DNA of 45,484 bases from Actinomycetota bacterium (GTDB taxonomy: Bacteria; Actinomycetota; Aquicultoria; Aquicultorales; Aquicultoraceae): positions 1 through 45,484 of the forward strand of contig JASEGT010000010.1 of assembly GCA_030018005.1 (NCBI GenBank). Reading direction: 5' to 3'. Under the pieces are notes generated by a model that saw only the letters and a program-made list of their open reading frames with translations, was not told the origin of the DNA and did no database searches. Of this stretch, positions 1-45,484 are shown one piece after another; the stretch's first letter is position 1; each line of letters starts with the position of its first letter. The position numbers and the translations under genes are program-made.

Positions 1-2
1 AG

Positions 3-164
3 GTGCGCACGTTAGACGGAATCAAGCTGGTTTTAGCGAGCGGAGACTGGTTGCTAGCTCGTCCGTCGGGGACCGAGCCCCTGGTCCGTATCTATATCGA
101 ATCCCGTGACAAAGCTCGTTTCAGCGCGCTCGAGTGTTATGCTTCGGAGGTCATAGCATCCTAG
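3..164 (+). CDS. Phosphoglucomutase/phosphomannomutase family, C-terminal end (partial)
   Basis: The gene enters from outside the window and only its last 53 codons are visible. The translated tail contains RPSGTEPLVRIYIES, the phosphate-binding loop of the C-terminal domain of alpha-D-phosphohexomutases (PGM, PMM, GlmM and relatives), which interconvert sugar 1- and 6-phosphates. The reading frame ends at TAG 162-164 after a normal amphipathic tail, so this is a genuine 3' end and not a remnant, as far as can be seen. The catalytic serine loop and metal site would lie upstream, so the exact substrate cannot be decided. It runs in the same direction as the LuxR-type genes that follow after a 137-bp gap. 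Confidence 0.85.
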   Translation: MRTLDGIKLVLASGDWLLARPSGTEPLVRIYIESRDKARFSALECYASEVIAS

Positions 165-193
165 CCTGGGTATAACAACACTGCAATCAGCGT

Positions 194-252
194 GCTCTTG
201 ATTATGCGGTTAAACATAGGAAACGCTCTTGATAGCGGGCTCAGCGCTTGAT
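194..252 (+). repeat. Three short direct repeats upstream of the luxR pair
   Basis: The nonamer GCTCTTGAT occurs at 194-202 and 225-233, and a variant GCGCTTGAT at 244-252, all on the plus strand just upstream of the first LuxR-type gene at 302. Direct repeats in this position could be binding sites for a regulator, possibly for the LuxR proteins themselves. This is a sequence observation only; three short matches in 60 bp could also arise by chance. Confidence 0.3.
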
Positions 253-301
253 ACCATAGAGGGTAAGACTATCCGGTTCATAACTCAACTCAAACAAACC
301 T

Positions 302-1093
302 ATGATATCGAGCGAGAATGCCTCTCACGAAGTTAGAGAGAAGATAACCTCATTTCTTTTCTGGTACCGGATAGCGACACTCGCGCTGGTCGCGGTTTTA
401 ACCATTTCCGGTATTACAGTCAAGGCGCTGGTGCCGTTGGCTGTCGCGTTATTATATAACGCGTTTGTGATGAGATTTCGCGCGAACATCTTGCCTCTGC
501 TACAGTCGCGCCCCTACCTGCTATCTATCGATTTCGCTTTCAGTTGCTACGTGCTGTCGAGTTCGGGTGGCTTCGCGAGCCCATATTATCTGTACGTCTT
601 TGGCACCATGATGATAGGATCGTTTATTTTTGCTTACCGCGGTGCGCTTATCCTTGCCTCTGTCCAAAGCGTTATTTTGATTTGGGTCGTAAATAGCGCC
701 GGTTACACGATATCCAGCGTTGTCGATCTCGGGGAACATCTCATTACCGATATAACCTTTTATTACTTGACCGCTTTATCGTTCGCATATCTATCGGGCT
801 TGCTCAGGGCGCTTGATATCGCGAATACCAGTATGGTCGAGGTTGGAACCGAGCTTAAATCGGCGACCGAGCGGTTCCGTGGATTACTTGGAGCCGGCGA
901 CCTTTCTCCACGCGAGCAAGAGGTGCTATTACACGCGCTCGACGGGAAGAAGATTGAAGATATCGCCGGCGATCTCAAGATATCTACAAATACTATTAAG
1001 ACTCATTTAAGCCGTTCCTATAGGAAACTGGGTGTCGTCTCAAGGGATGACGCGATATTAAAGCTGGTAATGCATGGAGCAGAAGCTATTTGA
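302..1093 (+). CDS. Membrane-anchored LuxR-type transcriptional regulator (first of tandem pair)
   Basis: A 263-residue protein. Residues about 15-175 form roughly five to six hydrophobic segments, and the C-terminus (about 200-258) is a LuxR/NarL helix-turn-helix containing LSPREQEVLLHALDG and TNTIKTHLSRSYRKLGV. There is no receiver, PAS or kinase domain. The membrane part, with its SSGGFASPYYLYVF stretch, resembles the N-terminal sensor domain of actinobacterial histidine kinases. I infer a one-component regulator that senses a membrane or envelope signal and binds DNA while tethered. No strong ribosome-binding site precedes ATG 302. The stop overlaps the start of the next, paralogous gene by 20 bp, which suggests translational coupling. 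The ligand and target genes are unknown. Confidence 0.8.
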   Translation: MISSENASHEVREKITSFLFWYRIATLALVAVLTISGITVKALVPLAVALLYNAFVMRFRANILPLLQSRPYLLSIDFAFSCYVLSSSGGFASPYYLYVFGTMMIGSFIFAYRGALILASVQSVILIWVVNSAGYTISSVVDLGEHLITDITFYYLTALSFAYLSGLLRALDIANTSMVEVGTELKSATERFRGLLGAGDLSPREQEVLLHALDGKKIEDIAGDLKISTNTIKTHLSRSYRKLGVVSRDDAILKLVMHGAEAI

Positions 1094-1853
1094 CGTTAGA
1101 AACAACTTGGTATATCTTTTGGTTCTGCGCTGGGCTGCGCTGCTACACGTTGCGGTACTTCTAGTGCTTGGACTCGACATAGGCCCGCCGGCGGCATTTC
1201 TAGCGTTGATAGCGTATGTGTTTATTTTGACGATGTTTTGGGGCACTGTAACCGAGCTTGTCAGAGAGCGTCCCCTCTTGCTCCATGTCGACCTTCTTAT
1301 CGCGGGGGCACTTATTGCCGTTACGGGCGGCGCTTGGAAGAGCTCCTATTATATGTATGCTTATACCTGTCTGATGGTTTTTCCGTTTTTTGTGAGCATG
1401 CGAAAAAGCGTTTTGGCAACCGTGGTTTTCAGCGCTTATTATACCTTAGGACTCTTTGTCAACGAAGGGCTGCTTGACAACGTTGTCCACGACAAACAGA
1501 TAGACTCGCTGTTCTCAAACTATATCGCTTTCTTTTTGGTGGTTCTGTTTTTTGGATATCCGGCGTGTGTCATGAAGAAACTCGAAAGCGTCAAGGCGTC
1601 CACGGCCCAGCTGCGAACATACGTTGATGAGACTCATATGTTGCTGGCTGCCGCCGAACGACAACAAGGCCTCACACCCCGCGAATCCGAGGTTCTCGCG
1701 CTTTTGCATCAAGGCATGACCAATGCTGAGATTGCGGCGACCCTATATCTATCGGAGAAGACCGTCAAAAATCATCTTTATAGCGTCTATAGGAAGCTCG
1801 GAGTCTCCTCCCGCTCTGAAGCGATGCTGCAGTCGTTGCCCACCAAACTCTAA
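1074..1853 (+). CDS. Membrane-anchored LuxR-type transcriptional regulator (second of tandem pair)
   Basis: A 259-residue paralogue of the preceding protein with the same plan: about six hydrophobic segments in residues 8-175, a short linker, then a LuxR-type HTH at about 200-255 with GLTPRESEVLALLHQGM and SEKTVKNHLYSVYRKLGV. The core SGG-SPYY motif of the first protein appears here as GGAWKSSYYMY, so the two sensor domains are related but diverged. The start ATG 1074 lies inside the end of the upstream gene (20-bp overlap), so the pair is almost certainly cotranscribed, and the two HTH domains may heterodimerise. No phosphorylatable receiver is present. The target genes are not evident from the window. 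Confidence 0.8.
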   Translation: MEQKLFDVRNNLVYLLVLRWAALLHVAVLLVLGLDIGPPAAFLALIAYVFILTMFWGTVTELVRERPLLLHVDLLIAGALIAVTGGAWKSSYYMYAYTCLMVFPFFVSMRKSVLATVVFSAYYTLGLFVNEGLLDNVVHDKQIDSLFSNYIAFFLVVLFFGYPACVMKKLESVKASTAQLRTYVDETHMLLAAAERQQGLTPRESEVLALLHQGMTNAEIAATLYLSEKTVKNHLYSVYRKLGVSSRSEAMLQSLPTKL

Positions 1854-2078
1854 GCCCCAGAGACAGTTAGAATTGCGATTATTGATGAATTGAGCCCTTA
1901 TTAGGCAAAATACCGCCAAAATTAGGACTTTGGTTGACAGACTAGCGCCCGGTATTATCGTAGACTCTTAGCTAATATCTGCGTATGCCACGGTAAGCAC
2001 AGGTGGTTCAAGAGGCTTAAGACTCGCGTCCGCACTTATTCAAGGCATCGGACTAGCAAATAGCTGGAGGGGTTTATC

Positions 2079-2309
2079 ATGACAGTCGAGAACGTAAAGC
2101 TACACACATCTTATACCTTAGCAGACGCACAGGCCATCATGAAGATTCTTGAAAGTGCGGAGGTGCAATTCAGGGTGGTTTCTGCGAAGGATGCTGAAGT
2201 AATCGCCGACTATCTGGAACTCGCGGAATTTCGGCCGGTCGATCTCTATATTCACAGCGACGACCTGGTCCGGGCGGATATGGTCTTAAGGCCTCTGCTC
2301 GTGGGTTAG
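2079..2309 (+). CDS. Small DUF2007-like protein
   Basis: A 76-residue soluble protein preceded by a good ribosome-binding site (GGAGG, 2065-2069). The pattern, a strand, then a helix with ADAQAIMKILESAEVQFRVV, then a second strand-helix half ending RPLLVG, matches the ferredoxin-like DUF2007 family (putative prokaryotic signal transducing protein), in which a residue run such as 'LLEAAGIPAYVV' is typical. No catalytic residues are visible and the function of the family is not established. It stands alone: the upstream gap is 225 bp and the downstream DNA holds only eroded genes on the opposite strand. Confidence 0.5.
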   Translation: MTVENVKLHTSYTLADAQAIMKILESAEVQFRVVSAKDAEVIADYLELAEFRPVDLYIHSDDLVRADMVLRPLLVG

Positions 2310-2356
2310 TTGTTTCGCCGATCCATCAGATAGACCATTAGGCGCACCCCGCGATT

Positions 2357-2422
2357 TTATTTCTTAAGGTGGCCCTTGATATAGGTTTTGCCTTGGATGA
2401 TCCTGTGGTCGGGACGGGTTTT
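2357..2422 (-). pseudogene. C-terminal remnant of a small zinc-ribbon protein (paralogue of 10943-11206)
   Basis: On the minus strand a stretch of about 20 codons ends in IIQGKTYIKGHLKK and a TAA at 2357-2359. It matches the last 20 residues of the intact zinc-ribbon protein encoded at 10943-11206 (KIIRGRVYVKGHLKR). The frame is closed by a stop just upstream and the cysteine-bearing part is gone. It lies immediately downstream, on the same strand, of the ABC-transporter remnant. I read it as the surviving tail of a second copy of that gene. Confidence 0.6.
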
Positions 2423-2434
2423 CTCTAAGCAGAA

Positions 2435-2915
2435 TCATTCATAGCTGAGAATTTCACGTACGCTCAACCGCGCCGCTTTATACGCGGGCAGCAGGCTTGC
2501 GAGCGTCGAAATTAAAATGATGATGGCGAGCCATATAAAAACACCGGTGACAGAGAATTTGTAGTCGCGAACTGTGACGCGCGTGCCGGAAATAATCGGG
2601 TAAAGCGCCGCTAGCGCCGGTACCAAGAGGCCAATCGCGACCTCAATCGCGAAAATCCTGTTTGAGATACGAAAATCATCGAAATACATCCCCATGATCT
2701 GACCCCGAACACCGCCCACCGCCTTCATAATACCTATCTGTTGCGCCACTGTGCGACCTGGCCTTCGTTGAGCGTGTTGATGACCTGCCCGTCGACGATG
2801 ACCCTGCCCGAAGTAGGCCTATCGATTCCGGCAATCATGTTGATAAGGGTGGATTTGCAGCCGCCGCTGTTGATTGTTTCTACAGGCAGTCGGGAGCCCA
2901 AACGTTGTATTACTA
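2435..2915 (-). pseudogene. Eroded MacB/FtsX-type ABC transporter: ATPase head joined to permease tail
   Basis: Reading the minus strand, about 2737-2885 encodes the start of an ABC ATPase: [21 protein letters not shown] (Walker A, with the usual second-to-last Gly replaced by Cys) through VAQWRNR. The frame then stops at once. Overlapping the same bases in another frame begins the last ~100 residues of a MacB/FtsX-type permease ([11 protein letters not shown], two hydrophobic helices, ending LSVREILSYE, stop at 2435). In an intact system about 170 ATPase residues and most of the permease lie between these points. One deletion, apparently at a short shared sequence encoding 'RN/QQ-I-G', explains the structure. 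Upstream of Walker A the ATPase is also degenerate. No functional product is expected. Confidence 0.75.
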
Positions 2916-3043
2916 TGGCTTAATCGAGGTAAGGCTGCTAAAATAATTAGAGCTTGACGTGGTTGTCGAAGGAATTAATAGCACGATTAAATATAATATA
3001 TATTTGTCGTGAGTTGTGCGCAAGGATAGCGGAGGTAGTTTAA

Positions 3044-3829
3044 ATGATTAAAGTCATCGTCTCGGGCGCCGCCGGCAAGATGGGCAAGGAAGTCTGCAAA
3101 GCGGTTCTGGATGACCATGAAACGGAGCTATACGGTGCGGTCGATGTCGATGGGGTCGGCAGCGACATAGGTACGATGATAGGCCGGGCTCCGGTCGACA
3201 TAGAGATAACCAGCTTGGCGGATGCTCTGGAGGGTGGAGAAGCCAAAGTGATGGTCGATTTTACCTTCGCGGGCGTCGTGATGGAAAACATACGCGCGGC
3301 GGCCGAGAACAACGTCCATATCGTCGTCGGCACGACCGGACTGAGCGATGACAACAAAATCGAAATAAAGAAATTATGCGCTGACAATGGGATAAACGCG
3401 ATAATCGCGCCGAATTTCGCAATCGGCGCGGTTTTAATGATGAAGTTTGCCGAGATGGCGGCGCGTTACATGAGCAGGGCCGAGATTATCGAGCTCCACC
3501 ACGACCAGAAACGGGATGCCCCCTCGGGAACGGCGATGCAGACCGCGAAGTTGATAGCACCTAAGATAAAGGGGCCTAAAGTGCAATCCGAGGAAATCCT
3601 GCCGGGCGCGCTCGGCGGCGAATATGAGCATGTCCGCGTCCACAGCGTTCGCCTGCCCGGTTTCGTAGCGCATCAAGAGGTGATATTCGGCGGTGTCGGG
3701 CAGATATTGACCGTGCGCCACGACTCGATAGACAGAACCTCGTTCATGCCGGGGGTTCTAATGGCCGTCAAAGCCGTGCAGGAATATCCCGGTGTGACCA
3801 TCGGTCTCGATAAAATCATGGACCTCTAA
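3044..3829 (+). CDS. dapB: 4-hydroxy-tetrahydrodipicolinate reductase
   Basis: A 261-residue protein of normal family length. It reduces 4-hydroxy-tetrahydrodipicolinate with NAD(P)H in the diaminopimelate/lysine pathway, which supplies the peptidoglycan cross-linking amino acid. The N-terminal Rossmann loop is SGAAGKMGKEV (about residues 5-15), the GTTGLS stretch lies near 100, and the substrate-binding signature HHDQKRDAPSGTA lies near 150-163. The start ATG 3044 follows GGAGG at 3031-3035. The usual partner dapA is not adjacent; upstream DNA is eroded and rnj follows after 244 bp. Confidence 0.95.
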   Translation: MIKVIVSGAAGKMGKEVCKAVLDDHETELYGAVDVDGVGSDIGTMIGRAPVDIEITSLADALEGGEAKVMVDFTFAGVVMENIRAAAENNVHIVVGTTGLSDDNKIEIKKLCADNGINAIIAPNFAIGAVLMMKFAEMAARYMSRAEIIELHHDQKRDAPSGTAMQTAKLIAPKIKGPKVQSEEILPGALGGEYEHVRVHSVRLPGFVAHQEVIFGGVGQILTVRHDSIDRTSFMPGVLMAVKAVQEYPGVTIGLDKIMDL

Positions 3830-3915
3830 CGAGTTCTTGGGCCAACCGAGCTGCTATTTATCCCTTTCGTCGAGCCGGCTTCATAATGCGCGGACTCGCG
3901 ACAAACAACGCTATT

Positions 3916-4023
3916 TTACCCTGACTTGTGCATGAGCCAATAGCGCAAAGCGCCGGGGTTGTCCAGCTGCTCCGTGCCGTGCTTGCTGAAAGCAAGCAGA
4001 TTGTGCGAGAATGAAGGGTATTT
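3916..4023 (-). pseudogene. C-terminal gene remnant on the minus strand (unidentified)
   Basis: Between dapB and rnj the minus strand holds about 35 open codons with protein-like composition, including LLAFSKHGTEQLDNPGALRY, ending at TAA 3916-3918. No start codon with a ribosome-binding site precedes it and the open frame fades into AT-rich DNA near 4025. I interpret it as the tail of a lost gene. I cannot name the family. It could also be a chance open stretch, but the codon choice (CTG, GCG, GAC and AAG rich) looks like that of real genes here. Confidence 0.4.
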
Positions 4024-4073
4024 GATTTTAGATAAATTTTAGTTAATTCGATTTAGGGAGTGAAGAAAGCCAT

Positions 4074-5747
4074 ATGGCTAACAACAACAAACCGCGCCTT
4101 CGCCTGATCCCACTGGGTGGACTGGGCGAGGTCGGCAAGAATATGTTTGTCGTCGAATACGGCGCCGACATGATGCTCATCGATGCAGGGTTGATGTTTC
4201 CAGAAGATGAGATGCTCGGCATCGATTTGGTTCTGCCCGACTTTACCTACGTGCGAAAGAACAAAGACAAGTTAAAGGGTATTTTTATTACACATGGCCA
4301 TGAGGACCACACCGGCGCTCTACCATATCTTTTAAGGGATGTGAACGTGCCGATTTACGGGACGCGTCTGACCCTCGGTCTCATCAAGGGAAAGCTTGAC
4401 GAGCACAATCTGCTCGGTTCGACCAAGCTGATTGAAATACACCCGAATAATCCAATAAAGCTGGGCTGTTTTAAGCTGGAGTTCTTCAGGATGACCCACT
4501 CTATCCCCGACGGAGTCGGTGTCGCCATCCATACGCCAATCGGCCTGGTAATCCACTCGGGCGATTTCAAGCTCGACCAGACCCCTATCGACGGCAACGT
4601 CATAGGATTTGATAAGATATCGTCGCTCTGCGCGAAGGGTGTGCTGGCGCTGCTGTCGGACAGCACCAATGCCGAGACCCCGGGATACACGCCGTCGGAG
4701 CGAGCCGTCGGTGAAACGCTCCATAAGATATTCGAAAAAGCCGCCGGCAGGGTGATAGTAGCGAGCTTCGCATCGCATATTCACCGCATCCAGCAGGTAA
4801 TCGACACAGCGCACAAGTTCGACAGGAAATTGGCGGTTACCGGTCTCAGCATGACCAAGAATATAGAGATAGCCTCACAGCTCGGCTACTTGAAAATCCC
4901 GAAGAAGATGATGATACATCCGGCGGAGATGAGACGTTACGCGCCGAAGCAGCTCTGTGTGATGTCTACGGGAAGCCAGGGCGAGCCGATGTCGGCGCTG
5001 GCGCGAATGGCGAACCATGAGCATAAATGGGTCGATATTACGGATGAGGACACCATCATCATCTCGGCGAGTGCGGTTCCCGGCAACGAGAAATCGATTT
5101 CCCAGACAATAGACCGCCTTTTCAGGTGCGGAGCATCGGTCTTTTATGATTTCATATCCGGTGTTCACGTATCGGGTCACGGGGCGAAGGATGAGCTGAG
5201 GTTGATGATGAACCTCGTAAAACCAAAATTCTTCATCCCTATTCACGGAGAATACAGGCACCTCAGGCTACATGCGGAAATTGCGGAGGAGATGGGAATT
5301 CCGAAAGACCATATCTTTGTGGCGTCAAACGGCGACGTTGTGGAGTTCGATGAGAAAGGTAAGGCTTGCATGAAAGAGAAAGTGCCTGCCGGAGCTATTC
5401 TTGTCGATGGTCTTGGCGTCGGCGATATCGGTGACGTTGTCTTGCGCGACCGCCAGCAGTTATCGAGTGACGGGATACTAATCGTCGTTGTGACGATAGA
5501 TAAACAGACGGGCAAATTGATAGCAGGCCCAGACTTGGTGACCCGCGGATTTGTCTATGTCCGCGAATCGGGAGCACTTCTCGATGAGGCTCGTGAACGT
5601 GTCGTAAAGGCTCTGGAAAAAACTTCGAAAGAAAATATAACGGATTGGGCGGTTCTCAAAAACGACGTTCGCAAAGTCCTAGGTACGTTTATCTATGACA
5701 ATATTAAGCGGCGCCCGATGATCATGCCGATTATTGTCGAGGTGTAA
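4074..5747 (+). CDS. rnj: Ribonuclease J (beta-CASP metallo-beta-lactamase RNase)
   Basis: A 557-residue protein of normal RNase J length. These enzymes combine 5'-3' exonuclease and endonuclease activity in mRNA decay and rRNA maturation. The metal-binding motif HGHEDH is at residues 74-79, further MBL ligands follow near 140-165 (THSIPDGVG, SGDFK), the beta-CASP region holds LSDSTNAETPG and ASFASHIHRIQQ, and PIHGEYRHL with HVSGHG lies near 370-395. The C-terminal domain, after about 450, completes the family plan. The start ATG 4074 follows AGGGAG at 4055-4060. It is apparently monocistronic. Whether the organism has a second copy cannot be seen here. Confidence 0.95.
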   Translation: MANNNKPRLRLIPLGGLGEVGKNMFVVEYGADMMLIDAGLMFPEDEMLGIDLVLPDFTYVRKNKDKLKGIFITHGHEDHTGALPYLLRDVNVPIYGTRLTLGLIKGKLDEHNLLGSTKLIEIHPNNPIKLGCFKLEFFRMTHSIPDGVGVAIHTPIGLVIHSGDFKLDQTPIDGNVIGFDKISSLCAKGVLALLSDSTNAETPGYTPSERAVGETLHKIFEKAAGRVIVASFASHIHRIQQVIDTAHKFDRKLAVTGLSMTKNIEIASQLGYLKIPKKMMIHPAEMRRYAPKQLCVMSTGSQGEPMSALARMANHEHKWVDITDEDTIIISASAVPGNEKSISQTIDRLFRCGASVFYDFISGVHVSGHGAKDELRLMMNLVKPKFFIPIHGEYRHLRLHAEIAEEMGIPKDHIFVASNGDVVEFDEKGKACMKEKVPAGAILVDGLGVGDIGDVVLRDRQQLSSDGILIVVVTIDKQTGKLIAGPDLVTRGFVYVRESGALLDEARERVVKALEKTSKENITDWAVLKNDVRKVLGTFIYDNIKRRPMIMPIIVEV

Positions 5748-5864
5748 GACGAAGCTTATTCATATGTGCTTTTTGAGCTATTATAGTTGAGCGGACGGCG
5801 CATTCCGGGAGTGCCGTAATGCCAGTGCAAAACATTAACCAATATCCACACATCAGAGGCGGCA

Positions 5865-6683
5865 ATGACGATATTACAAGCATTGATTCTAGGCGTGGTC
5901 CAAGGCCTGACCGAATTCCTGCCGATAAGTAGCTCGGCGCACCTCATCCTGGTTCCATCTTTTGCGGGTTGGAACATCGATGAAGTACAAAACGTCCCCT
6001 ATTATGTCATCGTCCACTTTGGAACGCTCGTGGCGGTGCTCGCTTTTTTTCGCAACGATATCAAACTGCTGCTTCGCGGTTTTTTAGCAAGCATCTTCGA
6101 GCGTCGTATCGGGGACGACCCATACCGGCGCCTGGCCTGGTATATCATCATAGGAACCCTTCCGGTCGGCATCGTCTACGTCTTGATAAAAGGAATCTTA
6201 GAGAACACGCTGGAATCGCCCGGTTTAATTGGGATATTCCTCCTGGTGACAGGAGTTTTGCTTGTAGTTAGCGAAAAAATAGGTAGGCGGGATGTGAAGG
6301 CCGAGAATATGCGAATCGGTGACGCCATATTTATCGGTTTCGCACAAGGCCTAGCGATGCTTCCGGGAATATCGCGCTCCGGCAGCACGATTGCCGCAGG
6401 GCTGTTCAGGGGCCTGGAGCGCGAAGCCGCGGCCCGCTTTTCGTTTCTCTTGTCGATACCGGTCATCTTAGCAGGGACGGCCGAAGAAATGACGGCGCTA
6501 TCGATGGGAGCAAGAAACGTCGACAGCATCTTGCTGGCTGCGGGATTCATTACCGCGAGCGTAAGCGGCTACTTTGCAATAAAGTATTTTATCGATTATC
6601 TTAGGAAGCATAGCTTGTATGTATTCGCAATATATTGTTTTGCCCTTGGATCTATAACCTTAGTCACAACATCGTTTAAATAG
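5865..6683 (+). CDS. uppP: Undecaprenyl-diphosphatase UppP/BacA
   Basis: A 272-residue polytopic membrane protein with about seven to eight hydrophobic segments. It dephosphorylates undecaprenyl diphosphate outside the membrane, recycling the lipid carrier for peptidoglycan and other polymers and giving bacitracin resistance. The family signatures are present: LTEFLPISSSAHL near residues 15-27 and PGISRSGSTIAAG near 166-179, which carry the catalytic Glu, Ser and Arg. The start ATG 5865 follows AGAGGCGG at 5853-5860. It ends only 8 bp before ftsK, so the two envelope genes are probably cotranscribed. Confidence 0.95.
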   Translation: MTILQALILGVVQGLTEFLPISSSAHLILVPSFAGWNIDEVQNVPYYVIVHFGTLVAVLAFFRNDIKLLLRGFLASIFERRIGDDPYRRLAWYIIIGTLPVGIVYVLIKGILENTLESPGLIGIFLLVTGVLLVVSEKIGRRDVKAENMRIGDAIFIGFAQGLAMLPGISRSGSTIAAGLFRGLEREAAARFSFLLSIPVILAGTAEEMTALSMGARNVDSILLAAGFITASVSGYFAIKYFIDYLRKHSLYVFAIYCFALGSITLVTTSFK

Positions 6684-6691
6684 GGGGAATC

Positions 6692-8872
6692 GTGGCAAGG
6701 GCGACCAAAGTAACGAAGCAACAGTCAGAGCACATGCAAGAGGTCTACGGAATCGCCATGATTACCGTCGGTATTTTGCTTGTCGTCAGCGTGTTTTCGG
6801 AGTCCTCTGGAATCGCTGGGCGTTTTGTCCAGCAAGTTCTCATGTGGCTCTTCGGCATCGCACGCTACGGGGTACCGTTTGGAATGATAGGGGCGGGCTT
6901 CGGCCTTATCATGCGCAAAGTCGATCTAAAATCCCAGGTTCTGGCCATAGGCGGAATGCTCGTATTCCTGGGAGGCCTCTCCATCATCCATCTCCAGGTG
7001 CCCATGGAAGAGCATTTCGTCAGAGAGCGCCTCTTCGAGTACGGCGGCGTCTTCGGGGCGAGCGTCTCATATGTAGTGCGGCTGCTCTTTGCCGATGTCG
7101 GCGCTTATATCATATTCTCCGGCGCCGTAATCACCGGCGCCGTCCTTATCACCGGCGTCTCGATCGGGGCACTGCTCAATACCGCCGCCGAGAAAGGTCA
7201 GGTAGCCGGCAAAAAGCTCGACGAAAAAGTAAAAGCTAAGAAGGTCGGGATAAAGAACGTAAAGCTCAAGCCGCTCAAGGCTGAGAAGACGCAAGTCTAC
7301 GAGGAGGTCATTTACGAAGCCGAGCCCGAAATCGAGCCTGCACAGAGATCGGCACCGGAGTCGCCCCCGATCGACGAGAACCTCCTGAACAAACAGACCA
7401 CGCAGCTCAAAATCGATATGGATAAAGAGCTCGAAGGTGCCACGAACTATATGGTTCCGTCGACCAATCTCTTAAAGCGCACCACTGGTGTCGGCTTCAA
7501 GAGCAGCAAAGGCGTCAAAGAAAACAGTCAGGCGCTCGAGAAAGTACTTAGCGATTTTTATGTAGACGCTCGCGTCACGAAGGTTATTAAAGGCCCGACA
7601 GTCACCAGGTATGAGCTACAGCTAGCCTCGGGCGTCAAGGTAAACAGCATATTAAGCCTATCAGACGATATCGCGCTCGCTTTGGCCACAGCCGACGTGA
7701 GGATTCTGGCGCCGATTCCCGGTAAATCCGCAATCGGTATCGAGGTTCCGAACCAGTATCGCGAAATCGTGAGCCTCGGCGACATTATGAACTCTCCCCA
7801 AGCCGAGAAGCAAAAGGGTGTTTTGACCGTCGGCATAGGAAAAGATATCTCCGGCAATCCGATTCTCGCGGACCTCGGCGACATGCCGCACCTTCTAGTC
7901 GCGGGAGCGACCGGTTCAGGCAAGAGCGTATGCGTCAACGCCATCTTGATGTCGGTGCTGTCGAGGGCGCGCCCGGACGAGGTGAAGATGATTCTTGTCG
8001 ACCCCAAGCGCGTAGAACTCAATCTCTACGCCGAGATACCGCATTTAGTAACGCCGGTCGTGACCAACCCTAAACAGGCCGCCACCGCGCTGACCTGGGC
8101 GGTAGGCGAGATGGAAGACCGCTTCCAGGTGCTCTCCGAAGTCGGAGCGCGTAACATAGACCAGTATAACAAGATAATCTCAAAGGACAAGGAAAAGGAT
8201 TTGCCTTTGATGCCGTATATGCTTATTGTCATTGATGAGCTGGCCGACTTGATGATGGTAGCCGCGGGTGAGGTCGAGGATGCGATATGCCGTATCGCTC
8301 AGCTTGCGCGTGCGGTAGGCATCCATTTGATAGTTGCGACGCAGCGCCCGTCTACCGACATCATCACCGGCCTTATAAAAGCGAATATTACGCACCGCAT
8401 CGCGTTCGCGGTATCTTCGCAAATCGACTCACGGGTCATCCTCGACACGCCTGGAGCCGAAAAACTCACCGGCAAAGGAGATATGCTGTACTCGACGCCT
8501 TCGTGGTCGAAACCTATCCGAATACAAGGCGCGTTCGTGACGGAACAAGAAATCGAGCTGGTAACGACATACAGTAAGAAGCAGGCAAAACCGGAGTATC
8601 GACAGGAGATACTCGAAGACAAGCGTTCACAGTTTGGCTTCGATTACGACGACCCGATTCTAAACGACGCTATAAAGGTGGTCGTCAATGCGGGCCAGGC
8701 CTCGGTCTCGATGCTCCAGCGGCGGCTGCGCCTTGGATATTCACGGGCGGCGCGACTTGTTGACATGATGGAAGCCAAGGGCATCGTCGGTGCCTACGAG
8801 GGCAGCAAACCACGGGCGGTCCTTCTTTCGCCCGAAGAGTTCGACGAGTTGATGGGCAAAGATGATAAGTAG
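6692..8872 (+). CDS. ftsK: DNA translocase FtsK/SpoIIIE
   Basis: A 726-residue septal DNA pump that clears chromosome ends from the division site. Residues about 15-170 contain four hydrophobic segments. A charged linker follows (about 170-240), then the RecA-like motor with Walker A GATGSGKSV near 404-412 and Walker B LIVIDELADLMM near 512. The last ~65 residues form the winged-helix gamma domain (QASVSMLQRRLRLGYSRAAR) that reads KOPS/SRS-type polar sequences. The start is GTG 6692, behind GGGGGA at 6683-6688 and 8 bp after uppP. The linker is short, as in Gram-positive SpoIIIE-type proteins. A terminator-like hairpin follows at 8946. Confidence 0.96.
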   Translation: MARATKVTKQQSEHMQEVYGIAMITVGILLVVSVFSESSGIAGRFVQQVLMWLFGIARYGVPFGMIGAGFGLIMRKVDLKSQVLAIGGMLVFLGGLSIIHLQVPMEEHFVRERLFEYGGVFGASVSYVVRLLFADVGAYIIFSGAVITGAVLITGVSIGALLNTAAEKGQVAGKKLDEKVKAKKVGIKNVKLKPLKAEKTQVYEEVIYEAEPEIEPAQRSAPESPPIDENLLNKQTTQLKIDMDKELEGATNYMVPSTNLLKRTTGVGFKSSKGVKENSQALEKVLSDFYVDARVTKVIKGPTVTRYELQLASGVKVNSILSLSDDIALALATADVRILAPIPGKSAIGIEVPNQYREIVSLGDIMNSPQAEKQKGVLTVGIGKDISGNPILADLGDMPHLLVAGATGSGKSVCVNAILMSVLSRARPDEVKMILVDPKRVELNLYAEIPHLVTPVVTNPKQAATALTWAVGEMEDRFQVLSEVGARNIDQYNKIISKDKEKDLPLMPYMLIVIDELADLMMVAAGEVEDAICRIAQLARAVGIHLIVATQRPSTDIITGLIKANITHRIAFAVSSQIDSRVILDTPGAEKLTGKGDMLYSTPSWSKPIRIQGAFVTEQEIELVTTYSKKQAKPEYRQEILEDKRSQFGFDYDDPILNDAIKVVVNAGQASVSMLQRRLRLGYSRAARLVDMMEAKGIVGAYEGSKPRAVLLSPEEFDELMGKDDK

Positions 8873-8945
8873 AAATCGACACTACGCTTTCTTTAATCGA
8901 ATAGAGTTTTGTGCTAAATTATTATGGATAGCGAGTCGCTAGATT

Positions 8946-8972
8946 GGTGTGGAATACACACCTTTCTTGTTT
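8946..8972 (+). terminator. Intrinsic terminator after ftsK
   Basis: A GC-containing stem GGTGTG (8946-8951) pairs with CACACC (8957-8962) around a 5-nt loop and is followed by TTTCTTGTTT. It sits 74 bp after the ftsK stop and 64 bp before the next gene, in the right place to end the uppP-ftsK transcript. A perfect small dyad, TAGCGA-G-TCGCTA, lies just upstream at 8928-8940. Confidence 0.6.
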
Positions 8973-9035
8973 GCGGCATTAAAATATATGCGAATTAGAA
9001 TCTAAATGAGCGTTTCTCTCGCATGGGGGTAATAA

Positions 9036-9884
9036 ATGAGTGATGGCACGATTGGCGAGGCTTTAGCTGAAGCTCGAAGGAAGCTTGGAAAAAGTATCAA
9101 AGAGGTCGAGCTAGATACAAAAATCAGGGGAAAATATGTCGAAGCTCTTGAGCGCGACGATTTTGACTGCCTTCCGGGCGAAATTTATTGCAGGGGGTTT
9201 ATAAAGACCTACGCGTCATATCTCGGCCTTGATGCGGAACCGCTGGTCCAACAGTATAAAGGGCTCCATGTGCCAAAAGATACGTATGATATCAGTACGG
9301 TATCATCGAATATGAGAATAGCTCAACAACAGCGACCGAAATGGTTCAAGCCGGCCATTGCGCTCGGTGTTGCGGCGGTCATCTTTATCTCGTTGATCGC
9401 TTGGGGCGCCCGGGTCTCTAATATATCCGATGAACAGCGCGTGGTGGTCAGGGACATAAAAACAAGGTCTACGACGGAGACGACCGTAGCCGCCGCCACA
9501 ACCGATACCACCATCAAAAAGGGAGCCGCAACGACGAGTTCCGCCAATGATGATTCGAGCAAAACGTCCACCTCATCGACGACTACGACGACCGAGAAGA
9601 ACGGCCAGGGCGACGGGAAGATAGACGTGACGGTAAAGCTGACAGGCATACAAGACGCCGGCTCATGGGTCCGTGTTACGGTAGACGGTGAAAAAGAGTT
9701 CGAGGGAATCATAGAAGACGGTAAAACCAAACTCTTCGAAGGTGACGAGACGGTAAAAGTGCGTGTAGGGAACGTCAGCGCCCTTGAGGTCATGCTTAAT
9801 GGCAAAAGGCAACATCAGCTCGATACCGTCAATGGAATAGCGGAGAAGACATTTACGAAGAGGAGTGCAAATGCCAAAAGATAG
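9036..9884 (+). CDS. RodZ-like helix-turn-helix membrane protein with C-terminal DUF4115
   Basis: A 282-residue bitopic protein. Residues about 5-70 form a Cro-type HTH (GEALAEARRKLGKSIKEVEL, then EIYCRGFIKTYASYLGLD), the arrangement found in RodZ. A single transmembrane helix follows at about 102-124, then a very Ser/Thr-rich extracellular linker (about 145-190), then a beta-rich DUF4115 domain. RodZ links MreB to the cell-wall elongation machinery; no mreB is seen here, so the role is inferred. In many actinobacteria and firmicutes this gene lies downstream of ftsK, as it does here. The start ATG 9036 is preceded by GGGGG at 9025-9029. It overlaps yajQ by 14 bp. Confidence 0.8.
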   Translation: MSDGTIGEALAEARRKLGKSIKEVELDTKIRGKYVEALERDDFDCLPGEIYCRGFIKTYASYLGLDAEPLVQQYKGLHVPKDTYDISTVSSNMRIAQQQRPKWFKPAIALGVAAVIFISLIAWGARVSNISDEQRVVVRDIKTRSTTETTVAAATTDTTIKKGAATTSSANDDSSKTSTSSTTTTTEKNGQGDGKIDVTVKLTGIQDAGSWVRVTVDGEKEFEGIIEDGKTKLFEGDETVKVRVGNVSALEVMLNGKRQHQLDTVNGIAEKTFTKRSANAKR

Positions 9885-10368
9885 CTCTTTCGATATAGTC
9901 TCAGAAATAGACCTGCAAGAGGTCGATAATGCGGTCAACCAAGCGAACAAGGAGATATCGACGCGTTATGATTTCAAGGGTACGAAGTGTGCCATCACCT
10001 GGAATAAGACGGAGGCCCAGGTAATTGTCGACGCTGACGATGACTATAAACTTCGGAGCGTCAATGACGTGCTTCAAACGAAAATGATCCGTCGGGGCTT
10101 GGACATCAAAGCTCTGCAGTACAAGAAACCAGAACCTGCTTCCGGGGGAACGTTGCGCCAGGTGGCGACGATTCAGCAGGGAATCGATATCGAGATCGCG
10201 CGTGAGATCAACAAATTTATCAAGAACCTGAAACTTAAGGTCCAGGTAGCCATCGAGGGAACGAAAGTCCGCGTCAGCGGCAAGGTAAAAGACGACCTCC
10301 AAGCGGTGATACAGGCGGTAAAAGAGCACGACTTCGGCATACCGCTGCAGTTCGTCAACTACCGTTAA
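9871..10368 (+). CDS. yajQ: YajQ family nucleotide-binding protein
   Basis: A 165-residue protein of the YajQ/DUF520 family, two ferredoxin-like domains in tandem. The N-terminus SSFDIVSEIDLQEVDNAVNQ and internal RYDFKG are strong family signatures. Members bind nucleotides, and a Xanthomonas homologue is a reported c-di-GMP effector; whether this one does is unknown. I chose ATG 9871 (reading MPKDSSFD) because AGGAG at 9861-9865 gives a 5-nt spacing; an in-frame GTG at 9865 overlaps that site and is less likely. The gene starts within the end of the RodZ-like gene, so translation is probably coupled. Confidence 0.92.
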   Translation: MPKDSSFDIVSEIDLQEVDNAVNQANKEISTRYDFKGTKCAITWNKTEAQVIVDADDDYKLRSVNDVLQTKMIRRGLDIKALQYKKPEPASGGTLRQVATIQQGIDIEIAREINKFIKNLKLKVQVAIEGTKVRVSGKVKDDLQAVIQAVKEHDFGIPLQFVNYR

Positions 10369-10394
10369 CCATCACGGCAAACGACTCCACCCCA

Positions 10395-10440
10395 ATACCC
10401 CGCGTCCATGGGATCAGACCTCCTCAGCCCCAGTTATCAG
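10395..10440 (-). other. Orphan translation-initiation site on the minus strand
   Basis: The minus strand carries a near-ideal Shine-Dalgarno, GAGGAGGT (about 10417-10424), eight bases before ATG at 10409-10407. The frame closes after 13 codons (MDAGYWGGVVCRDG). It may be the head of a deleted gene, in keeping with other remnants here, or a short leader peptide. An AT-rich, promoter-like stretch lies upstream on the same strand. No homology is assignable. Confidence 0.3.
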
Positions 10441-10636
10441 TATATTTATAATTCTATTTTCAAACTCGGTACTTCCTAAAAATATTCGGCTTAGTGGTCC
10501 GCGCATTAATATCGCTTGGATTCACGCCGGGACACGACATGGAACCATTACGGTTTCGGTTTAGATTATGTTCCCCAGTGGGTAAACAAAGGTAAGCGGT
10601 TGGGACAAGACCGCGCCTATAGAGAGGTGAAGCGTG

Positions 10637-10882
10637 ATGATGTGGGGATGGGATGGAGGTTTCGGCTTCGGAGGGGTGTTCATGTTGTTTGTGATGGTGC
10701 TGTTTTGGGGTCTCTTTATCGCAGGCATCGTATACCTTGTAAAAGTGTTGAGTAGCGGCGGTACGGCTCCGCCTCGTGAACCTGGCGGCAACAAGGCACT
10801 CGACATATTGAAAGAGCGCTATGCGCGCGGTGAAATAGATACCGAAGAATACACGGCCAAGAAGCGTGAGCTGGAGGGTTAG
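10637..10882 (+). CDS. Small SHOCT-domain membrane protein
   Basis: An 81-residue protein. Residues about 10-35 form one strongly hydrophobic helix after a Gly/Trp-rich N-terminus. The C-terminal ~30 residues, ALDILKERYARGEIDTEEY followed by KKRELE, are a clear SHOCT (short C-terminal) domain, a widespread oligomerisation module of unknown role. GAGAGGTGAAGC before ATG 10637 supplies the ribosome-binding site; a GTG one codon upstream (10634) is an alternative. No partner gene is evident, and a hairpin terminator follows directly. Confidence 0.7.
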   Translation: MMWGWDGGFGFGGVFMLFVMVLFWGLFIAGIVYLVKVLSSGGTAPPREPGGNKALDILKERYARGEIDTEEYTAKKRELEG

Positions 10883-10900
10883 TGAGTTTGGCGATAAAAC

Positions 10901-10930
10901 AGGCGGGCTTTTAGTCCGCCTATACTCTTT
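10901..10930. terminator. Hairpin terminator between converging small genes
   Basis: AGGCGGGC (10901-10908) pairs with GTCCGCCT (10914-10921), with one G-T wobble, around a TTTTA loop. The plus side is followed by ATACTCTTTA and the minus side by TGTTTTATC. It lies between the SHOCT gene and the convergent zinc-ribbon gene and could serve both. Confidence 0.55.
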
Positions 10931-10942
10931 ATCGAGCCGGCA

Positions 10943-11206
10943 TTATCTTTTTAAGTGGCCTTTAACATACACCCGGCCGCGGATTATCTTCTGAGTCGGT
11001 TTGTTCTTGATTATCTTGTGGCGGGCGAATTCCTGGCTGCATTTCGGGCACTTGAGGTCGCCGTTGGTGGCGTCATCTATAATCCGGTCGGCATGGCACT
11101 TTACGAGCGCCCCGTTTGAGCGCTTGCGGTATTTATAGAGGTACTCGTTACAGCGCGAGCAGTGGATTTTTATCACATATATGTTCTTGTGGCTGTTGAT
11201 GTTCAA
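10943..11206 (-). CDS. Small zinc-ribbon protein
   Basis: An 87-residue basic protein with cysteine pairs CSRC at 16-19 and CPKC at 53-56, plus a lone Cys37 followed by His38, so it should bind zinc. The tail KIIRGRVYVKGHLKR is basic and is matched by a remnant at 2357-2422. The likely start is TTG 11206, with AAAGGGG upstream on the minus strand; an in-frame GTG ten codons later, just before the first CxxC, lacks a ribosome-binding site. It could bind nucleic acid or a protein partner. I do not recognise a named family and do not assign a function. Confidence 0.65.
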   Translation of the reverse strand: MNINSHKNIYVIKIHCSRCNEYLYKYRKRSNGALVKCHADRIIDDATNGDLKCPKCSQEFARHKIIKNKPTQKIIRGRVYVKGHLKR

Positions 11207-11588
11207 GCGGCGCCCCTTTCTCTGTCTGGTGCGTTCTCTGGGGAAGCGTTATAAACATATTAGCAGATTGCGGCATATCCCCGTGCTAAGTTTAATAACT
11301 CATGGCAACCAGGCGCTTATCAAACGATTTATCGACGTCGAAACGTATTCCCAACAAAAATATTAGCAATTAAAATAAGTCCGGGATTAGTTGGTTTAGT
11401 CGACACGCACCATCTCGAACCCGCGTGCCGGTATGATAACCTGCGTGTATCCGCGGCCTGAAGCCCGCGCTCAAAACATACGGGGCATGCGCCGTTAAGG
11501 TTTTGCGAGAATACTGGTCGCGGTATATTCTACGCGCACTTATTATCGTATATACTGGTGTAATATCAAGTTCGGGTGGAGTGTTGGT
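11207..11588. other. Intergenic stretch with one eroded tail
   Basis: There is no intact gene in these 380 bp, which separate two divergently transcribed genes. The only coding-like signal is the minus-strand tail at 11396-11472, described separately. AT-rich runs near 11340-11375 and 11540-11570 could hold promoters, but I see no convincing -35/-10 pair. GGGTGGAG at 11574-11581 is the ribosome-binding site of the following gene. Confidence 0.4.
11396..11472 (-). pseudogene. C-terminal gene remnant on the minus strand (unidentified)
   Basis: The minus strand encodes ASGRGYTQVIIPARGFEMV followed by RVD and a TAA at 11396-11398. It is closed upstream by a TGA after about 24 codons. Just before, in another frame, is AHAPYVLSAGF, so one frameshift may join them. 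This looks like the frameshifted tail of a lost gene. The family is not recognised. Confidence 0.35.
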
Positions 11589-12317
11589 TTGAAACGTAAT
11601 TGGCATATATCGCTAGTCTTAGTCTATCTAGTTCTTGGCCTATTACTAGCGACGTCTTTTAATACACAGCAGAAGTATCAGCAGGCCCTTAACACGCCGC
11701 GCAAAGAAGATTTAATAAGAAAAGTCCGGCAGCTCGAGACCGAAAGAGACGCACTTAAGAAACAGATTGAGACCGACAGGGCTCAAATCCAGAATTACGA
11801 GAAAATCGCCGCGAAGAACGAGGGAATGCTATCGGCTTATACGAATGAGCTTGAGCAGACGCGAAAGGCCACGGGCTTGGTACCGGCCAAAGGCCGCGGC
11901 GTAATCGTAACGCTCGCGGACAGCCCCCAGTATCCGAAAGACGGGGACCCGAATAATTATGTCATCCACGACTACGACCTGCGCACAGTCGTAAATAGTC
12001 TATGGTCGGGCGGGGCGCAAGCAGTATCCGTCAACGGGCAGAGGTTGATGTCGTTATCGTCTATTCGTTGCGCAGGCGGCACGGTCTTGGTCAATTCGAC
12101 GCGACTGGTCTCCCCGTTTAAGATTCAGGCGGTGGGCGATTCCGAAAAGCTTGTAAAAGCTCTGAATGCGGATGAGAAATCGCGGCAACTTCTAAATGAA
12201 GTCGCCGATTACTATGGTTTGGTAAAAAAGATCGAACAAAGAGATGATATAGTTATCCCTGCGTACAAAGGTGGTTTGTTGATTGAAAATGCAAAGGTTG
12301 TTGAAGGAGGAGACTAG
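11589..12317 (+). CDS. DUF881 (YlxW/YlxX-like) membrane-anchored protein
   Basis: A 242-residue protein with one N-terminal transmembrane anchor (about residues 7-24), a coiled coil rich in Glu/Lys/Gln (about 35-95) and a C-terminal DUF881 domain with GVIVTLADS, NNYVIHDYDLRTVVNSLWSG and GAQAVSVNGQRL. DUF881 proteins occur beside division genes in firmicutes and actinobacteria; their molecular function is unknown. The start is TTG 11589, with GGTGGAG at 11575-11581. The stop abuts the Sbp start with no gap, and a second DUF881 gene follows, giving the conserved DUF881-Sbp-DUF881 trio. Confidence 0.85.
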   Translation: MKRNWHISLVLVYLVLGLLLATSFNTQQKYQQALNTPRKEDLIRKVRQLETERDALKKQIETDRAQIQNYEKIAAKNEGMLSAYTNELEQTRKATGLVPAKGRGVIVTLADSPQYPKDGDPNNYVIHDYDLRTVVNSLWSGGAQAVSVNGQRLMSLSSIRCAGGTVLVNSTRLVSPFKIQAVGDSEKLVKALNADEKSRQLLNEVADYYGLVKKIEQRDDIVIPAYKGGLLIENAKVVEGGD

Positions 12318-12656
12318 GTGCTGCCTCTTATCGGACTACTTGCCGGAATAGCGCTCGGACTAGTGTTGAACATCCCCATACCGCCCGTCTACTCTAAATA
12401 CCTAGGTATTGCGGTGTTGGCGGCTCTCGATAGCGCCATCGGCGGCTTGAGGGCGAGCCTCGAAATGAAATTTAACGATAAATTGTTCTTCACGGGTTTC
12501 TTTAGCAACACTTTGCTCGCGGCGTTCATCGTCTTTCTCGGCGACCGTCTGGGGGTAGACCTTTATCTAGCAGCGGTGGTCGCGTTCGGCGTACGCTTGT
12601 TCCAGAACCTCGCACTCGTGCGGAGACATTATTTTCAGAAGCGTCACTGGGAGTAA
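12318..12656 (+). CDS. sbp: Small basic protein Sbp (DUF1290)
   Basis: A 112-residue membrane protein with three to four hydrophobic segments. It matches the Sbp/DUF1290 family through PPVYSKYLGIAVLAALDSAI, GGLRASLEMKFNDKLFFTGF and the closing QNLALVRRH. The family is encoded near ftsZ/ftsA in bacilli and with DUF881 genes in actinobacteria; its function is not known. The start is GTG 12318, directly after the preceding stop, with GGAGGAGAC as ribosome-binding site. It is in an operon with both DUF881 genes (0-bp and 6-bp gaps). Confidence 0.88.
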   Translation: MLPLIGLLAGIALGLVLNIPIPPVYSKYLGIAVLAALDSAIGGLRASLEMKFNDKLFFTGFFSNTLLAAFIVFLGDRLGVDLYLAAVVAFGVRLFQNLALVRRHYFQKRHWE

Positions 12657-12662
12657 CGGGCG

Positions 12663-13367
12663 TTGAAATATTTTCGAAGCTTTATCACAGCACTAAATAG
12701 CCAGGCTAAGCGGACTCAGATAGCCATTGCGGCGGTAACTATGTTGCTCGGCATATTAATCGTGACACAGCTGCGTGTTCACCAATCGGCGACTCAAGCG
12801 TTGCAAAACGCGACGGAATCCGACCTGACGCAAATCGTGAGCAAACTCGATGGTGAGATTAATACGCTCAGGGTCGAGGCGGCCGATTTGCAGCTTCAGT
12901 TGTTCAAAATCGAGCAGGCGAGCAATAACAGCGCCGAGGTAATGACGGAATCCTCGAAAAACCTGAATAACCTCAAAATCATAGCTGGTTTGACCAAGGT
13001 CTATGGGCCCGGAATCAAGGCGCTCGTGACCGATGAGGATGCGACTCTCAGAGCTTACGATATGGTCGACATCATCACCGAGCTGCGCGTCGGCGGCGCA
13101 GAAGCGATATCCATTAATGGAATAAGAATCGTCGCTGCGACCGGCATATCAGAGACCGAAGGGACTATCTCTATAAACCAGAAAGAGGTAGCGGCACCGT
13201 ATGAGGTGTTGGCGATTGGAAACCCTGAGGTGATACACGATGCGCTCGTAATACCCGGGGGAATTCGCGATAAGCTTAGTTCGCTCACCGGCGTATCTTT
13301 GTATATAACAAAGGATAATGAAATAAAGATCAATGCGGCCTCGCCTAAAAAGCTAAGCAATAAGTAG
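12663..13367 (+). CDS. DUF881 (YlxW/YlxX-like) membrane-anchored protein, second copy
   Basis: A 234-residue paralogue of 11589-12317: an N-terminal transmembrane anchor (about 17-37), a coiled coil (about 50-100) and a DUF881 domain with GPGIKALVTDED, YDMVDIITELRVGGAEAISI and NGIRIVAAT. The acidic D-D/E positions in the first motif and the GGAEAISI core are conserved. The start is TTG 12663, six bases after sbp, with GGGAG at 12648-12652. The two DUF881 proteins could interact through their coiled coils in the outer leaflet region; that is inference. The VanW-domain gene follows after 88 bp in the same direction. Confidence 0.85.
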   Translation: MKYFRSFITALNSQAKRTQIAIAAVTMLLGILIVTQLRVHQSATQALQNATESDLTQIVSKLDGEINTLRVEAADLQLQLFKIEQASNNSAEVMTESSKNLNNLKIIAGLTKVYGPGIKALVTDEDATLRAYDMVDIITELRVGGAEAISINGIRIVAATGISETEGTISINQKEVAAPYEVLAIGNPEVIHDALVIPGGIRDKLSSLTGVSLYITKDNEIKINAASPKKLSNK

Positions 13368-13455
13368 TGTAAGAAGCCTAAGTCGAGTGGTTTAATGGTG
13401 CCCGAAGCACGATAGAGAGAGTTCGTCGAGTACATAGCAGAGCAGAGGAATCAAA

Positions 13456-15327
13456 TTGAAAGAGAAATTGAAGCAGGCTCTTGAAATAACTTGGCTCAAG
13501 ATAAGCCTCATAGCGGGCGCGGTAATCATCCTTTTGGTAGTCGGGCTTGGGATTGCCGATGCGGCGTTATACGCTAACAAAATCCACCGGAACGTAAGTG
13601 TCGGCGGCTTATCCCTGGGCGGCCTGACAAAAGATGCTGCCGCTGACAATATAGGTAAGCTGTCGAAGGAGTTTGAAGGACAAGACGTCCAGGTGGTCTA
13701 TACCGATAAGAAATGGGTTGCGTCACCGGCCAAGCTCGGGGTCGAAGTAGACGTCGACGCAACGCTGGAGAGGGCTTTCGCGTTAGGTCGTTCCGGCAAT
13801 ATGCTCAAAGATACGCGGACGCGAATGAGTCTGTGGTTCAAGAAAAAAGAGCCGGCGCCGGTATTCGATGCCAAGGATGCGAAGTTCGTCGCGTTTATCG
13901 CTAAGGTCGCAACGGAAATAGACCAGCCGGCTGAAGACGCGGAGATAAAGATAGTCGAGGCGAATGTCGTCACGGCGAACAGCAAGAACGGCTTGACTGT
14001 CGCCCGGAAGGTCCTGGCGTCGCGGCTCTTAACCGCCTTCGGGGATCCCAGGAACAAGAGGGTTCTAGTTCCGGTCGAAATGCAGAAACCGGATATTCAC
14101 GAGGACGCGCTCGACGAGGCGAAAAACACAGTCAAGCAGATGATAGATGCCCCGTTGGCGCTCACATACGAGCAGGAGAGTTGGACGATAACCGAGGAGC
14201 AAATCATCGAATGGATCTCGTTTAAGAAAGTGCGGGAGGGTGCGGTTTGGAACCTCGATGTAGGTTTCGACAGCGACAAGGCTACGCTGGAGATTGAAAA
14301 GCTGACCGCAAATATCGCGAGCGAGCCGAAAGATGCTCAATTTGAGATAGTCGAGGATACCGTTACGATTATCCCGAGCGAAAACGGGGTCAAGGTCGAT
14401 TTAAAAAGGGCAACCGAGGGCATGCTCAAGGCGAGCAAGACCAGCGACGACCGTCAGGCCGTGCTCACGACCGAGGTTGCGGAGCCAAAGCTCACGACCG
14501 AAGACGCGAAAAATATGGGAATCAAAGAGAAAGTCTCGAGCTATACAACGCATTATAGCGCGTCACAGACATCCAGGGTACATAACATCAAGACGCTCGC
14601 GGGAAAACTCGACGGGGTGATTCTTGCGCCCGACGAAACGTTCTCGTTCAACGGCAATATCGGCCCCCGAACCGCGAGCAAAGGCTACAAGGAGGCACCT
14701 GCAATTATTAATGGCGAACTGCAGCCATCGCTCGGCGGCGGGGTGTGCCAGGTCGCCACAACGCTCTTCAACACGGTCTTTTTCGGGGGATATGAGGTGG
14801 TCGAACGGAGCAACCACAGCCTTTTCATCAGCCATTACCCGACCGGTCGCGATGCCACCGTCTCGTACGGCGGTCCGGACCTGAAGTTCAAGAACAACAC
14901 CAAATTCTACATGCTGATAAAGACCAATGCGACGTCGAGCACATTGACTATAAATTTCTATAGCACTGGCCGGGGTATCGAAGTCGCATATACGACGAGC
15001 GCACCGAGCAACTACAAGACGTTCCCGACAAAATACGAGGACGACCCGACCTTAAGCAAAGGCGTTACCAAAGTCAAAGACCACGGTTCGCCCGGGCGCG
15101 ACGTTACCGTCAAGAGGATAACAAAAATCGCCGGCAAGGTCGTCAAAGAGGAGAAGTTTTTCAGCCGTTATAAGCCGAAAACCGCAGTAATAAGAGTCGG
15201 CACGAAAGAAGCGGCTGTAAAGCCGCAGCCCGATAAAACGCAGCCCTCGACACCGCCTACTACGCAGCCCCCCACACAGACTTCGGAACCGCGACCGCCC
15301 GTACCGGCCCAGCCGGCGGTTCAATAG
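13456..15327 (+). CDS. VanW-domain cell-wall protein with peptidoglycan-binding-like repeats
   Basis: A 623-residue secreted or membrane-anchored protein with a single N-terminal hydrophobic helix (about 14-36). Two PG_binding_4 (YoaR-like) domains follow in about 40-350, seen as repeated VxTxxNGLTV / IIPSENGVKV units. The VanW domain covers about 360-490, with APDETFSFNGNIGPRT and LGGGVCQVATTLFNTVFFGG. A G5-like beta region follows (RDVTVKRITKIAGKVVKEE), then a Pro/Gln/Thr-rich tail. VanW accessory proteins are linked to cell-wall metabolism and in some species to glycopeptide resistance; the reaction is unknown. The start TTG 13456 follows GAGGAA. No LPxTG sorting signal is seen. Confidence 0.88.
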   Translation: MKEKLKQALEITWLKISLIAGAVIILLVVGLGIADAALYANKIHRNVSVGGLSLGGLTKDAAADNIGKLSKEFEGQDVQVVYTDKKWVASPAKLGVEVDVDATLERAFALGRSGNMLKDTRTRMSLWFKKKEPAPVFDAKDAKFVAFIAKVATEIDQPAEDAEIKIVEANVVTANSKNGLTVARKVLASRLLTAFGDPRNKRVLVPVEMQKPDIHEDALDEAKNTVKQMIDAPLALTYEQESWTITEEQIIEWISFKKVREGAVWNLDVGFDSDKATLEIEKLTANIASEPKDAQFEIVEDTVTIIPSENGVKVDLKRATEGMLKASKTSDDRQAVLTTEVAEPKLTTEDAKNMGIKEKVSSYTTHYSASQTSRVHNIKTLAGKLDGVILAPDETFSFNGNIGPRTASKGYKEAPAIINGELQPSLGGGVCQVATTLFNTVFFGGYEVVERSNHSLFISHYPTGRDATVSYGGPDLKFKNNTKFYMLIKTNATSSTLTINFYSTGRGIEVAYTTSAPSNYKTFPTKYEDDPTLSKGVTKVKDHGSPGRDVTVKRITKIAGKVVKEEKFFSRYKPKTAVIRVGTKEAAVKPQPDKTQPSTPPTTQPPTQTSEPRPPVPAQPAVQ

Positions 15328-15477
15328 CGACCCGAAGAGGACAAACCGGCGACATCAGTGCAAATCACCTGGCGACAGCGGGACATACTAGCTATTATAT
15401 AAAAGTAAACACAGGGGGGACGACCAGCGCTTTGGCTGATCGCTGTTGAGAAAAATAAGTCAGCGAGGGAGCACGTG

Positions 15478-15801
15478 ATGATCTGGAACAAAGAAGCCGA
15501 AACTATGCCGCGGGAGAAACTCGAAGAGCTGCAGTTAGAGCGGTTGCGCCAAACAGTCAAGCGGGTGTATGAGAACGTACCCATGTATAAGAAGCGCTTC
15601 GATGAGCCGGGCTCGCTAGCGAGGATTCTCACAGTTCTCGATGATAACGGCATGAACGTCGAATATCTCTACTGTTTCGTCGACAAAAACCGCAATGCGG
15701 CGATAGACATCATGCGAGTGGAGGATTCAGAGAAAGCAATCGAGGTCATGCAGAAAGCGAACCTAAAGATATTGAGCGAGGCAGAGCTCAGCGCTCTTTA
15801 G
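15478..15801 (+). pseudogene. In-frame deletion fusion: phenylacetate-CoA ligase head joined to ACT-domain tail
   Basis: An open frame of 107 codons with a proper ribosome-binding site (GAGGGA, 15464-15469). Residues 1-43 (MIWNKEAETMPREKL to YENVPMYKKRFDE) are the N-terminus of PaaK-type phenylacetate-CoA ligase. Residues 44-107 (PGSLARILTVLDDNGMNVEY to SEAELSAL) are the second ACT repeat of the small ACT-domain protein usually encoded next to paaK. Roughly 390 ligase residues and the first ACT repeat are missing. The join is in frame at a DE-PG junction. The product could be made and might fold as an ACT domain, but it cannot be a ligase. I treat it as a decayed locus that happens to stay open. 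GTG 15475 is an alternative start. Confidence 0.75.
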
Positions 15802-15820
15802 CAGGGCCGTCACTCTCAAT

Positions 15821-16129
15821 TCAATCGAGCTTCAATAAACGATCAAGCCCTGTCATTTCCAGGCTTTTTCTAACTGTTCTACTGGCGTTGATTATTTGTA
15901 CGGTCTCTACTTGGCTGGCTATCCGCGATAAGAACTGAAGGAAAGCACTATCGACATACTGGACCCAGTCACAGTCGAAGGTTACTTTGGTGATTTCGGG
16001 CTCCAGCCATCCCCATATCTGTGTCTGTATCTCCGATATCGAGTACATATCGAGGTCGCCGTGGAGACTTACGAGAAGCTCGGAATCGAGCCTAATGACC
16101 TGGCTGCTGAAATTGTCTGGAGTTTGCAC
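15821..16129 (-). CDS. STAS-domain protein (anti-sigma factor antagonist type)
   Basis: A 102-residue protein that consists of one STAS domain. The typical pattern is visible: a strand with LVSLHGDLDMYSISEIQTQI, a second strand with KVTFDCDWVQYVDSAFLQFL, where the DS before a helix is the phosphorylatable position in SpoIIAA/RsbV, then VQIINASRTVRKSLEMTGLD. Such proteins bind anti-sigma kinases and release sigma factors, or act in other phospho-switches. No kinase or sigma gene is adjacent, so the partner is unknown. The start GTG 16129 has GGAG seven bases upstream on the minus strand. It is divergent from the macro-domain gene, with a 259-bp spacer. Confidence 0.82.
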   Translation of the reverse strand: MQTPDNFSSQVIRLDSELLVSLHGDLDMYSISEIQTQIWGWLEPEITKVTFDCDWVQYVDSAFLQFLSRIASQVETVQIINASRTVRKSLEMTGLDRLLKLD

Positions 16130-16290
16130 AAGGTTTCTCCGATTGCTTCGGCTAGCTCGATCTAGGCCGGAATGGATATAAATCGATTGAACGGGTATAC
16201 ATTGAGCTTGTTATACCCCCGCACTAACATCCGTTAAACAATAAACAAGCGCTCTTTGGCATGCGGTAGTGTTGCCGGCAAGGGCAAGAC

Positions 16291-16320
16291 TTGCTTTAAG
16301 TTCAATATATGTTGTATATA
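16291..16320 (+). promoter_or_regulatory. Possible promoter of the macro-domain gene
   Basis: TTGCTT (16291-16296) and TATATA (16315-16320) are separated by 18 bp, about 70 bp upstream of the macro-domain gene start. The spacing is acceptable and the -10 is good, but the -35 matches only four of six positions, so this is a weak call. Confidence 0.35.
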
Positions 16321-16388
16321 TGAGATTTAAGATATTACGTTTACGGCCGCATGGTTTGTGAATTAGCGAGAGCTGAACGGAGGTCGCA

Positions 16389-16919
16389 ATGGATTACAGG
16401 TTTGGCGACGTTGAAATCATCGTAGAGCAAGGCGATATTACCGAAATCGATGTCGATGCGGTAGTCAATGCCGCCAACAGCGAGCTTTATATGGGCTCGG
16501 GCGTGGCCGGCGCGATAAAGCGAAAGGGCGGCATCTCTATCGAGAAAGAAGCGGTAGAAAAAGGGCCGATAGATGTCGGCTCTGCCATCGAGACCTCAGC
16601 CGGCGCATTAAAAGCAAGGTATGTGATTCACGCGGCGGTTATGGGGATAGACCGCGTGACCGATGGCGAAAAAATCGAGAGCGCCACCCGGGCCACGCTA
16701 AGCCTCGCCGATACCTTAGGCGTAAAAAGTATCGCAATCCCCGCGCTAGGGACCGGCGTCGGGGGGTTCCCGGTGATGGAATGCGCCAAAATTATGTTCA
16801 GGGTATTGAAGGAGCACGTAGAGGGCGGAAACAAAACGCTTGAGAAGGTCGTATTTGTGCCCTTCGGCTACGAGGCTTACAGTGAATTCGTCCAACGTGC
16901 CGATAAAGACCTTAAATAA
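16389..16919 (+). CDS. Macro-domain protein (ADP-ribose/O-acetyl-ADP-ribose binding)
   Basis: A 176-residue single macro domain. The key loops are present: QGDITEIDVDAVVNAANSEL near residues 14-33, GSGVAGAIKRKGG near 37-49, and the diphosphate loop ALGTGVGGFP near 119-128. Family members remove ADP-ribose from proteins or nucleic acids or hydrolyse O-acetyl-ADP-ribose. The substrate cannot be fixed from sequence. GGAGG at 16379-16383 precedes ATG 16389. No sirtuin or DarT-type toxin gene is nearby, so a toxin-antitoxin role is not supported. Confidence 0.9.
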   Translation: MDYRFGDVEIIVEQGDITEIDVDAVVNAANSELYMGSGVAGAIKRKGGISIEKEAVEKGPIDVGSAIETSAGALKARYVIHAAVMGIDRVTDGEKIESATRATLSLADTLGVKSIAIPALGTGVGGFPVMECAKIMFRVLKEHVEGGNKTLEKVVFVPFGYEAYSEFVQRADKDLK

Positions 16920-17012
16920 AGCAGATAAGCCGCAGAACAGCAAAAAGAACAACAAAAGCAATCATTCTTGCCGATAAACACGTGTTATTCTAGAAGAAAC
17001 AGTTTTATCAGG

Positions 17013-18176
17013 ATGCGAAGTATGAATCGAGGGGCAATCAAGACACTCGTTATAGCCATAATCCTAGTGGTCGCGGCCCCGTTTCAAGGTGGGGCGTTTG
17101 CCGCAACCGAGCCCGCAGCATCAGCTCTTAAAATACAAGCGCCGGCTGCGATACTCATCGATGAAAGGACCGGCGAGGTTCTCTGGGAAAAAAACGCCGA
17201 TGAAAGACGCGCCGCCGCCAGCACGACTAAGATGATGACGGCCATCCTCGCGCTGGAGCGTGAGGAGATGGATGATACCATAACCGTAGGCGAAGAGGTA
17301 GCGGATGCCGGCCCATATGGGATAAAATTGACAGTCGGCGAGCAACTAGTCCTCAAAGACCTTCTCTACGCCCTCATGCTCAATTCGGCAAATGATTCCG
17401 CACTGGTCATCGCCGACCATATCGGCGGCGACGTCGGCAAGTTCATCGAGCTTATGAACACCAAGGCCACACGAATCGGAGCATTCAATACACACTATGC
17501 CAACCCGCACGGGCTCTCTGACAAGACGCAATATACGACCGCCCGAGACCTCGCCAGGATAGCGCGCTATGGACTCAATAACGAGGACTTCAAGACCATC
17601 GTCTCCACCACGGAATGGAAGCTGAACCGCTCCGACCCCAAGAAGCTCACGGTAGTCGAGAATAGAAACCAATTGCTAGGGCTTTACCCGTTCGCGACCG
17701 GCATTAAGACGGGGTATATAAGGGAGGCCGGCTACTGCCTCGTTTCCTCGGCGGAGACGGACACTATATCCATGATTGCCGTTGTCCTGGGGTCGAGTTC
17801 TTATCAGCGGCTCTTCAACGAGTCACAGCAGGTTCTCGACTACGGTTTTAGCCTCTATGAGAAAAAGAAGCTCATCACCAAAGGGCACAAGCATGAGATG
17901 GTCGCGCTAAAATACGGCGACGAGCTGGACCTGGTCGCGAAAGACGATGTCGAAGCCAACGTCAGACGCTCACTCGAGACGTCGACCACCATATCCCTCG
18001 AAAGCGACATCGATTATCCCATCAAAAAAGGCCAAGTCCTCGGCAAAATCAAGGTTTATCAAGCCGGACGCAAAGTCGCTTCCACCGACCTCATCGCCGA
18101 ACGCTCATTCGAAAAACCCGGTTTCTCCAAAATAGCCCGCTTCTATCTCGACCGGATTTGGAAGAGCATTTTTTAG
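17013..18176 (+). CDS. D-alanyl-D-alanine carboxypeptidase (DacA/DacF, PBP5-like)
   Basis: About 387 residues, exported by an N-terminal signal peptide ending near the AFA-A site. It trims the terminal D-Ala of peptidoglycan stems. All three serine-peptidase motifs are visible: STTK (SxxK), NSAND (SxN) and the GIKTGY (KTG) loop. A C-terminal PBP5_C beta domain and an amphipathic end (FYLDRIWKSIF) suggest peripheral membrane attachment. The start is uncertain: ATG 17013 and ATG 17022 both begin just before the signal peptide, while an upstream TTG at 16968 would add a polar stretch with no ribosome-binding site. Downstream lies the tRNA-like fragment. Confidence 0.92.
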   Translation: MRSMNRGAIKTLVIAIILVVAAPFQGGAFAATEPAASALKIQAPAAILIDERTGEVLWEKNADERRAAASTTKMMTAILALEREEMDDTITVGEEVADAGPYGIKLTVGEQLVLKDLLYALMLNSANDSALVIADHIGGDVGKFIELMNTKATRIGAFNTHYANPHGLSDKTQYTTARDLARIARYGLNNEDFKTIVSTTEWKLNRSDPKKLTVVENRNQLLGLYPFATGIKTGYIREAGYCLVSSAETDTISMIAVVLGSSSYQRLFNESQQVLDYGFSLYEKKKLITKGHKHEMVALKYGDELDLVAKDDVEANVRRSLETSTTISLESDIDYPIKKGQVLGKIKVYQAGRKVASTDLIAERSFEKPGFSKIARFYLDRIWKSIF

Positions 18177-18185
18177 GAGGGGTTT

Positions 18186-18213
18186 GAGGTTCGAATCCGA
18201 TCCGGGGAGCCTT
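18186..18213 (+). other. tRNA-Asn-like 3' fragment (possible attachment-site remnant)
   Basis: Ten bases after the carboxypeptidase stop the sequence reads GGTTCGAATCC, then CCGGGGAGCC. The first is a canonical T-arm core and the second equals the 3' acceptor strand and discriminator of bacterial tRNA-Asn (5' partner UCCCCGG, discriminator G, then CC). The 5' parts of a tRNA are absent and the outer T-stem does not pair. Integrases commonly leave such 3'-tRNA copies at the ends of integrated elements, and a vapBC cassette follows at once. No integrase and no second copy are visible in the window, so the attachment-site reading is inference. Confidence 0.45.
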
Positions 18214-18240
18214 TTGAGAAACCCAAAAGCCCCTTGATAA

Positions 18241-18282
18241 TGTGTAAGCCTATGTGTAAGAATATGTGTGAGGTGATGTGTT
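18241..18282 (+). repeat. 12-bp periodic repeat in the vapB leader
   Basis: TGTGTAAGCCTA, TGTGTAAGAATA and TGTGTGAGGTGA begin at 18241, 18253 and 18265, and a fourth TGTGTT begins at 18277, running into the vapB ATG at 18283. The strict 12-bp period places the same TGTGT core on nearly the same DNA face at each turn. VapBC systems autoregulate by binding repeats near the promoter, so an operator is a reasonable guess. The third unit also contains the ribosome-binding site GAGGTGA. Confidence 0.5.
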
Positions 18283-18483
18283 ATGGCAACCAATCTTGCA
18301 ATTGATCAGACATTGTTAGAAGAAGCTCAGAAGCTTGGCGGGAAGAAGACTAAGAAAGATACAGTGAACGAAGCGTTAGTCGAGTATATCCAGCGCAGAA
18401 AGCAGAAAGAGATTGTCTCATTATTCGGCAAGGTAGATTACGAAGATAATCACGATTATGAGAAAGAAAGAAATTCTCGATGA
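18283..18483 (+). CDS. vapB: VapB-type antitoxin
   Basis: A 66-residue protein of the VapB/DUF2191 type: an N-terminal ribbon-helix-helix-like half (LAIDQTLLEEAQKLGGKKT, KKDTVNEALVEYIQRRK) for DNA binding and an acidic C-terminal tail (FGKVDYEDNHDYEKE) that would block the toxin active site. The ATG 18283 has GAGGTGA six bases upstream. Its stop overlaps the toxin start as ATGA, the usual arrangement for coupled synthesis. It is shorter and more Lys-rich than neighbouring genes, which fits an accessory cassette. Confidence 0.85.
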   Translation: MATNLAIDQTLLEEAQKLGGKKTKKDTVNEALVEYIQRRKQKEIVSLFGKVDYEDNHDYEKERNSR

Positions 18484-18890
18484 GGGTTCTCGTAGATACG
18501 TCTGTATGGTCGCTCGCATTAAGGCGTAAGAACGATGCTGAGTCTCAGGCGGTAAAAATTCTAACAGAATACATCGAAAGCGGCGAGCAAGTTTTCGTTA
18601 TTGGAATTATCGCACAAGAGATTCTCTCAGGAGTGACCAGCATAAAACTCTTCAATCAGCTGATTGAACATTTAGCCGCGTTTCCAATCATAGATCTCTT
18701 CGAAGATGATTTTATCGAAGCGGCAAGGCTGAGGAATACTTGCAAGAAGAAGGGAATTCAGATTGGAACTATCGACGCTCTTATCGCTGCAGTTTGCATA
18801 AAACACGACCTTCTGCTTCTAAGTTTAGACAAAGATTTTCAGGCCATGGCAGGCATTATGCCGTTACAGCTAGTAAGTACCGATAGCTAG
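18480..18890 (+). CDS. vapC: VapC-type PIN-domain ribonuclease toxin
   Basis: A 136-residue PIN-domain nuclease. The acidic residues expected to bind Mg2+ are present: Asp6 in VDTSVW, Glu in AQEILSG, Asp in GTIDALIAA and Asp in LDKDFQAM. VapC toxins cleave tRNA or 23S rRNA; the target cannot be told here. The start ATG 18480 overlaps the antitoxin stop by 4 bp. The 3' end of vapC abuts the truncated head of an unrelated gene on the minus strand (18892-18942), which marks one boundary of the inserted cassette. Confidence 0.88.
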   Translation: MRVLVDTSVWSLALRRKNDAESQAVKILTEYIESGEQVFVIGIIAQEILSGVTSIKLFNQLIEHLAAFPIIDLFEDDFIEAARLRNTCKKKGIQIGTIDALIAAVCIKHDLLLLSLDKDFQAMAGIMPLQLVSTDS

Positions 18891-18891
18891 C

Positions 18892-18942
18892 ACCTTTATC
18901 AATCGCCGTGTTTACTACCATGCTTTTCTCTTGTGATGCCAT
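18892..18942 (-). pseudogene. N-terminal remnant of an SRPBCC-like (polyketide cyclase) gene
   Basis: On the minus strand ATG 18942 is preceded by an excellent ribosome-binding site (GGGAGGG). It reads MASQEKSMVVNTAIDK before running into sequence that overlaps the end of vapC; the open frame ends at 18856. The peptide matches the usual start of SRPBCC/cyclase-dehydrase proteins ('KSVVVNAPIDKVF'). The rest of the gene is missing, apparently replaced at the vapBC boundary. The family call rests on about 16 residues. Confidence 0.5.
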
Positions 18943-19096
18943 CGTTTTCCCTCCCTTCGCGATAGTTTATCTGTTTGCACATATCTCCGTTCCGCGACCG
19001 TCGTGCGATAAACGCCCGAAGGCGACTAATTCGCGGCCATTGCGCCCTGCTTAACATGCGAATGATTAAGGAATATTTAATACCGGAGGTCGTAAG

Positions 19097-20065
19097 ATGG
19101 CAGATATCGCTAAGCCGGTTATTGTCGCCAGCAAGTGTCTCGAGTTCGAGCCGTGCAGATATAATGGACAGGTCATCTCGCTCAAGCTCATCAAGAGGCT
19201 CGAGCCATATGTCACGTTTATACCGGTCTGCCCGGAGGTGGAGATAGGACTCGGCGTTCCGCGCAACCCAATCAGATTGGTGATCTCAAACGGACAAACG
19301 CGATTAATCCAGCCCGCAACCGGCGTTGACATGACCGAAGAAATGCAAGGTTTTTCAGATAAGTTCTTAGACGCCCTCCCTGTAGTCGACGCCTTTATAC
19401 TAAAAAGCCGCTCACCATCATGCGGCAGCAATGATGTCAAAATATATCCGAGCATCGGAAGGGTTGCCGCAACGTCGAAGGGTGCGGGTTTGTTCGGCGG
19501 CGCGGTAAGCAACCGATACCCGCATTTGGCTATTGAGGATGAGGGACGGCTCAATAATTTTACTATAAGAGAGCGATTTCTAACCAGAATATTCGCGCTG
19601 GCTCGCTTCAGAGAAACGAAAGCCGCCCGAACAACAAAGGCGTTGGTCCATTATCACACGGTCAATAAGCTGTTGCTCATGTCCTACAATCAACGCGAGA
19701 TAAGAACGATGGGTCAAATAGTCGCAAATCATGAACACAGACCGCTCGCCGAGGTGGTCGGCGACTACGAGAACCACTTAAGACAAGCGCTGCTTAAGTC
19801 GGCGAAGAAGACCTCGAATATCAACGTCATACTCCATGCATTCGGACACTTCTCCAAGCAGCTTACATCCGCGGAAAAAGCGTTCTTTCTCGATAATCTG
19901 GCGAATTACCGAACCGGCAAAGTCCCCCTAAGCTCCGTGCAGAGCGTCATCGGCGCCTGGGTAGTCCGATTCAAAGACGATTATCTCAGCGAGCAAACAT
20001 TTTTCAATCCCTATCCTAAAGACCTAATAGAGATAAGCGATTCGGGAAAAGCGAGAAGCTATTAG
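19097..20065 (+). CDS. DUF523-DUF1722 protein (YbgA-like C-terminal domain)
   Basis: A 322-residue protein with two known modules. Residues about 8-150 are DUF523: ASKCLEFEPCRYNG, PVCPEVEIGLGVPRNPIRLV, and the Cys loop KSRSPSCGS. Residues about 180-300 are DUF1722/YbgA: LVHYHTVNKLLLMSYNQ, then LPL-type contacts later. The Cys/Ser loops suggest metal or thiouracil chemistry; a DUF523-domain protein has been tied to desulfidation of thiouracil compounds, but the function here is not established. GGAGG at 19084-19088 gives a clear start at ATG 19097. It stands alone. Confidence 0.85.
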   Translation: MADIAKPVIVASKCLEFEPCRYNGQVISLKLIKRLEPYVTFIPVCPEVEIGLGVPRNPIRLVISNGQTRLIQPATGVDMTEEMQGFSDKFLDALPVVDAFILKSRSPSCGSNDVKIYPSIGRVAATSKGAGLFGGAVSNRYPHLAIEDEGRLNNFTIRERFLTRIFALARFRETKAARTTKALVHYHTVNKLLLMSYNQREIRTMGQIVANHEHRPLAEVVGDYENHLRQALLKSAKKTSNINVILHAFGHFSKQLTSAEKAFFLDNLANYRTGKVPLSSVQSVIGAWVVRFKDDYLSEQTFFNPYPKDLIEISDSGKARSY

Positions 20066-20077
20066 CAGATTCCCGGT

Positions 20078-20326
20078 CCATGTTGCTCAAGGCTCCGGCA
20101 ATGCAGGCCCTTTCTTAACCGTTTATTCGTCATAAACGTGGGCATCCACGGCGATTACGACCCGCATTCCGCCGATGGCGTCCGCAACCCGCTCCCTCAG
20201 GTGCTGCAGGACTTTAGCTTCGTCCGCTTAGCGCAGTGCGGCCACTATCCCTGGCTCGAAAAGCATGCGAGAGCGAGGTTCTTCGAGATTCTTACGGAAG
20301 AATTGGCTCACATGAATCAAGCGTAA
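20078..20326 (+). pseudogene. C-terminal remnant of an alpha/beta hydrolase
   Basis: The frame contains VGIHGDYDPHSADGVRNPL, then LAQCGHYPWLEKHARARFF and ends EELAHMNQA. This is the last ~60 residues of an alpha/beta-hydrolase fold protein: the HGDYDPH strand carries the acid and CGHYPW the catalytic His. The nucleophile half is absent. The frame stays open upstream to about 20078 but with no recognisable sequence or ribosome-binding site. A GTG at 20138 could serve as a start but would give only a fragment. Confidence 0.7.
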
Positions 20327-20436
20327 GAAAAGCGTTGCGTAGTCGAGCAGTTGAGCAGGCAAAACGTAATGCCCATATCTAGAATAACGTTGAGCCGGCA
20401 TACCCTAAGCGTAATATCGGGAAAAACATTGATCAG

Positions 20437-20477
20437 GGACAATTTCGGTGCAGGGCGACGACTCACCGAAATCGTCC
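20437..20477 (+). promoter_or_regulatory. Long hairpin in the leader of the membrane-protein gene at 20511
   Basis: GGACAATTTCGGTG (20437-20450) and CACCGAAATCGTCC (20464-20477) pair over 14 positions with a single A-C mismatch around a 13-nt loop. The hairpin ends 33 bp before the start of the small multi-pass membrane protein and is not followed by a T-tract. It could be part of a cis-acting RNA switch or a protein-binding site. I could not match it to a known riboswitch. Confidence 0.5.
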
Positions 20478-20510
20478 TCGCATACGCCAACCGGAGGCGC
20501 TTAGGGAGGG

Positions 20511-21062
20511 ATGATTTTGCTCGCATATTTCGGCCTCGCCCTATCGATTCTCTTTCTGTCGGCGGCGTGGCCTCCGCACAATGTCTATGTCGCGGATGCC
20601 CTGGCGCGCAACGACAAAAGAACGGTCGTCTTAATCGCCCTGGCCGTATTGGCAGGCGTAAGCCTTTCGACCGCGCTCGTTGCGGTGGGCGCCTCCCTCG
20701 CTAAGATACCGCTCTCCACCATCGGCGGCATCATCGTTGCTATCACCGGCATCCGAATGCTATTTAGGGCTTCGTTTGAGAAGAAGGCCGCCGAGGCGGA
20801 GGGGCACGACAAGCCAAAGCGCGATGTAATCATCACCGCATTCGTCCTCGCTCTCAACCCTGGGCCTTACGCGATAATAGCCGCCGAGGGAATCGCTAAA
20901 AAAGACTTCGTGCAAACCGCAATCGTCATAGTTTGCGACCCGGTCGGAGTGGTGGCGGGCGGGATACTTCTAGGATACGGAATACGTTTCGTTAAACTAC
21001 CGCTCAACATCATCGGCGGTGTCATCGTCATTCTTATCGGACTCAAGATGATCTTCTTCTAA
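20511..21062 (+). CDS. Small multi-pass membrane protein, possible transporter
   Basis: A 183-residue protein with about six hydrophobic helices in two similar halves; each half ends with a related helix (STIGGIIVAITGIRMLF and NIIGGVIVILIGLKMIFF). A duplicated three-helix plan with a charged loop between (EKKAAEAEGHDKPKRD) is typical of small exporters of the LysE, MntP and Gdt1 kind, but the acidic metal motifs of MntP and Gdt1 are not seen, so the substrate is open. AGGGAGGG lies directly against ATG 20511, too close for ideal spacing; TTG 20517, with 6-7 nt spacing, may be the true start. A strong hairpin lies in its leader. Confidence 0.6.
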   Translation: MILLAYFGLALSILFLSAAWPPHNVYVADALARNDKRTVVLIALAVLAGVSLSTALVAVGASLAKIPLSTIGGIIVAITGIRMLFRASFEKKAAEAEGHDKPKRDVIITAFVLALNPGPYAIIAAEGIAKKDFVQTAIVIVCDPVGVVAGGILLGYGIRFVKLPLNIIGGVIVILIGLKMIFF

Positions 21063-21174
21063 CCGGTTGCTACCCCACCCAAGGCATCTTCATTGACCCC
21101 AGGCCGTTACCGCCCCAGTGTGAAAAAGTGCTATCATCACATAAGGCCTATGGCTACATTATGGAGGAGTTAGG

Positions 21175-22227
21175 TTGGATTTAGAATCACTCGGTTGGAA
21201 CGAATTCTTTGAAGCGAGCTTTGCCGACCATGCGGAGCAGGGATACTTAGTAGGCAGAATCTCGGCGGAGCACAAACATATATATCGGGTCTTTATCGAA
21301 GACGGCGAGATACTGGCGACCGTATCCGGAAAGATGCGCCACGACAGCCATCGGCGCGCGGCGTTTCCGGCTGTCGGCGATTGGGTCGTGATGCGCCGGC
21401 GCCCGGGCGAAGACCGCGCCATCATCCACGATATCCTGGAGCGCAAGAGCAAATTTACGCGCCAGGTCGCGGGCAACATCGTCGACCTGCAGGTAATAGC
21501 TGCCAATATCGACACGGTCTTTCTTGTAAACGCCCTCAACGATGATTTTAACCTGCGGCGCATGGAGCGCTATATCACCCTAGCCTGGGAGAGCGGCGCC
21601 AAACCCGTGCTCATCCTGAATAAGGCCGACCTCTGCGACAACCTCGATGAAAAGCTGGCTGAAGTCGAAAGTATCGCGATGGGAGTGCCGGTTCATGTCA
21701 TCAGCGCGATAAAGAAGCAAGGACTGCAAGAACTCGATCCGTACCTAAAAACGGGCACCACTGTGGCCCTGCTCGGCTCATCGGGAACGGGGAAGTCTAC
21801 GCTCATCAATACCCTCTTCGGGGAAGACGTCCAAAAAGTGGCCGAGATACGTGAGAGCGACGGCAAGGGCCGGCATACGACGACATATCGCAGGCTCATC
21901 GCTTTGCCCTCCGGCGGCCTGGTCATAGATACGCCGGGCTTGCGCGAGATTCAGCTTTGGGGCACCGACGAGGGGCTCAATGACGCTTTCGAAGACATCG
22001 ATGCGCTGGCGGGTGACTGCCGGTTTAACGATTGCAAACACGAGAGCGAACCCGGCTGCGCGGTAAAAAGAGCCATTAAAGACGGAACTCTCGATGCTGG
22101 CCGCTATGAAAGCTACCTCAAACTCCAGCAAGAGCTGGCTTTTCTCGCCGACAAGAAAGAATACCAAGCCCAAAAAGAGCAATTGGAACGGAGCTATAGA
22201 ACTGTCTTAAGGGACAAGAACCGTTAG
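21175..22227 (+). CDS. rsgA: Small ribosomal subunit biogenesis GTPase RsgA
   Basis: A 350-residue circularly permuted GTPase that acts late in 30S maturation. The N-terminal OB fold (about 15-100) is followed by the permuted G domain: NKADLCD (G4) near 144, then GSSGTGKSTLIN (G1) near 201, and DTPGLREI (G3) near 251. The C-terminal zinc finger CRFNDCKHESEPGC completes the family plan. The start is TTG 21175 with GGAGG seven bases upstream; the in-line ATG at 21162 is out of frame. No operon partner is evident. Confidence 0.95.
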   Translation: MDLESLGWNEFFEASFADHAEQGYLVGRISAEHKHIYRVFIEDGEILATVSGKMRHDSHRRAAFPAVGDWVVMRRRPGEDRAIIHDILERKSKFTRQVAGNIVDLQVIAANIDTVFLVNALNDDFNLRRMERYITLAWESGAKPVLILNKADLCDNLDEKLAEVESIAMGVPVHVISAIKKQGLQELDPYLKTGTTVALLGSSGTGKSTLINTLFGEDVQKVAEIRESDGKGRHTTTYRRLIALPSGGLVIDTPGLREIQLWGTDEGLNDAFEDIDALAGDCRFNDCKHESEPGCAVKRAIKDGTLDAGRYESYLKLQQELAFLADKKEYQAQKEQLERSYRTVLRDKNR

Positions 22228-22229
22228 CT

Positions 22230-22500
22230 TTATAACTTATATTCGACTGATTCCAGTCCGAGCCCCCGGCATTGAATCCGCCCCCGCCTCTCGATAACAG
22301 GTAGAAACCACACGAAAATGGGTATCAACAGAGATAGCGCGATGAGCGATTGCTCTATTGGTTCAGAGCCGAACGGTCTGTATTTCGGCAGGTAGTATTG
22401 GCGGGGTTTCGGCGTTCGCTTCAGCCAAGAGTCCACGAAATCGCGAATCGGCAATCCCGCGAGTCCGTCAAGCGGGGAATTTAGTGTCGGCAATAACAGA
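22230..22500 (-). pseudogene. C-terminal remnant of a membrane protein gene (unidentified)
   Basis: The minus strand is open with codon choice like the neighbours and encodes PLDGLAGLPIRDFVDSWLKR, a polar stretch with YYLPKYRPFGSEP, one transmembrane helix (SLIALSLLIPIFVWFLP) and a basic tail, stop at 22230. No start codon with a ribosome-binding site precedes it, and upstream the frame runs antisense into the DsrC-like gene. It reads as the surviving 3' end of a membrane-protein gene, now convergent with rsgA. The family is not recognised. Confidence 0.4.
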
Positions 22501-22514
22501 ATTGGAGGTATGCG

Positions 22515-22853
22515 ATGTCGGATGATGTTAATAAAGGAATGCCCGTAGACCTGGACGAAGAAGGGTATCTGATAGACTATCACCAATGGGATGAAGCTAT
22601 CGCTCACGCGTTGGCCGAGAAAGAAGGGGTAGGTGAGCTTACGCCCGACAGGATGGAGATCATCAAGTTCATGCGCACATATTATGAGAAATACAATTAC
22701 TATCCCATTCTGCGCCATGTCTGCAAGAACGTCCATCAAGAGAAGGAATGTATAAACGAGGAGTTCATCGATCCGTTAAAGGCAGTGAAGATAGCGGGGT
22801 TGCCGCAACCGACCGGGGAGGTCGTCGCGTATCTCAAAGATGAAGTCGCATGA
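22515..22853 (+). CDS. DsrC/TusE-family protein lacking the C-terminal redox cysteines
   Basis: A 112-residue protein of the DsrC/TusE fold: VDLDEEGYLIDYHQWDEAIA, GELTPDRMEIIKFMRTYYEK, and IAGLPQPTGE near the end. In DsrC and TusE the last motif reads 'AGLPKPTGCV', whose penultimate Cys carries persulfide. Here that Cys is Glu and the tail extends to VVAYLKDEVA with no cysteine. The only cysteines are Cys70 and Cys79 in the middle. It therefore cannot act as a standard sulfur carrier and resembles the Cys-less, regulatory-type members (RspA-like). GGAGG at 22504-22508 precedes ATG 22515. The gcvH gene follows after 58 bp. Confidence 0.8.
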   Translation: MSDDVNKGMPVDLDEEGYLIDYHQWDEAIAHALAEKEGVGELTPDRMEIIKFMRTYYEKYNYYPILRHVCKNVHQEKECINEEFIDPLKAVKIAGLPQPTGEVVAYLKDEVA

Positions 22854-22911
22854 TTCGCATTTGCACTGCTAAAAGTCCATTAAGGGTTGAGTGACGGAAA
22901 GGAGCCGGCCG

Positions 22912-23292
22912 ATGTCGACGGAAGACCTCTTATTCCACAAAGAGCATAGTTGGGTGCGCGTCGCCAACAGCACTGCCGTTGTCGGAATATCGGATTATGC
23001 GCAGGATATGCTCGGCGATATCGTCTATCTCGATATCCCGGATGCCGGTGAGATGGTTTCGGCAGGCGATGTCATCGGCGAGATTGAATCGGTAAAATCG
23101 ACATCAGACCTATACGCTCCGGTTAGCGGAGAGATCATAGCGACAAACGAAAAGCCGGTAGATACGCCGGAGGTAATCAACGGGGATCCGTATGGCGACG
23201 GCTGGATGTATAAGGTAGAGCTTAGCGACTCCACCGAGCTCGATGCGTTGATGAGCGAAGCCGAGTACGCCGTTTACGTAAAGGGACTGTAG
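22912..23292 (+). CDS. gcvH: Glycine cleavage system H protein / lipoyl carrier
   Basis: A 126-residue lipoyl-domain protein. The N-terminus LLFHKEHSWVRV, the core GISDYAQDMLGDIVYL and the lipoylation motif ESVKST with Lys62 are canonical. H protein shuttles the aminomethyl group between the P, T and L proteins; none of these is encoded here, so a stand-alone lipoyl-carrier role is also possible, and the neighbouring DsrC-like gene recalls sulfur-metabolism gene sets that use an H-like lipoate protein. I chose ATG 22912 with AAAGGAG upstream; a GTG at 22891 would add seven residues. The gene position before garA-like and merR genes mirrors mycobacterial Rv1826-Rv1828. Confidence 0.9.
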   Translation: MSTEDLLFHKEHSWVRVANSTAVVGISDYAQDMLGDIVYLDIPDAGEMVSAGDVIGEIESVKSTSDLYAPVSGEIIATNEKPVDTPEVINGDPYGDGWMYKVELSDSTELDALMSEAEYAVYVKGL

Positions 23293-23549
23293 GCGTAAAA
23301 AACAAAAATAATTCGTTAAAGTACTGGCTTTTTTAAACACTCAAGTTTATCTTTAGATTATATAGTAAATTACCGAACGTCGGATTGCCCACAAGAATCA
23401 CGCTATTACAACGCAATAATCAGCACCAAACAATCGAGGCTTAATCAAAACAGAGGGCGCTTAGGCAGTTTGCACAGGCTGGAGCATAAATCTAGGAGCA
23501 GCCTGGGTTCTATGCTAAACTCGACAAACAAAACAAAGAGGGATGTGTC

Positions 23550-23852
23550 ATGGACAAGAAGAACGAGTTAGACCTAAGTAACGTATTGGTTGACATTTCC
23601 GAAAAATCAGACGAAGAACTTAGAGAAATTCTAGACCAGCTTTGCGGCGAAGAAGAGCGGGTTTCGTTTAGGCGACGGGTGCTCCATGGAAAAATCGATA
23701 TTCTCAAGGCGGAACTCGTCGACAGGATGAAGGCTTCCAGAGAGGGCGGACGAGTCATCTCCGAGGCCGATGTAGACAGGTTGAGCGAGATTCTGGCACG
23801 CGGCTTGACGAGTGTTTCGAAAGTAGACGTCTCTGACGAGGACGCGTTTTAA
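23550..23852 (+). CDS. RsiG-like c-di-GMP motif protein (putative anti-sigma factor)
   Basis: A 100-residue, mostly helical, charged protein. Residues 35-50 read EERVSFRRRVLHGKID, which fits the RsiG signature E(X)3S(X)2R(X)3Q(X)3D at Glu35, Ser39, Arg42 and Asp50, with His46 in place of Gln. In Streptomyces, RsiG holds WhiG-type sigma factor when loaded with c-di-GMP through two such helices; single-motif homologues act as homodimers. Only one motif is present here. The preceding region (SEKSDEELREILDQLCGEE) also resembles RsiG. No sigma factor gene is adjacent. GAGGGA at 23539-23544 precedes ATG 23550. Function is inferred from the motif. Confidence 0.65.
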   Translation: MDKKNELDLSNVLVDISEKSDEELREILDQLCGEEERVSFRRRVLHGKIDILKAELVDRMKASREGGRVISEADVDRLSEILARGLTSVSKVDVSDEDAF

Positions 23853-23943
23853 GCAGGTGCGCTATTAGTAGGCGCTAAAGAGGTCGCAGCGGTTATACCG
23901 GCGATAGATGCGGCTCTGGTCGATTGAGGTGAGAGGAGACGAG

Positions 23944-24186
23944 ATGTCAAAATCAAGAATCACCGAGATAATTGAGCAATTCCTTAAAGAAGCCGGCGCG
24001 AATATTCAAGAAGAGCGTTTGACCGAGTATATCGTGAGCGAGACCCGCAAAGGCAGAAAGCTCGGCGAGATACTGGAAGACCCGAACATCAAAGGCAAAA
24101 TCAGCGACGGTCATTTGGCTCACGTTCTGGAACGCAAGGAAGTCTTGCAGGCGTATGAAGATAAGCTTAAAGAGGCTACTAAGTAA
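23944..24186 (+). CDS. Small conserved-looking protein of unknown function
   Basis: An 80-residue soluble, mostly helical protein with no membrane segment and no cysteine. It contains ITEIIEQFLKEAGANIQEER, VSETRKGRKLGEILEDP and a helical tail. AGGAG at 23935-23939 supports ATG 23944; a GTG at 23908 would add 12 unlikely residues. It lies between the RsiG-like gene (92-bp gap) and the FHA gene (39-bp gap) in the same direction, so it may belong to that regulatory group. I do not recognise a family. Confidence 0.65.
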   Translation: MSKSRITEIIEQFLKEAGANIQEERLTEYIVSETRKGRKLGEILEDPNIKGKISDGHLAHVLERKEVLQAYEDKLKEATK

Positions 24187-24225
24187 GGCGATTATTACTA
24201 CGTATATTGAACTTGGTGGGTCAAA

Positions 24226-24678
24226 ATGGATTGCGATAAATGCGGTAGCAAAAACGAAATCGGCGATAATGTCTGTCGCCAATGCGGGGAGCTGCTGGTA
24301 TCCGATGCCGAAAAGACGGTCTCCCTTTCGCGAGCCGATTTAGAGCAGGCGCAGGCTGAACTAGAGTTAGCAGTCGAGGACGAACCGGTTTTAGTGGTCA
24401 AAAAAGGCGCCTATGTCGGGCAGAAGTTCAGTCTGACCAAGGACGAGATTACGCTCGGTCGCGATCCCGCCAGCGACATATTTCTGGATGATATCACGAT
24501 ATCCAGGCACCATGCGAAGATAAAGATGAAGCGTAACAGCGTTAGCGTCGCCGATTCCGGAAGCTTGAACGGAACGTATGTCAACCAGGAGCGCATCGAG
24601 GAGCCGACCGTGCTTCACTCAAACGATGAGCTTCAAATCGGCAAGTTTCGGCTGATCTTCATGTCAAAAAAGCATTAG
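24226..24678 (+). CDS. Zinc-ribbon FHA-domain protein, GarA-like
   Basis: A 150-residue protein. Residues 3-20 form a zinc ribbon (CDKC, CRQC). A short segment, EKTVSLSRADLEQ (Thr31), resembles the ETTSVFRADLL phospho-switch of mycobacterial GarA, in which kinase phosphorylation makes the FHA domain bind its own N-terminus. The FHA domain follows (about 55-150) with LGRDPASDIFLDDITISRHH, the SLNGTYVN loop and phosphothreonine-binding Arg, Ser and Asn. GarA controls 2-oxoglutarate and glutamate enzymes. The order gcvH, FHA, merR matches Rv1826-Rv1828, with two extra genes inserted. The zinc ribbon is absent from mycobacterial GarA. The ribosome-binding site is weak (GGTGGG). Confidence 0.85.
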   Translation: MDCDKCGSKNEIGDNVCRQCGELLVSDAEKTVSLSRADLEQAQAELELAVEDEPVLVVKKGAYVGQKFSLTKDEITLGRDPASDIFLDDITISRHHAKIKMKRNSVSVADSGSLNGTYVNQERIEEPTVLHSNDELQIGKFRLIFMSKKH

Positions 24679-24783
24679 TTGAGACAAGCAGAGTAGGACA
24701 GAGAATAAAATGTCTCCGAACGTAAGAGCATCTTTTAGAATTATTTGGTTTAAGCAAGCGATTATTTGGAGGGAGGACAGGCA

Positions 24784-25491
24784 ATGGCGACAAAGAGAGG
24801 CTATTTAACGATAGGTGAAGTAGTTCAGCAACTGAAACCGCGCTATCCTGACCTTTCAATCAGCAAGATTCGCTACTATGAAGAAGAGAATCTAATCAAG
24901 CCGGAGCGCACGGCGGGAGGGTATCGAAAGTTCTCAAAGGATGATGTCCGCCGGCTAGACTTGGCGCTGCGCCTTCAGAAAGAAAAATACATGCCCCTCA
25001 ACGTTATCAGGCAAAACCTCGATATGATGGACATGGGGCAAGTTACCACCGATATCAGGCAAATCGCGCAGGAGAACAGCGAAGGAGAAATCGGCTCCGA
25101 AACCGCCGGGCCCGTTTCGGCAGAGAAGGCCATCAATAGCATCGGTATCTCCGCGGATGTCGCGAAGATGCTCGAGAATTTCGGGATAATCCAGCCCGTA
25201 AAGACCTCTGAAGGCAAGAGCTATACATCGGCCGATATACGCCTCATGACCATAGCCAGAGAGATGAACAAATACGGCATCGAGCCGCGGCACCTGCGCA
25301 TGTATGCGACGCTGGCCGATAAGGAAGCGGCGCTTTTCCAGCAGATATTGTTACCGATGATTCGCCACAAGAGCGATGATCGAGACCGGCGTATCGCTGA
25401 GGTTCTCGAGATATTGAGTGACCTCTCGGCGCAGATGAAAGCGCTATTACTCAAGAAAAAGCTCGATGATTATATGAGCGACGTAAAATAG
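24784..25491 (+). CDS. MerR-family regulator (Rv1828 type)
   Basis: A 235-residue regulator. Residues about 8-75 are a MerR winged HTH (LTIGEVVQQL, ISKIRYYEEENLIKPERTAGG, RKFSKDDVRRLDL). The second half contains another MerR-like wing region (SEGKSYTSADIRLMTIAREM, GIEPRHLRMYATLAD) as in mycobacterial Rv1828, where it forms the effector-free dimer part. There is no cysteine cluster, so metal sensing is unlikely. I chose ATG 24784 behind GGAGGGAGG; TTG 24766 would run through that site. It follows the FHA gene by 105 bp, as in other actinobacteria, and is followed by a hairpin. Confidence 0.88.
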   Translation: MATKRGYLTIGEVVQQLKPRYPDLSISKIRYYEEENLIKPERTAGGYRKFSKDDVRRLDLALRLQKEKYMPLNVIRQNLDMMDMGQVTTDIRQIAQENSEGEIGSETAGPVSAEKAINSIGISADVAKMLENFGIIQPVKTSEGKSYTSADIRLMTIAREMNKYGIEPRHLRMYATLADKEAALFQQILLPMIRHKSDDRDRRIAEVLEILSDLSAQMKALLLKKKLDDYMSDVK

Positions 25492-25554
25492 TTTCAACCA
25501 GGAATCTAATCAGGACTTAGGTAGCTCATGAACGCAGTGCATCTACTGCCCGTG

Positions 25555-25579
25555 GGCTTATTGTTGTTTTAAGCCTTTA
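25555..25579 (+). terminator. Weak intrinsic terminator after the MerR gene
   Basis: GGCTTA (25555-25560) pairs with TAAGCC (25570-25575) around a T-rich loop and is followed by TTTAT. It sits between merR and yraN. The stem is short, so this is a modest call. Confidence 0.35.
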
Positions 25580-25623
25580 TCCATAGAACCTTGAAAGCAG
25601 GCTTAAGTTAGAGCGAGGGGTCC

Positions 25624-25971
25624 ATGTCTATAGGCAAGGCCGGCGAAGATGTCGCGGTCCATTATCTTAAAGGTAAGGATTACCGCATTATAAAAAGAAA
25701 CCACCGCTCGAAGCTGGGTGAAATCGATATTATCGCGGTAATCGGGCGTACACTAGTCTTTTGTGAGGTAAAGACCAGGTTGAGTAAGGCGTTCGGCGAA
25801 CCGTTCGAAGCGGTAACGGCATCAAAGCAAAGAACTATCAAGAACGTGGCGGAGCTTTACATGGCATCTGCGCGCAGTCTGGCTGGACTCGAGAGCATAA
25901 GATTCGATGTCATATCATTGCTGGCGCAAGGAGAAGGCTTTCAGATAACCCACATCGAAGACGCGTTTTAG
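25624..25971 (+). CDS. YraN/UPF0102 family endonuclease-like protein
   Basis: A 115-residue protein of the YraN family, a stand-alone PD-(D/E)xK nuclease-like fold. The core GEIDIIAVIGRTLVFCEVKT carries the Asp, Glu and Lys expected at the active site, with the N-terminal Glu in GKAGEDVAVHYL. A DNA-processing role is usually assumed but not proven. GCGAGGGG at 25613-25620 precedes ATG 25624. In many genomes yraN lies directly before comM and dprA; here those genes are in the same order and strand but 4.1 kb away, with six genes between, two of them on the other strand next to it. Confidence 0.92.
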   Translation: MSIGKAGEDVAVHYLKGKDYRIIKRNHRSKLGEIDIIAVIGRTLVFCEVKTRLSKAFGEPFEAVTASKQRTIKNVAELYMASARSLAGLESIRFDVISLLAQGEGFQITHIEDAF

Positions 25972-25973
25972 GG

Positions 25974-26102
25974 CAAAAAAAAAGAAAATGGGCAGGTGTT
26001 AAAAGGGGATCCTATATGGTCTATCGGGAGCTATAGCCATTAAGGTTTGGGAAAAAGTCTTTAGGCTTGAAGCCTACTGGGGGAGTCGAGCACCTGCCCA
26101 TT
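25974..26102 (-). ncRNA. Structured C-rich RNA candidate with terminal hairpin and T-tract
   Basis: A perfect 12-bp inverted repeat (AATGGGCAGGTG at 25987-25998, CACCTGCCCATT at 26091-26102) closes a 116-nt element. On the minus strand the second arm is followed by a 13-nt run of T with one C, so the closing stem doubles as a terminator and fixes the strand. Inside are hairpin AGGCT-TCA-AGCCT and hairpin ATGGCTAT-AGCTCCCG-ATAGACCAT (one bulge). Unpaired stretches are C-rich: CUCCCCC, UUUUUCCC, GCUCCCG and AUCCCC. C-rich loops are typical of sRNAs that pair with Shine-Dalgarno sequences. It lies 22 bp beyond the stop of a universal stress gene and could be its 3' UTR or an independent sRNA. 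Confidence 0.55.
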
Positions 26103-26124
26103 GTCCCAACTATATAGTTTTCAA

Positions 26125-26622
26125 CTAGTTATCAGATATCACAAGCACCGGTACATCCGTGCTTTTCATAACCGCGTCTACGACACTTCCAAGTGAACGC
26201 TTTATCCCTGATTTTTCCGAGTTACCGATAATAATCAAGTCCGGTCCGTACACCTCCGCATAGTCGGCTATCGTTCTAGCGACTTGCCCTCGGAGCACAC
26301 GTGTCTCTAGGTTCACGTCGTTTTGCTCCGCGTAATTCTTGACCGCGTCCAACACCTCTGCACATCTGCCGACACCCGGCTTACCCTTAAGGTGCTTTTC
26401 AGTTTCCATGTAGGGCGATTCAAGCATCTCATAGTCGCTTTCTACGTAAATCGCTCTTACATCGGCTTCGAAAAACCTAGCCCAAGCTATAGCTTGTTTG
26501 GTTGCCATAATCGATGATTGGGATCCGTCTGTCGCAAGTAGTATCTTTCTTATGTCGATAAATAACTCTTGTACATCAGCTGCCTTCGACGTTGCCGACG
26601 ACTTGTAAAGATTATCTATCAT
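26125..26622 (-). CDS. Universal stress protein (UspA family), first of two
   Basis: A 165-residue single-domain UspA protein. The N-terminal strand ILLATDGSQSSIMATKQAI carries the conserved Asp, and the nucleotide loop IIGNSEKSGIKRSLGSVV keeps the final GS but departs from the ATP motif G2xG9xGS (Lys/Ser where the second Gly should be), so ATP binding is doubtful. An N-terminal extension of about 25 residues precedes the domain. It is followed on the same strand by the structured RNA element and preceded by a paralogue at 26774. Usp proteins respond to starvation, redox and stringent signals; the trigger here is unknown. Confidence 0.9.
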   Translation of the reverse strand: MIDNLYKSSATSKAADVQELFIDIRKILLATDGSQSSIMATKQAIAWARFFEADVRAIYVESDYEMLESPYMETEKHLKGKPGVGRCAEVLDAVKNYAEQNDVNLETRVLRGQVARTIADYAEVYGPDLIIIGNSEKSGIKRSLGSVVDAVMKSTDVPVLVISDN

Positions 26623-26773
26623 TTGGCTCCCTTAGAGTCGCATCGCTTTTCGCAACCATTAAGTGAAAAGCTTGACGTATTTAGCGTAATCCAGAAGTTA
26701 GGCTCGAAACAGTAAAAGTCGGTAAACGGCACAAAGAGTGGCTTAAGCGGAACAATAATGACAGCATGTGGCG

Positions 26774-27256
26774 CTAACTGCCTTTTATTACAAGGACAGG
26801 TATGGCTGAATCCTTGACGACCGCCTCCGACACACTGCCGAGCGCGAGCCGTTTCAGGCCCGTGCGGCCGGTATTTCCTATAATTATAAGATCTGCCTCA
26901 TAATTGGCAGCCGCCTTTATGATGGCCTTTGCAACGTTGCCTTTTACTACCTCGATGTTGTAGTTGACCTTGTTCTTGTCGGCGTAAATCTTCGCGATGG
27001 AGACACCCGCCGTGCTTTGACGCATTTCCTTTGGGGTATCCAACATGACGATGTTTCGCGAATAGTCGTGCTCGTCCTCGCTGGTGTCGACGAAGATTAT
27101 TTTTAAGGACGCGTTGAAGACCTTAGCCAGCGCAATCGCATATTTGGTAGCCATTATGGCAGGAACGGAGCCGTCAGTTGCCAGCAACAACCGTTTCATC
27201 TTGAAATCTACTTCACTGAAATCGCTGCGTGCGCGAACTTCGTCTTGTCTGCCCAT
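26774..27256 (-). CDS. Universal stress protein (UspA family), ATP-binding type
   Basis: A 160-residue UspA protein. The strand LLLATDGSVPAIMATKYAI is followed by a loop GNTGRTGLKRLALGSVSEAV, which fits the ATP-binding pattern G2xG9xGS exactly, unlike its neighbour at 26125. The two proteins share the plan DGS-x-x-x-IMATK and are tandem paralogues, so one may be the ATP-binding and the other the non-binding partner of a heterodimer (inference). A 150-bp spacer separates them. The start ATG 27256 has AGGGAAA upstream on the minus strand. Confidence 0.92.
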   Translation of the reverse strand: MGRQDEVRARSDFSEVDFKMKRLLLATDGSVPAIMATKYAIALAKVFNASLKIIFVDTSEDEHDYSRNIVMLDTPKEMRQSTAGVSIAKIYADKNKVNYNIEVVKGNVAKAIIKAAANYEADLIIIGNTGRTGLKRLALGSVSEAVVKDSAIPVLVIKGS

Positions 27257-27328
27257 TTTCCCTTGCCTTCTGCGTAATCAAGTTTTAAACAGCTTATCAA
27301 AATCCGCGCGAAACACGCAACATTTGGG

Positions 27329-27481
27329 CTACACTTCTACGTGTCCGGGCTTAGGCTCGATGTGACCGACGGTGTCGCCGACGATATGATAATAACCTAT
27401 TGACGCGTCAAAAGCACACTTGCTCTTTAAGGCTTTGCAGGTGTTGTTGGTGGGGAACTGGAGTGAAGGGAATGAGCACAA
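27329..27481 (-). pseudogene. Short Cys-containing ORF or gene tail on the minus strand
   Basis: Fifty codons are open from TTG 27481 to the stop at 27329-27331. The peptide contains FPTNNTCKALKSKCAF and GYYHIVGDTVGHIEPKPGHV, which looks like real coding sequence. No ribosome-binding site precedes the TTG, and a perfect bidirectional terminator begins one base upstream, so translation from this start is unlikely. Most likely this is the tail of a lost gene; a small zinc-binding protein is the alternative. Confidence 0.35.
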
Positions 27482-27515
27482 ATTTAAAAGGTTGTCTGCC
27501 GACAACCTTTTAAAT
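27482..27515. terminator. Perfect bidirectional terminator hairpin
   Basis: ATTTAAAAGGTTGTC (27482-27496) and GACAACCTTTTAAAT (27501-27515) are perfectly complementary over 15 bp around a TGCC loop. Each strand reads A-tract, GC stem, T-tract, so it can end transcription from both sides. It is the strongest hairpin in the window and insulates the universal stress genes from the PilZ gene. Confidence 0.8.
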
Positions 27516-27599
27516 ACGGGACTGATTTGATAATACCTTTATCGGCTCTTCACCCGCGTCTATTTAGAGTTTATTTGAAAATGATTTGAAAACCGGTCC

Positions 27600-27630
27600 T
27601 AAAAAGACTGAGGGCCACCAGATGGTGGCC
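27600..27630 (-). terminator. Intrinsic terminator after the PilZ gene
   Basis: GGCCACC (27613-27619) pairs with GGTGGCC (27624-27630) around a 4-nt loop. Read on the minus strand, the stem is followed, after five bases, by TCTTTTTAGG. It lies 109 bp beyond the stop of the minus-strand PilZ gene. Confidence 0.5.
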
Positions 27631-27738
27631 ACATAGGCTTTCCTACGCTGTGCTCAGTCGCTTAGGGATGCAATAACTATATAATCGGTACAAGCGAGCG
27701 TAAACTTAACACTTTTCGCGTAAGGTGCGCGGAAACAT

Positions 27739-28434
27739 CTAGTCTGTTTCATCGCCGCAGAATAATCCCGCGCTTTCGGCATCAGCCTCGGCCGGATTTC
27801 TTCTGTGTTCAAAGTCGACCTGCTCCTGTATAAAGCTCATCAACGTTTCCAGGCTCGCTTCGTCTATTTGAATATATTCAATTCCGACGAGATAATCCCT
27901 AGCGTTAGCGTTGAAGGAAGTGATATGGACGATTTCTCCAATAGCCTTGATGAAACTCCGGCGATCGAGGTTTATAGTCAGGCTTACGTGCGTGCCCACC
28001 GTAAACGCACTCGATGCCTTGACAATCAAGCCGATTCCACCGGCGCTGATATCGTGCAGCTTGAGACGTTTATAGCGGTTTGCGTTGTTTTGCGGACGCA
28101 GCTCTATTTCGAAAGGCACCGATATATCACTGTGGCTTAGGCGGTAGTGCTCGCGTCTTTGAATAAAGCGCGGCTCCGACAGATTGGTCAAGGCGATGAC
28201 TGCACCGCGTTCGCTCGACTCCTTAAGCTGCGACTTGATAATGAACAACCCGCTTTCACTGTTCTTTATTATGAATACACGGAATGTCTCCGGCGTAACA
28301 GGAATAGGTTGCTTGACGGCTCTGCACACTAAGAGCTTGCTATTATTACACATATTGACGACGTACGGTGCGGTCGTGCCGTCGACTTTTAATCTGACTG
28401 CTTGGCCGGGTTGGAGAAGGGTTCCGAGGTCCAA
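27739..28434 (-). CDS. PilZ-domain c-di-GMP receptor, YcgR-like
   Basis: A 231-residue protein with an N-terminal YcgR-N-like beta domain (about 1-88) and a PilZ domain (about 90-215). The c-di-GMP contacts are present: RxxxR at Arg94-Arg98 (RREHYR) and (D/N)xSxxG at Asp128, Ser130 and Gly133 (DISAGG). YcgR-type proteins slow flagellar motors or regulate other outputs when c-di-GMP rises; no flagellar gene is in the window. The start is TTG 28434 with AAAGGAG seven bases upstream. The acidic C-terminus (DFEHRRNPAEADAESAG) is unusual. It lies alone on the minus strand between two terminators and the divergent sortase gene. Confidence 0.9.
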   Translation of the reverse strand: MDLGTLLQPGQAVRLKVDGTTAPYVVNMCNNSKLLVCRAVKQPIPVTPETFRVFIIKNSESGLFIIKSQLKESSERGAVIALTNLSEPRFIQRREHYRLSHSDISVPFEIELRPQNNANRYKRLKLHDISAGGIGLIVKASSAFTVGTHVSLTINLDRRSFIKAIGEIVHITSFNANARDYLVGIEYIQIDEASLETLMSFIQEQVDFEHRRNPAEADAESAGLFCGDETD

Positions 28435-28751
28435 TTAAAGCTCCTTTGCCGAACAGAGCGGCGCCAATACTCATCAAATGTATCGGCTTGCTAAATTTGC
28501 GGCTTAAGGTATATCGCGCTTGTGTGACTACCGAGAACTTCATGGTTAAAGGATATGTTTATCGGTGCGCAATAGCTCTGGGCCGAAACCAGACAGAGCA
28601 ATTTGCTCTGTAAAACCACTCTCCAAGCGATGTATAATATGTTTACGGAGCGATTTGGGTAAGTTTTCGGGGCGCCGCAATCGGTTTAATTAACGACGTC
28701 GCAAGGCGGTAGACATAATGCGCAGGAACCGGCGCCATTAAGAGGATACGC
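28435..28751. other. Divergent intergenic region between PilZ and sortase genes
   Basis: No gene is seen in these 317 bp. It holds a perfect 8-bp palindrome, ACAGAGCA-ATT-TGCTCTGT, at 28593-28611 that could be an operator. A TATAAT-like box lies near 28632, without a well-spaced -35. A GGCGCCG/CGGCGCC inverted repeat (near 28670 and 28730) brackets the 60 bp before the sortase start. Confidence 0.4.
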
Positions 28752-29348
28752 ATGGGTAAAAAAATAGCTAAAGCCGGTGATAAAGGCAGCAAAAAAAGGA
28801 ACTTAGGCAATACCGGGAAGCGTTGGGTGAGCATAGCGCTCGGCGTGATTCTGCTGGTTTGCGGCTTAGCGATTGTATGGACGTTGCTCTATCCAAGAAT
28901 ATATGCCGCAGTCAGCCCCGCGCCCGCAATAAACAAGATCGTCCTCGAACAGGGGCATTTCTGGGTTGTCATACCGAAGATCCGAGTCGACTCACCGGTG
29001 CTGCCGGCGGTCACGGAGGATTTCTTGAGGCGAGGCGTCGCGCATGTGCCGGAGAGCGGTTTTCCCGGCGAGGGGAAGAACGTCATTATCGTCGGGCACA
29101 ATTATGACCCCGCAAACTGGGTCCCTCAGACCACGTTTGGCCTTCTCAGTGAGTTGGAAGACGGCGATGAGGTTCTCGTCGCGTATCGAGGCCGCGTTTA
29201 CGCATATGTAGTAAAAACCAAGGAGACCTTGGGTGCAGAGGACCCGGAACTATATGAGCTTACCGACGATGAACGATTGACGCTGTTGACATGTGAAAAC
29301 TACGAGTCCAAGACCAAGCGTTTGAAGGTCGTCGCGATGCCGAAATAG
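28752..29348 (+). CDS. Sortase-family transpeptidase
   Basis: A 198-residue membrane-anchored sortase. One transmembrane helix lies at about 26-47 after a basic N-terminus. The catalytic residues are visible: His116 in IVGHNYD, Cys181 in LTLLTCENY and Arg190 in TKRLKVV. The TLTC-type motif reads LLTC. Sortases join LPxTG-like proteins to the cell wall or build pili. No substrate with a sorting signal is encoded in this window. The class is unclear; the short size and motif fit class D/E or single-gene types. The ribosome-binding site (AAGAGG) lies upstream of ATG 28752. Confidence 0.88.
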   Translation: MGKKIAKAGDKGSKKRNLGNTGKRWVSIALGVILLVCGLAIVWTLLYPRIYAAVSPAPAINKIVLEQGHFWVVIPKIRVDSPVLPAVTEDFLRRGVAHVPESGFPGEGKNVIIVGHNYDPANWVPQTTFGLLSELEDGDEVLVAYRGRVYAYVVKTKETLGAEDPELYELTDDERLTLLTCENYESKTKRLKVVAMPK

Positions 29349-29447
29349 CGTTGCGGCGATCAGTATCCGCGCGGGAGAAGGCGAAGTCATGTTTGTGAAT
29401 AGAAGTTGGGAAGGAGTTCGCCCCGAACATTCTAAGACGGGACGCGC

Positions 29448-29903
29448 ATGAGAGTGATAGTTGATGCCGATGCCTGTCCGGCAATCTCTAATATAATCAA
29501 AGCCGCTCGTGCTTGCGGCGCCCAGGTCTTGCTTGTCGGAAACGAGACCCAGAATCTTCGCCGATTCAAGGATGCGAGAGACGTGACGATTGAGGAGGTG
29601 GCAAGCGAGCGCGACGCGGCGGATTTTGCAATAATGCTCGGTGTTCGCGCGGACGAAGTCGTCGTCACCAACGACATCGGCTTGGCGGCGATGGTTTTAG
29701 CCAAAGGCGCGCACGCAATCTCGCCGCGCGGCAGTCTTTACAATAACACCACTATTGAACAAGAGCTTTTTATTCGACATGTAAAGCAAAAAGTCCGGAG
29801 AGCGGGCGGTAGGACAAAAGGGCCGTCCCGCTACATCGAAGACGACCGCGCGCGGCTGGTCGAAGCCCTTAAGATGCTTCTCTGCAAGCAAAAGGACGAC
29901 TAG
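29448..29903 (+). CDS. YqxD/YaiI family DUF188 protein
   Basis: A 151-residue protein of the UPF0178/DUF188 family, a PIN-like fold. The signature VIVDADACP at the N-terminus, DAADFAIMLGVRADEVVVTN with its acidic cluster, and SPRGSLYNNTTI are all typical. The acidic residues suggest a metal-dependent nuclease-like site, but activity is not established. ATG 29448 follows GGGACGC, a weak ribosome-binding site. It lies between the sortase gene and comM with no obvious operon. Confidence 0.9.
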   Translation: MRVIVDADACPAISNIIKAARACGAQVLLVGNETQNLRRFKDARDVTIEEVASERDAADFAIMLGVRADEVVVTNDIGLAAMVLAKGAHAISPRGSLYNNTTIEQELFIRHVKQKVRRAGGRTKGPSRYIEDDRARLVEALKMLLCKQKDD

Positions 29904-30031
29904 CCAAAGCTCTGGTATACAGCGTAAGATCATCTGTCATCCCCAAATTGTAACGAACGCTGACCGGATACCGGACATAGCACAGACTTCCTTCATTATC
30001 CCAAGATGCCTTGAATTTGTGTCGAGAGCCA

Positions 30032-30060
30032 TTGCATTAGTCTAGTGCAAACGATAAAAT
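30032..30060 (+). promoter_or_regulatory. Promoter of comM with overlapping palindrome
   Basis: TTGCAT (30032-30037) and TAAAAT (30055-30060) are separated by 17 bp, a good sigma-A-type promoter 57 bp before comM. The -35 and half the spacer form a near-perfect dyad, TTGCATTAG-T-CTAGTGCAA (30032-30050, one mismatch). A second dyad, TAATAG...CTATTA, lies at 30064-30085 around the likely start of transcription. Together they look like operators, suggesting regulated expression of comM-dprA. Confidence 0.55.
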
Positions 30061-30116
30061 ACATAATAGCACAAACGCACTATTAGTAGTCGACATCTAA
30101 ACACATGGAGGGGCCC

Positions 30117-31661
30117 GTGCCGGCAAAGGTACTTTCAGCAACGGTCGTGGGTATGAGCGCCATGCCTGTGGAGGTAGAGGTAGACGCTTCACTCGGGCTG
30201 CCGAGAGTAAGTATAGTCGGCCTCGCCGATACGGCGGTGCAGGAGTCGAAAGAGCGGGTTCGAAGCGGAATCGAAAACTCCGAGTATGAGTTTCCCTTGA
30301 AACGTATCGTCGTCAATATGGCCCCGGCGGATATTCGCAAAGAAGGCCCGGTCTTCGACCTTCCGATAGCTTTAGGAATACTTGCCGTTACCGGGCAGGT
30401 GCCGGCTGAGCGCTTTGGGGATTATTTGCTCGCGGGCGAGTTGTCGCTTACCGGCGAGATAAGGCGGATAAACGGCGCGCTTCTGTTGGCGATTTGCGCC
30501 AAAGCACAGGGAAAGCGCGGCGTGATGTTGCCGGCGGCGAGCGCGCGCGAAGCCGCCATCATCGACGGGATAGATATTCTACCGGTCGCCAATCTCAACC
30601 AGGTCGTCGACTTCTTTGCGGGCAAGACCCCCATAGAGCCGGTGAGCTACCGGGCAGAGACGTCGGATGCGGGTGAATTCGAGCCGGATTTTGCGGACGT
30701 TAAAGGGCAGGAGCACATAAAGAGAGCGCTGGAGGTCGCTGCGGCGGGCGGGCATAACATCCTTCTGATCGGCCCTCCGGGCTCCGGCAAGACGATGCTT
30801 GCTTCACGTCTGCCCTCAATATTGCCATCCCTCAGCCTCGATGAAGCTATCGAGGTGACCAAAGTATATTCAGTCGCAGGCATGCTCAACCCCGAGCAGT
30901 CGCTGATAACGACGCGGCCGTTTCGGGAACCGCACCACACGATAAGCCATGCCGGCCTCATCGGCGGCGGCAGTTATCCGAGGCCGGGCGAGGTCTCACT
31001 ATCGCACAACGGCGTTCTATTCCTCGACGAATTCCCGGAGTTCTCCAAAGGCGTACTCCAGGTGTTGCGCCAGCCCTTGGAGGAGGGCAAGGTAACGATT
31101 TCGCGGGCATCAGGGTCGCTCACCTATCCGGCGCAGTTTACGATGGTGGCCGCGATGAACCCGTGCCCATGCGGCCATCTGGGTGACAGGGCGAAGCAGT
31201 GCATTTGCGGGCCGCACAGGGTTCAGCAATATCGGGGACGCATCTCGGGGCCGCTTCTCGACAGAATAGACATACACATCGAGGTTCCGCGTCTCAGTAA
31301 GGACGAGCTTATGCGCTCATCCGATGGAGAGAATTCCTCGCATATCAAACGACGAATCGATTTGGCTCGCGCCGTACAAGGTAAGCGCTTCCAGGCTATA
31401 AACAGCAACGGCAACGGACGGTTGCTCCTTACTAATTCGAGGATGAAGGCGCGAGAAGTGAAGCGGTTTTGCATCTTAACGCCCGAAGCGGCTTCGTTTC
31501 TGGAAACATCGGTCGATAAGTTGAGTTTGAGCGGAAGGGCGTTCGAGCGTGTTTTGAAGGTCTCGCGCACGATAGCCGATCTCTCCGGGAGCGAGTCCAT
31601 TGAAATCGAGCATATCGCTGAAGCGGTTCAATACCGCGCGCTGGACAGAAAGTATATATGA
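30117..31661 (+). CDS. comM: ComM/YifB family AAA+ ATPase (Mg-chelatase-like)
   Basis: A 514-residue protein of normal length. ComM is a hexameric helicase that extends branch migration during natural transformation. Residues about 20-150 form the LonC/ChlI-like fold (VEVEVDASLGLPRVSIVGLA). The AAA+ core carries Walker A GPPGSGKTM near 221-229, Walker B GVLFLDEFPEF near 300, and a zinc site CPCGHLGDRAKQCICGPH near 350-367. I chose GTG 30117 behind GGAGG; ATG 30105 would overlap that site, and the family normally begins 'MLAKV'. dprA follows after 61 bp on the same strand. Confidence 0.94.
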   Translation: MPAKVLSATVVGMSAMPVEVEVDASLGLPRVSIVGLADTAVQESKERVRSGIENSEYEFPLKRIVVNMAPADIRKEGPVFDLPIALGILAVTGQVPAERFGDYLLAGELSLTGEIRRINGALLLAICAKAQGKRGVMLPAASAREAAIIDGIDILPVANLNQVVDFFAGKTPIEPVSYRAETSDAGEFEPDFADVKGQEHIKRALEVAAAGGHNILLIGPPGSGKTMLASRLPSILPSLSLDEAIEVTKVYSVAGMLNPEQSLITTRPFREPHHTISHAGLIGGGSYPRPGEVSLSHNGVLFLDEFPEFSKGVLQVLRQPLEEGKVTISRASGSLTYPAQFTMVAAMNPCPCGHLGDRAKQCICGPHRVQQYRGRISGPLLDRIDIHIEVPRLSKDELMRSSDGENSSHIKRRIDLARAVQGKRFQAINSNGNGRLLLTNSRMKAREVKRFCILTPEAASFLETSVDKLSLSGRAFERVLKVSRTIADLSGSESIEIEHIAEAVQYRALDRKYI

Positions 31662-31722
31662 TGGGGTTCAATGCGCACTACCGGCGTGAGGTTGCGTTGC
31701 CGGCGGCCAAGGAGGCAGACTT

Positions 31723-32829
31723 ATGAGATTTGAGAGGCACGACGGTGTGCCTGGCGGAGGCGACAAAAAATATTGGTTGGGCATAAAGTTGGTGCCGGCT
31801 TTTCGCAACCGGCAATACGTCTTAGCCGAAAAGGCCGGCGGCCCCCGGGCGCTCTGGGAAAGCGACCACGCGGCACTAAGCGAGCTTGGACTCACCGATA
31901 AAGATGTAGCCGAAACCGCTGCTCTGCGCGCGGCCATCGATCTAGAAGAGGAACTCGAGAAACTTCGTGTTCGGGGCATCTCCGTCATAACCGATGAAGA
32001 CGCGGATTTTCCGCAACTTCTTCTCGATGCGCCCTGGCACCCGAAGGCGTTTTTCATCAAAGGCACATTGCCCGAATGCGCTGCCTCTATAGCCATCGTC
32101 GGCTCCAGGCATGCGACCCTTCAAGGGAAGGCCTTCGCTATGGAGTTGGCCTCAGCGCTTGCCGCCTCCGGCGTGCTGATCGTCTCGGGCGGGGCGCGCG
32201 GCATCGACACGGCCGCCCATACCGGCGCGCTCGAGGCGGGCGGACTTACGGCGGCGGTGCTCGGGTGCGGGCTCGACCTCGCCTACCCGCCGGAGAATCG
32301 GAACCTTTTTGCGCAGATAGAGGAGCGGGCCGCGCTAATCTCAGAATACCCGCTGGGGACGCAGCCGTTTCCGCGCAATTTTCCGGCGCGAAACCGTATC
32401 GTCGCCGGCATGTGCAACGGGGTCGTTGTTGTTGAGGCCGCCCTCAAAAGTGGAGCCCTAATCACTGCCGACTTTGCCCTCGAGTATGGGCGCGATGTTT
32501 TCGCAGCACCCGGCTATAGTAAGAGCCCGATGAGCAAGGGGGCCAACGCGCTAATCAAGCAAGGGGCACACTTGATAGAGTCCGCGCAGGATGTGATCGA
32601 TGTGCTGAGTTTAACGGGTATTACGCTGGACCAGGGTGAACCTCTCGAAACGCTCTCCGGCCCCGAGAAAGACTTTCTCATCCAGCTGGGCTGGGAGCCC
32701 AAGCGCTTCGATGAAGTCACGTGCAATATCCCGGTCGACAAAGCTACAGCCTCGGTTTTATTGTTAACGCTGGAGATATCCGGGTTTGTCAAACGTGATA
32801 TCGACGGTTGCTATCTGCGCATTAAATAG
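31723..32829 (+). CDS. dprA: DNA-processing protein DprA (DNA recombination mediator)
   Basis: A 368-residue protein that loads RecA on incoming single-stranded DNA during transformation. An N-terminal helix-hairpin-helix/SAM-like part (about 10-80) is followed by the Rossmann core: GSRHATLQGK near 126-135, SGGARGIDTAAHTGALEAGG near 153-172 and PLGTQPFPRNFPARNRIVAG near 210-229. The C-terminal winged helix ends FVKRDIDGCYLRIK. All expected motifs are intact. GGAGGCAGACTT places a ribosome-binding site before ATG 31723. It is probably cotranscribed with comM. The usual downstream topA or xerC is not present. Confidence 0.95.
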   Translation: MRFERHDGVPGGGDKKYWLGIKLVPAFRNRQYVLAEKAGGPRALWESDHAALSELGLTDKDVAETAALRAAIDLEEELEKLRVRGISVITDEDADFPQLLLDAPWHPKAFFIKGTLPECAASIAIVGSRHATLQGKAFAMELASALAASGVLIVSGGARGIDTAAHTGALEAGGLTAAVLGCGLDLAYPPENRNLFAQIEERAALISEYPLGTQPFPRNFPARNRIVAGMCNGVVVVEAALKSGALITADFALEYGRDVFAAPGYSKSPMSKGANALIKQGAHLIESAQDVIDVLSLTGITLDQGEPLETLSGPEKDFLIQLGWEPKRFDEVTCNIPVDKATASVLLLTLEISGFVKRDIDGCYLRIK

Positions 32830-33177
32830 TTTGAGCCCGGCACGACCGCTCACTGTCGCGAACGCGGTAAAGAGCTCGGCGACGACACCGAGCGGCCTTC
32901 TCTAGGATACCATTATACTCCGTGCGAAATGCCGTTACTTCGAACTAGTGAACGCTAAAATTCTCTCAAACACACTGCCGCCGCATGCGGCTGAGCGCAG
33001 CATAAACGGCTTGCTTGTTTGCCAAGCTCGGGATTATAACTAATATAAGTATGAATTCACTGACAATGGCCTTGTTAAATAGTATAATGGCGATGTTATG
33101 TCGCAATGATGTAAAATAGGCGTTACTGCGCGTAGCGATGAATATGATAACAGAATTATAGAAGGTGGCTGCAGCGG
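32830..33177 (+). other. Intergenic region between dprA and the HD-secDF operon
   Basis: No gene is seen in these 348 bp. A GCTCGG/CCGAGC hairpin at 32874-32893, followed by GGCCTTCTCT, may be a weak terminator for dprA. The promoter of the next operon is at 33060-33088. The rest is unremarkable. Confidence 0.45.
33060..33088 (+). promoter_or_regulatory. Promoter of the HD-secD-secF operon
   Basis: CTGACA (33060-33065, five of six matches to TTGACA) and a perfect TATAAT (33083-33088) are separated by exactly 17 bp. The predicted start lies about 80 bp upstream of the HD-domain gene. This is the best consensus sigma-A-type promoter found in the window. Confidence 0.7.
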
Positions 33178-33840
33178 ATGCCCGTAACTTTAGCTGAAAT
33201 CAAAGAAGACTCTTATGTAAAAGCGTACATCACACAAGCGGATAAACACATGGAAGCCATCGGCTTCACAGAACACGGATTTCGCCACGCCGAGCTCGTC
33301 TCCAACATCTCCATGAATGTCCTGCGAAGGCTGCATTTCCCGGATCGTGAAGCAGAGCTTGCCGGGATGGCCGGTTATTTGCACGATATCGGGAATTCGA
33401 TAGGACGGAGCTTTCATGCGGTCTCAGCCGCGATGCTGGCGCAGTCGGTATTGATACGCCTCGGCATGTCTCCCGATGAGATGATGGTTGTAATGAATGC
33501 TATCGGCAACCACGAGGAAGACTATGGAATGGCGACGAGTACGATAAGCGCGGCGATTATTCTTGGCGATAAGACCGATGTCCACCGCAGCAGGGTTCGC
33601 ACACCGGACCCGTTGACGCGTGATATCCACGACCGGGTTAACCTCGCCGCACAGCGCTCGTTCTTGCGGGTCGATAACGACCGTAAGCTAATCGAGCTTG
33701 AAATAGACATTGACACCACTATTAGCCAGGTGATGGAGTATTTTGAGATATTCCTATCGCGTATGGTAATATGCCGCAGGGCGGCCGAATTCCTAGGATG
33801 CGAGTTCGGCCTGGTTATAAACGGAGTAAAACTTTTGTAG
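33178..33840 (+). CDS. HD-domain metal-dependent phosphohydrolase
   Basis: A 220-residue soluble HD-domain protein. The metal ligands are visible: His in TEHGFRHAELV, the HD pair in GYLHDIGNSIGR and His in AIGNHEEDY, with Asp in LGDKTDVHRSR. Such enzymes hydrolyse nucleotides or phosphomonoesters; the substrate is unknown. A gene of this type precedes secD in several anaerobic lineages, and here secD follows after 11 bp in one operon. GAAGGTGG at 33161-33168 is the ribosome-binding site. Confidence 0.85.
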   Translation: MPVTLAEIKEDSYVKAYITQADKHMEAIGFTEHGFRHAELVSNISMNVLRRLHFPDREAELAGMAGYLHDIGNSIGRSFHAVSAAMLAQSVLIRLGMSPDEMMVVMNAIGNHEEDYGMATSTISAAIILGDKTDVHRSRVRTPDPLTRDIHDRVNLAAQRSFLRVDNDRKLIELEIDIDTTISQVMEYFEIFLSRMVICRRAAEFLGCEFGLVINGVKLL

Positions 33841-33851
33841 GAGGGAAGGAA

Positions 33852-35162
33852 TTGACTGACAAGCAAAAGCACCTGTTATCCCTCGGTCTAGTGCTGATTA
33901 TGATTGGGCTTTCTATCGTAATGATATTTCCGATCGAAAAATCGGCTAAACTCGGCCTTGACCTGAGGGGCGGCCTGCAAGTTACTTACGAGGCGAAGGA
34001 CTCGCCTGAAGTCAAGGTGACAGAAGAACGGATGCAGCAGGCGGAATTCGTACTAAACCAGCGCGTCAACGCGCTCGGTGTCGCTGAACCCGAGATTCAA
34101 CGGGAAGGCGCGCGCAACATCGTCGTGCAACTTCCGGGAGTAAAAGACCCGGAGCGGGCGAAAGAGATTCTCGGAAAGGCTGCCGTACTCGAATTCGCGA
34201 TTGTTCAGGACGCGTATGCCGCAATCAACGACATGGCTGAGTTGAACAAGCAGAAAAGCGAAGGCAAGCCCGTGCTTGGTCCGGTAGAATTGACCGGCGA
34301 CAAAATCAAGAGTGCTCAGGCTACTTTCGGCGGGCAAATCGGTGCCCAACCAATAGTCAACATGACCTTCGATGATGAGGGCGCGGTGAAGTTCGGCCAG
34401 ATTACGGCGAACAACGTCAATAAGCGACTGGCCATTGTTCTCGATGACCAGATAATCACGGCTCCCAATATCAAAGGCGCCATCCCCGACGGAAAAGCGA
34501 TTATAGAGGGAATCGACTCGATTGATGAGGCGAAAGAAATCGCTATCGTCTTAAATAGCGGCTCTATCCCCGTAACACTCGATATTCTCGAGTATCGCAG
34601 GGTCGGTGCCACGCTCGGTGCCGAAGCGCTGCGGTCGGGCGTAATCGCCGGCATCGCGGGCTTCTTGCTCGTCGCATTGTATTTGCTCCTCTACTATCAG
34701 GGCCTCGGTCTTATCACGTGGTTGGGTATTTCAGCCTATGCGATATCGGTCTGGGGCGTAGTCGCTGCGATGGGTCAGTTCTACGGTTGGACGTTGACGC
34801 TTCCCGGCATCGCCGGCCTTATTATAAGCATCGGTATAGCGGCCGACTCTAAAATAATCATTTTCGAGCGCGTCAAAGAAGAGATGCGTGAAGGAAAGAC
34901 CTTTAGGACGGCGGTCGACAGCGGGTTCTGGCACGGCTTTAGGACGAGTCTCGACGCCGACTTGGTGACGATGCTTGTAATGTTTGTGCTCTTCTTCGTA
35001 GGTGTGAGCCAGATTCGCGGTTTTGCTCTCGCGCTTATAGTCGGGCTTACCCTCGATATCGTCATCATGCTTTTGTTCACGAGGTCGTCGCTCGGCTTGC
35101 TGGCTCAGATATGGCCGATAAAGAGCCCGAAGCTCCTGGTCAGAGTCGGGAAGGTGAGATAA
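33852..35162 (+). CDS. secD: Protein translocase subunit SecD
   Basis: A 436-residue polytopic protein that, with SecF, uses proton or sodium flux to pull secreted proteins through SecYEG. One N-terminal transmembrane helix precedes the signature GLDLRGGLQVTYE. The periplasmic P1 domain (about 40-255) contains the head region (PIVNMTFDDEGAVKF), and five C-terminal helices follow with AGLIISIGIAADSKIIIFER, the region carrying the transport-linked Asp. I chose TTG 33852 behind GGAGGG; an upstream ATG at 33771 would overlap the preceding gene. SecF starts one base after the stop. Confidence 0.95.
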   Translation: MTDKQKHLLSLGLVLIMIGLSIVMIFPIEKSAKLGLDLRGGLQVTYEAKDSPEVKVTEERMQQAEFVLNQRVNALGVAEPEIQREGARNIVVQLPGVKDPERAKEILGKAAVLEFAIVQDAYAAINDMAELNKQKSEGKPVLGPVELTGDKIKSAQATFGGQIGAQPIVNMTFDDEGAVKFGQITANNVNKRLAIVLDDQIITAPNIKGAIPDGKAIIEGIDSIDEAKEIAIVLNSGSIPVTLDILEYRRVGATLGAEALRSGVIAGIAGFLLVALYLLLYYQGLGLITWLGISAYAISVWGVVAAMGQFYGWTLTLPGIAGLIISIGIAADSKIIIFERVKEEMREGKTFRTAVDSGFWHGFRTSLDADLVTMLVMFVLFFVGVSQIRGFALALIVGLTLDIVIMLLFTRSSLGLLAQIWPIKSPKLLVRVGKVR

Positions 35163-35163
35163 A

Positions 35164-36120
35164 ATGCTTAAGTTTGATTTTATAGGCAAGAAGAACATAT
35201 GGTTTGCTGTCTCCGCGGCAATAATTGTGTTGAGCCTCGTAGGAATGCTGGTAATAGGGTTCAACTATAGCATCGATTTTAAAGGCGGAAGCTCGTCGGA
35301 GGTCAGGTTCAAAAAGGCCGTTTCTGTCGAGGATGTTCGCTCGGTTCTTAAAGAACAGGGATTGGGTGACAGCAAGATTCAACCCATTGAGAACATCATC
35401 GGCACAGATGTGGGGGCGCTTTCCTCTACGACCAAGGGTACGATGATGCTCTTGCGCACGACGGAACTCTCGTCCGATCAAGAAACCGAGCTGTTTAAAG
35501 CGCTCGATACGAAATTCGGTATTGCCGACCGGAAAACCATGACGGTCGATGCGAGTTGGGGAGCGCTAATCACCGAGCGCGCGATATACGCGTTTGTCGC
35601 TGCCTTGGTCCTGCTCTTAATATTTATCACGGTGCGCTATGAGTTTAAGATGTCGGTAGCGGCAATACTTGCGCTTTTCCACGACGTAATCATAACGGCC
35701 GGAGTATACGCGCTTGTCGGGCGCGAGGTAAACCCGAACATGATAGCGGCGCTCATTACCATCTTGGGTTACTCACTCTATGACACGATTGTCGTTTTCC
35801 ATAGAATCAAGGAGAACTCTACTAATATCGTTCGCACTACCTACGGGGCGATGGCGAATAAGTCGATTAACCAAGTCTTAATGAGGTCGATAAACACCTC
35901 GCTAACAACACTTCTGCCGATTATAGCGATATTGATATTCGGCGGCGAGACCTTGAAAGACTTCGCGTTCGCGCTGATGGTAGGAACAATCGCCGGTACG
36001 TACTCGTCCATATTCTTCGCGTCACCGCTCTTCGTCGTATGGAAAGAGGCGGAGCCATATTACCGCAACCTGAAGAACAAATACGGGAAAGAGGCGATAG
36101 CGCGGGCATCAACGTCATAA
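35164..36120 (+). CDS. secF: Protein translocase subunit SecF
   Basis: A 318-residue partner of SecD with six transmembrane helices. The N-terminal SIDFKGGSSSEVRF and the membrane signatures AILALFHDVIITAGVYALVG and ALITILGYSLYDTIVVFHRI are canonical. AAGGTGAG upstream provides the ribosome-binding site, inside the last codons of secD. A GC-rich hairpin at 36188-36210 probably ends the operon. Confidence 0.95.
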   Translation: MLKFDFIGKKNIWFAVSAAIIVLSLVGMLVIGFNYSIDFKGGSSSEVRFKKAVSVEDVRSVLKEQGLGDSKIQPIENIIGTDVGALSSTTKGTMMLLRTTELSSDQETELFKALDTKFGIADRKTMTVDASWGALITERAIYAFVAALVLLLIFITVRYEFKMSVAAILALFHDVIITAGVYALVGREVNPNMIAALITILGYSLYDTIVVFHRIKENSTNIVRTTYGAMANKSINQVLMRSINTSLTTLLPIIAILIFGGETLKDFAFALMVGTIAGTYSSIFFASPLFVVWKEAEPYYRNLKNKYGKEAIARASTS

Positions 36121-36187
36121 GTTTAAAAGCCCTGGAAGCGCAAGTGTAAGATGCGCTATCTAATAAGGCATGTTATCTAAAATACAA

Positions 36188-36222
36188 GGTCCGCGAGAAC
36201 ATCGCGGGCCTTAAACGTTTAT
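36188..36222 (+). terminator. Terminator-like hairpin after secF
   Basis: GGTCCGCG (36188-36195) pairs with CGCGGGCC (36203-36210), with one T-G wobble, around a 7-nt loop and is followed by TTAAACGTTTATG. The T-run is imperfect, so termination may be incomplete. Confidence 0.5.
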
Positions 36223-36350
36223 GTTTTGCGTGGGCATCGCATGAATAAGATATGCCCCGACATAGCAAGTAGGCTCCCGTAACATCATGCGCGTTATCTA
36301 TTAAGAGCCCCGGTTATCTGCTAAAATCTTGTATATCGGGGGACAATATT

Positions 36351-38594
36351 GTGGCAAGAATTCGAAGTCTGATAAATAAAGTAAAAAGATATAATCCGGG
36401 CGCTGATATCGATGCGATACGCAAAGCATACAATCTCGCCCGTAAACTTCATGTAGATCAATACAGGAAGTCGGGTGAGGACTTTGTCTCACACCCGGTC
36501 GAGGTCGCCGATATTCTCGCCGATTTGGGCATGGATACGACAACCATCTTGGCGGCGCTTCTCCACGATGTCGTTGAAGACACGAGCATCTCCTTGGACG
36601 ACCTTCGAAATGAGGTGAGCGAGGATGTCGTCGCCCTCATCGACGGCGTTACCAAGCTCGGCAAAATCGAATTCAGGAGCCGCGAGGAGGAACAGGCGGA
36701 GAACCTACGAAAAATGTTCATCGCCATGGCCAGAGATATAAGGGTGATCATCATCAAGCTGGCCGACCGGCTCCATAACATGCGCACTATCCGCCACCTC
36801 GACCTGCCTAAACAGCAGCAAAAGGCGAGGGAGACCCTCGAAATATATGCGCCGCTCGCGCACCGGCTCGGCATTATGTCCCTCAAATGGGAACTCGAAG
36901 ACCTGTCTTTTCAGGTGTTAGAGACAAAGATGTACGATAAAATCCAGAACATGGTCGCCGAGCGCCGTTCTGAGCGCGAGGAGTACCTCAAAAACGTCAT
37001 AAAGTCGCTCGACAGCGAGCTCAAAGCAGTGCATATTAAGGCTGAAATAAGCGGACGGCCCAAGCACTTTTACAGCATCTACGAGAAGATGGTCAAGAAG
37101 GGGCGCGATTTCAGCGAAATTTACGATCTCTCGGCAGTTCGCGTACTCGTAGATTCGATAAAAGACTGCTACGGCGCGCTCGGTATCATTCACGCGATGT
37201 GGAAGCCGGTACCGGGGCGTTTTAAAGATTTTGTGGCGATGCCCAAGTTCAATATGTACCAGTCGCTTCACACAACTGTCGTTGGCCCGATGGGAAAGCC
37301 CCTCGAGATACAGATACGCACCTACCAGATGCACCGCACCGCCGAGTACGGAATCGCGGCGCACTGGCATTATAAAGAAGGCGGCAAAGAGGACAAGTTC
37401 GATGAGCGCTTGACCTGGTTGCGTCAGATGCTCGAATGGCAAAGCGAGTTGAACGATCCACGCGATTTTATGGAGTCGCTCAAGATAGACCTCTTCCAGG
37501 ATGAGGTCTATGTCTTTACGCCGAAGGGTGATGTTATAAATCTGCCGGCCGGCTCGACCCCGCTTGATTTCGCGTACACGATCCACACCGACGTTGGGCA
37601 TAGATGCATCGGGGCTAAGGTAAACAATCAGATAGTCACGCTCGAGTACAAGTTGAAAACCGGCGATTTCGTCGAAATACTGACATCTAAGACGACCTCG
37701 GGTCCGAGCAAAGACTGGCTCAAGATAGTAAAAAGCTCGCGTGCCAGAAACAAGATTCGCCAATGGTTCACCAAAGAAAACCGTGAGGAGAGCGAAGAAG
37801 CCGGCCGCGAGATACTCCAGAAGGAGCTGCGCAAGATAGAGATAGGGATGAAATCGCCGATGACCGTCAAGGTACTCGAAGCGGTTGTCAAAGAACTCAA
37901 CTTCACTAGAATAGAGGATGTCTACGCTAGTATAGGGGCGGGCAAAACCTCGGCCAAGCAGGTCGTAGGACGGATTGCCGACGCAATCGCCAAAAGTAAA
38001 GACGGGCAAAAAGCAGAGGCCGATTACGGGATAGAAGAGCTTCAGCTTGAAATTACCCAGAAACGCAAACCGCGCCGGATAAGCCGCTCGGGTGTCATTG
38101 TAAAAGGTCTCGACGACGTGCTGGTGCGAATCGCGCACTGCTGCAACCCGGTGCCCGGCGATGACATCATGGGCTTTGTTACCAGGGGACGGGGTGTCTC
38201 GGTTCACCGAAGCGACTGCTCCAACGCCAAGCAGTTAAAACAGACCGCGCCGAACCGGCTGATAGACGTATCCTGGGATGAGCGCCGGCCGTCCGCGTTC
38301 CAGGTGGAGGTAGAAATCGAGGCGCTCGATAGGCCGAAACTTTTGCGCGACGTCAGCACGGTCTTGGGCGACGCGGGCGTCAACATTCTATCGGCGGCGG
38401 TTTCGACCACCAGGGAACACATCGCGGTCCTGCGGTTTATCTTCGAGATAGGCGACATAAACCACCTCCAGACTATAATCGGCAATGTGCGAAAGGTGCC
38501 CGCAGTCTATGAGGTTTATCGCGTGGAGCCGAACAAACCGAGTCGCCAGAAAATAGTCGCCAAGTCGGGCGACGAGGGCGGCGGGAAGGGCTAG
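36351..38594 (+). CDS. rel: Bifunctional (p)ppGpp synthetase/hydrolase RelA/SpoT (Rel)
   Basis: A 747-residue long RelA-SpoT protein that makes and degrades (p)ppGpp in the stringent response. The HD hydrolase (about 40-190) keeps HPVEVADIL, LLHDVVEDT and KLADRLHNMRT. The synthetase (about 225-370) has RFKDFVAMPKFNMYQSLHT and EIQIRTYQMH. TGS (VYVFTPKGDVINLPAGSTPL), a zinc-finger-like region (HCCNPVPGDDIMGFVTRGRG) and ACT/RRM (about 665-735) follow. Intact HD and synthetase motifs indicate a bifunctional Rel. The start GTG 36351 has GGGGGA seven bases upstream. Confidence 0.95.
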   Translation: MARIRSLINKVKRYNPGADIDAIRKAYNLARKLHVDQYRKSGEDFVSHPVEVADILADLGMDTTTILAALLHDVVEDTSISLDDLRNEVSEDVVALIDGVTKLGKIEFRSREEEQAENLRKMFIAMARDIRVIIIKLADRLHNMRTIRHLDLPKQQQKARETLEIYAPLAHRLGIMSLKWELEDLSFQVLETKMYDKIQNMVAERRSEREEYLKNVIKSLDSELKAVHIKAEISGRPKHFYSIYEKMVKKGRDFSEIYDLSAVRVLVDSIKDCYGALGIIHAMWKPVPGRFKDFVAMPKFNMYQSLHTTVVGPMGKPLEIQIRTYQMHRTAEYGIAAHWHYKEGGKEDKFDERLTWLRQMLEWQSELNDPRDFMESLKIDLFQDEVYVFTPKGDVINLPAGSTPLDFAYTIHTDVGHRCIGAKVNNQIVTLEYKLKTGDFVEILTSKTTSGPSKDWLKIVKSSRARNKIRQWFTKENREESEEAGREILQKELRKIEIGMKSPMTVKVLEAVVKELNFTRIEDVYASIGAGKTSAKQVVGRIADAIAKSKDGQKAEADYGIEELQLEITQKRKPRRISRSGVIVKGLDDVLVRIAHCCNPVPGDDIMGFVTRGRGVSVHRSDCSNAKQLKQTAPNRLIDVSWDERRPSAFQVEVEIEALDRPKLLRDVSTVLGDAGVNILSAAVSTTREHIAVLRFIFEIGDINHLQTIIGNVRKVPAVYEVYRVEPNKPSRQKIVAKSGDEGGGKG

Positions 38595-38626
38595 CCGCGC
38601 TTCAGAAGATAGATAAGGGAGACAAG

Positions 38627-39250
38627 ATGTATCTTGAGACACTTGTTGTAGGCGATATCGACGCAAATTGCTATATAGTGGCGGCGGAATCGGGAGGGGA
38701 GACAATTGTCATAGACCCCGGCGGCAACGCCCAGATGATTCTCGACACGATAGCCGCGCAGAATCTGACCGTTAAATATATTATACTCACCCACGCCCAC
38801 TGGGACCACTTTGCAGCGGCAGCAGAATTAGCCGAGAAGACCGGCGCGAAGTTAGCAATACACAAGCTCGACCGGGACGCGATAACCGACCCGAAACTAA
38901 GCCTTGCTTATATGTTTGGAGACACGCTCGACGTCGACCCGGCGACCATAATAGAACTCGAGGATGGTCAGCGCATCAAATTCGGAGACCACGAGGCCGA
39001 GGTGTTGCACACTCCGGGTCATAGCCCTGGAAGCATCACTATACGCGTCGATGACCACCTCTTCACCGGAGACCTCTTGTTTCAACGGTCAATCGGCAGG
39101 ACCGACTTTCCTGGTGGTTCCTTTGAAGGACTGTTAAAATCTGTGAGGGAGCGGATATTTACCTATCCCGACCAAGTAAAAGTCTATCCAGGGCATGGGC
39201 CGTCGACGAGTGTCGGCGAAGAGAAACGCGAAAACCCGTATTTTGATTGA
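38627..39250 (+). CDS. Metallo-beta-lactamase-fold hydrolase (glyoxalase II-like)
   Basis: A 207-residue MBL-fold enzyme. The metal motif THAHWDHFA is near residue 56, further ligands are in LHTPGHSPGS and FTGDLLFQRSIGRTD, and the final His in YPGHGPST. It belongs to the YcbL/GloB-like group of small hydrolases; the thioester substrate is unknown. ATG 38627 follows AAGGGAGAC. It lies 32 bp after rel and 86 bp before hisS, the common rel-MBL-hisS arrangement. Confidence 0.9.
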   Translation: MYLETLVVGDIDANCYIVAAESGGETIVIDPGGNAQMILDTIAAQNLTVKYIILTHAHWDHFAAAAELAEKTGAKLAIHKLDRDAITDPKLSLAYMFGDTLDVDPATIIELEDGQRIKFGDHEAEVLHTPGHSPGSITIRVDDHLFTGDLLFQRSIGRTDFPGGSFEGLLKSVRERIFTYPDQVKVYPGHGPSTSVGEEKRENPYFD

Positions 39251-39288
39251 AAGAACGCGCATAAACGACTCGCCTTATCCGATTGACG

Positions 39289-39308
39289 AGGCGCGCGGAT
39301 GCGCGCCT
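39289..39308 (+). promoter_or_regulatory. GC-rich hairpin in the hisS leader
   Basis: AGGCGCGC (39289-39296) and GCGCGCCT (39301-39308) form a perfect 8-bp stem with loop GGAT, 28 bp before the hisS start. A GACATTGTCTTTT follows, so it could act as an attenuator or terminator of the rel-MBL transcript. No T-box sequence or His-rich leader peptide was recognised. Confidence 0.4.
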
Positions 39309-39336
39309 GACATTGTCTTTTAAGGAGGCAAACAAC

Positions 39337-40623
39337 TTGCAATTTAGAGTACCGAAAGGGACAACCGACATCGTTCCCGATGTGGCCGTCAAATGGCAAT
39401 ATCTTGAGCGTATAGCGGTCGAGTTGTTCAAGAAGTACGGTTACAAACCAATAATCACGCCGATTTTTGAGCACACTGAAGTCTTTACGCGCAGTATAGG
39501 CTCATCGACCGATATCGTTCAAAAAGAGATGTACACATTCGAGGACAAAGGCAACCGGAGCCTTACGCTCCGCCCGGAGGGAACGGCCCCGGTCATACGA
39601 GCCTATGTCGAGCAAAACATGAACCAGCTTCCGCAGCCGGTCAAGCTCTATTACACCGGCCCGATGTTTCGCTATGAACGCCCTCAGGCTGGGCGTTATC
39701 GCCAGTTCTGGCAGATAGGCGTCGAAGCTATCGGATCCGATGACCCGGCGGTCGACGCCGAGTCGATTCTCCTGCTTATAAACTACTTCAAAGCGGTAGG
39801 CCTAAAAGAGCTGGCACTCTATATTAATAGCATGGGATGTGAAAACGACCGTCCGCAATACATAGAGATGCTCAAAGATTATGCTGAAGCGAAGCGTGAA
39901 AGCCTCTGTAACGACTGTGTAAAACGCATCGACCTCAACCCGTTGCGCCTCTTCGACTGCAAGAACGAGACTTGCCAGACGGTCATGGCGGATGCGCCGA
40001 AACTGATAGACCATCTCTGCGAGAGCTGCCGCGGCCACTTCGACGAGGTAAAACACTATCTGGAGATGCAATGCGTCAACTACGTAATCAAGCCCGAGCT
40101 GGTACGCGGTCTCGATTATTACACAAAGACGACCTTCGAAGTCGTGAGCCCGCTTCTCGGCGCGCAAAACGCGATAGGCGGGGGTGGCAGGTACAACAAG
40201 CTAGTCGAGGAGTTCGGAGGCCCATCGACACCGGGAATCGGTTTCGCGCTCGGCACCGAGCGGCTTGCGCTTGCCGTCGAAAAAGAAGGCGTCTTCGATG
40301 TTGACGAAAATTCGACCGAGGTCTTTATAGCGGTGGCCGACCCGGCAGCGAAACACGCCGCAGTCAATATACTCTATGAGCTGCGCGCAAAAGACGTAAG
40401 CGCGGATATAGACTATATGGGCAGAAGCCTCAAAGCCCAGCTCAAGGCGGCAAATCGCAGAGGCATCAGGTATTTTGTCTTTCTCGGCTCCCGGGAGCTT
40501 GAGTCCGGTGCTGTTGTGGTAAAGGATATGGAGAACGGCGCGCAAGAAGAGGTAAAACTCAACGAACTGGTGGAATATCTCACCGGCCTTGTCGCGGACA
40601 TCAGTGAGCGCGTGGCCGATTAA
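39337..40623 (+). CDS. hisS: Histidyl-tRNA synthetase
   Basis: A 428-residue class II synthetase that charges tRNA-His. Motif 1/2 regions contain RPEGTAPVIRAYVEQ and PMFRYERPQAGRYRQFWQIG. The histidine-A signature GLDYYTKTTFEV, GGGGRYNKLVEEFGG and the motif 3 loop GIGFALGTERLALAV follow. The C-terminal anticodon-binding domain covers about 330-420. A Cys-rich insertion (CNDCVKRID, LFDCKNETC, LCESC) near 205-250 may bind zinc. I chose TTG 39337 behind AAGGAGG; upstream in-frame residues from 39283 do not fit the family. Confidence 0.95.
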   Translation: MQFRVPKGTTDIVPDVAVKWQYLERIAVELFKKYGYKPIITPIFEHTEVFTRSIGSSTDIVQKEMYTFEDKGNRSLTLRPEGTAPVIRAYVEQNMNQLPQPVKLYYTGPMFRYERPQAGRYRQFWQIGVEAIGSDDPAVDAESILLLINYFKAVGLKELALYINSMGCENDRPQYIEMLKDYAEAKRESLCNDCVKRIDLNPLRLFDCKNETCQTVMADAPKLIDHLCESCRGHFDEVKHYLEMQCVNYVIKPELVRGLDYYTKTTFEVVSPLLGAQNAIGGGGRYNKLVEEFGGPSTPGIGFALGTERLALAVEKEGVFDVDENSTEVFIAVADPAAKHAAVNILYELRAKDVSADIDYMGRSLKAQLKAANRRGIRYFVFLGSRELESGAVVVKDMENGAQEEVKLNELVEYLTGLVADISERVAD

Positions 40624-40764
40624 GTCAAAACCGCGCGGTGTTGGCAGAAGACGTGTGCAAGAGATGATGCTATGGTCAAGGGACCGGCTGGGGCATAACG
40701 AAGAATATCAGATGCAAAACAATGTAAGGTCATTGTATATACGTAAACAATTGGAGCGATATTA

Positions 40765-42537
40765 ATGGAGAGTCTGGCAAAGTATGCGACGAGGACGCAC
40801 GCGTGCGGCGTTCTCAAGAAGGATGATGTCGGGGCCGATGTCGTGCTGGCCGGTTGGGTGCAGACAAGGCGCGACCACGGAGGGCTGATATTTCTCGACA
40901 TACGCGACCGCTCAGGGATTGTCCAGGTCGTCGTCGACCCGAGCATGGCAGGTGCGTTCGAAGAGGCGCAGAAGATACGGAGCGAGTATGTCGTGTCGGT
41001 CAACGGCAAAGTGCGGGCGAGACCCGAAGGGACGGTAAACCCGGGGCTCGCGACCGGCGAGGTAGAGGTCGAAGCCGACAATATCCAAATACTCAATAAA
41101 TCGAAGACTCCTCCGTTTGAAATCGACAGCGACGCGCCGAGCGATGAAAGCTTGCGCCTCCGCTACCGTTACGTAGATTTGCGCCGCGCCGAGATGCAGG
41201 AAAACCTCATCATGCGCCACAACATAGTCAAAACAGTCCGCAATTACCTCGACGAGAACGGCTTTATCGAGGTGGAGACGCCTATGCTCACCAAGAGCAC
41301 ACCGGAGGGCGCGCGCGATTTCCTTGTGCCCAGCCGCATGCAACCACACCATTTCTACGCGCTACCGCAGTCGCCGCAGCTCTTCAAGCAGGTGCTCATG
41401 GTGGCCGGTATCGAGCGCTACTTCCAGTTCGCCCGCGCGTTTCGCGACGAGGACCTGCGCGCCGATCGCCAGCCCGAGCACACCCAGATCGATATGGAGA
41501 TGTCGTTTATGGATGTCGAAGGCGTCATCGCGCTAATCGAGGGTATGCTAAAAGAGGTCTTCTCGCTGATCGGCCTCGATATCAGCGAGCCCATTATGCG
41601 GATGCCCTTCGACGAGGCCATCGCCAAGTACGGCAGCGACAAGCCCGACTTGCGCTTCGGGATGGAGATAGAGGATGTCAGCGACATAGCGGGAAGCGTC
41701 GATTTCAAGGTCTTCGCCGACACGGTCAAGAAGGGTGGGGCGGTGCGCGGCATATGTGCGCCGGGATGTGCGAGTTATTCGCGCAGCCAAATCGAGGAAT
41801 TGACCCAATACGCGGTCGAGCACGGAGCAAAAGGCCTGGCTTGGGTCGCTATCGAGGCCGAGGGCAACATCCGCTCACCAATCGCGAAGTTCTTCTCCGA
41901 GGAGCAGCTCGAATCGATTCTAACGCGCCTTCACGCCAAGCCCGGCGACCTCTGCCTGTTCGCGGCGGACACGCCGGTCAAAGCCTCGACGGTACTCGGG
42001 GCACTCAGGCTGCGCTTAGGCAGCGACCTCGGCCTAATAGACCCCGATGATTTTAAGTTCATGTGGCTGGTCGATTGCCCGCTTTTCGAGTGGGACGAGA
42101 CGAACGGACGCCTAAGTTCGAATCACCACCCGTTTACAATGCCGAAAAAAGAGCACATCCCGCTGCTCGATACCGAGCCGCTAAAGGTCCACTCATACGC
42201 CTATGATATTATTATCAACGGCGTTGAGGTCGGGGGAGGAAGCCTTAGAATCTATGACGAAGAGTTACAGGAGAAGATATTCGGCCTGCTCGGGCTCGAT
42301 ATTGAAGACGCGCGCGAGAAGTTCGGGTTCCTGCTGGAGGCCTTCCAGTACGGCGCGCCACCCCATGGTGGCTTAGCGATAGGCCTGGATAGGCTGGTAG
42401 CGACGTTGATGAAGAAGAAGACCATTAGGGAGGTCATCGCTTTTCCGAAGACGCAGACGGGCTCGTGCCTCATGACGGGCGCACCCGACACCGTCACCGA
42501 CCCGCAGCTCAGGGAATTGCATATTAAGCTAAATTAG
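40765..42537 (+). CDS. aspS: Aspartyl-tRNA synthetase (bacterial type)
   Basis: A 590-residue class II synthetase with the long bacterial plan: N-terminal OB fold (about 15-110, GWVQTRRDHGGLIFLDIRDR), catalytic core with motif 2 FRDEDLRADRQPEHTQID, the GAD insertion domain (about 290-430), then motif 3 GGLAIGLDRLVATLM. It charges tRNA-Asp, and in organisms lacking AsnRS also tRNA-Asn (non-discriminating form); the sequence does not decide that here. GGAG at 40753-40756 precedes ATG 40765. It is followed directly by a 6S-like RNA gene, as in bacilli. Confidence 0.96.
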   Translation: MESLAKYATRTHACGVLKKDDVGADVVLAGWVQTRRDHGGLIFLDIRDRSGIVQVVVDPSMAGAFEEAQKIRSEYVVSVNGKVRARPEGTVNPGLATGEVEVEADNIQILNKSKTPPFEIDSDAPSDESLRLRYRYVDLRRAEMQENLIMRHNIVKTVRNYLDENGFIEVETPMLTKSTPEGARDFLVPSRMQPHHFYALPQSPQLFKQVLMVAGIERYFQFARAFRDEDLRADRQPEHTQIDMEMSFMDVEGVIALIEGMLKEVFSLIGLDISEPIMRMPFDEAIAKYGSDKPDLRFGMEIEDVSDIAGSVDFKVFADTVKKGGAVRGICAPGCASYSRSQIEELTQYAVEHGAKGLAWVAIEAEGNIRSPIAKFFSEEQLESILTRLHAKPGDLCLFAADTPVKASTVLGALRLRLGSDLGLIDPDDFKFMWLVDCPLFEWDETNGRLSSNHHPFTMPKKEHIPLLDTEPLKVHSYAYDIIINGVEVGGGSLRIYDEELQEKIFGLLGLDIEDAREKFGFLLEAFQYGAPPHGGLAIGLDRLVATLMKKKTIREVIAFPKTQTGSCLMTGAPDTVTDPQLRELHIKLN

Positions 42538-42547
42538 ACGATTATTA

Positions 42548-42576
42548 TTGACACAGTGCGCGAGTGCTGTGATAAG
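42548..42576 (+). promoter_or_regulatory. Promoter of the 6S-like RNA gene
   Basis: A perfect TTGACA (42548-42553), a 17-bp spacer ending in the extended TGT, and GATAAG (42571-42576) give a good sigma-A-type promoter just 10 bp after the aspS stop, reading toward the structured RNA and the terminator at 42804. Confidence 0.65.
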
Positions 42577-42583
42577 ATAGTGA

Positions 42584-42830
42584 TAAGAGAATCTGGCTCT
42601 GCCTTGTACGTGGATCGTAGTGTATATTTGAGCCAACACTATTACATAGGGAGATTAACTCTGCCGGCAGCACAAACGCCCTCTTGATTAGGGACTTGTA
42701 AAGCGGACAGGCAATCACCCACCTGCGTGCGCGCGGGCTTCAATATGTATTTCGGGAAGCGGCAAGGCGGAGCTCCTTATAACAACATAACGATAACTTA
42801 TTAAACACCGGGTTTAGGCCTGGTGTTTTG
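42584..42830 (+). ncRNA. ssrS: 6S RNA (SsrS-type) candidate downstream of aspS
   Basis: The region has its own promoter and a strong terminator but no reading frame. A 12-bp stem pairs GGCTCTGCCTTG (42595-42606) with CAAGGCGGAGCT (42763-42774), enclosing about 155 nt, the size and closed-stem form of 6S RNA, which binds the housekeeping RNA polymerase. TTTGAGCCAACAC near 42628-42640 and a later GGGA resemble firmicute 6S sequences as I recall them. In bacilli a 6S gene also lies next to aspS. The 5' end is set from the promoter and the mature 3' end may be near 42785. A family model search would settle it. Confidence 0.6.
42804..42830 (+). terminator. Intrinsic terminator of the 6S-like RNA
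   Basis: AACACCGGG (42804-42812) pairs with CCTGGTGTT (42819-42827), with one G-T pair, around TTTAGG and is followed by TTGC, so that the arm itself ends in TTTT. It lies about 50 bp beyond the closing stem of the RNA. Confidence 0.7.
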
Positions 42831-43040
42831 CTATTCCGCACGACTACTTTTGCAGGTATTATCCCTCAAGCAACCGACAGCCTTAATACTATTAATAAGC
42901 GCGCTAAAACGGTCTGTCATAAGCGGTAATAATTAAAGTCCATTATCTTTAAGCCGATACAATAACCACTAATTGTGCAGGCAGACGTTATAGCGAGGAA
43001 TATTATCACATGAAAAGCTATATCAGCAACATAAAAAAGC

Positions 43041-45215
43041 ATGCAGACTTTACCTAAAACTATAGTAATCTCAGGCTTTGCGCTTGTAGCAGCGTTTGTA
43101 ATAATGGAGCTAGCTCATGGCAAGGGCTTACTCTTTATCACAGGTACTAAAATAGTTGACATCACACTAATCGCATTGTACGCGCTAGTTGTCGCAAATG
43201 CTGCGATATCAACGTTCTTTGCGGCCAGAATGAGCACTAATTACAGGCGTATGTGGAAACTGCTGACCGTAGGCATGCTCTTATGGCTTGTGGGGATCAT
43301 TGTGTTGCTCGCCTATGTGATGATGCCAACATACCCTCACATACCTTCACCTTCGTTAGCAGACGTCTTTGCCATAGCATATTTACCGATTATGCTAGGC
43401 GTTGTGTTGAGCGTGGCGAAGCTCAGACGTCCCCTAGATACGCGGAAAAAACAGTTCATAGCAAACATTTCGATGGCGATAATGGCAATGTTTCTACTCT
43501 GTTTTGAGTTCGTTTTGCTGCCATTATGGCACGCAAATTCACACGAAAGCCTATCTAATCGAATGTTTGCTATAGCATACCCGATGCTAGATTGGATTAT
43601 CTTCTCCGTCCTGCTTTTTGCGTCTCATAGGCTTAAGGAAGATCAGATCAACGGCTGGATAGTACTCTTGCTTTCGGCTTTTGGTTTAAGCGTTACGTCC
43701 AACATGCCCACCATAATAACCGGAATCGCATTGAACAAAATTGAAGTGCTTTTGTTGGTTCTTACAGCTTATCTCATATCGCTCTCGGCTGTCGATGAAG
43801 TACATGGCTCGCTCATTGGAATCAAAGAAAGAAAAAGCAAGAAGGCACATAAAAATCAGCTCGCACACACAATAGACGAATCAAATTTAGATACATACAT
43901 AGTACCGTTCGCTTCGGCAGTCGTTATACCGGCTGTATGGCTGCATCATTCAAATAGCGGTCTAATAGGCGGGGATATTCTGATATTCGCAATATCAATG
44001 GCTATTTTGGTAATTGCGATACAAAGAAATCATAGATTAGCAATTGACAATGCAAAACTATTTGCCACATCCATGCGTGACCGTCTAACTGGATTAAGTA
44101 ACCATCGTTATTACCAAGAGAGTCTCTGTAGATTGATAGCAAAAGCGAAGCGAACAAAAAAGCCGTTGTCATTACTGCTCATCGATGTTGATGATTTTTC
44201 CAAGGTTAATAACAAATATGGGCATGCTTACGGTGATGCGGTGCTTATGTTAATCGGCAAAACAATTCTCGCTAATGCTAGCGAAGAGAACGAGACGTGC
44301 AGGCTTAGTGGCGACGAGTTTGCATTCCTTATGCCGAATACGAGTCAGGCTGAAGCGCTGATTCGGGCTGAGGTTATCAAAAAGCAGATATACAGGAAAA
44401 TGAATGAAACATTAGAAAAGGGAAGCATAACAGTCTCGATGGGATTGAGTACATATCCATCTGTCGCCGACGATAAGATACGGCTGCAGAATACAGCGGA
44501 AGGCGCGCTTTATTGGTGTAAGTTGCACGGTAAAGACTCGATTCTGCTCTATGATTCTGCGGTCGTTGAGTCATTAAGCCCCGAAGACCGGGCAAAGAAA
44601 GCGGAAGAGGTAGCACTTGTCGATTTGGTTACAAGTCTTGCACTTGCGGTCGACGCGAGAGACTCATATACGAGATTGCACTCAAAAGGCGTGAGCGTGC
44701 TTTCAAAGCGTTTGGCTATTAGGCTAGGTCTAAGCATACAGCAAGCGAGCAGAATCGAGATAGCCGGTCTCCTACATGATGTGGGAAAAATCGGAATTTC
44801 TGATGAGATATTGAATAAGCCGGGCCGTTTGACTGAAGAAGAGATGTTAACCATTAAGAACCATTCGATAATCAGTGCTCAAATCATCGATTCGACCAGC
44901 CTTAAGGATATCGTACCCGCCATAAGATATCACCATGAACGCTGGGACGGCAACGGTTATCCTGACGGTCTCAAGAACGACGATATACCGCTAGAAGCAA
45001 GAATAATCGCATTAGCCGACACATTTGACGCAATGACGACAGATAGACCGTATCGCAAGGCATTGCCGATCGCCGATGCGGTCAATGAGATCAAACGATG
45101 CGCGGGGACGCAATTTGACCCCGAATTAGCCGCAGAGTTTGTACTTGTTATCGAAGAACTGGTGCTAGAAGAGGAAAATGCTGACTTACAGAAAACGATA
45201 ATAAAAGTTGGTTAA
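43041..45215 (+). CDS. Membrane GGDEF and HD-GYP dual-domain c-di-GMP signalling protein
   Basis: A 724-residue protein. About nine to ten hydrophobic segments fill residues 8-332, an integral sensor region that I do not match to a named MASE domain. The GGDEF domain (about 345-505) has RDRLTGLSNHRYY at its start and SGDEF (near 424) as active-site loop; the inhibitory RxxD site is absent. The HD-GYP domain (about 525-715) keeps LLHDVGKIGI, HHERWDGNGYPDGL and the GYP loop, so it should cleave c-di-GMP. Whether synthesis, degradation or both operate is unknown. No clear ribosome-binding site precedes ATG 43041. Codon use is more AT-rich than in neighbouring housekeeping genes. Confidence 0.9.
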   Translation: MQTLPKTIVISGFALVAAFVIMELAHGKGLLFITGTKIVDITLIALYALVVANAAISTFFAARMSTNYRRMWKLLTVGMLLWLVGIIVLLAYVMMPTYPHIPSPSLADVFAIAYLPIMLGVVLSVAKLRRPLDTRKKQFIANISMAIMAMFLLCFEFVLLPLWHANSHESLSNRMFAIAYPMLDWIIFSVLLFASHRLKEDQINGWIVLLLSAFGLSVTSNMPTIITGIALNKIEVLLLVLTAYLISLSAVDEVHGSLIGIKERKSKKAHKNQLAHTIDESNLDTYIVPFASAVVIPAVWLHHSNSGLIGGDILIFAISMAILVIAIQRNHRLAIDNAKLFATSMRDRLTGLSNHRYYQESLCRLIAKAKRTKKPLSLLLIDVDDFSKVNNKYGHAYGDAVLMLIGKTILANASEENETCRLSGDEFAFLMPNTSQAEALIRAEVIKKQIYRKMNETLEKGSITVSMGLSTYPSVADDKIRLQNTAEGALYWCKLHGKDSILLYDSAVVESLSPEDRAKKAEEVALVDLVTSLALAVDARDSYTRLHSKGVSVLSKRLAIRLGLSIQQASRIEIAGLLHDVGKIGISDEILNKPGRLTEEEMLTIKNHSIISAQIIDSTSLKDIVPAIRYHHERWDGNGYPDGLKNDDIPLEARIIALADTFDAMTTDRPYRKALPIADAVNEIKRCAGTQFDPELAAEFVLVIEELVLEEENADLQKTIIKVG

Positions 45216-45484
45216 GGCGCTACGAAAGATTCTAGAAGCGACTTGTTATCGTTAAAGGCAACGCCTTCACCCTGAAAAGCAAATTGCGCCCACTCAGACA
45301 GACTCATTCTCCGAAGCTCAGAAAAACCATTACGTGGAATCGCTTTTCTAGCAAGGGATATATATGGTGCGGCCACAAGGGCGCAACCTATCTCACCCTT
45401 ATTTAGACTTATTTTTCGGAGACCTACCAGAACTTCCTCAATCTCATAGCGCTGAATCTCACCGATGCGCAGCACGCTTGTGGC
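45212..45484 (-). CDS. Unknown protein, C-terminal part (runs off the window)
   Basis: The minus strand is open from the window edge to the stop at 45212. The visible part contains ISLNKGEIGCALVAAPYISL and RRMSLSEWAQFAF. A GTG at 45475 could start an 87-residue protein, but the frame is open beyond it and no ribosome-binding site can be checked, so the gene probably continues outside. Its stop overlaps the tail of the GGDEF/HD-GYP gene by 4 bp, convergently. I do not recognise a family. Confidence 0.5.
   Translation of the reverse strand, partial: ATSVLRIGEIQRYEIEEVLVGLRKISLNKGEIGCALVAAPYISLARKAIPRNGFSELRRMSLSEWAQFAFQGEGVAFNDNKSLLESFVAP

What the first reader, a model, noticed from the sequence alone, without database searches (positions are those of the whole stretch)
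23550..23852. RsiG-like protein with an altered c-di-GMP signature beside GarA-type genes
Residues 35-50 match the RsiG motif E(X)3S(X)2R(X)3Q(X)3D at four of five positions, with His46 in place of Gln. Only one motif copy is present, as expected for a homodimeric ancestral form. It sits in the gcvH-FHA-merR cluster, which would place a c-di-GMP-dependent anti-sigma switch next to a phosphorylation-controlled metabolic switch. The motif is seen; the function is inferred from the RsiG-WhiG system of actinobacteria.
Basis: partly seen in the sequence, partly recalled or inferred. Interest (0 to 1): 0.62.

Follow-up and report, generated by a model that had tools for sequence, protein, structure and literature searches.

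The report
Single-motif RsiG in garA–ftsR operon
The 100-residue protein is a genuine RsiG, a small switch protein that uses the messenger c-di-GMP to hold the sigma factor WhiG inactive; its histidine variant is a normal, already tested form, but its place beside the metabolic regulator GarA and the cell-division regulator FtsR proves to be an ancient gene arrangement, found at every evaluable single-motif RsiG locus examined, for which we found no published description.

Summary
Window 23550-23852 encodes a single-motif RsiG: Pfam PF22802 3.4e-17, 62 bits against a cut-off of 27, with phmmer hits to the Streptomyces and Rubrobacter RsiG crystal structures. The 'altered' His46 is an ordinary variant: the RsiG literature writes the motif [Q/H], and the His-type RsiG of Conexibacter woesei binds c-di-GMP in vitro (PMC8325347). 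The genome (a Candidatus Aquicultor relative) has a WhiG, closest to S. venezuelae WhiG, that keeps the c-di-GMP-contacting K/G/R, and 14 GGDEF domains. It also has a flagellum and enriched sigma28/WhiG-type promoters, including before motA, a type IV pilin and chemoreceptor genes. The most likely role is a c-di-GMP-armed anti-sigma on a motility/pilus/c-di-GMP regulon.

What is new is the context. In 79 of 79 evaluable named loci, and 18 of 18 in a family-spread sample, single-motif rsiG lies directly upstream of garA-ftsR. This includes the gene 117/118 identical to the crystallised Rubrobacter protein. Start/stop overlaps occur in several lineages. None of 20 twin-motif loci of the canonical (Streptomyces-type) architecture in that sample is linked. 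A small uncharacterised helical protein often sits between. I found no published report of this linkage. Its functional meaning is untested.

The parts
22891..23292 (+). gcvH, glycine cleavage H protein
   Evidence: PF01597 E=1.5e-41
23550..23852 (+). rsiG, single-motif c-di-GMP-dependent anti-sigma; motif E35-S39-R42-H46-D50
   Evidence: PF22802 E=3.4e-17; PDB 6pfj/7lq2-4; motif invariant in A1; AF2 helix 21-65 and C-terminal helix 72-83
23944..24186 (+). uncharacterised small all-helical protein (EERxxxYxxxE..xGR..DPYV.NR family), often between rsiG and garA
   Evidence: in 47 of 80 rsiG loci, A2, no convincing Pfam/NCBIfam hit; AF2 pLDDT 80, no PDB fold match; 27 of 31 genomes with it have it beside rsiG
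24226..24678 (+). garA/odhI-like FHA protein with N-terminal zinc ribbon
   Evidence: PF00498 E=1.7e-21; NF041660 OdhI E=2.2e-35 but below its equivalog cut-off
24784..25491 (+). ftsR, MerR-family regulator
   Evidence: NF050798 FtsR 207.5 bits, cut-off 150; start ATG 24784 after GGAGGGAGG
26125..27256 (-). two universal stress protein genes, convergent with the rsiG cluster
   Evidence: 26774-27256 PF00582 E=1.9e-26; pair conserved in the family
27539..27566 (-). perfect sigma28/WhiG-type promoter-like site TAAA-N16-GCCGATAA before the usp genes
   Evidence: equivalent site with 0-1 mismatch in 6 of 7 family genomes with the usp pair
27739..28434 (-). PilZ-domain protein (possible c-di-GMP receptor)
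   Evidence: PF07238 E=2.1e-13; weak site TAAG-N15-GCCGATAC at 28480-28506 (-)
42934..42960 (+). sigma28/WhiG-type promoter-like site (1 mismatch)
   Evidence: intergenic, 80 nt before the GGDEF-HD gene
43041..45215 (+). GGDEF plus HD-GYP-like (HD_5) c-di-GMP turnover enzyme, predicted WhiG-type target
   Evidence: PF00990 E=1.9e-33, PF13487 E=1.5e-36

Best explanation
The protein is a bona fide RsiG of the ancestral single-motif kind. When c-di-GMP is high, two RsiG subunits form an antiparallel coiled coil, bind a c-di-GMP dimer through their two E-S-R-H-D motifs, and sequester the WhiG sigma factor encoded elsewhere in the genome. When c-di-GMP falls, WhiG is released and transcribes genes with TAAA/GCCGATAA promoters, here most likely motility, chemotaxis, type IV pilin and c-di-GMP turnover genes. 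The gene is expressed from one ancient operon with garA and ftsR. Shown here: family membership, intact motif, WhiG with c-di-GMP-contact residues, enriched WhiG-type promoters before motility genes, conserved gene order. Inferred: the binding events, the direction of control, that WhiG rather than an undetected FliA uses these promoters, that the gene order is one transcript, and any functional coupling to GarA/FtsR.
For: PF22802 over cut-off; PDB RsiG hits; all five motif positions invariant; His-type RsiG of C. woesei binds c-di-GMP, Kd 25 uM alone and 1.7 uM with WhiG (PMC8325347). WhiG gene between an xerC-like recombinase and rpsB, E=1.4e-89 to S. venezuelae WhiG against 1.8e-47 for the best FliA, with K37/G41/R42 matching Sv K57/G61/R62; N31 matches Rr WhiG N47 and RsiG D15 matches Rr D39, partners in the Rubrobacter complex (positions read). 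RsiG and WhiG co-occur: 50 of 52 against 3 of 8, Fisher p=2e-4, not corrected for phylogeny. 14 GGDEF domains. TAAAN14-16GCCGATA 127 against 32 control matches in 4 genomes; intergenic sites before motA, type IV pilin, chemoreceptor and GGDEF-HD genes, and a further site before a cheY-type gene. Gene order: 79/79 and 18/18 loci, start/stop overlaps.
Against: No binding or expression data for this protein. The RsiG dimer could not be modelled, and Foldseek with the monomer model did not recover 7lq2-4. The flagellar promoters could also be read by a separate FliA: 8 of the 10 genomes of the same family have a 45%-identical second sigma28 factor, not found in this genome, which may be assembly loss. 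The WhiG sigma4 contacts known in Rubrobacter could not be tested.
Confidence: 0.87

Rival explanations
1. RsiG homologue that has lost c-di-GMP control because His replaces Gln, acting as a c-di-GMP-independent anti-sigma.
For: One motif residue differs from the Streptomyces/Rubrobacter form.
Against: His is frequent in RsiGs and a His-type single-motif RsiG binds c-di-GMP specifically (PMC8325347); His is invariant in the 16-sequence alignment and common in the family-spread sample.
Confidence: 0.04
2. RsiG here acts mainly on partners encoded in its operon (GarA, FtsR or the small helical protein), with c-di-GMP modulating metabolism or division rather than a sigma factor.
For: Gene adjacency retained in every evaluable single-motif lineage sampled, with start/stop overlap in several; one in-frame rsiG-garA frame in G226.
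Against: WhiG is present with contact residues and co-occurs with RsiG; the crystallised Rubrobacter protein, whose near-identical gene lies in this operon, binds WhiG. The G226 fusion may be bypassed by an internal TTG start with a strong Shine-Dalgarno.
Confidence: 0.07
3. Operon neighbours are retained only for shared expression (growth-phase co-regulation); RsiG and GarA/FtsR have no mechanistic link.
For: garA-ftsR is already known as a conserved actinobacterial cluster with variable upstream genes (PMC6683498); garA-ftsR is known in lineages without single-motif RsiG, and canonical twin-motif RsiGs are unlinked.
Against: Persistence over many families and classes and the stop/start overlaps suggest selection for stoichiometry or coupling, though not for contact.
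Confidence: 0.6

Closest known systems
Rubrobacter radiotolerans (RsiG)2-(c-di-GMP)2-WhiG switch (PDB 7lq2-7lq4; PMC8325347)
   Same: Small single-motif RsiG, same helix layout predicted, WhiG partner with c-di-GMP-contact residues, type IV pilus/DGC-type predicted regulon; the near-identical gene (117/118, G084) also lies immediately upstream of GarA-FtsR.
   Different: His instead of Gln; flagellum present; an extra small gene between rsiG and garA; no biochemical data.
Conexibacter woesei RsiG (His-type, single motif)
   Same: Same motif E-S-R-H-D; shown to bind c-di-GMP and WhiG; a Conexibacter locus (L121) shows rsiG-garA-ftsR.
   Different: Different class (Thermoleophilia), no intervening small gene found.
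Streptomyces venezuelae RsiG-WhiG (PDB 6pfj)
   Same: Same family, motif and sigma partner type.
   Different: Twin-motif monomer, controls sporulation; twin-motif genes of this architecture were not linked to garA-ftsR in the sample.
odhI/garA-ftsR-nuclease-merR cluster of Actinobacteria (PMC6683498)
   Same: garA followed by ftsR.
   Different: That report says the upstream region varies and does not name RsiG in the passages read; here rsiG (with or without the small gene) precedes it.

Membership tests
RsiG (PF22802), single-motif form | profile match above curated cut-off | tested here: met
   62.3 bits, cut-off 27
RsiG (PF22802), single-motif form | motif E(X)3S(X)2R(X)3[Q/H](X)3D | tested here: met
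   E35 S39 R42 H46 D50
RsiG (PF22802), single-motif form | only one motif, length about 80-120 aa | tested here: met
   100 aa, one PF22802 stretch
RsiG (PF22802), single-motif form | long helix carrying the motif plus short C-terminal helix; antiparallel homodimer | tested here: inconclusive
   AF2 monomer: helix 21-65 and 72-83, pLDDT above 90 in the core; dimer not computable here
RsiG (PF22802), single-motif form | cognate WhiG in the genome with K/G/R c-di-GMP contacts | tested here: met
   L003 ORF, K37/G41/R42
RsiG (PF22802), single-motif form | binds c-di-GMP and WhiG | not testable with these tools
   needs purified proteins
WhiG sigma (the 261-aa gene at C22) | closer to WhiG than to FliA | tested here: met
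   E=1.4e-89 (6pfj_A) against 1.8e-47 (FliA 9wsf)
GarA/OdhI (24226-24678) | FHA domain | tested here: met
   PF00498 1.7e-21
GarA/OdhI (24226-24678) | OdhI equivalog score | tested here: not met
   121 bits, cut-off 200; hence called GarA-like, with an added zinc ribbon
GarA/OdhI (24226-24678) | N-terminal phospho-threonine switch controlling 2-oxoglutarate metabolism | not tested
   an EKTVSLS stretch is present before the FHA domain; kinase and targets not examined
FtsR (24784-25491) | NCBIfam FtsR model above cut-off | tested here: met
   207.5 bits, cut-off 150

The most novel reading that the evidence does not exclude
rsiG, garA and ftsR form an ancestral actinobacterial regulatory operon in which the c-di-GMP/WhiG switch, the Ser/Thr-kinase-controlled GarA switch and the FtsR division regulator are functionally coupled (co-translation or direct contact, perhaps via the unknown small helical protein), so that c-di-GMP and nutrient signals are integrated; RsiG left this operon when it was internally duplicated and took over sporulation in Streptomyces-type actinobacteria.
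Probability: 0.3. Interest if true: 0.8.

Novelty: new member of a known kind. Interest (0 to 1): 0.52.

Why it matters
It extends single-motif RsiG from the five genomes in the 2021 report (Rubrobacteria, Thermoleophilia) to Aquicultoria, Coriobacteriia and other deep actinobacterial lineages. It shows that these RsiGs, including the locus of the crystallised Rubrobacter protein, sit beside garA-ftsR. FtsR's signal is unknown and its link to GarA was already suspected (PMC6683498). A conserved c-di-GMP-dependent anti-sigma in the same gene cluster gives a concrete, testable hypothesis on how division, central metabolism and the motile-sessile decision may be tied together.

Tried and rejected
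Weak NCBIfam MshE-like c-di-GMP-motif hit of the small ORF (E=0.0019): not reproduced in four relatives, so taken as chance. Foldseek of the RsiG monomer model against PDB: no significant match, not even 7lq2-4, uninformative for a single long helix. Foldseek of the small protein: best E 1.2. c-di-GMP riboswitch in the operon or before the usp genes: none at gathering threshold in Rfam; only a 6S RNA. Sigma70 promoters and terminators in the operon: at chance level. Two-mismatch genome scan for WhiG promoters: too noisy (446 against 274 control), so only 0-1 mismatch sites were used for gene assignment. Literature search for RsiG with GarA/FHA: no relevant paper.

Full report
Observation. The ORF at 23550-23852 is real: ATG start with a plausible ribosome-binding site, a Pfam RsiG match far above cut-off, and phmmer matches to the solved RsiG chains of Streptomyces venezuelae and Rubrobacter radiotolerans. 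The motif residues E35, S39, R42, H46 and D50 are invariant among 16 diverse relatives. It is the only PF22802 match in the genome.

The 'altered' residue. The 2021 PNAS study of RsiG evolution (PMC8325347) states that Gln is frequently replaced by His, writes the motif with [Q/H], and shows that the His-type single-motif RsiG of Conexibacter woesei binds c-di-GMP (Kd 25 uM alone, 1.7 uM with WhiG). His46 is therefore not an anomaly.

Partner. The genome, whose closest named match is Candidatus Aquicultor (L043 RsiG 99% identical), encodes a 261-aa sigma factor between an xerC-like recombinase and rpsB. It is closer to Streptomyces WhiG (E=1.4e-89) than to any FliA in the PDB (1.8e-47) and keeps the K/G/R residues that contact c-di-GMP (K37, G41, R42; compare). 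RsiG D15 and WhiG N31 also correspond to a contacting pair in the Rubrobacter complex (positions read from the alignments). Across 60 relatives, 50 of 52 RsiG-positive genomes have a WhiG-type match and 3 of 8 RsiG-negative ones do. This is not corrected for shared ancestry, and the two exceptions are 74-79% complete.

Likely regulon. Fourteen GGDEF domains, flagellins and a flagellar/chemotaxis cluster are present. The pattern TAAAN14-16GCCGATA is enriched over its reversed control in four genomes (127 against 32). Intergenic near-consensus sites lie before motA, a type IV pilin gene, a chemoreceptor gene, a Tll0287-HAMP gene and, inside the window at 42934-42960, a GGDEF-HD gene; two further sites, overlapped only by other small reading frames, lie before a cheY-type gene and a second Tll0287-HAMP gene. 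This resembles the pilus/DGC regulon predicted for Rubrobacter WhiG. Caveat: 8 of the 10 genomes of the same family have a second, FliA-like sigma factor not found in this genome, so which sigma reads the flagellar promoters is inferred.

Genomic context. In 80 named loci retrieved with the motif pattern RR[VI]LHG[KR]ID, which selects His-type RsiGs, 79 have FHA(GarA-like) and FtsR genes directly downstream on the same strand; the 80th contig ends 470 bases after rsiG. That sample is limited to the 80 best of 272 matches. I therefore drew loci from a phylum-wide sample in which 193 of 297 genomes have RsiG. All 18 true single-motif loci, including Gln-type ones, are linked to garA-ftsR, and none of 20 canonical twin-motif loci is. 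G084's RsiG is 117/118 identical to the crystallised R. radiotolerans protein, so the solved system itself lies in this cluster. In several lineages the rsiG stop overlaps the garA start (L201, L202, L203, L217). In G226 the two genes form one open frame, though an internal TTG with a strong Shine-Dalgarno may give separate GarA. The FtsR paper reports the conserved odhI/garA-ftsR cluster but a variable upstream region; I found no paper describing RsiG there, within an open-access library that lacks most subscription journals, and without access to supplements.

The small gene. Between rsiG and garA lies a conserved ~86-aa helical protein (EERxxxY...GR...DPYV.NR) without a convincing Pfam or NCBIfam match in its relatives or PDB fold match. 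In 27 of 31 genomes that have it, it is next to rsiG.

Verdict. The protein is a known kind in a new lineage. The unexpected part is the ancient rsiG-garA-ftsR linkage. A mechanistic coupling is possible but untested; shared expression alone is also compatible.

Noticed in passing
L239 (G016), L240 (G018), L241 (G027): Twin-motif RsiGs of the window's own class; the two with enough downstream sequence (L239, L240) are linked to the small gene-garA-ftsR. In all three the motif order is reversed (weaker copy N-terminal, strong copy C-terminal), unlike Streptomyces-type RsiG. This suggests a second, independent internal duplication; the half-domain tree is too short to prove it.
   Followed up: partly
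L213 1429-2241 (G226): rsiG and garA in one open reading frame without a stop between; possible RsiG-GarA fusion, or internal TTG start for GarA.
   Followed up: partly
window 42593-42777 (+): 6S RNA (Rfam RF00013, 91.6 bits) shortly upstream of the GGDEF-HD gene and its WhiG-type promoter.
   Followed up: no
window 27539-27566 (-): Perfect sigma28/WhiG-type site before a universal stress protein pair convergent to the rsiG operon, with 0-1 mismatch sites at the equivalent place in 6 of 7 family genomes holding the pair, this genome included.
   Followed up: partly
window 28480-28506 (-): Two-mismatch WhiG-type site about 45 nt before a PilZ-domain gene; could be chance.
   Followed up: no
G092 contig C1, G136 contig C2: Five and six PF22802 matches per genome, suggesting several RsiG paralogues.
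   Followed up: no
G059:C45:2085-2654, G045:C1:388762-388980: Distant copies of the small helical protein away from rsiG in Rubrobacter-like genomes, a tandem pair in G059.
   Followed up: no
window 22515-22853 (+): DsrC-like gene directly upstream of gcvH (PF04358 E=2.1e-22); among the sampled named loci it is seen only in the Aquicultor one.
   Followed up: no
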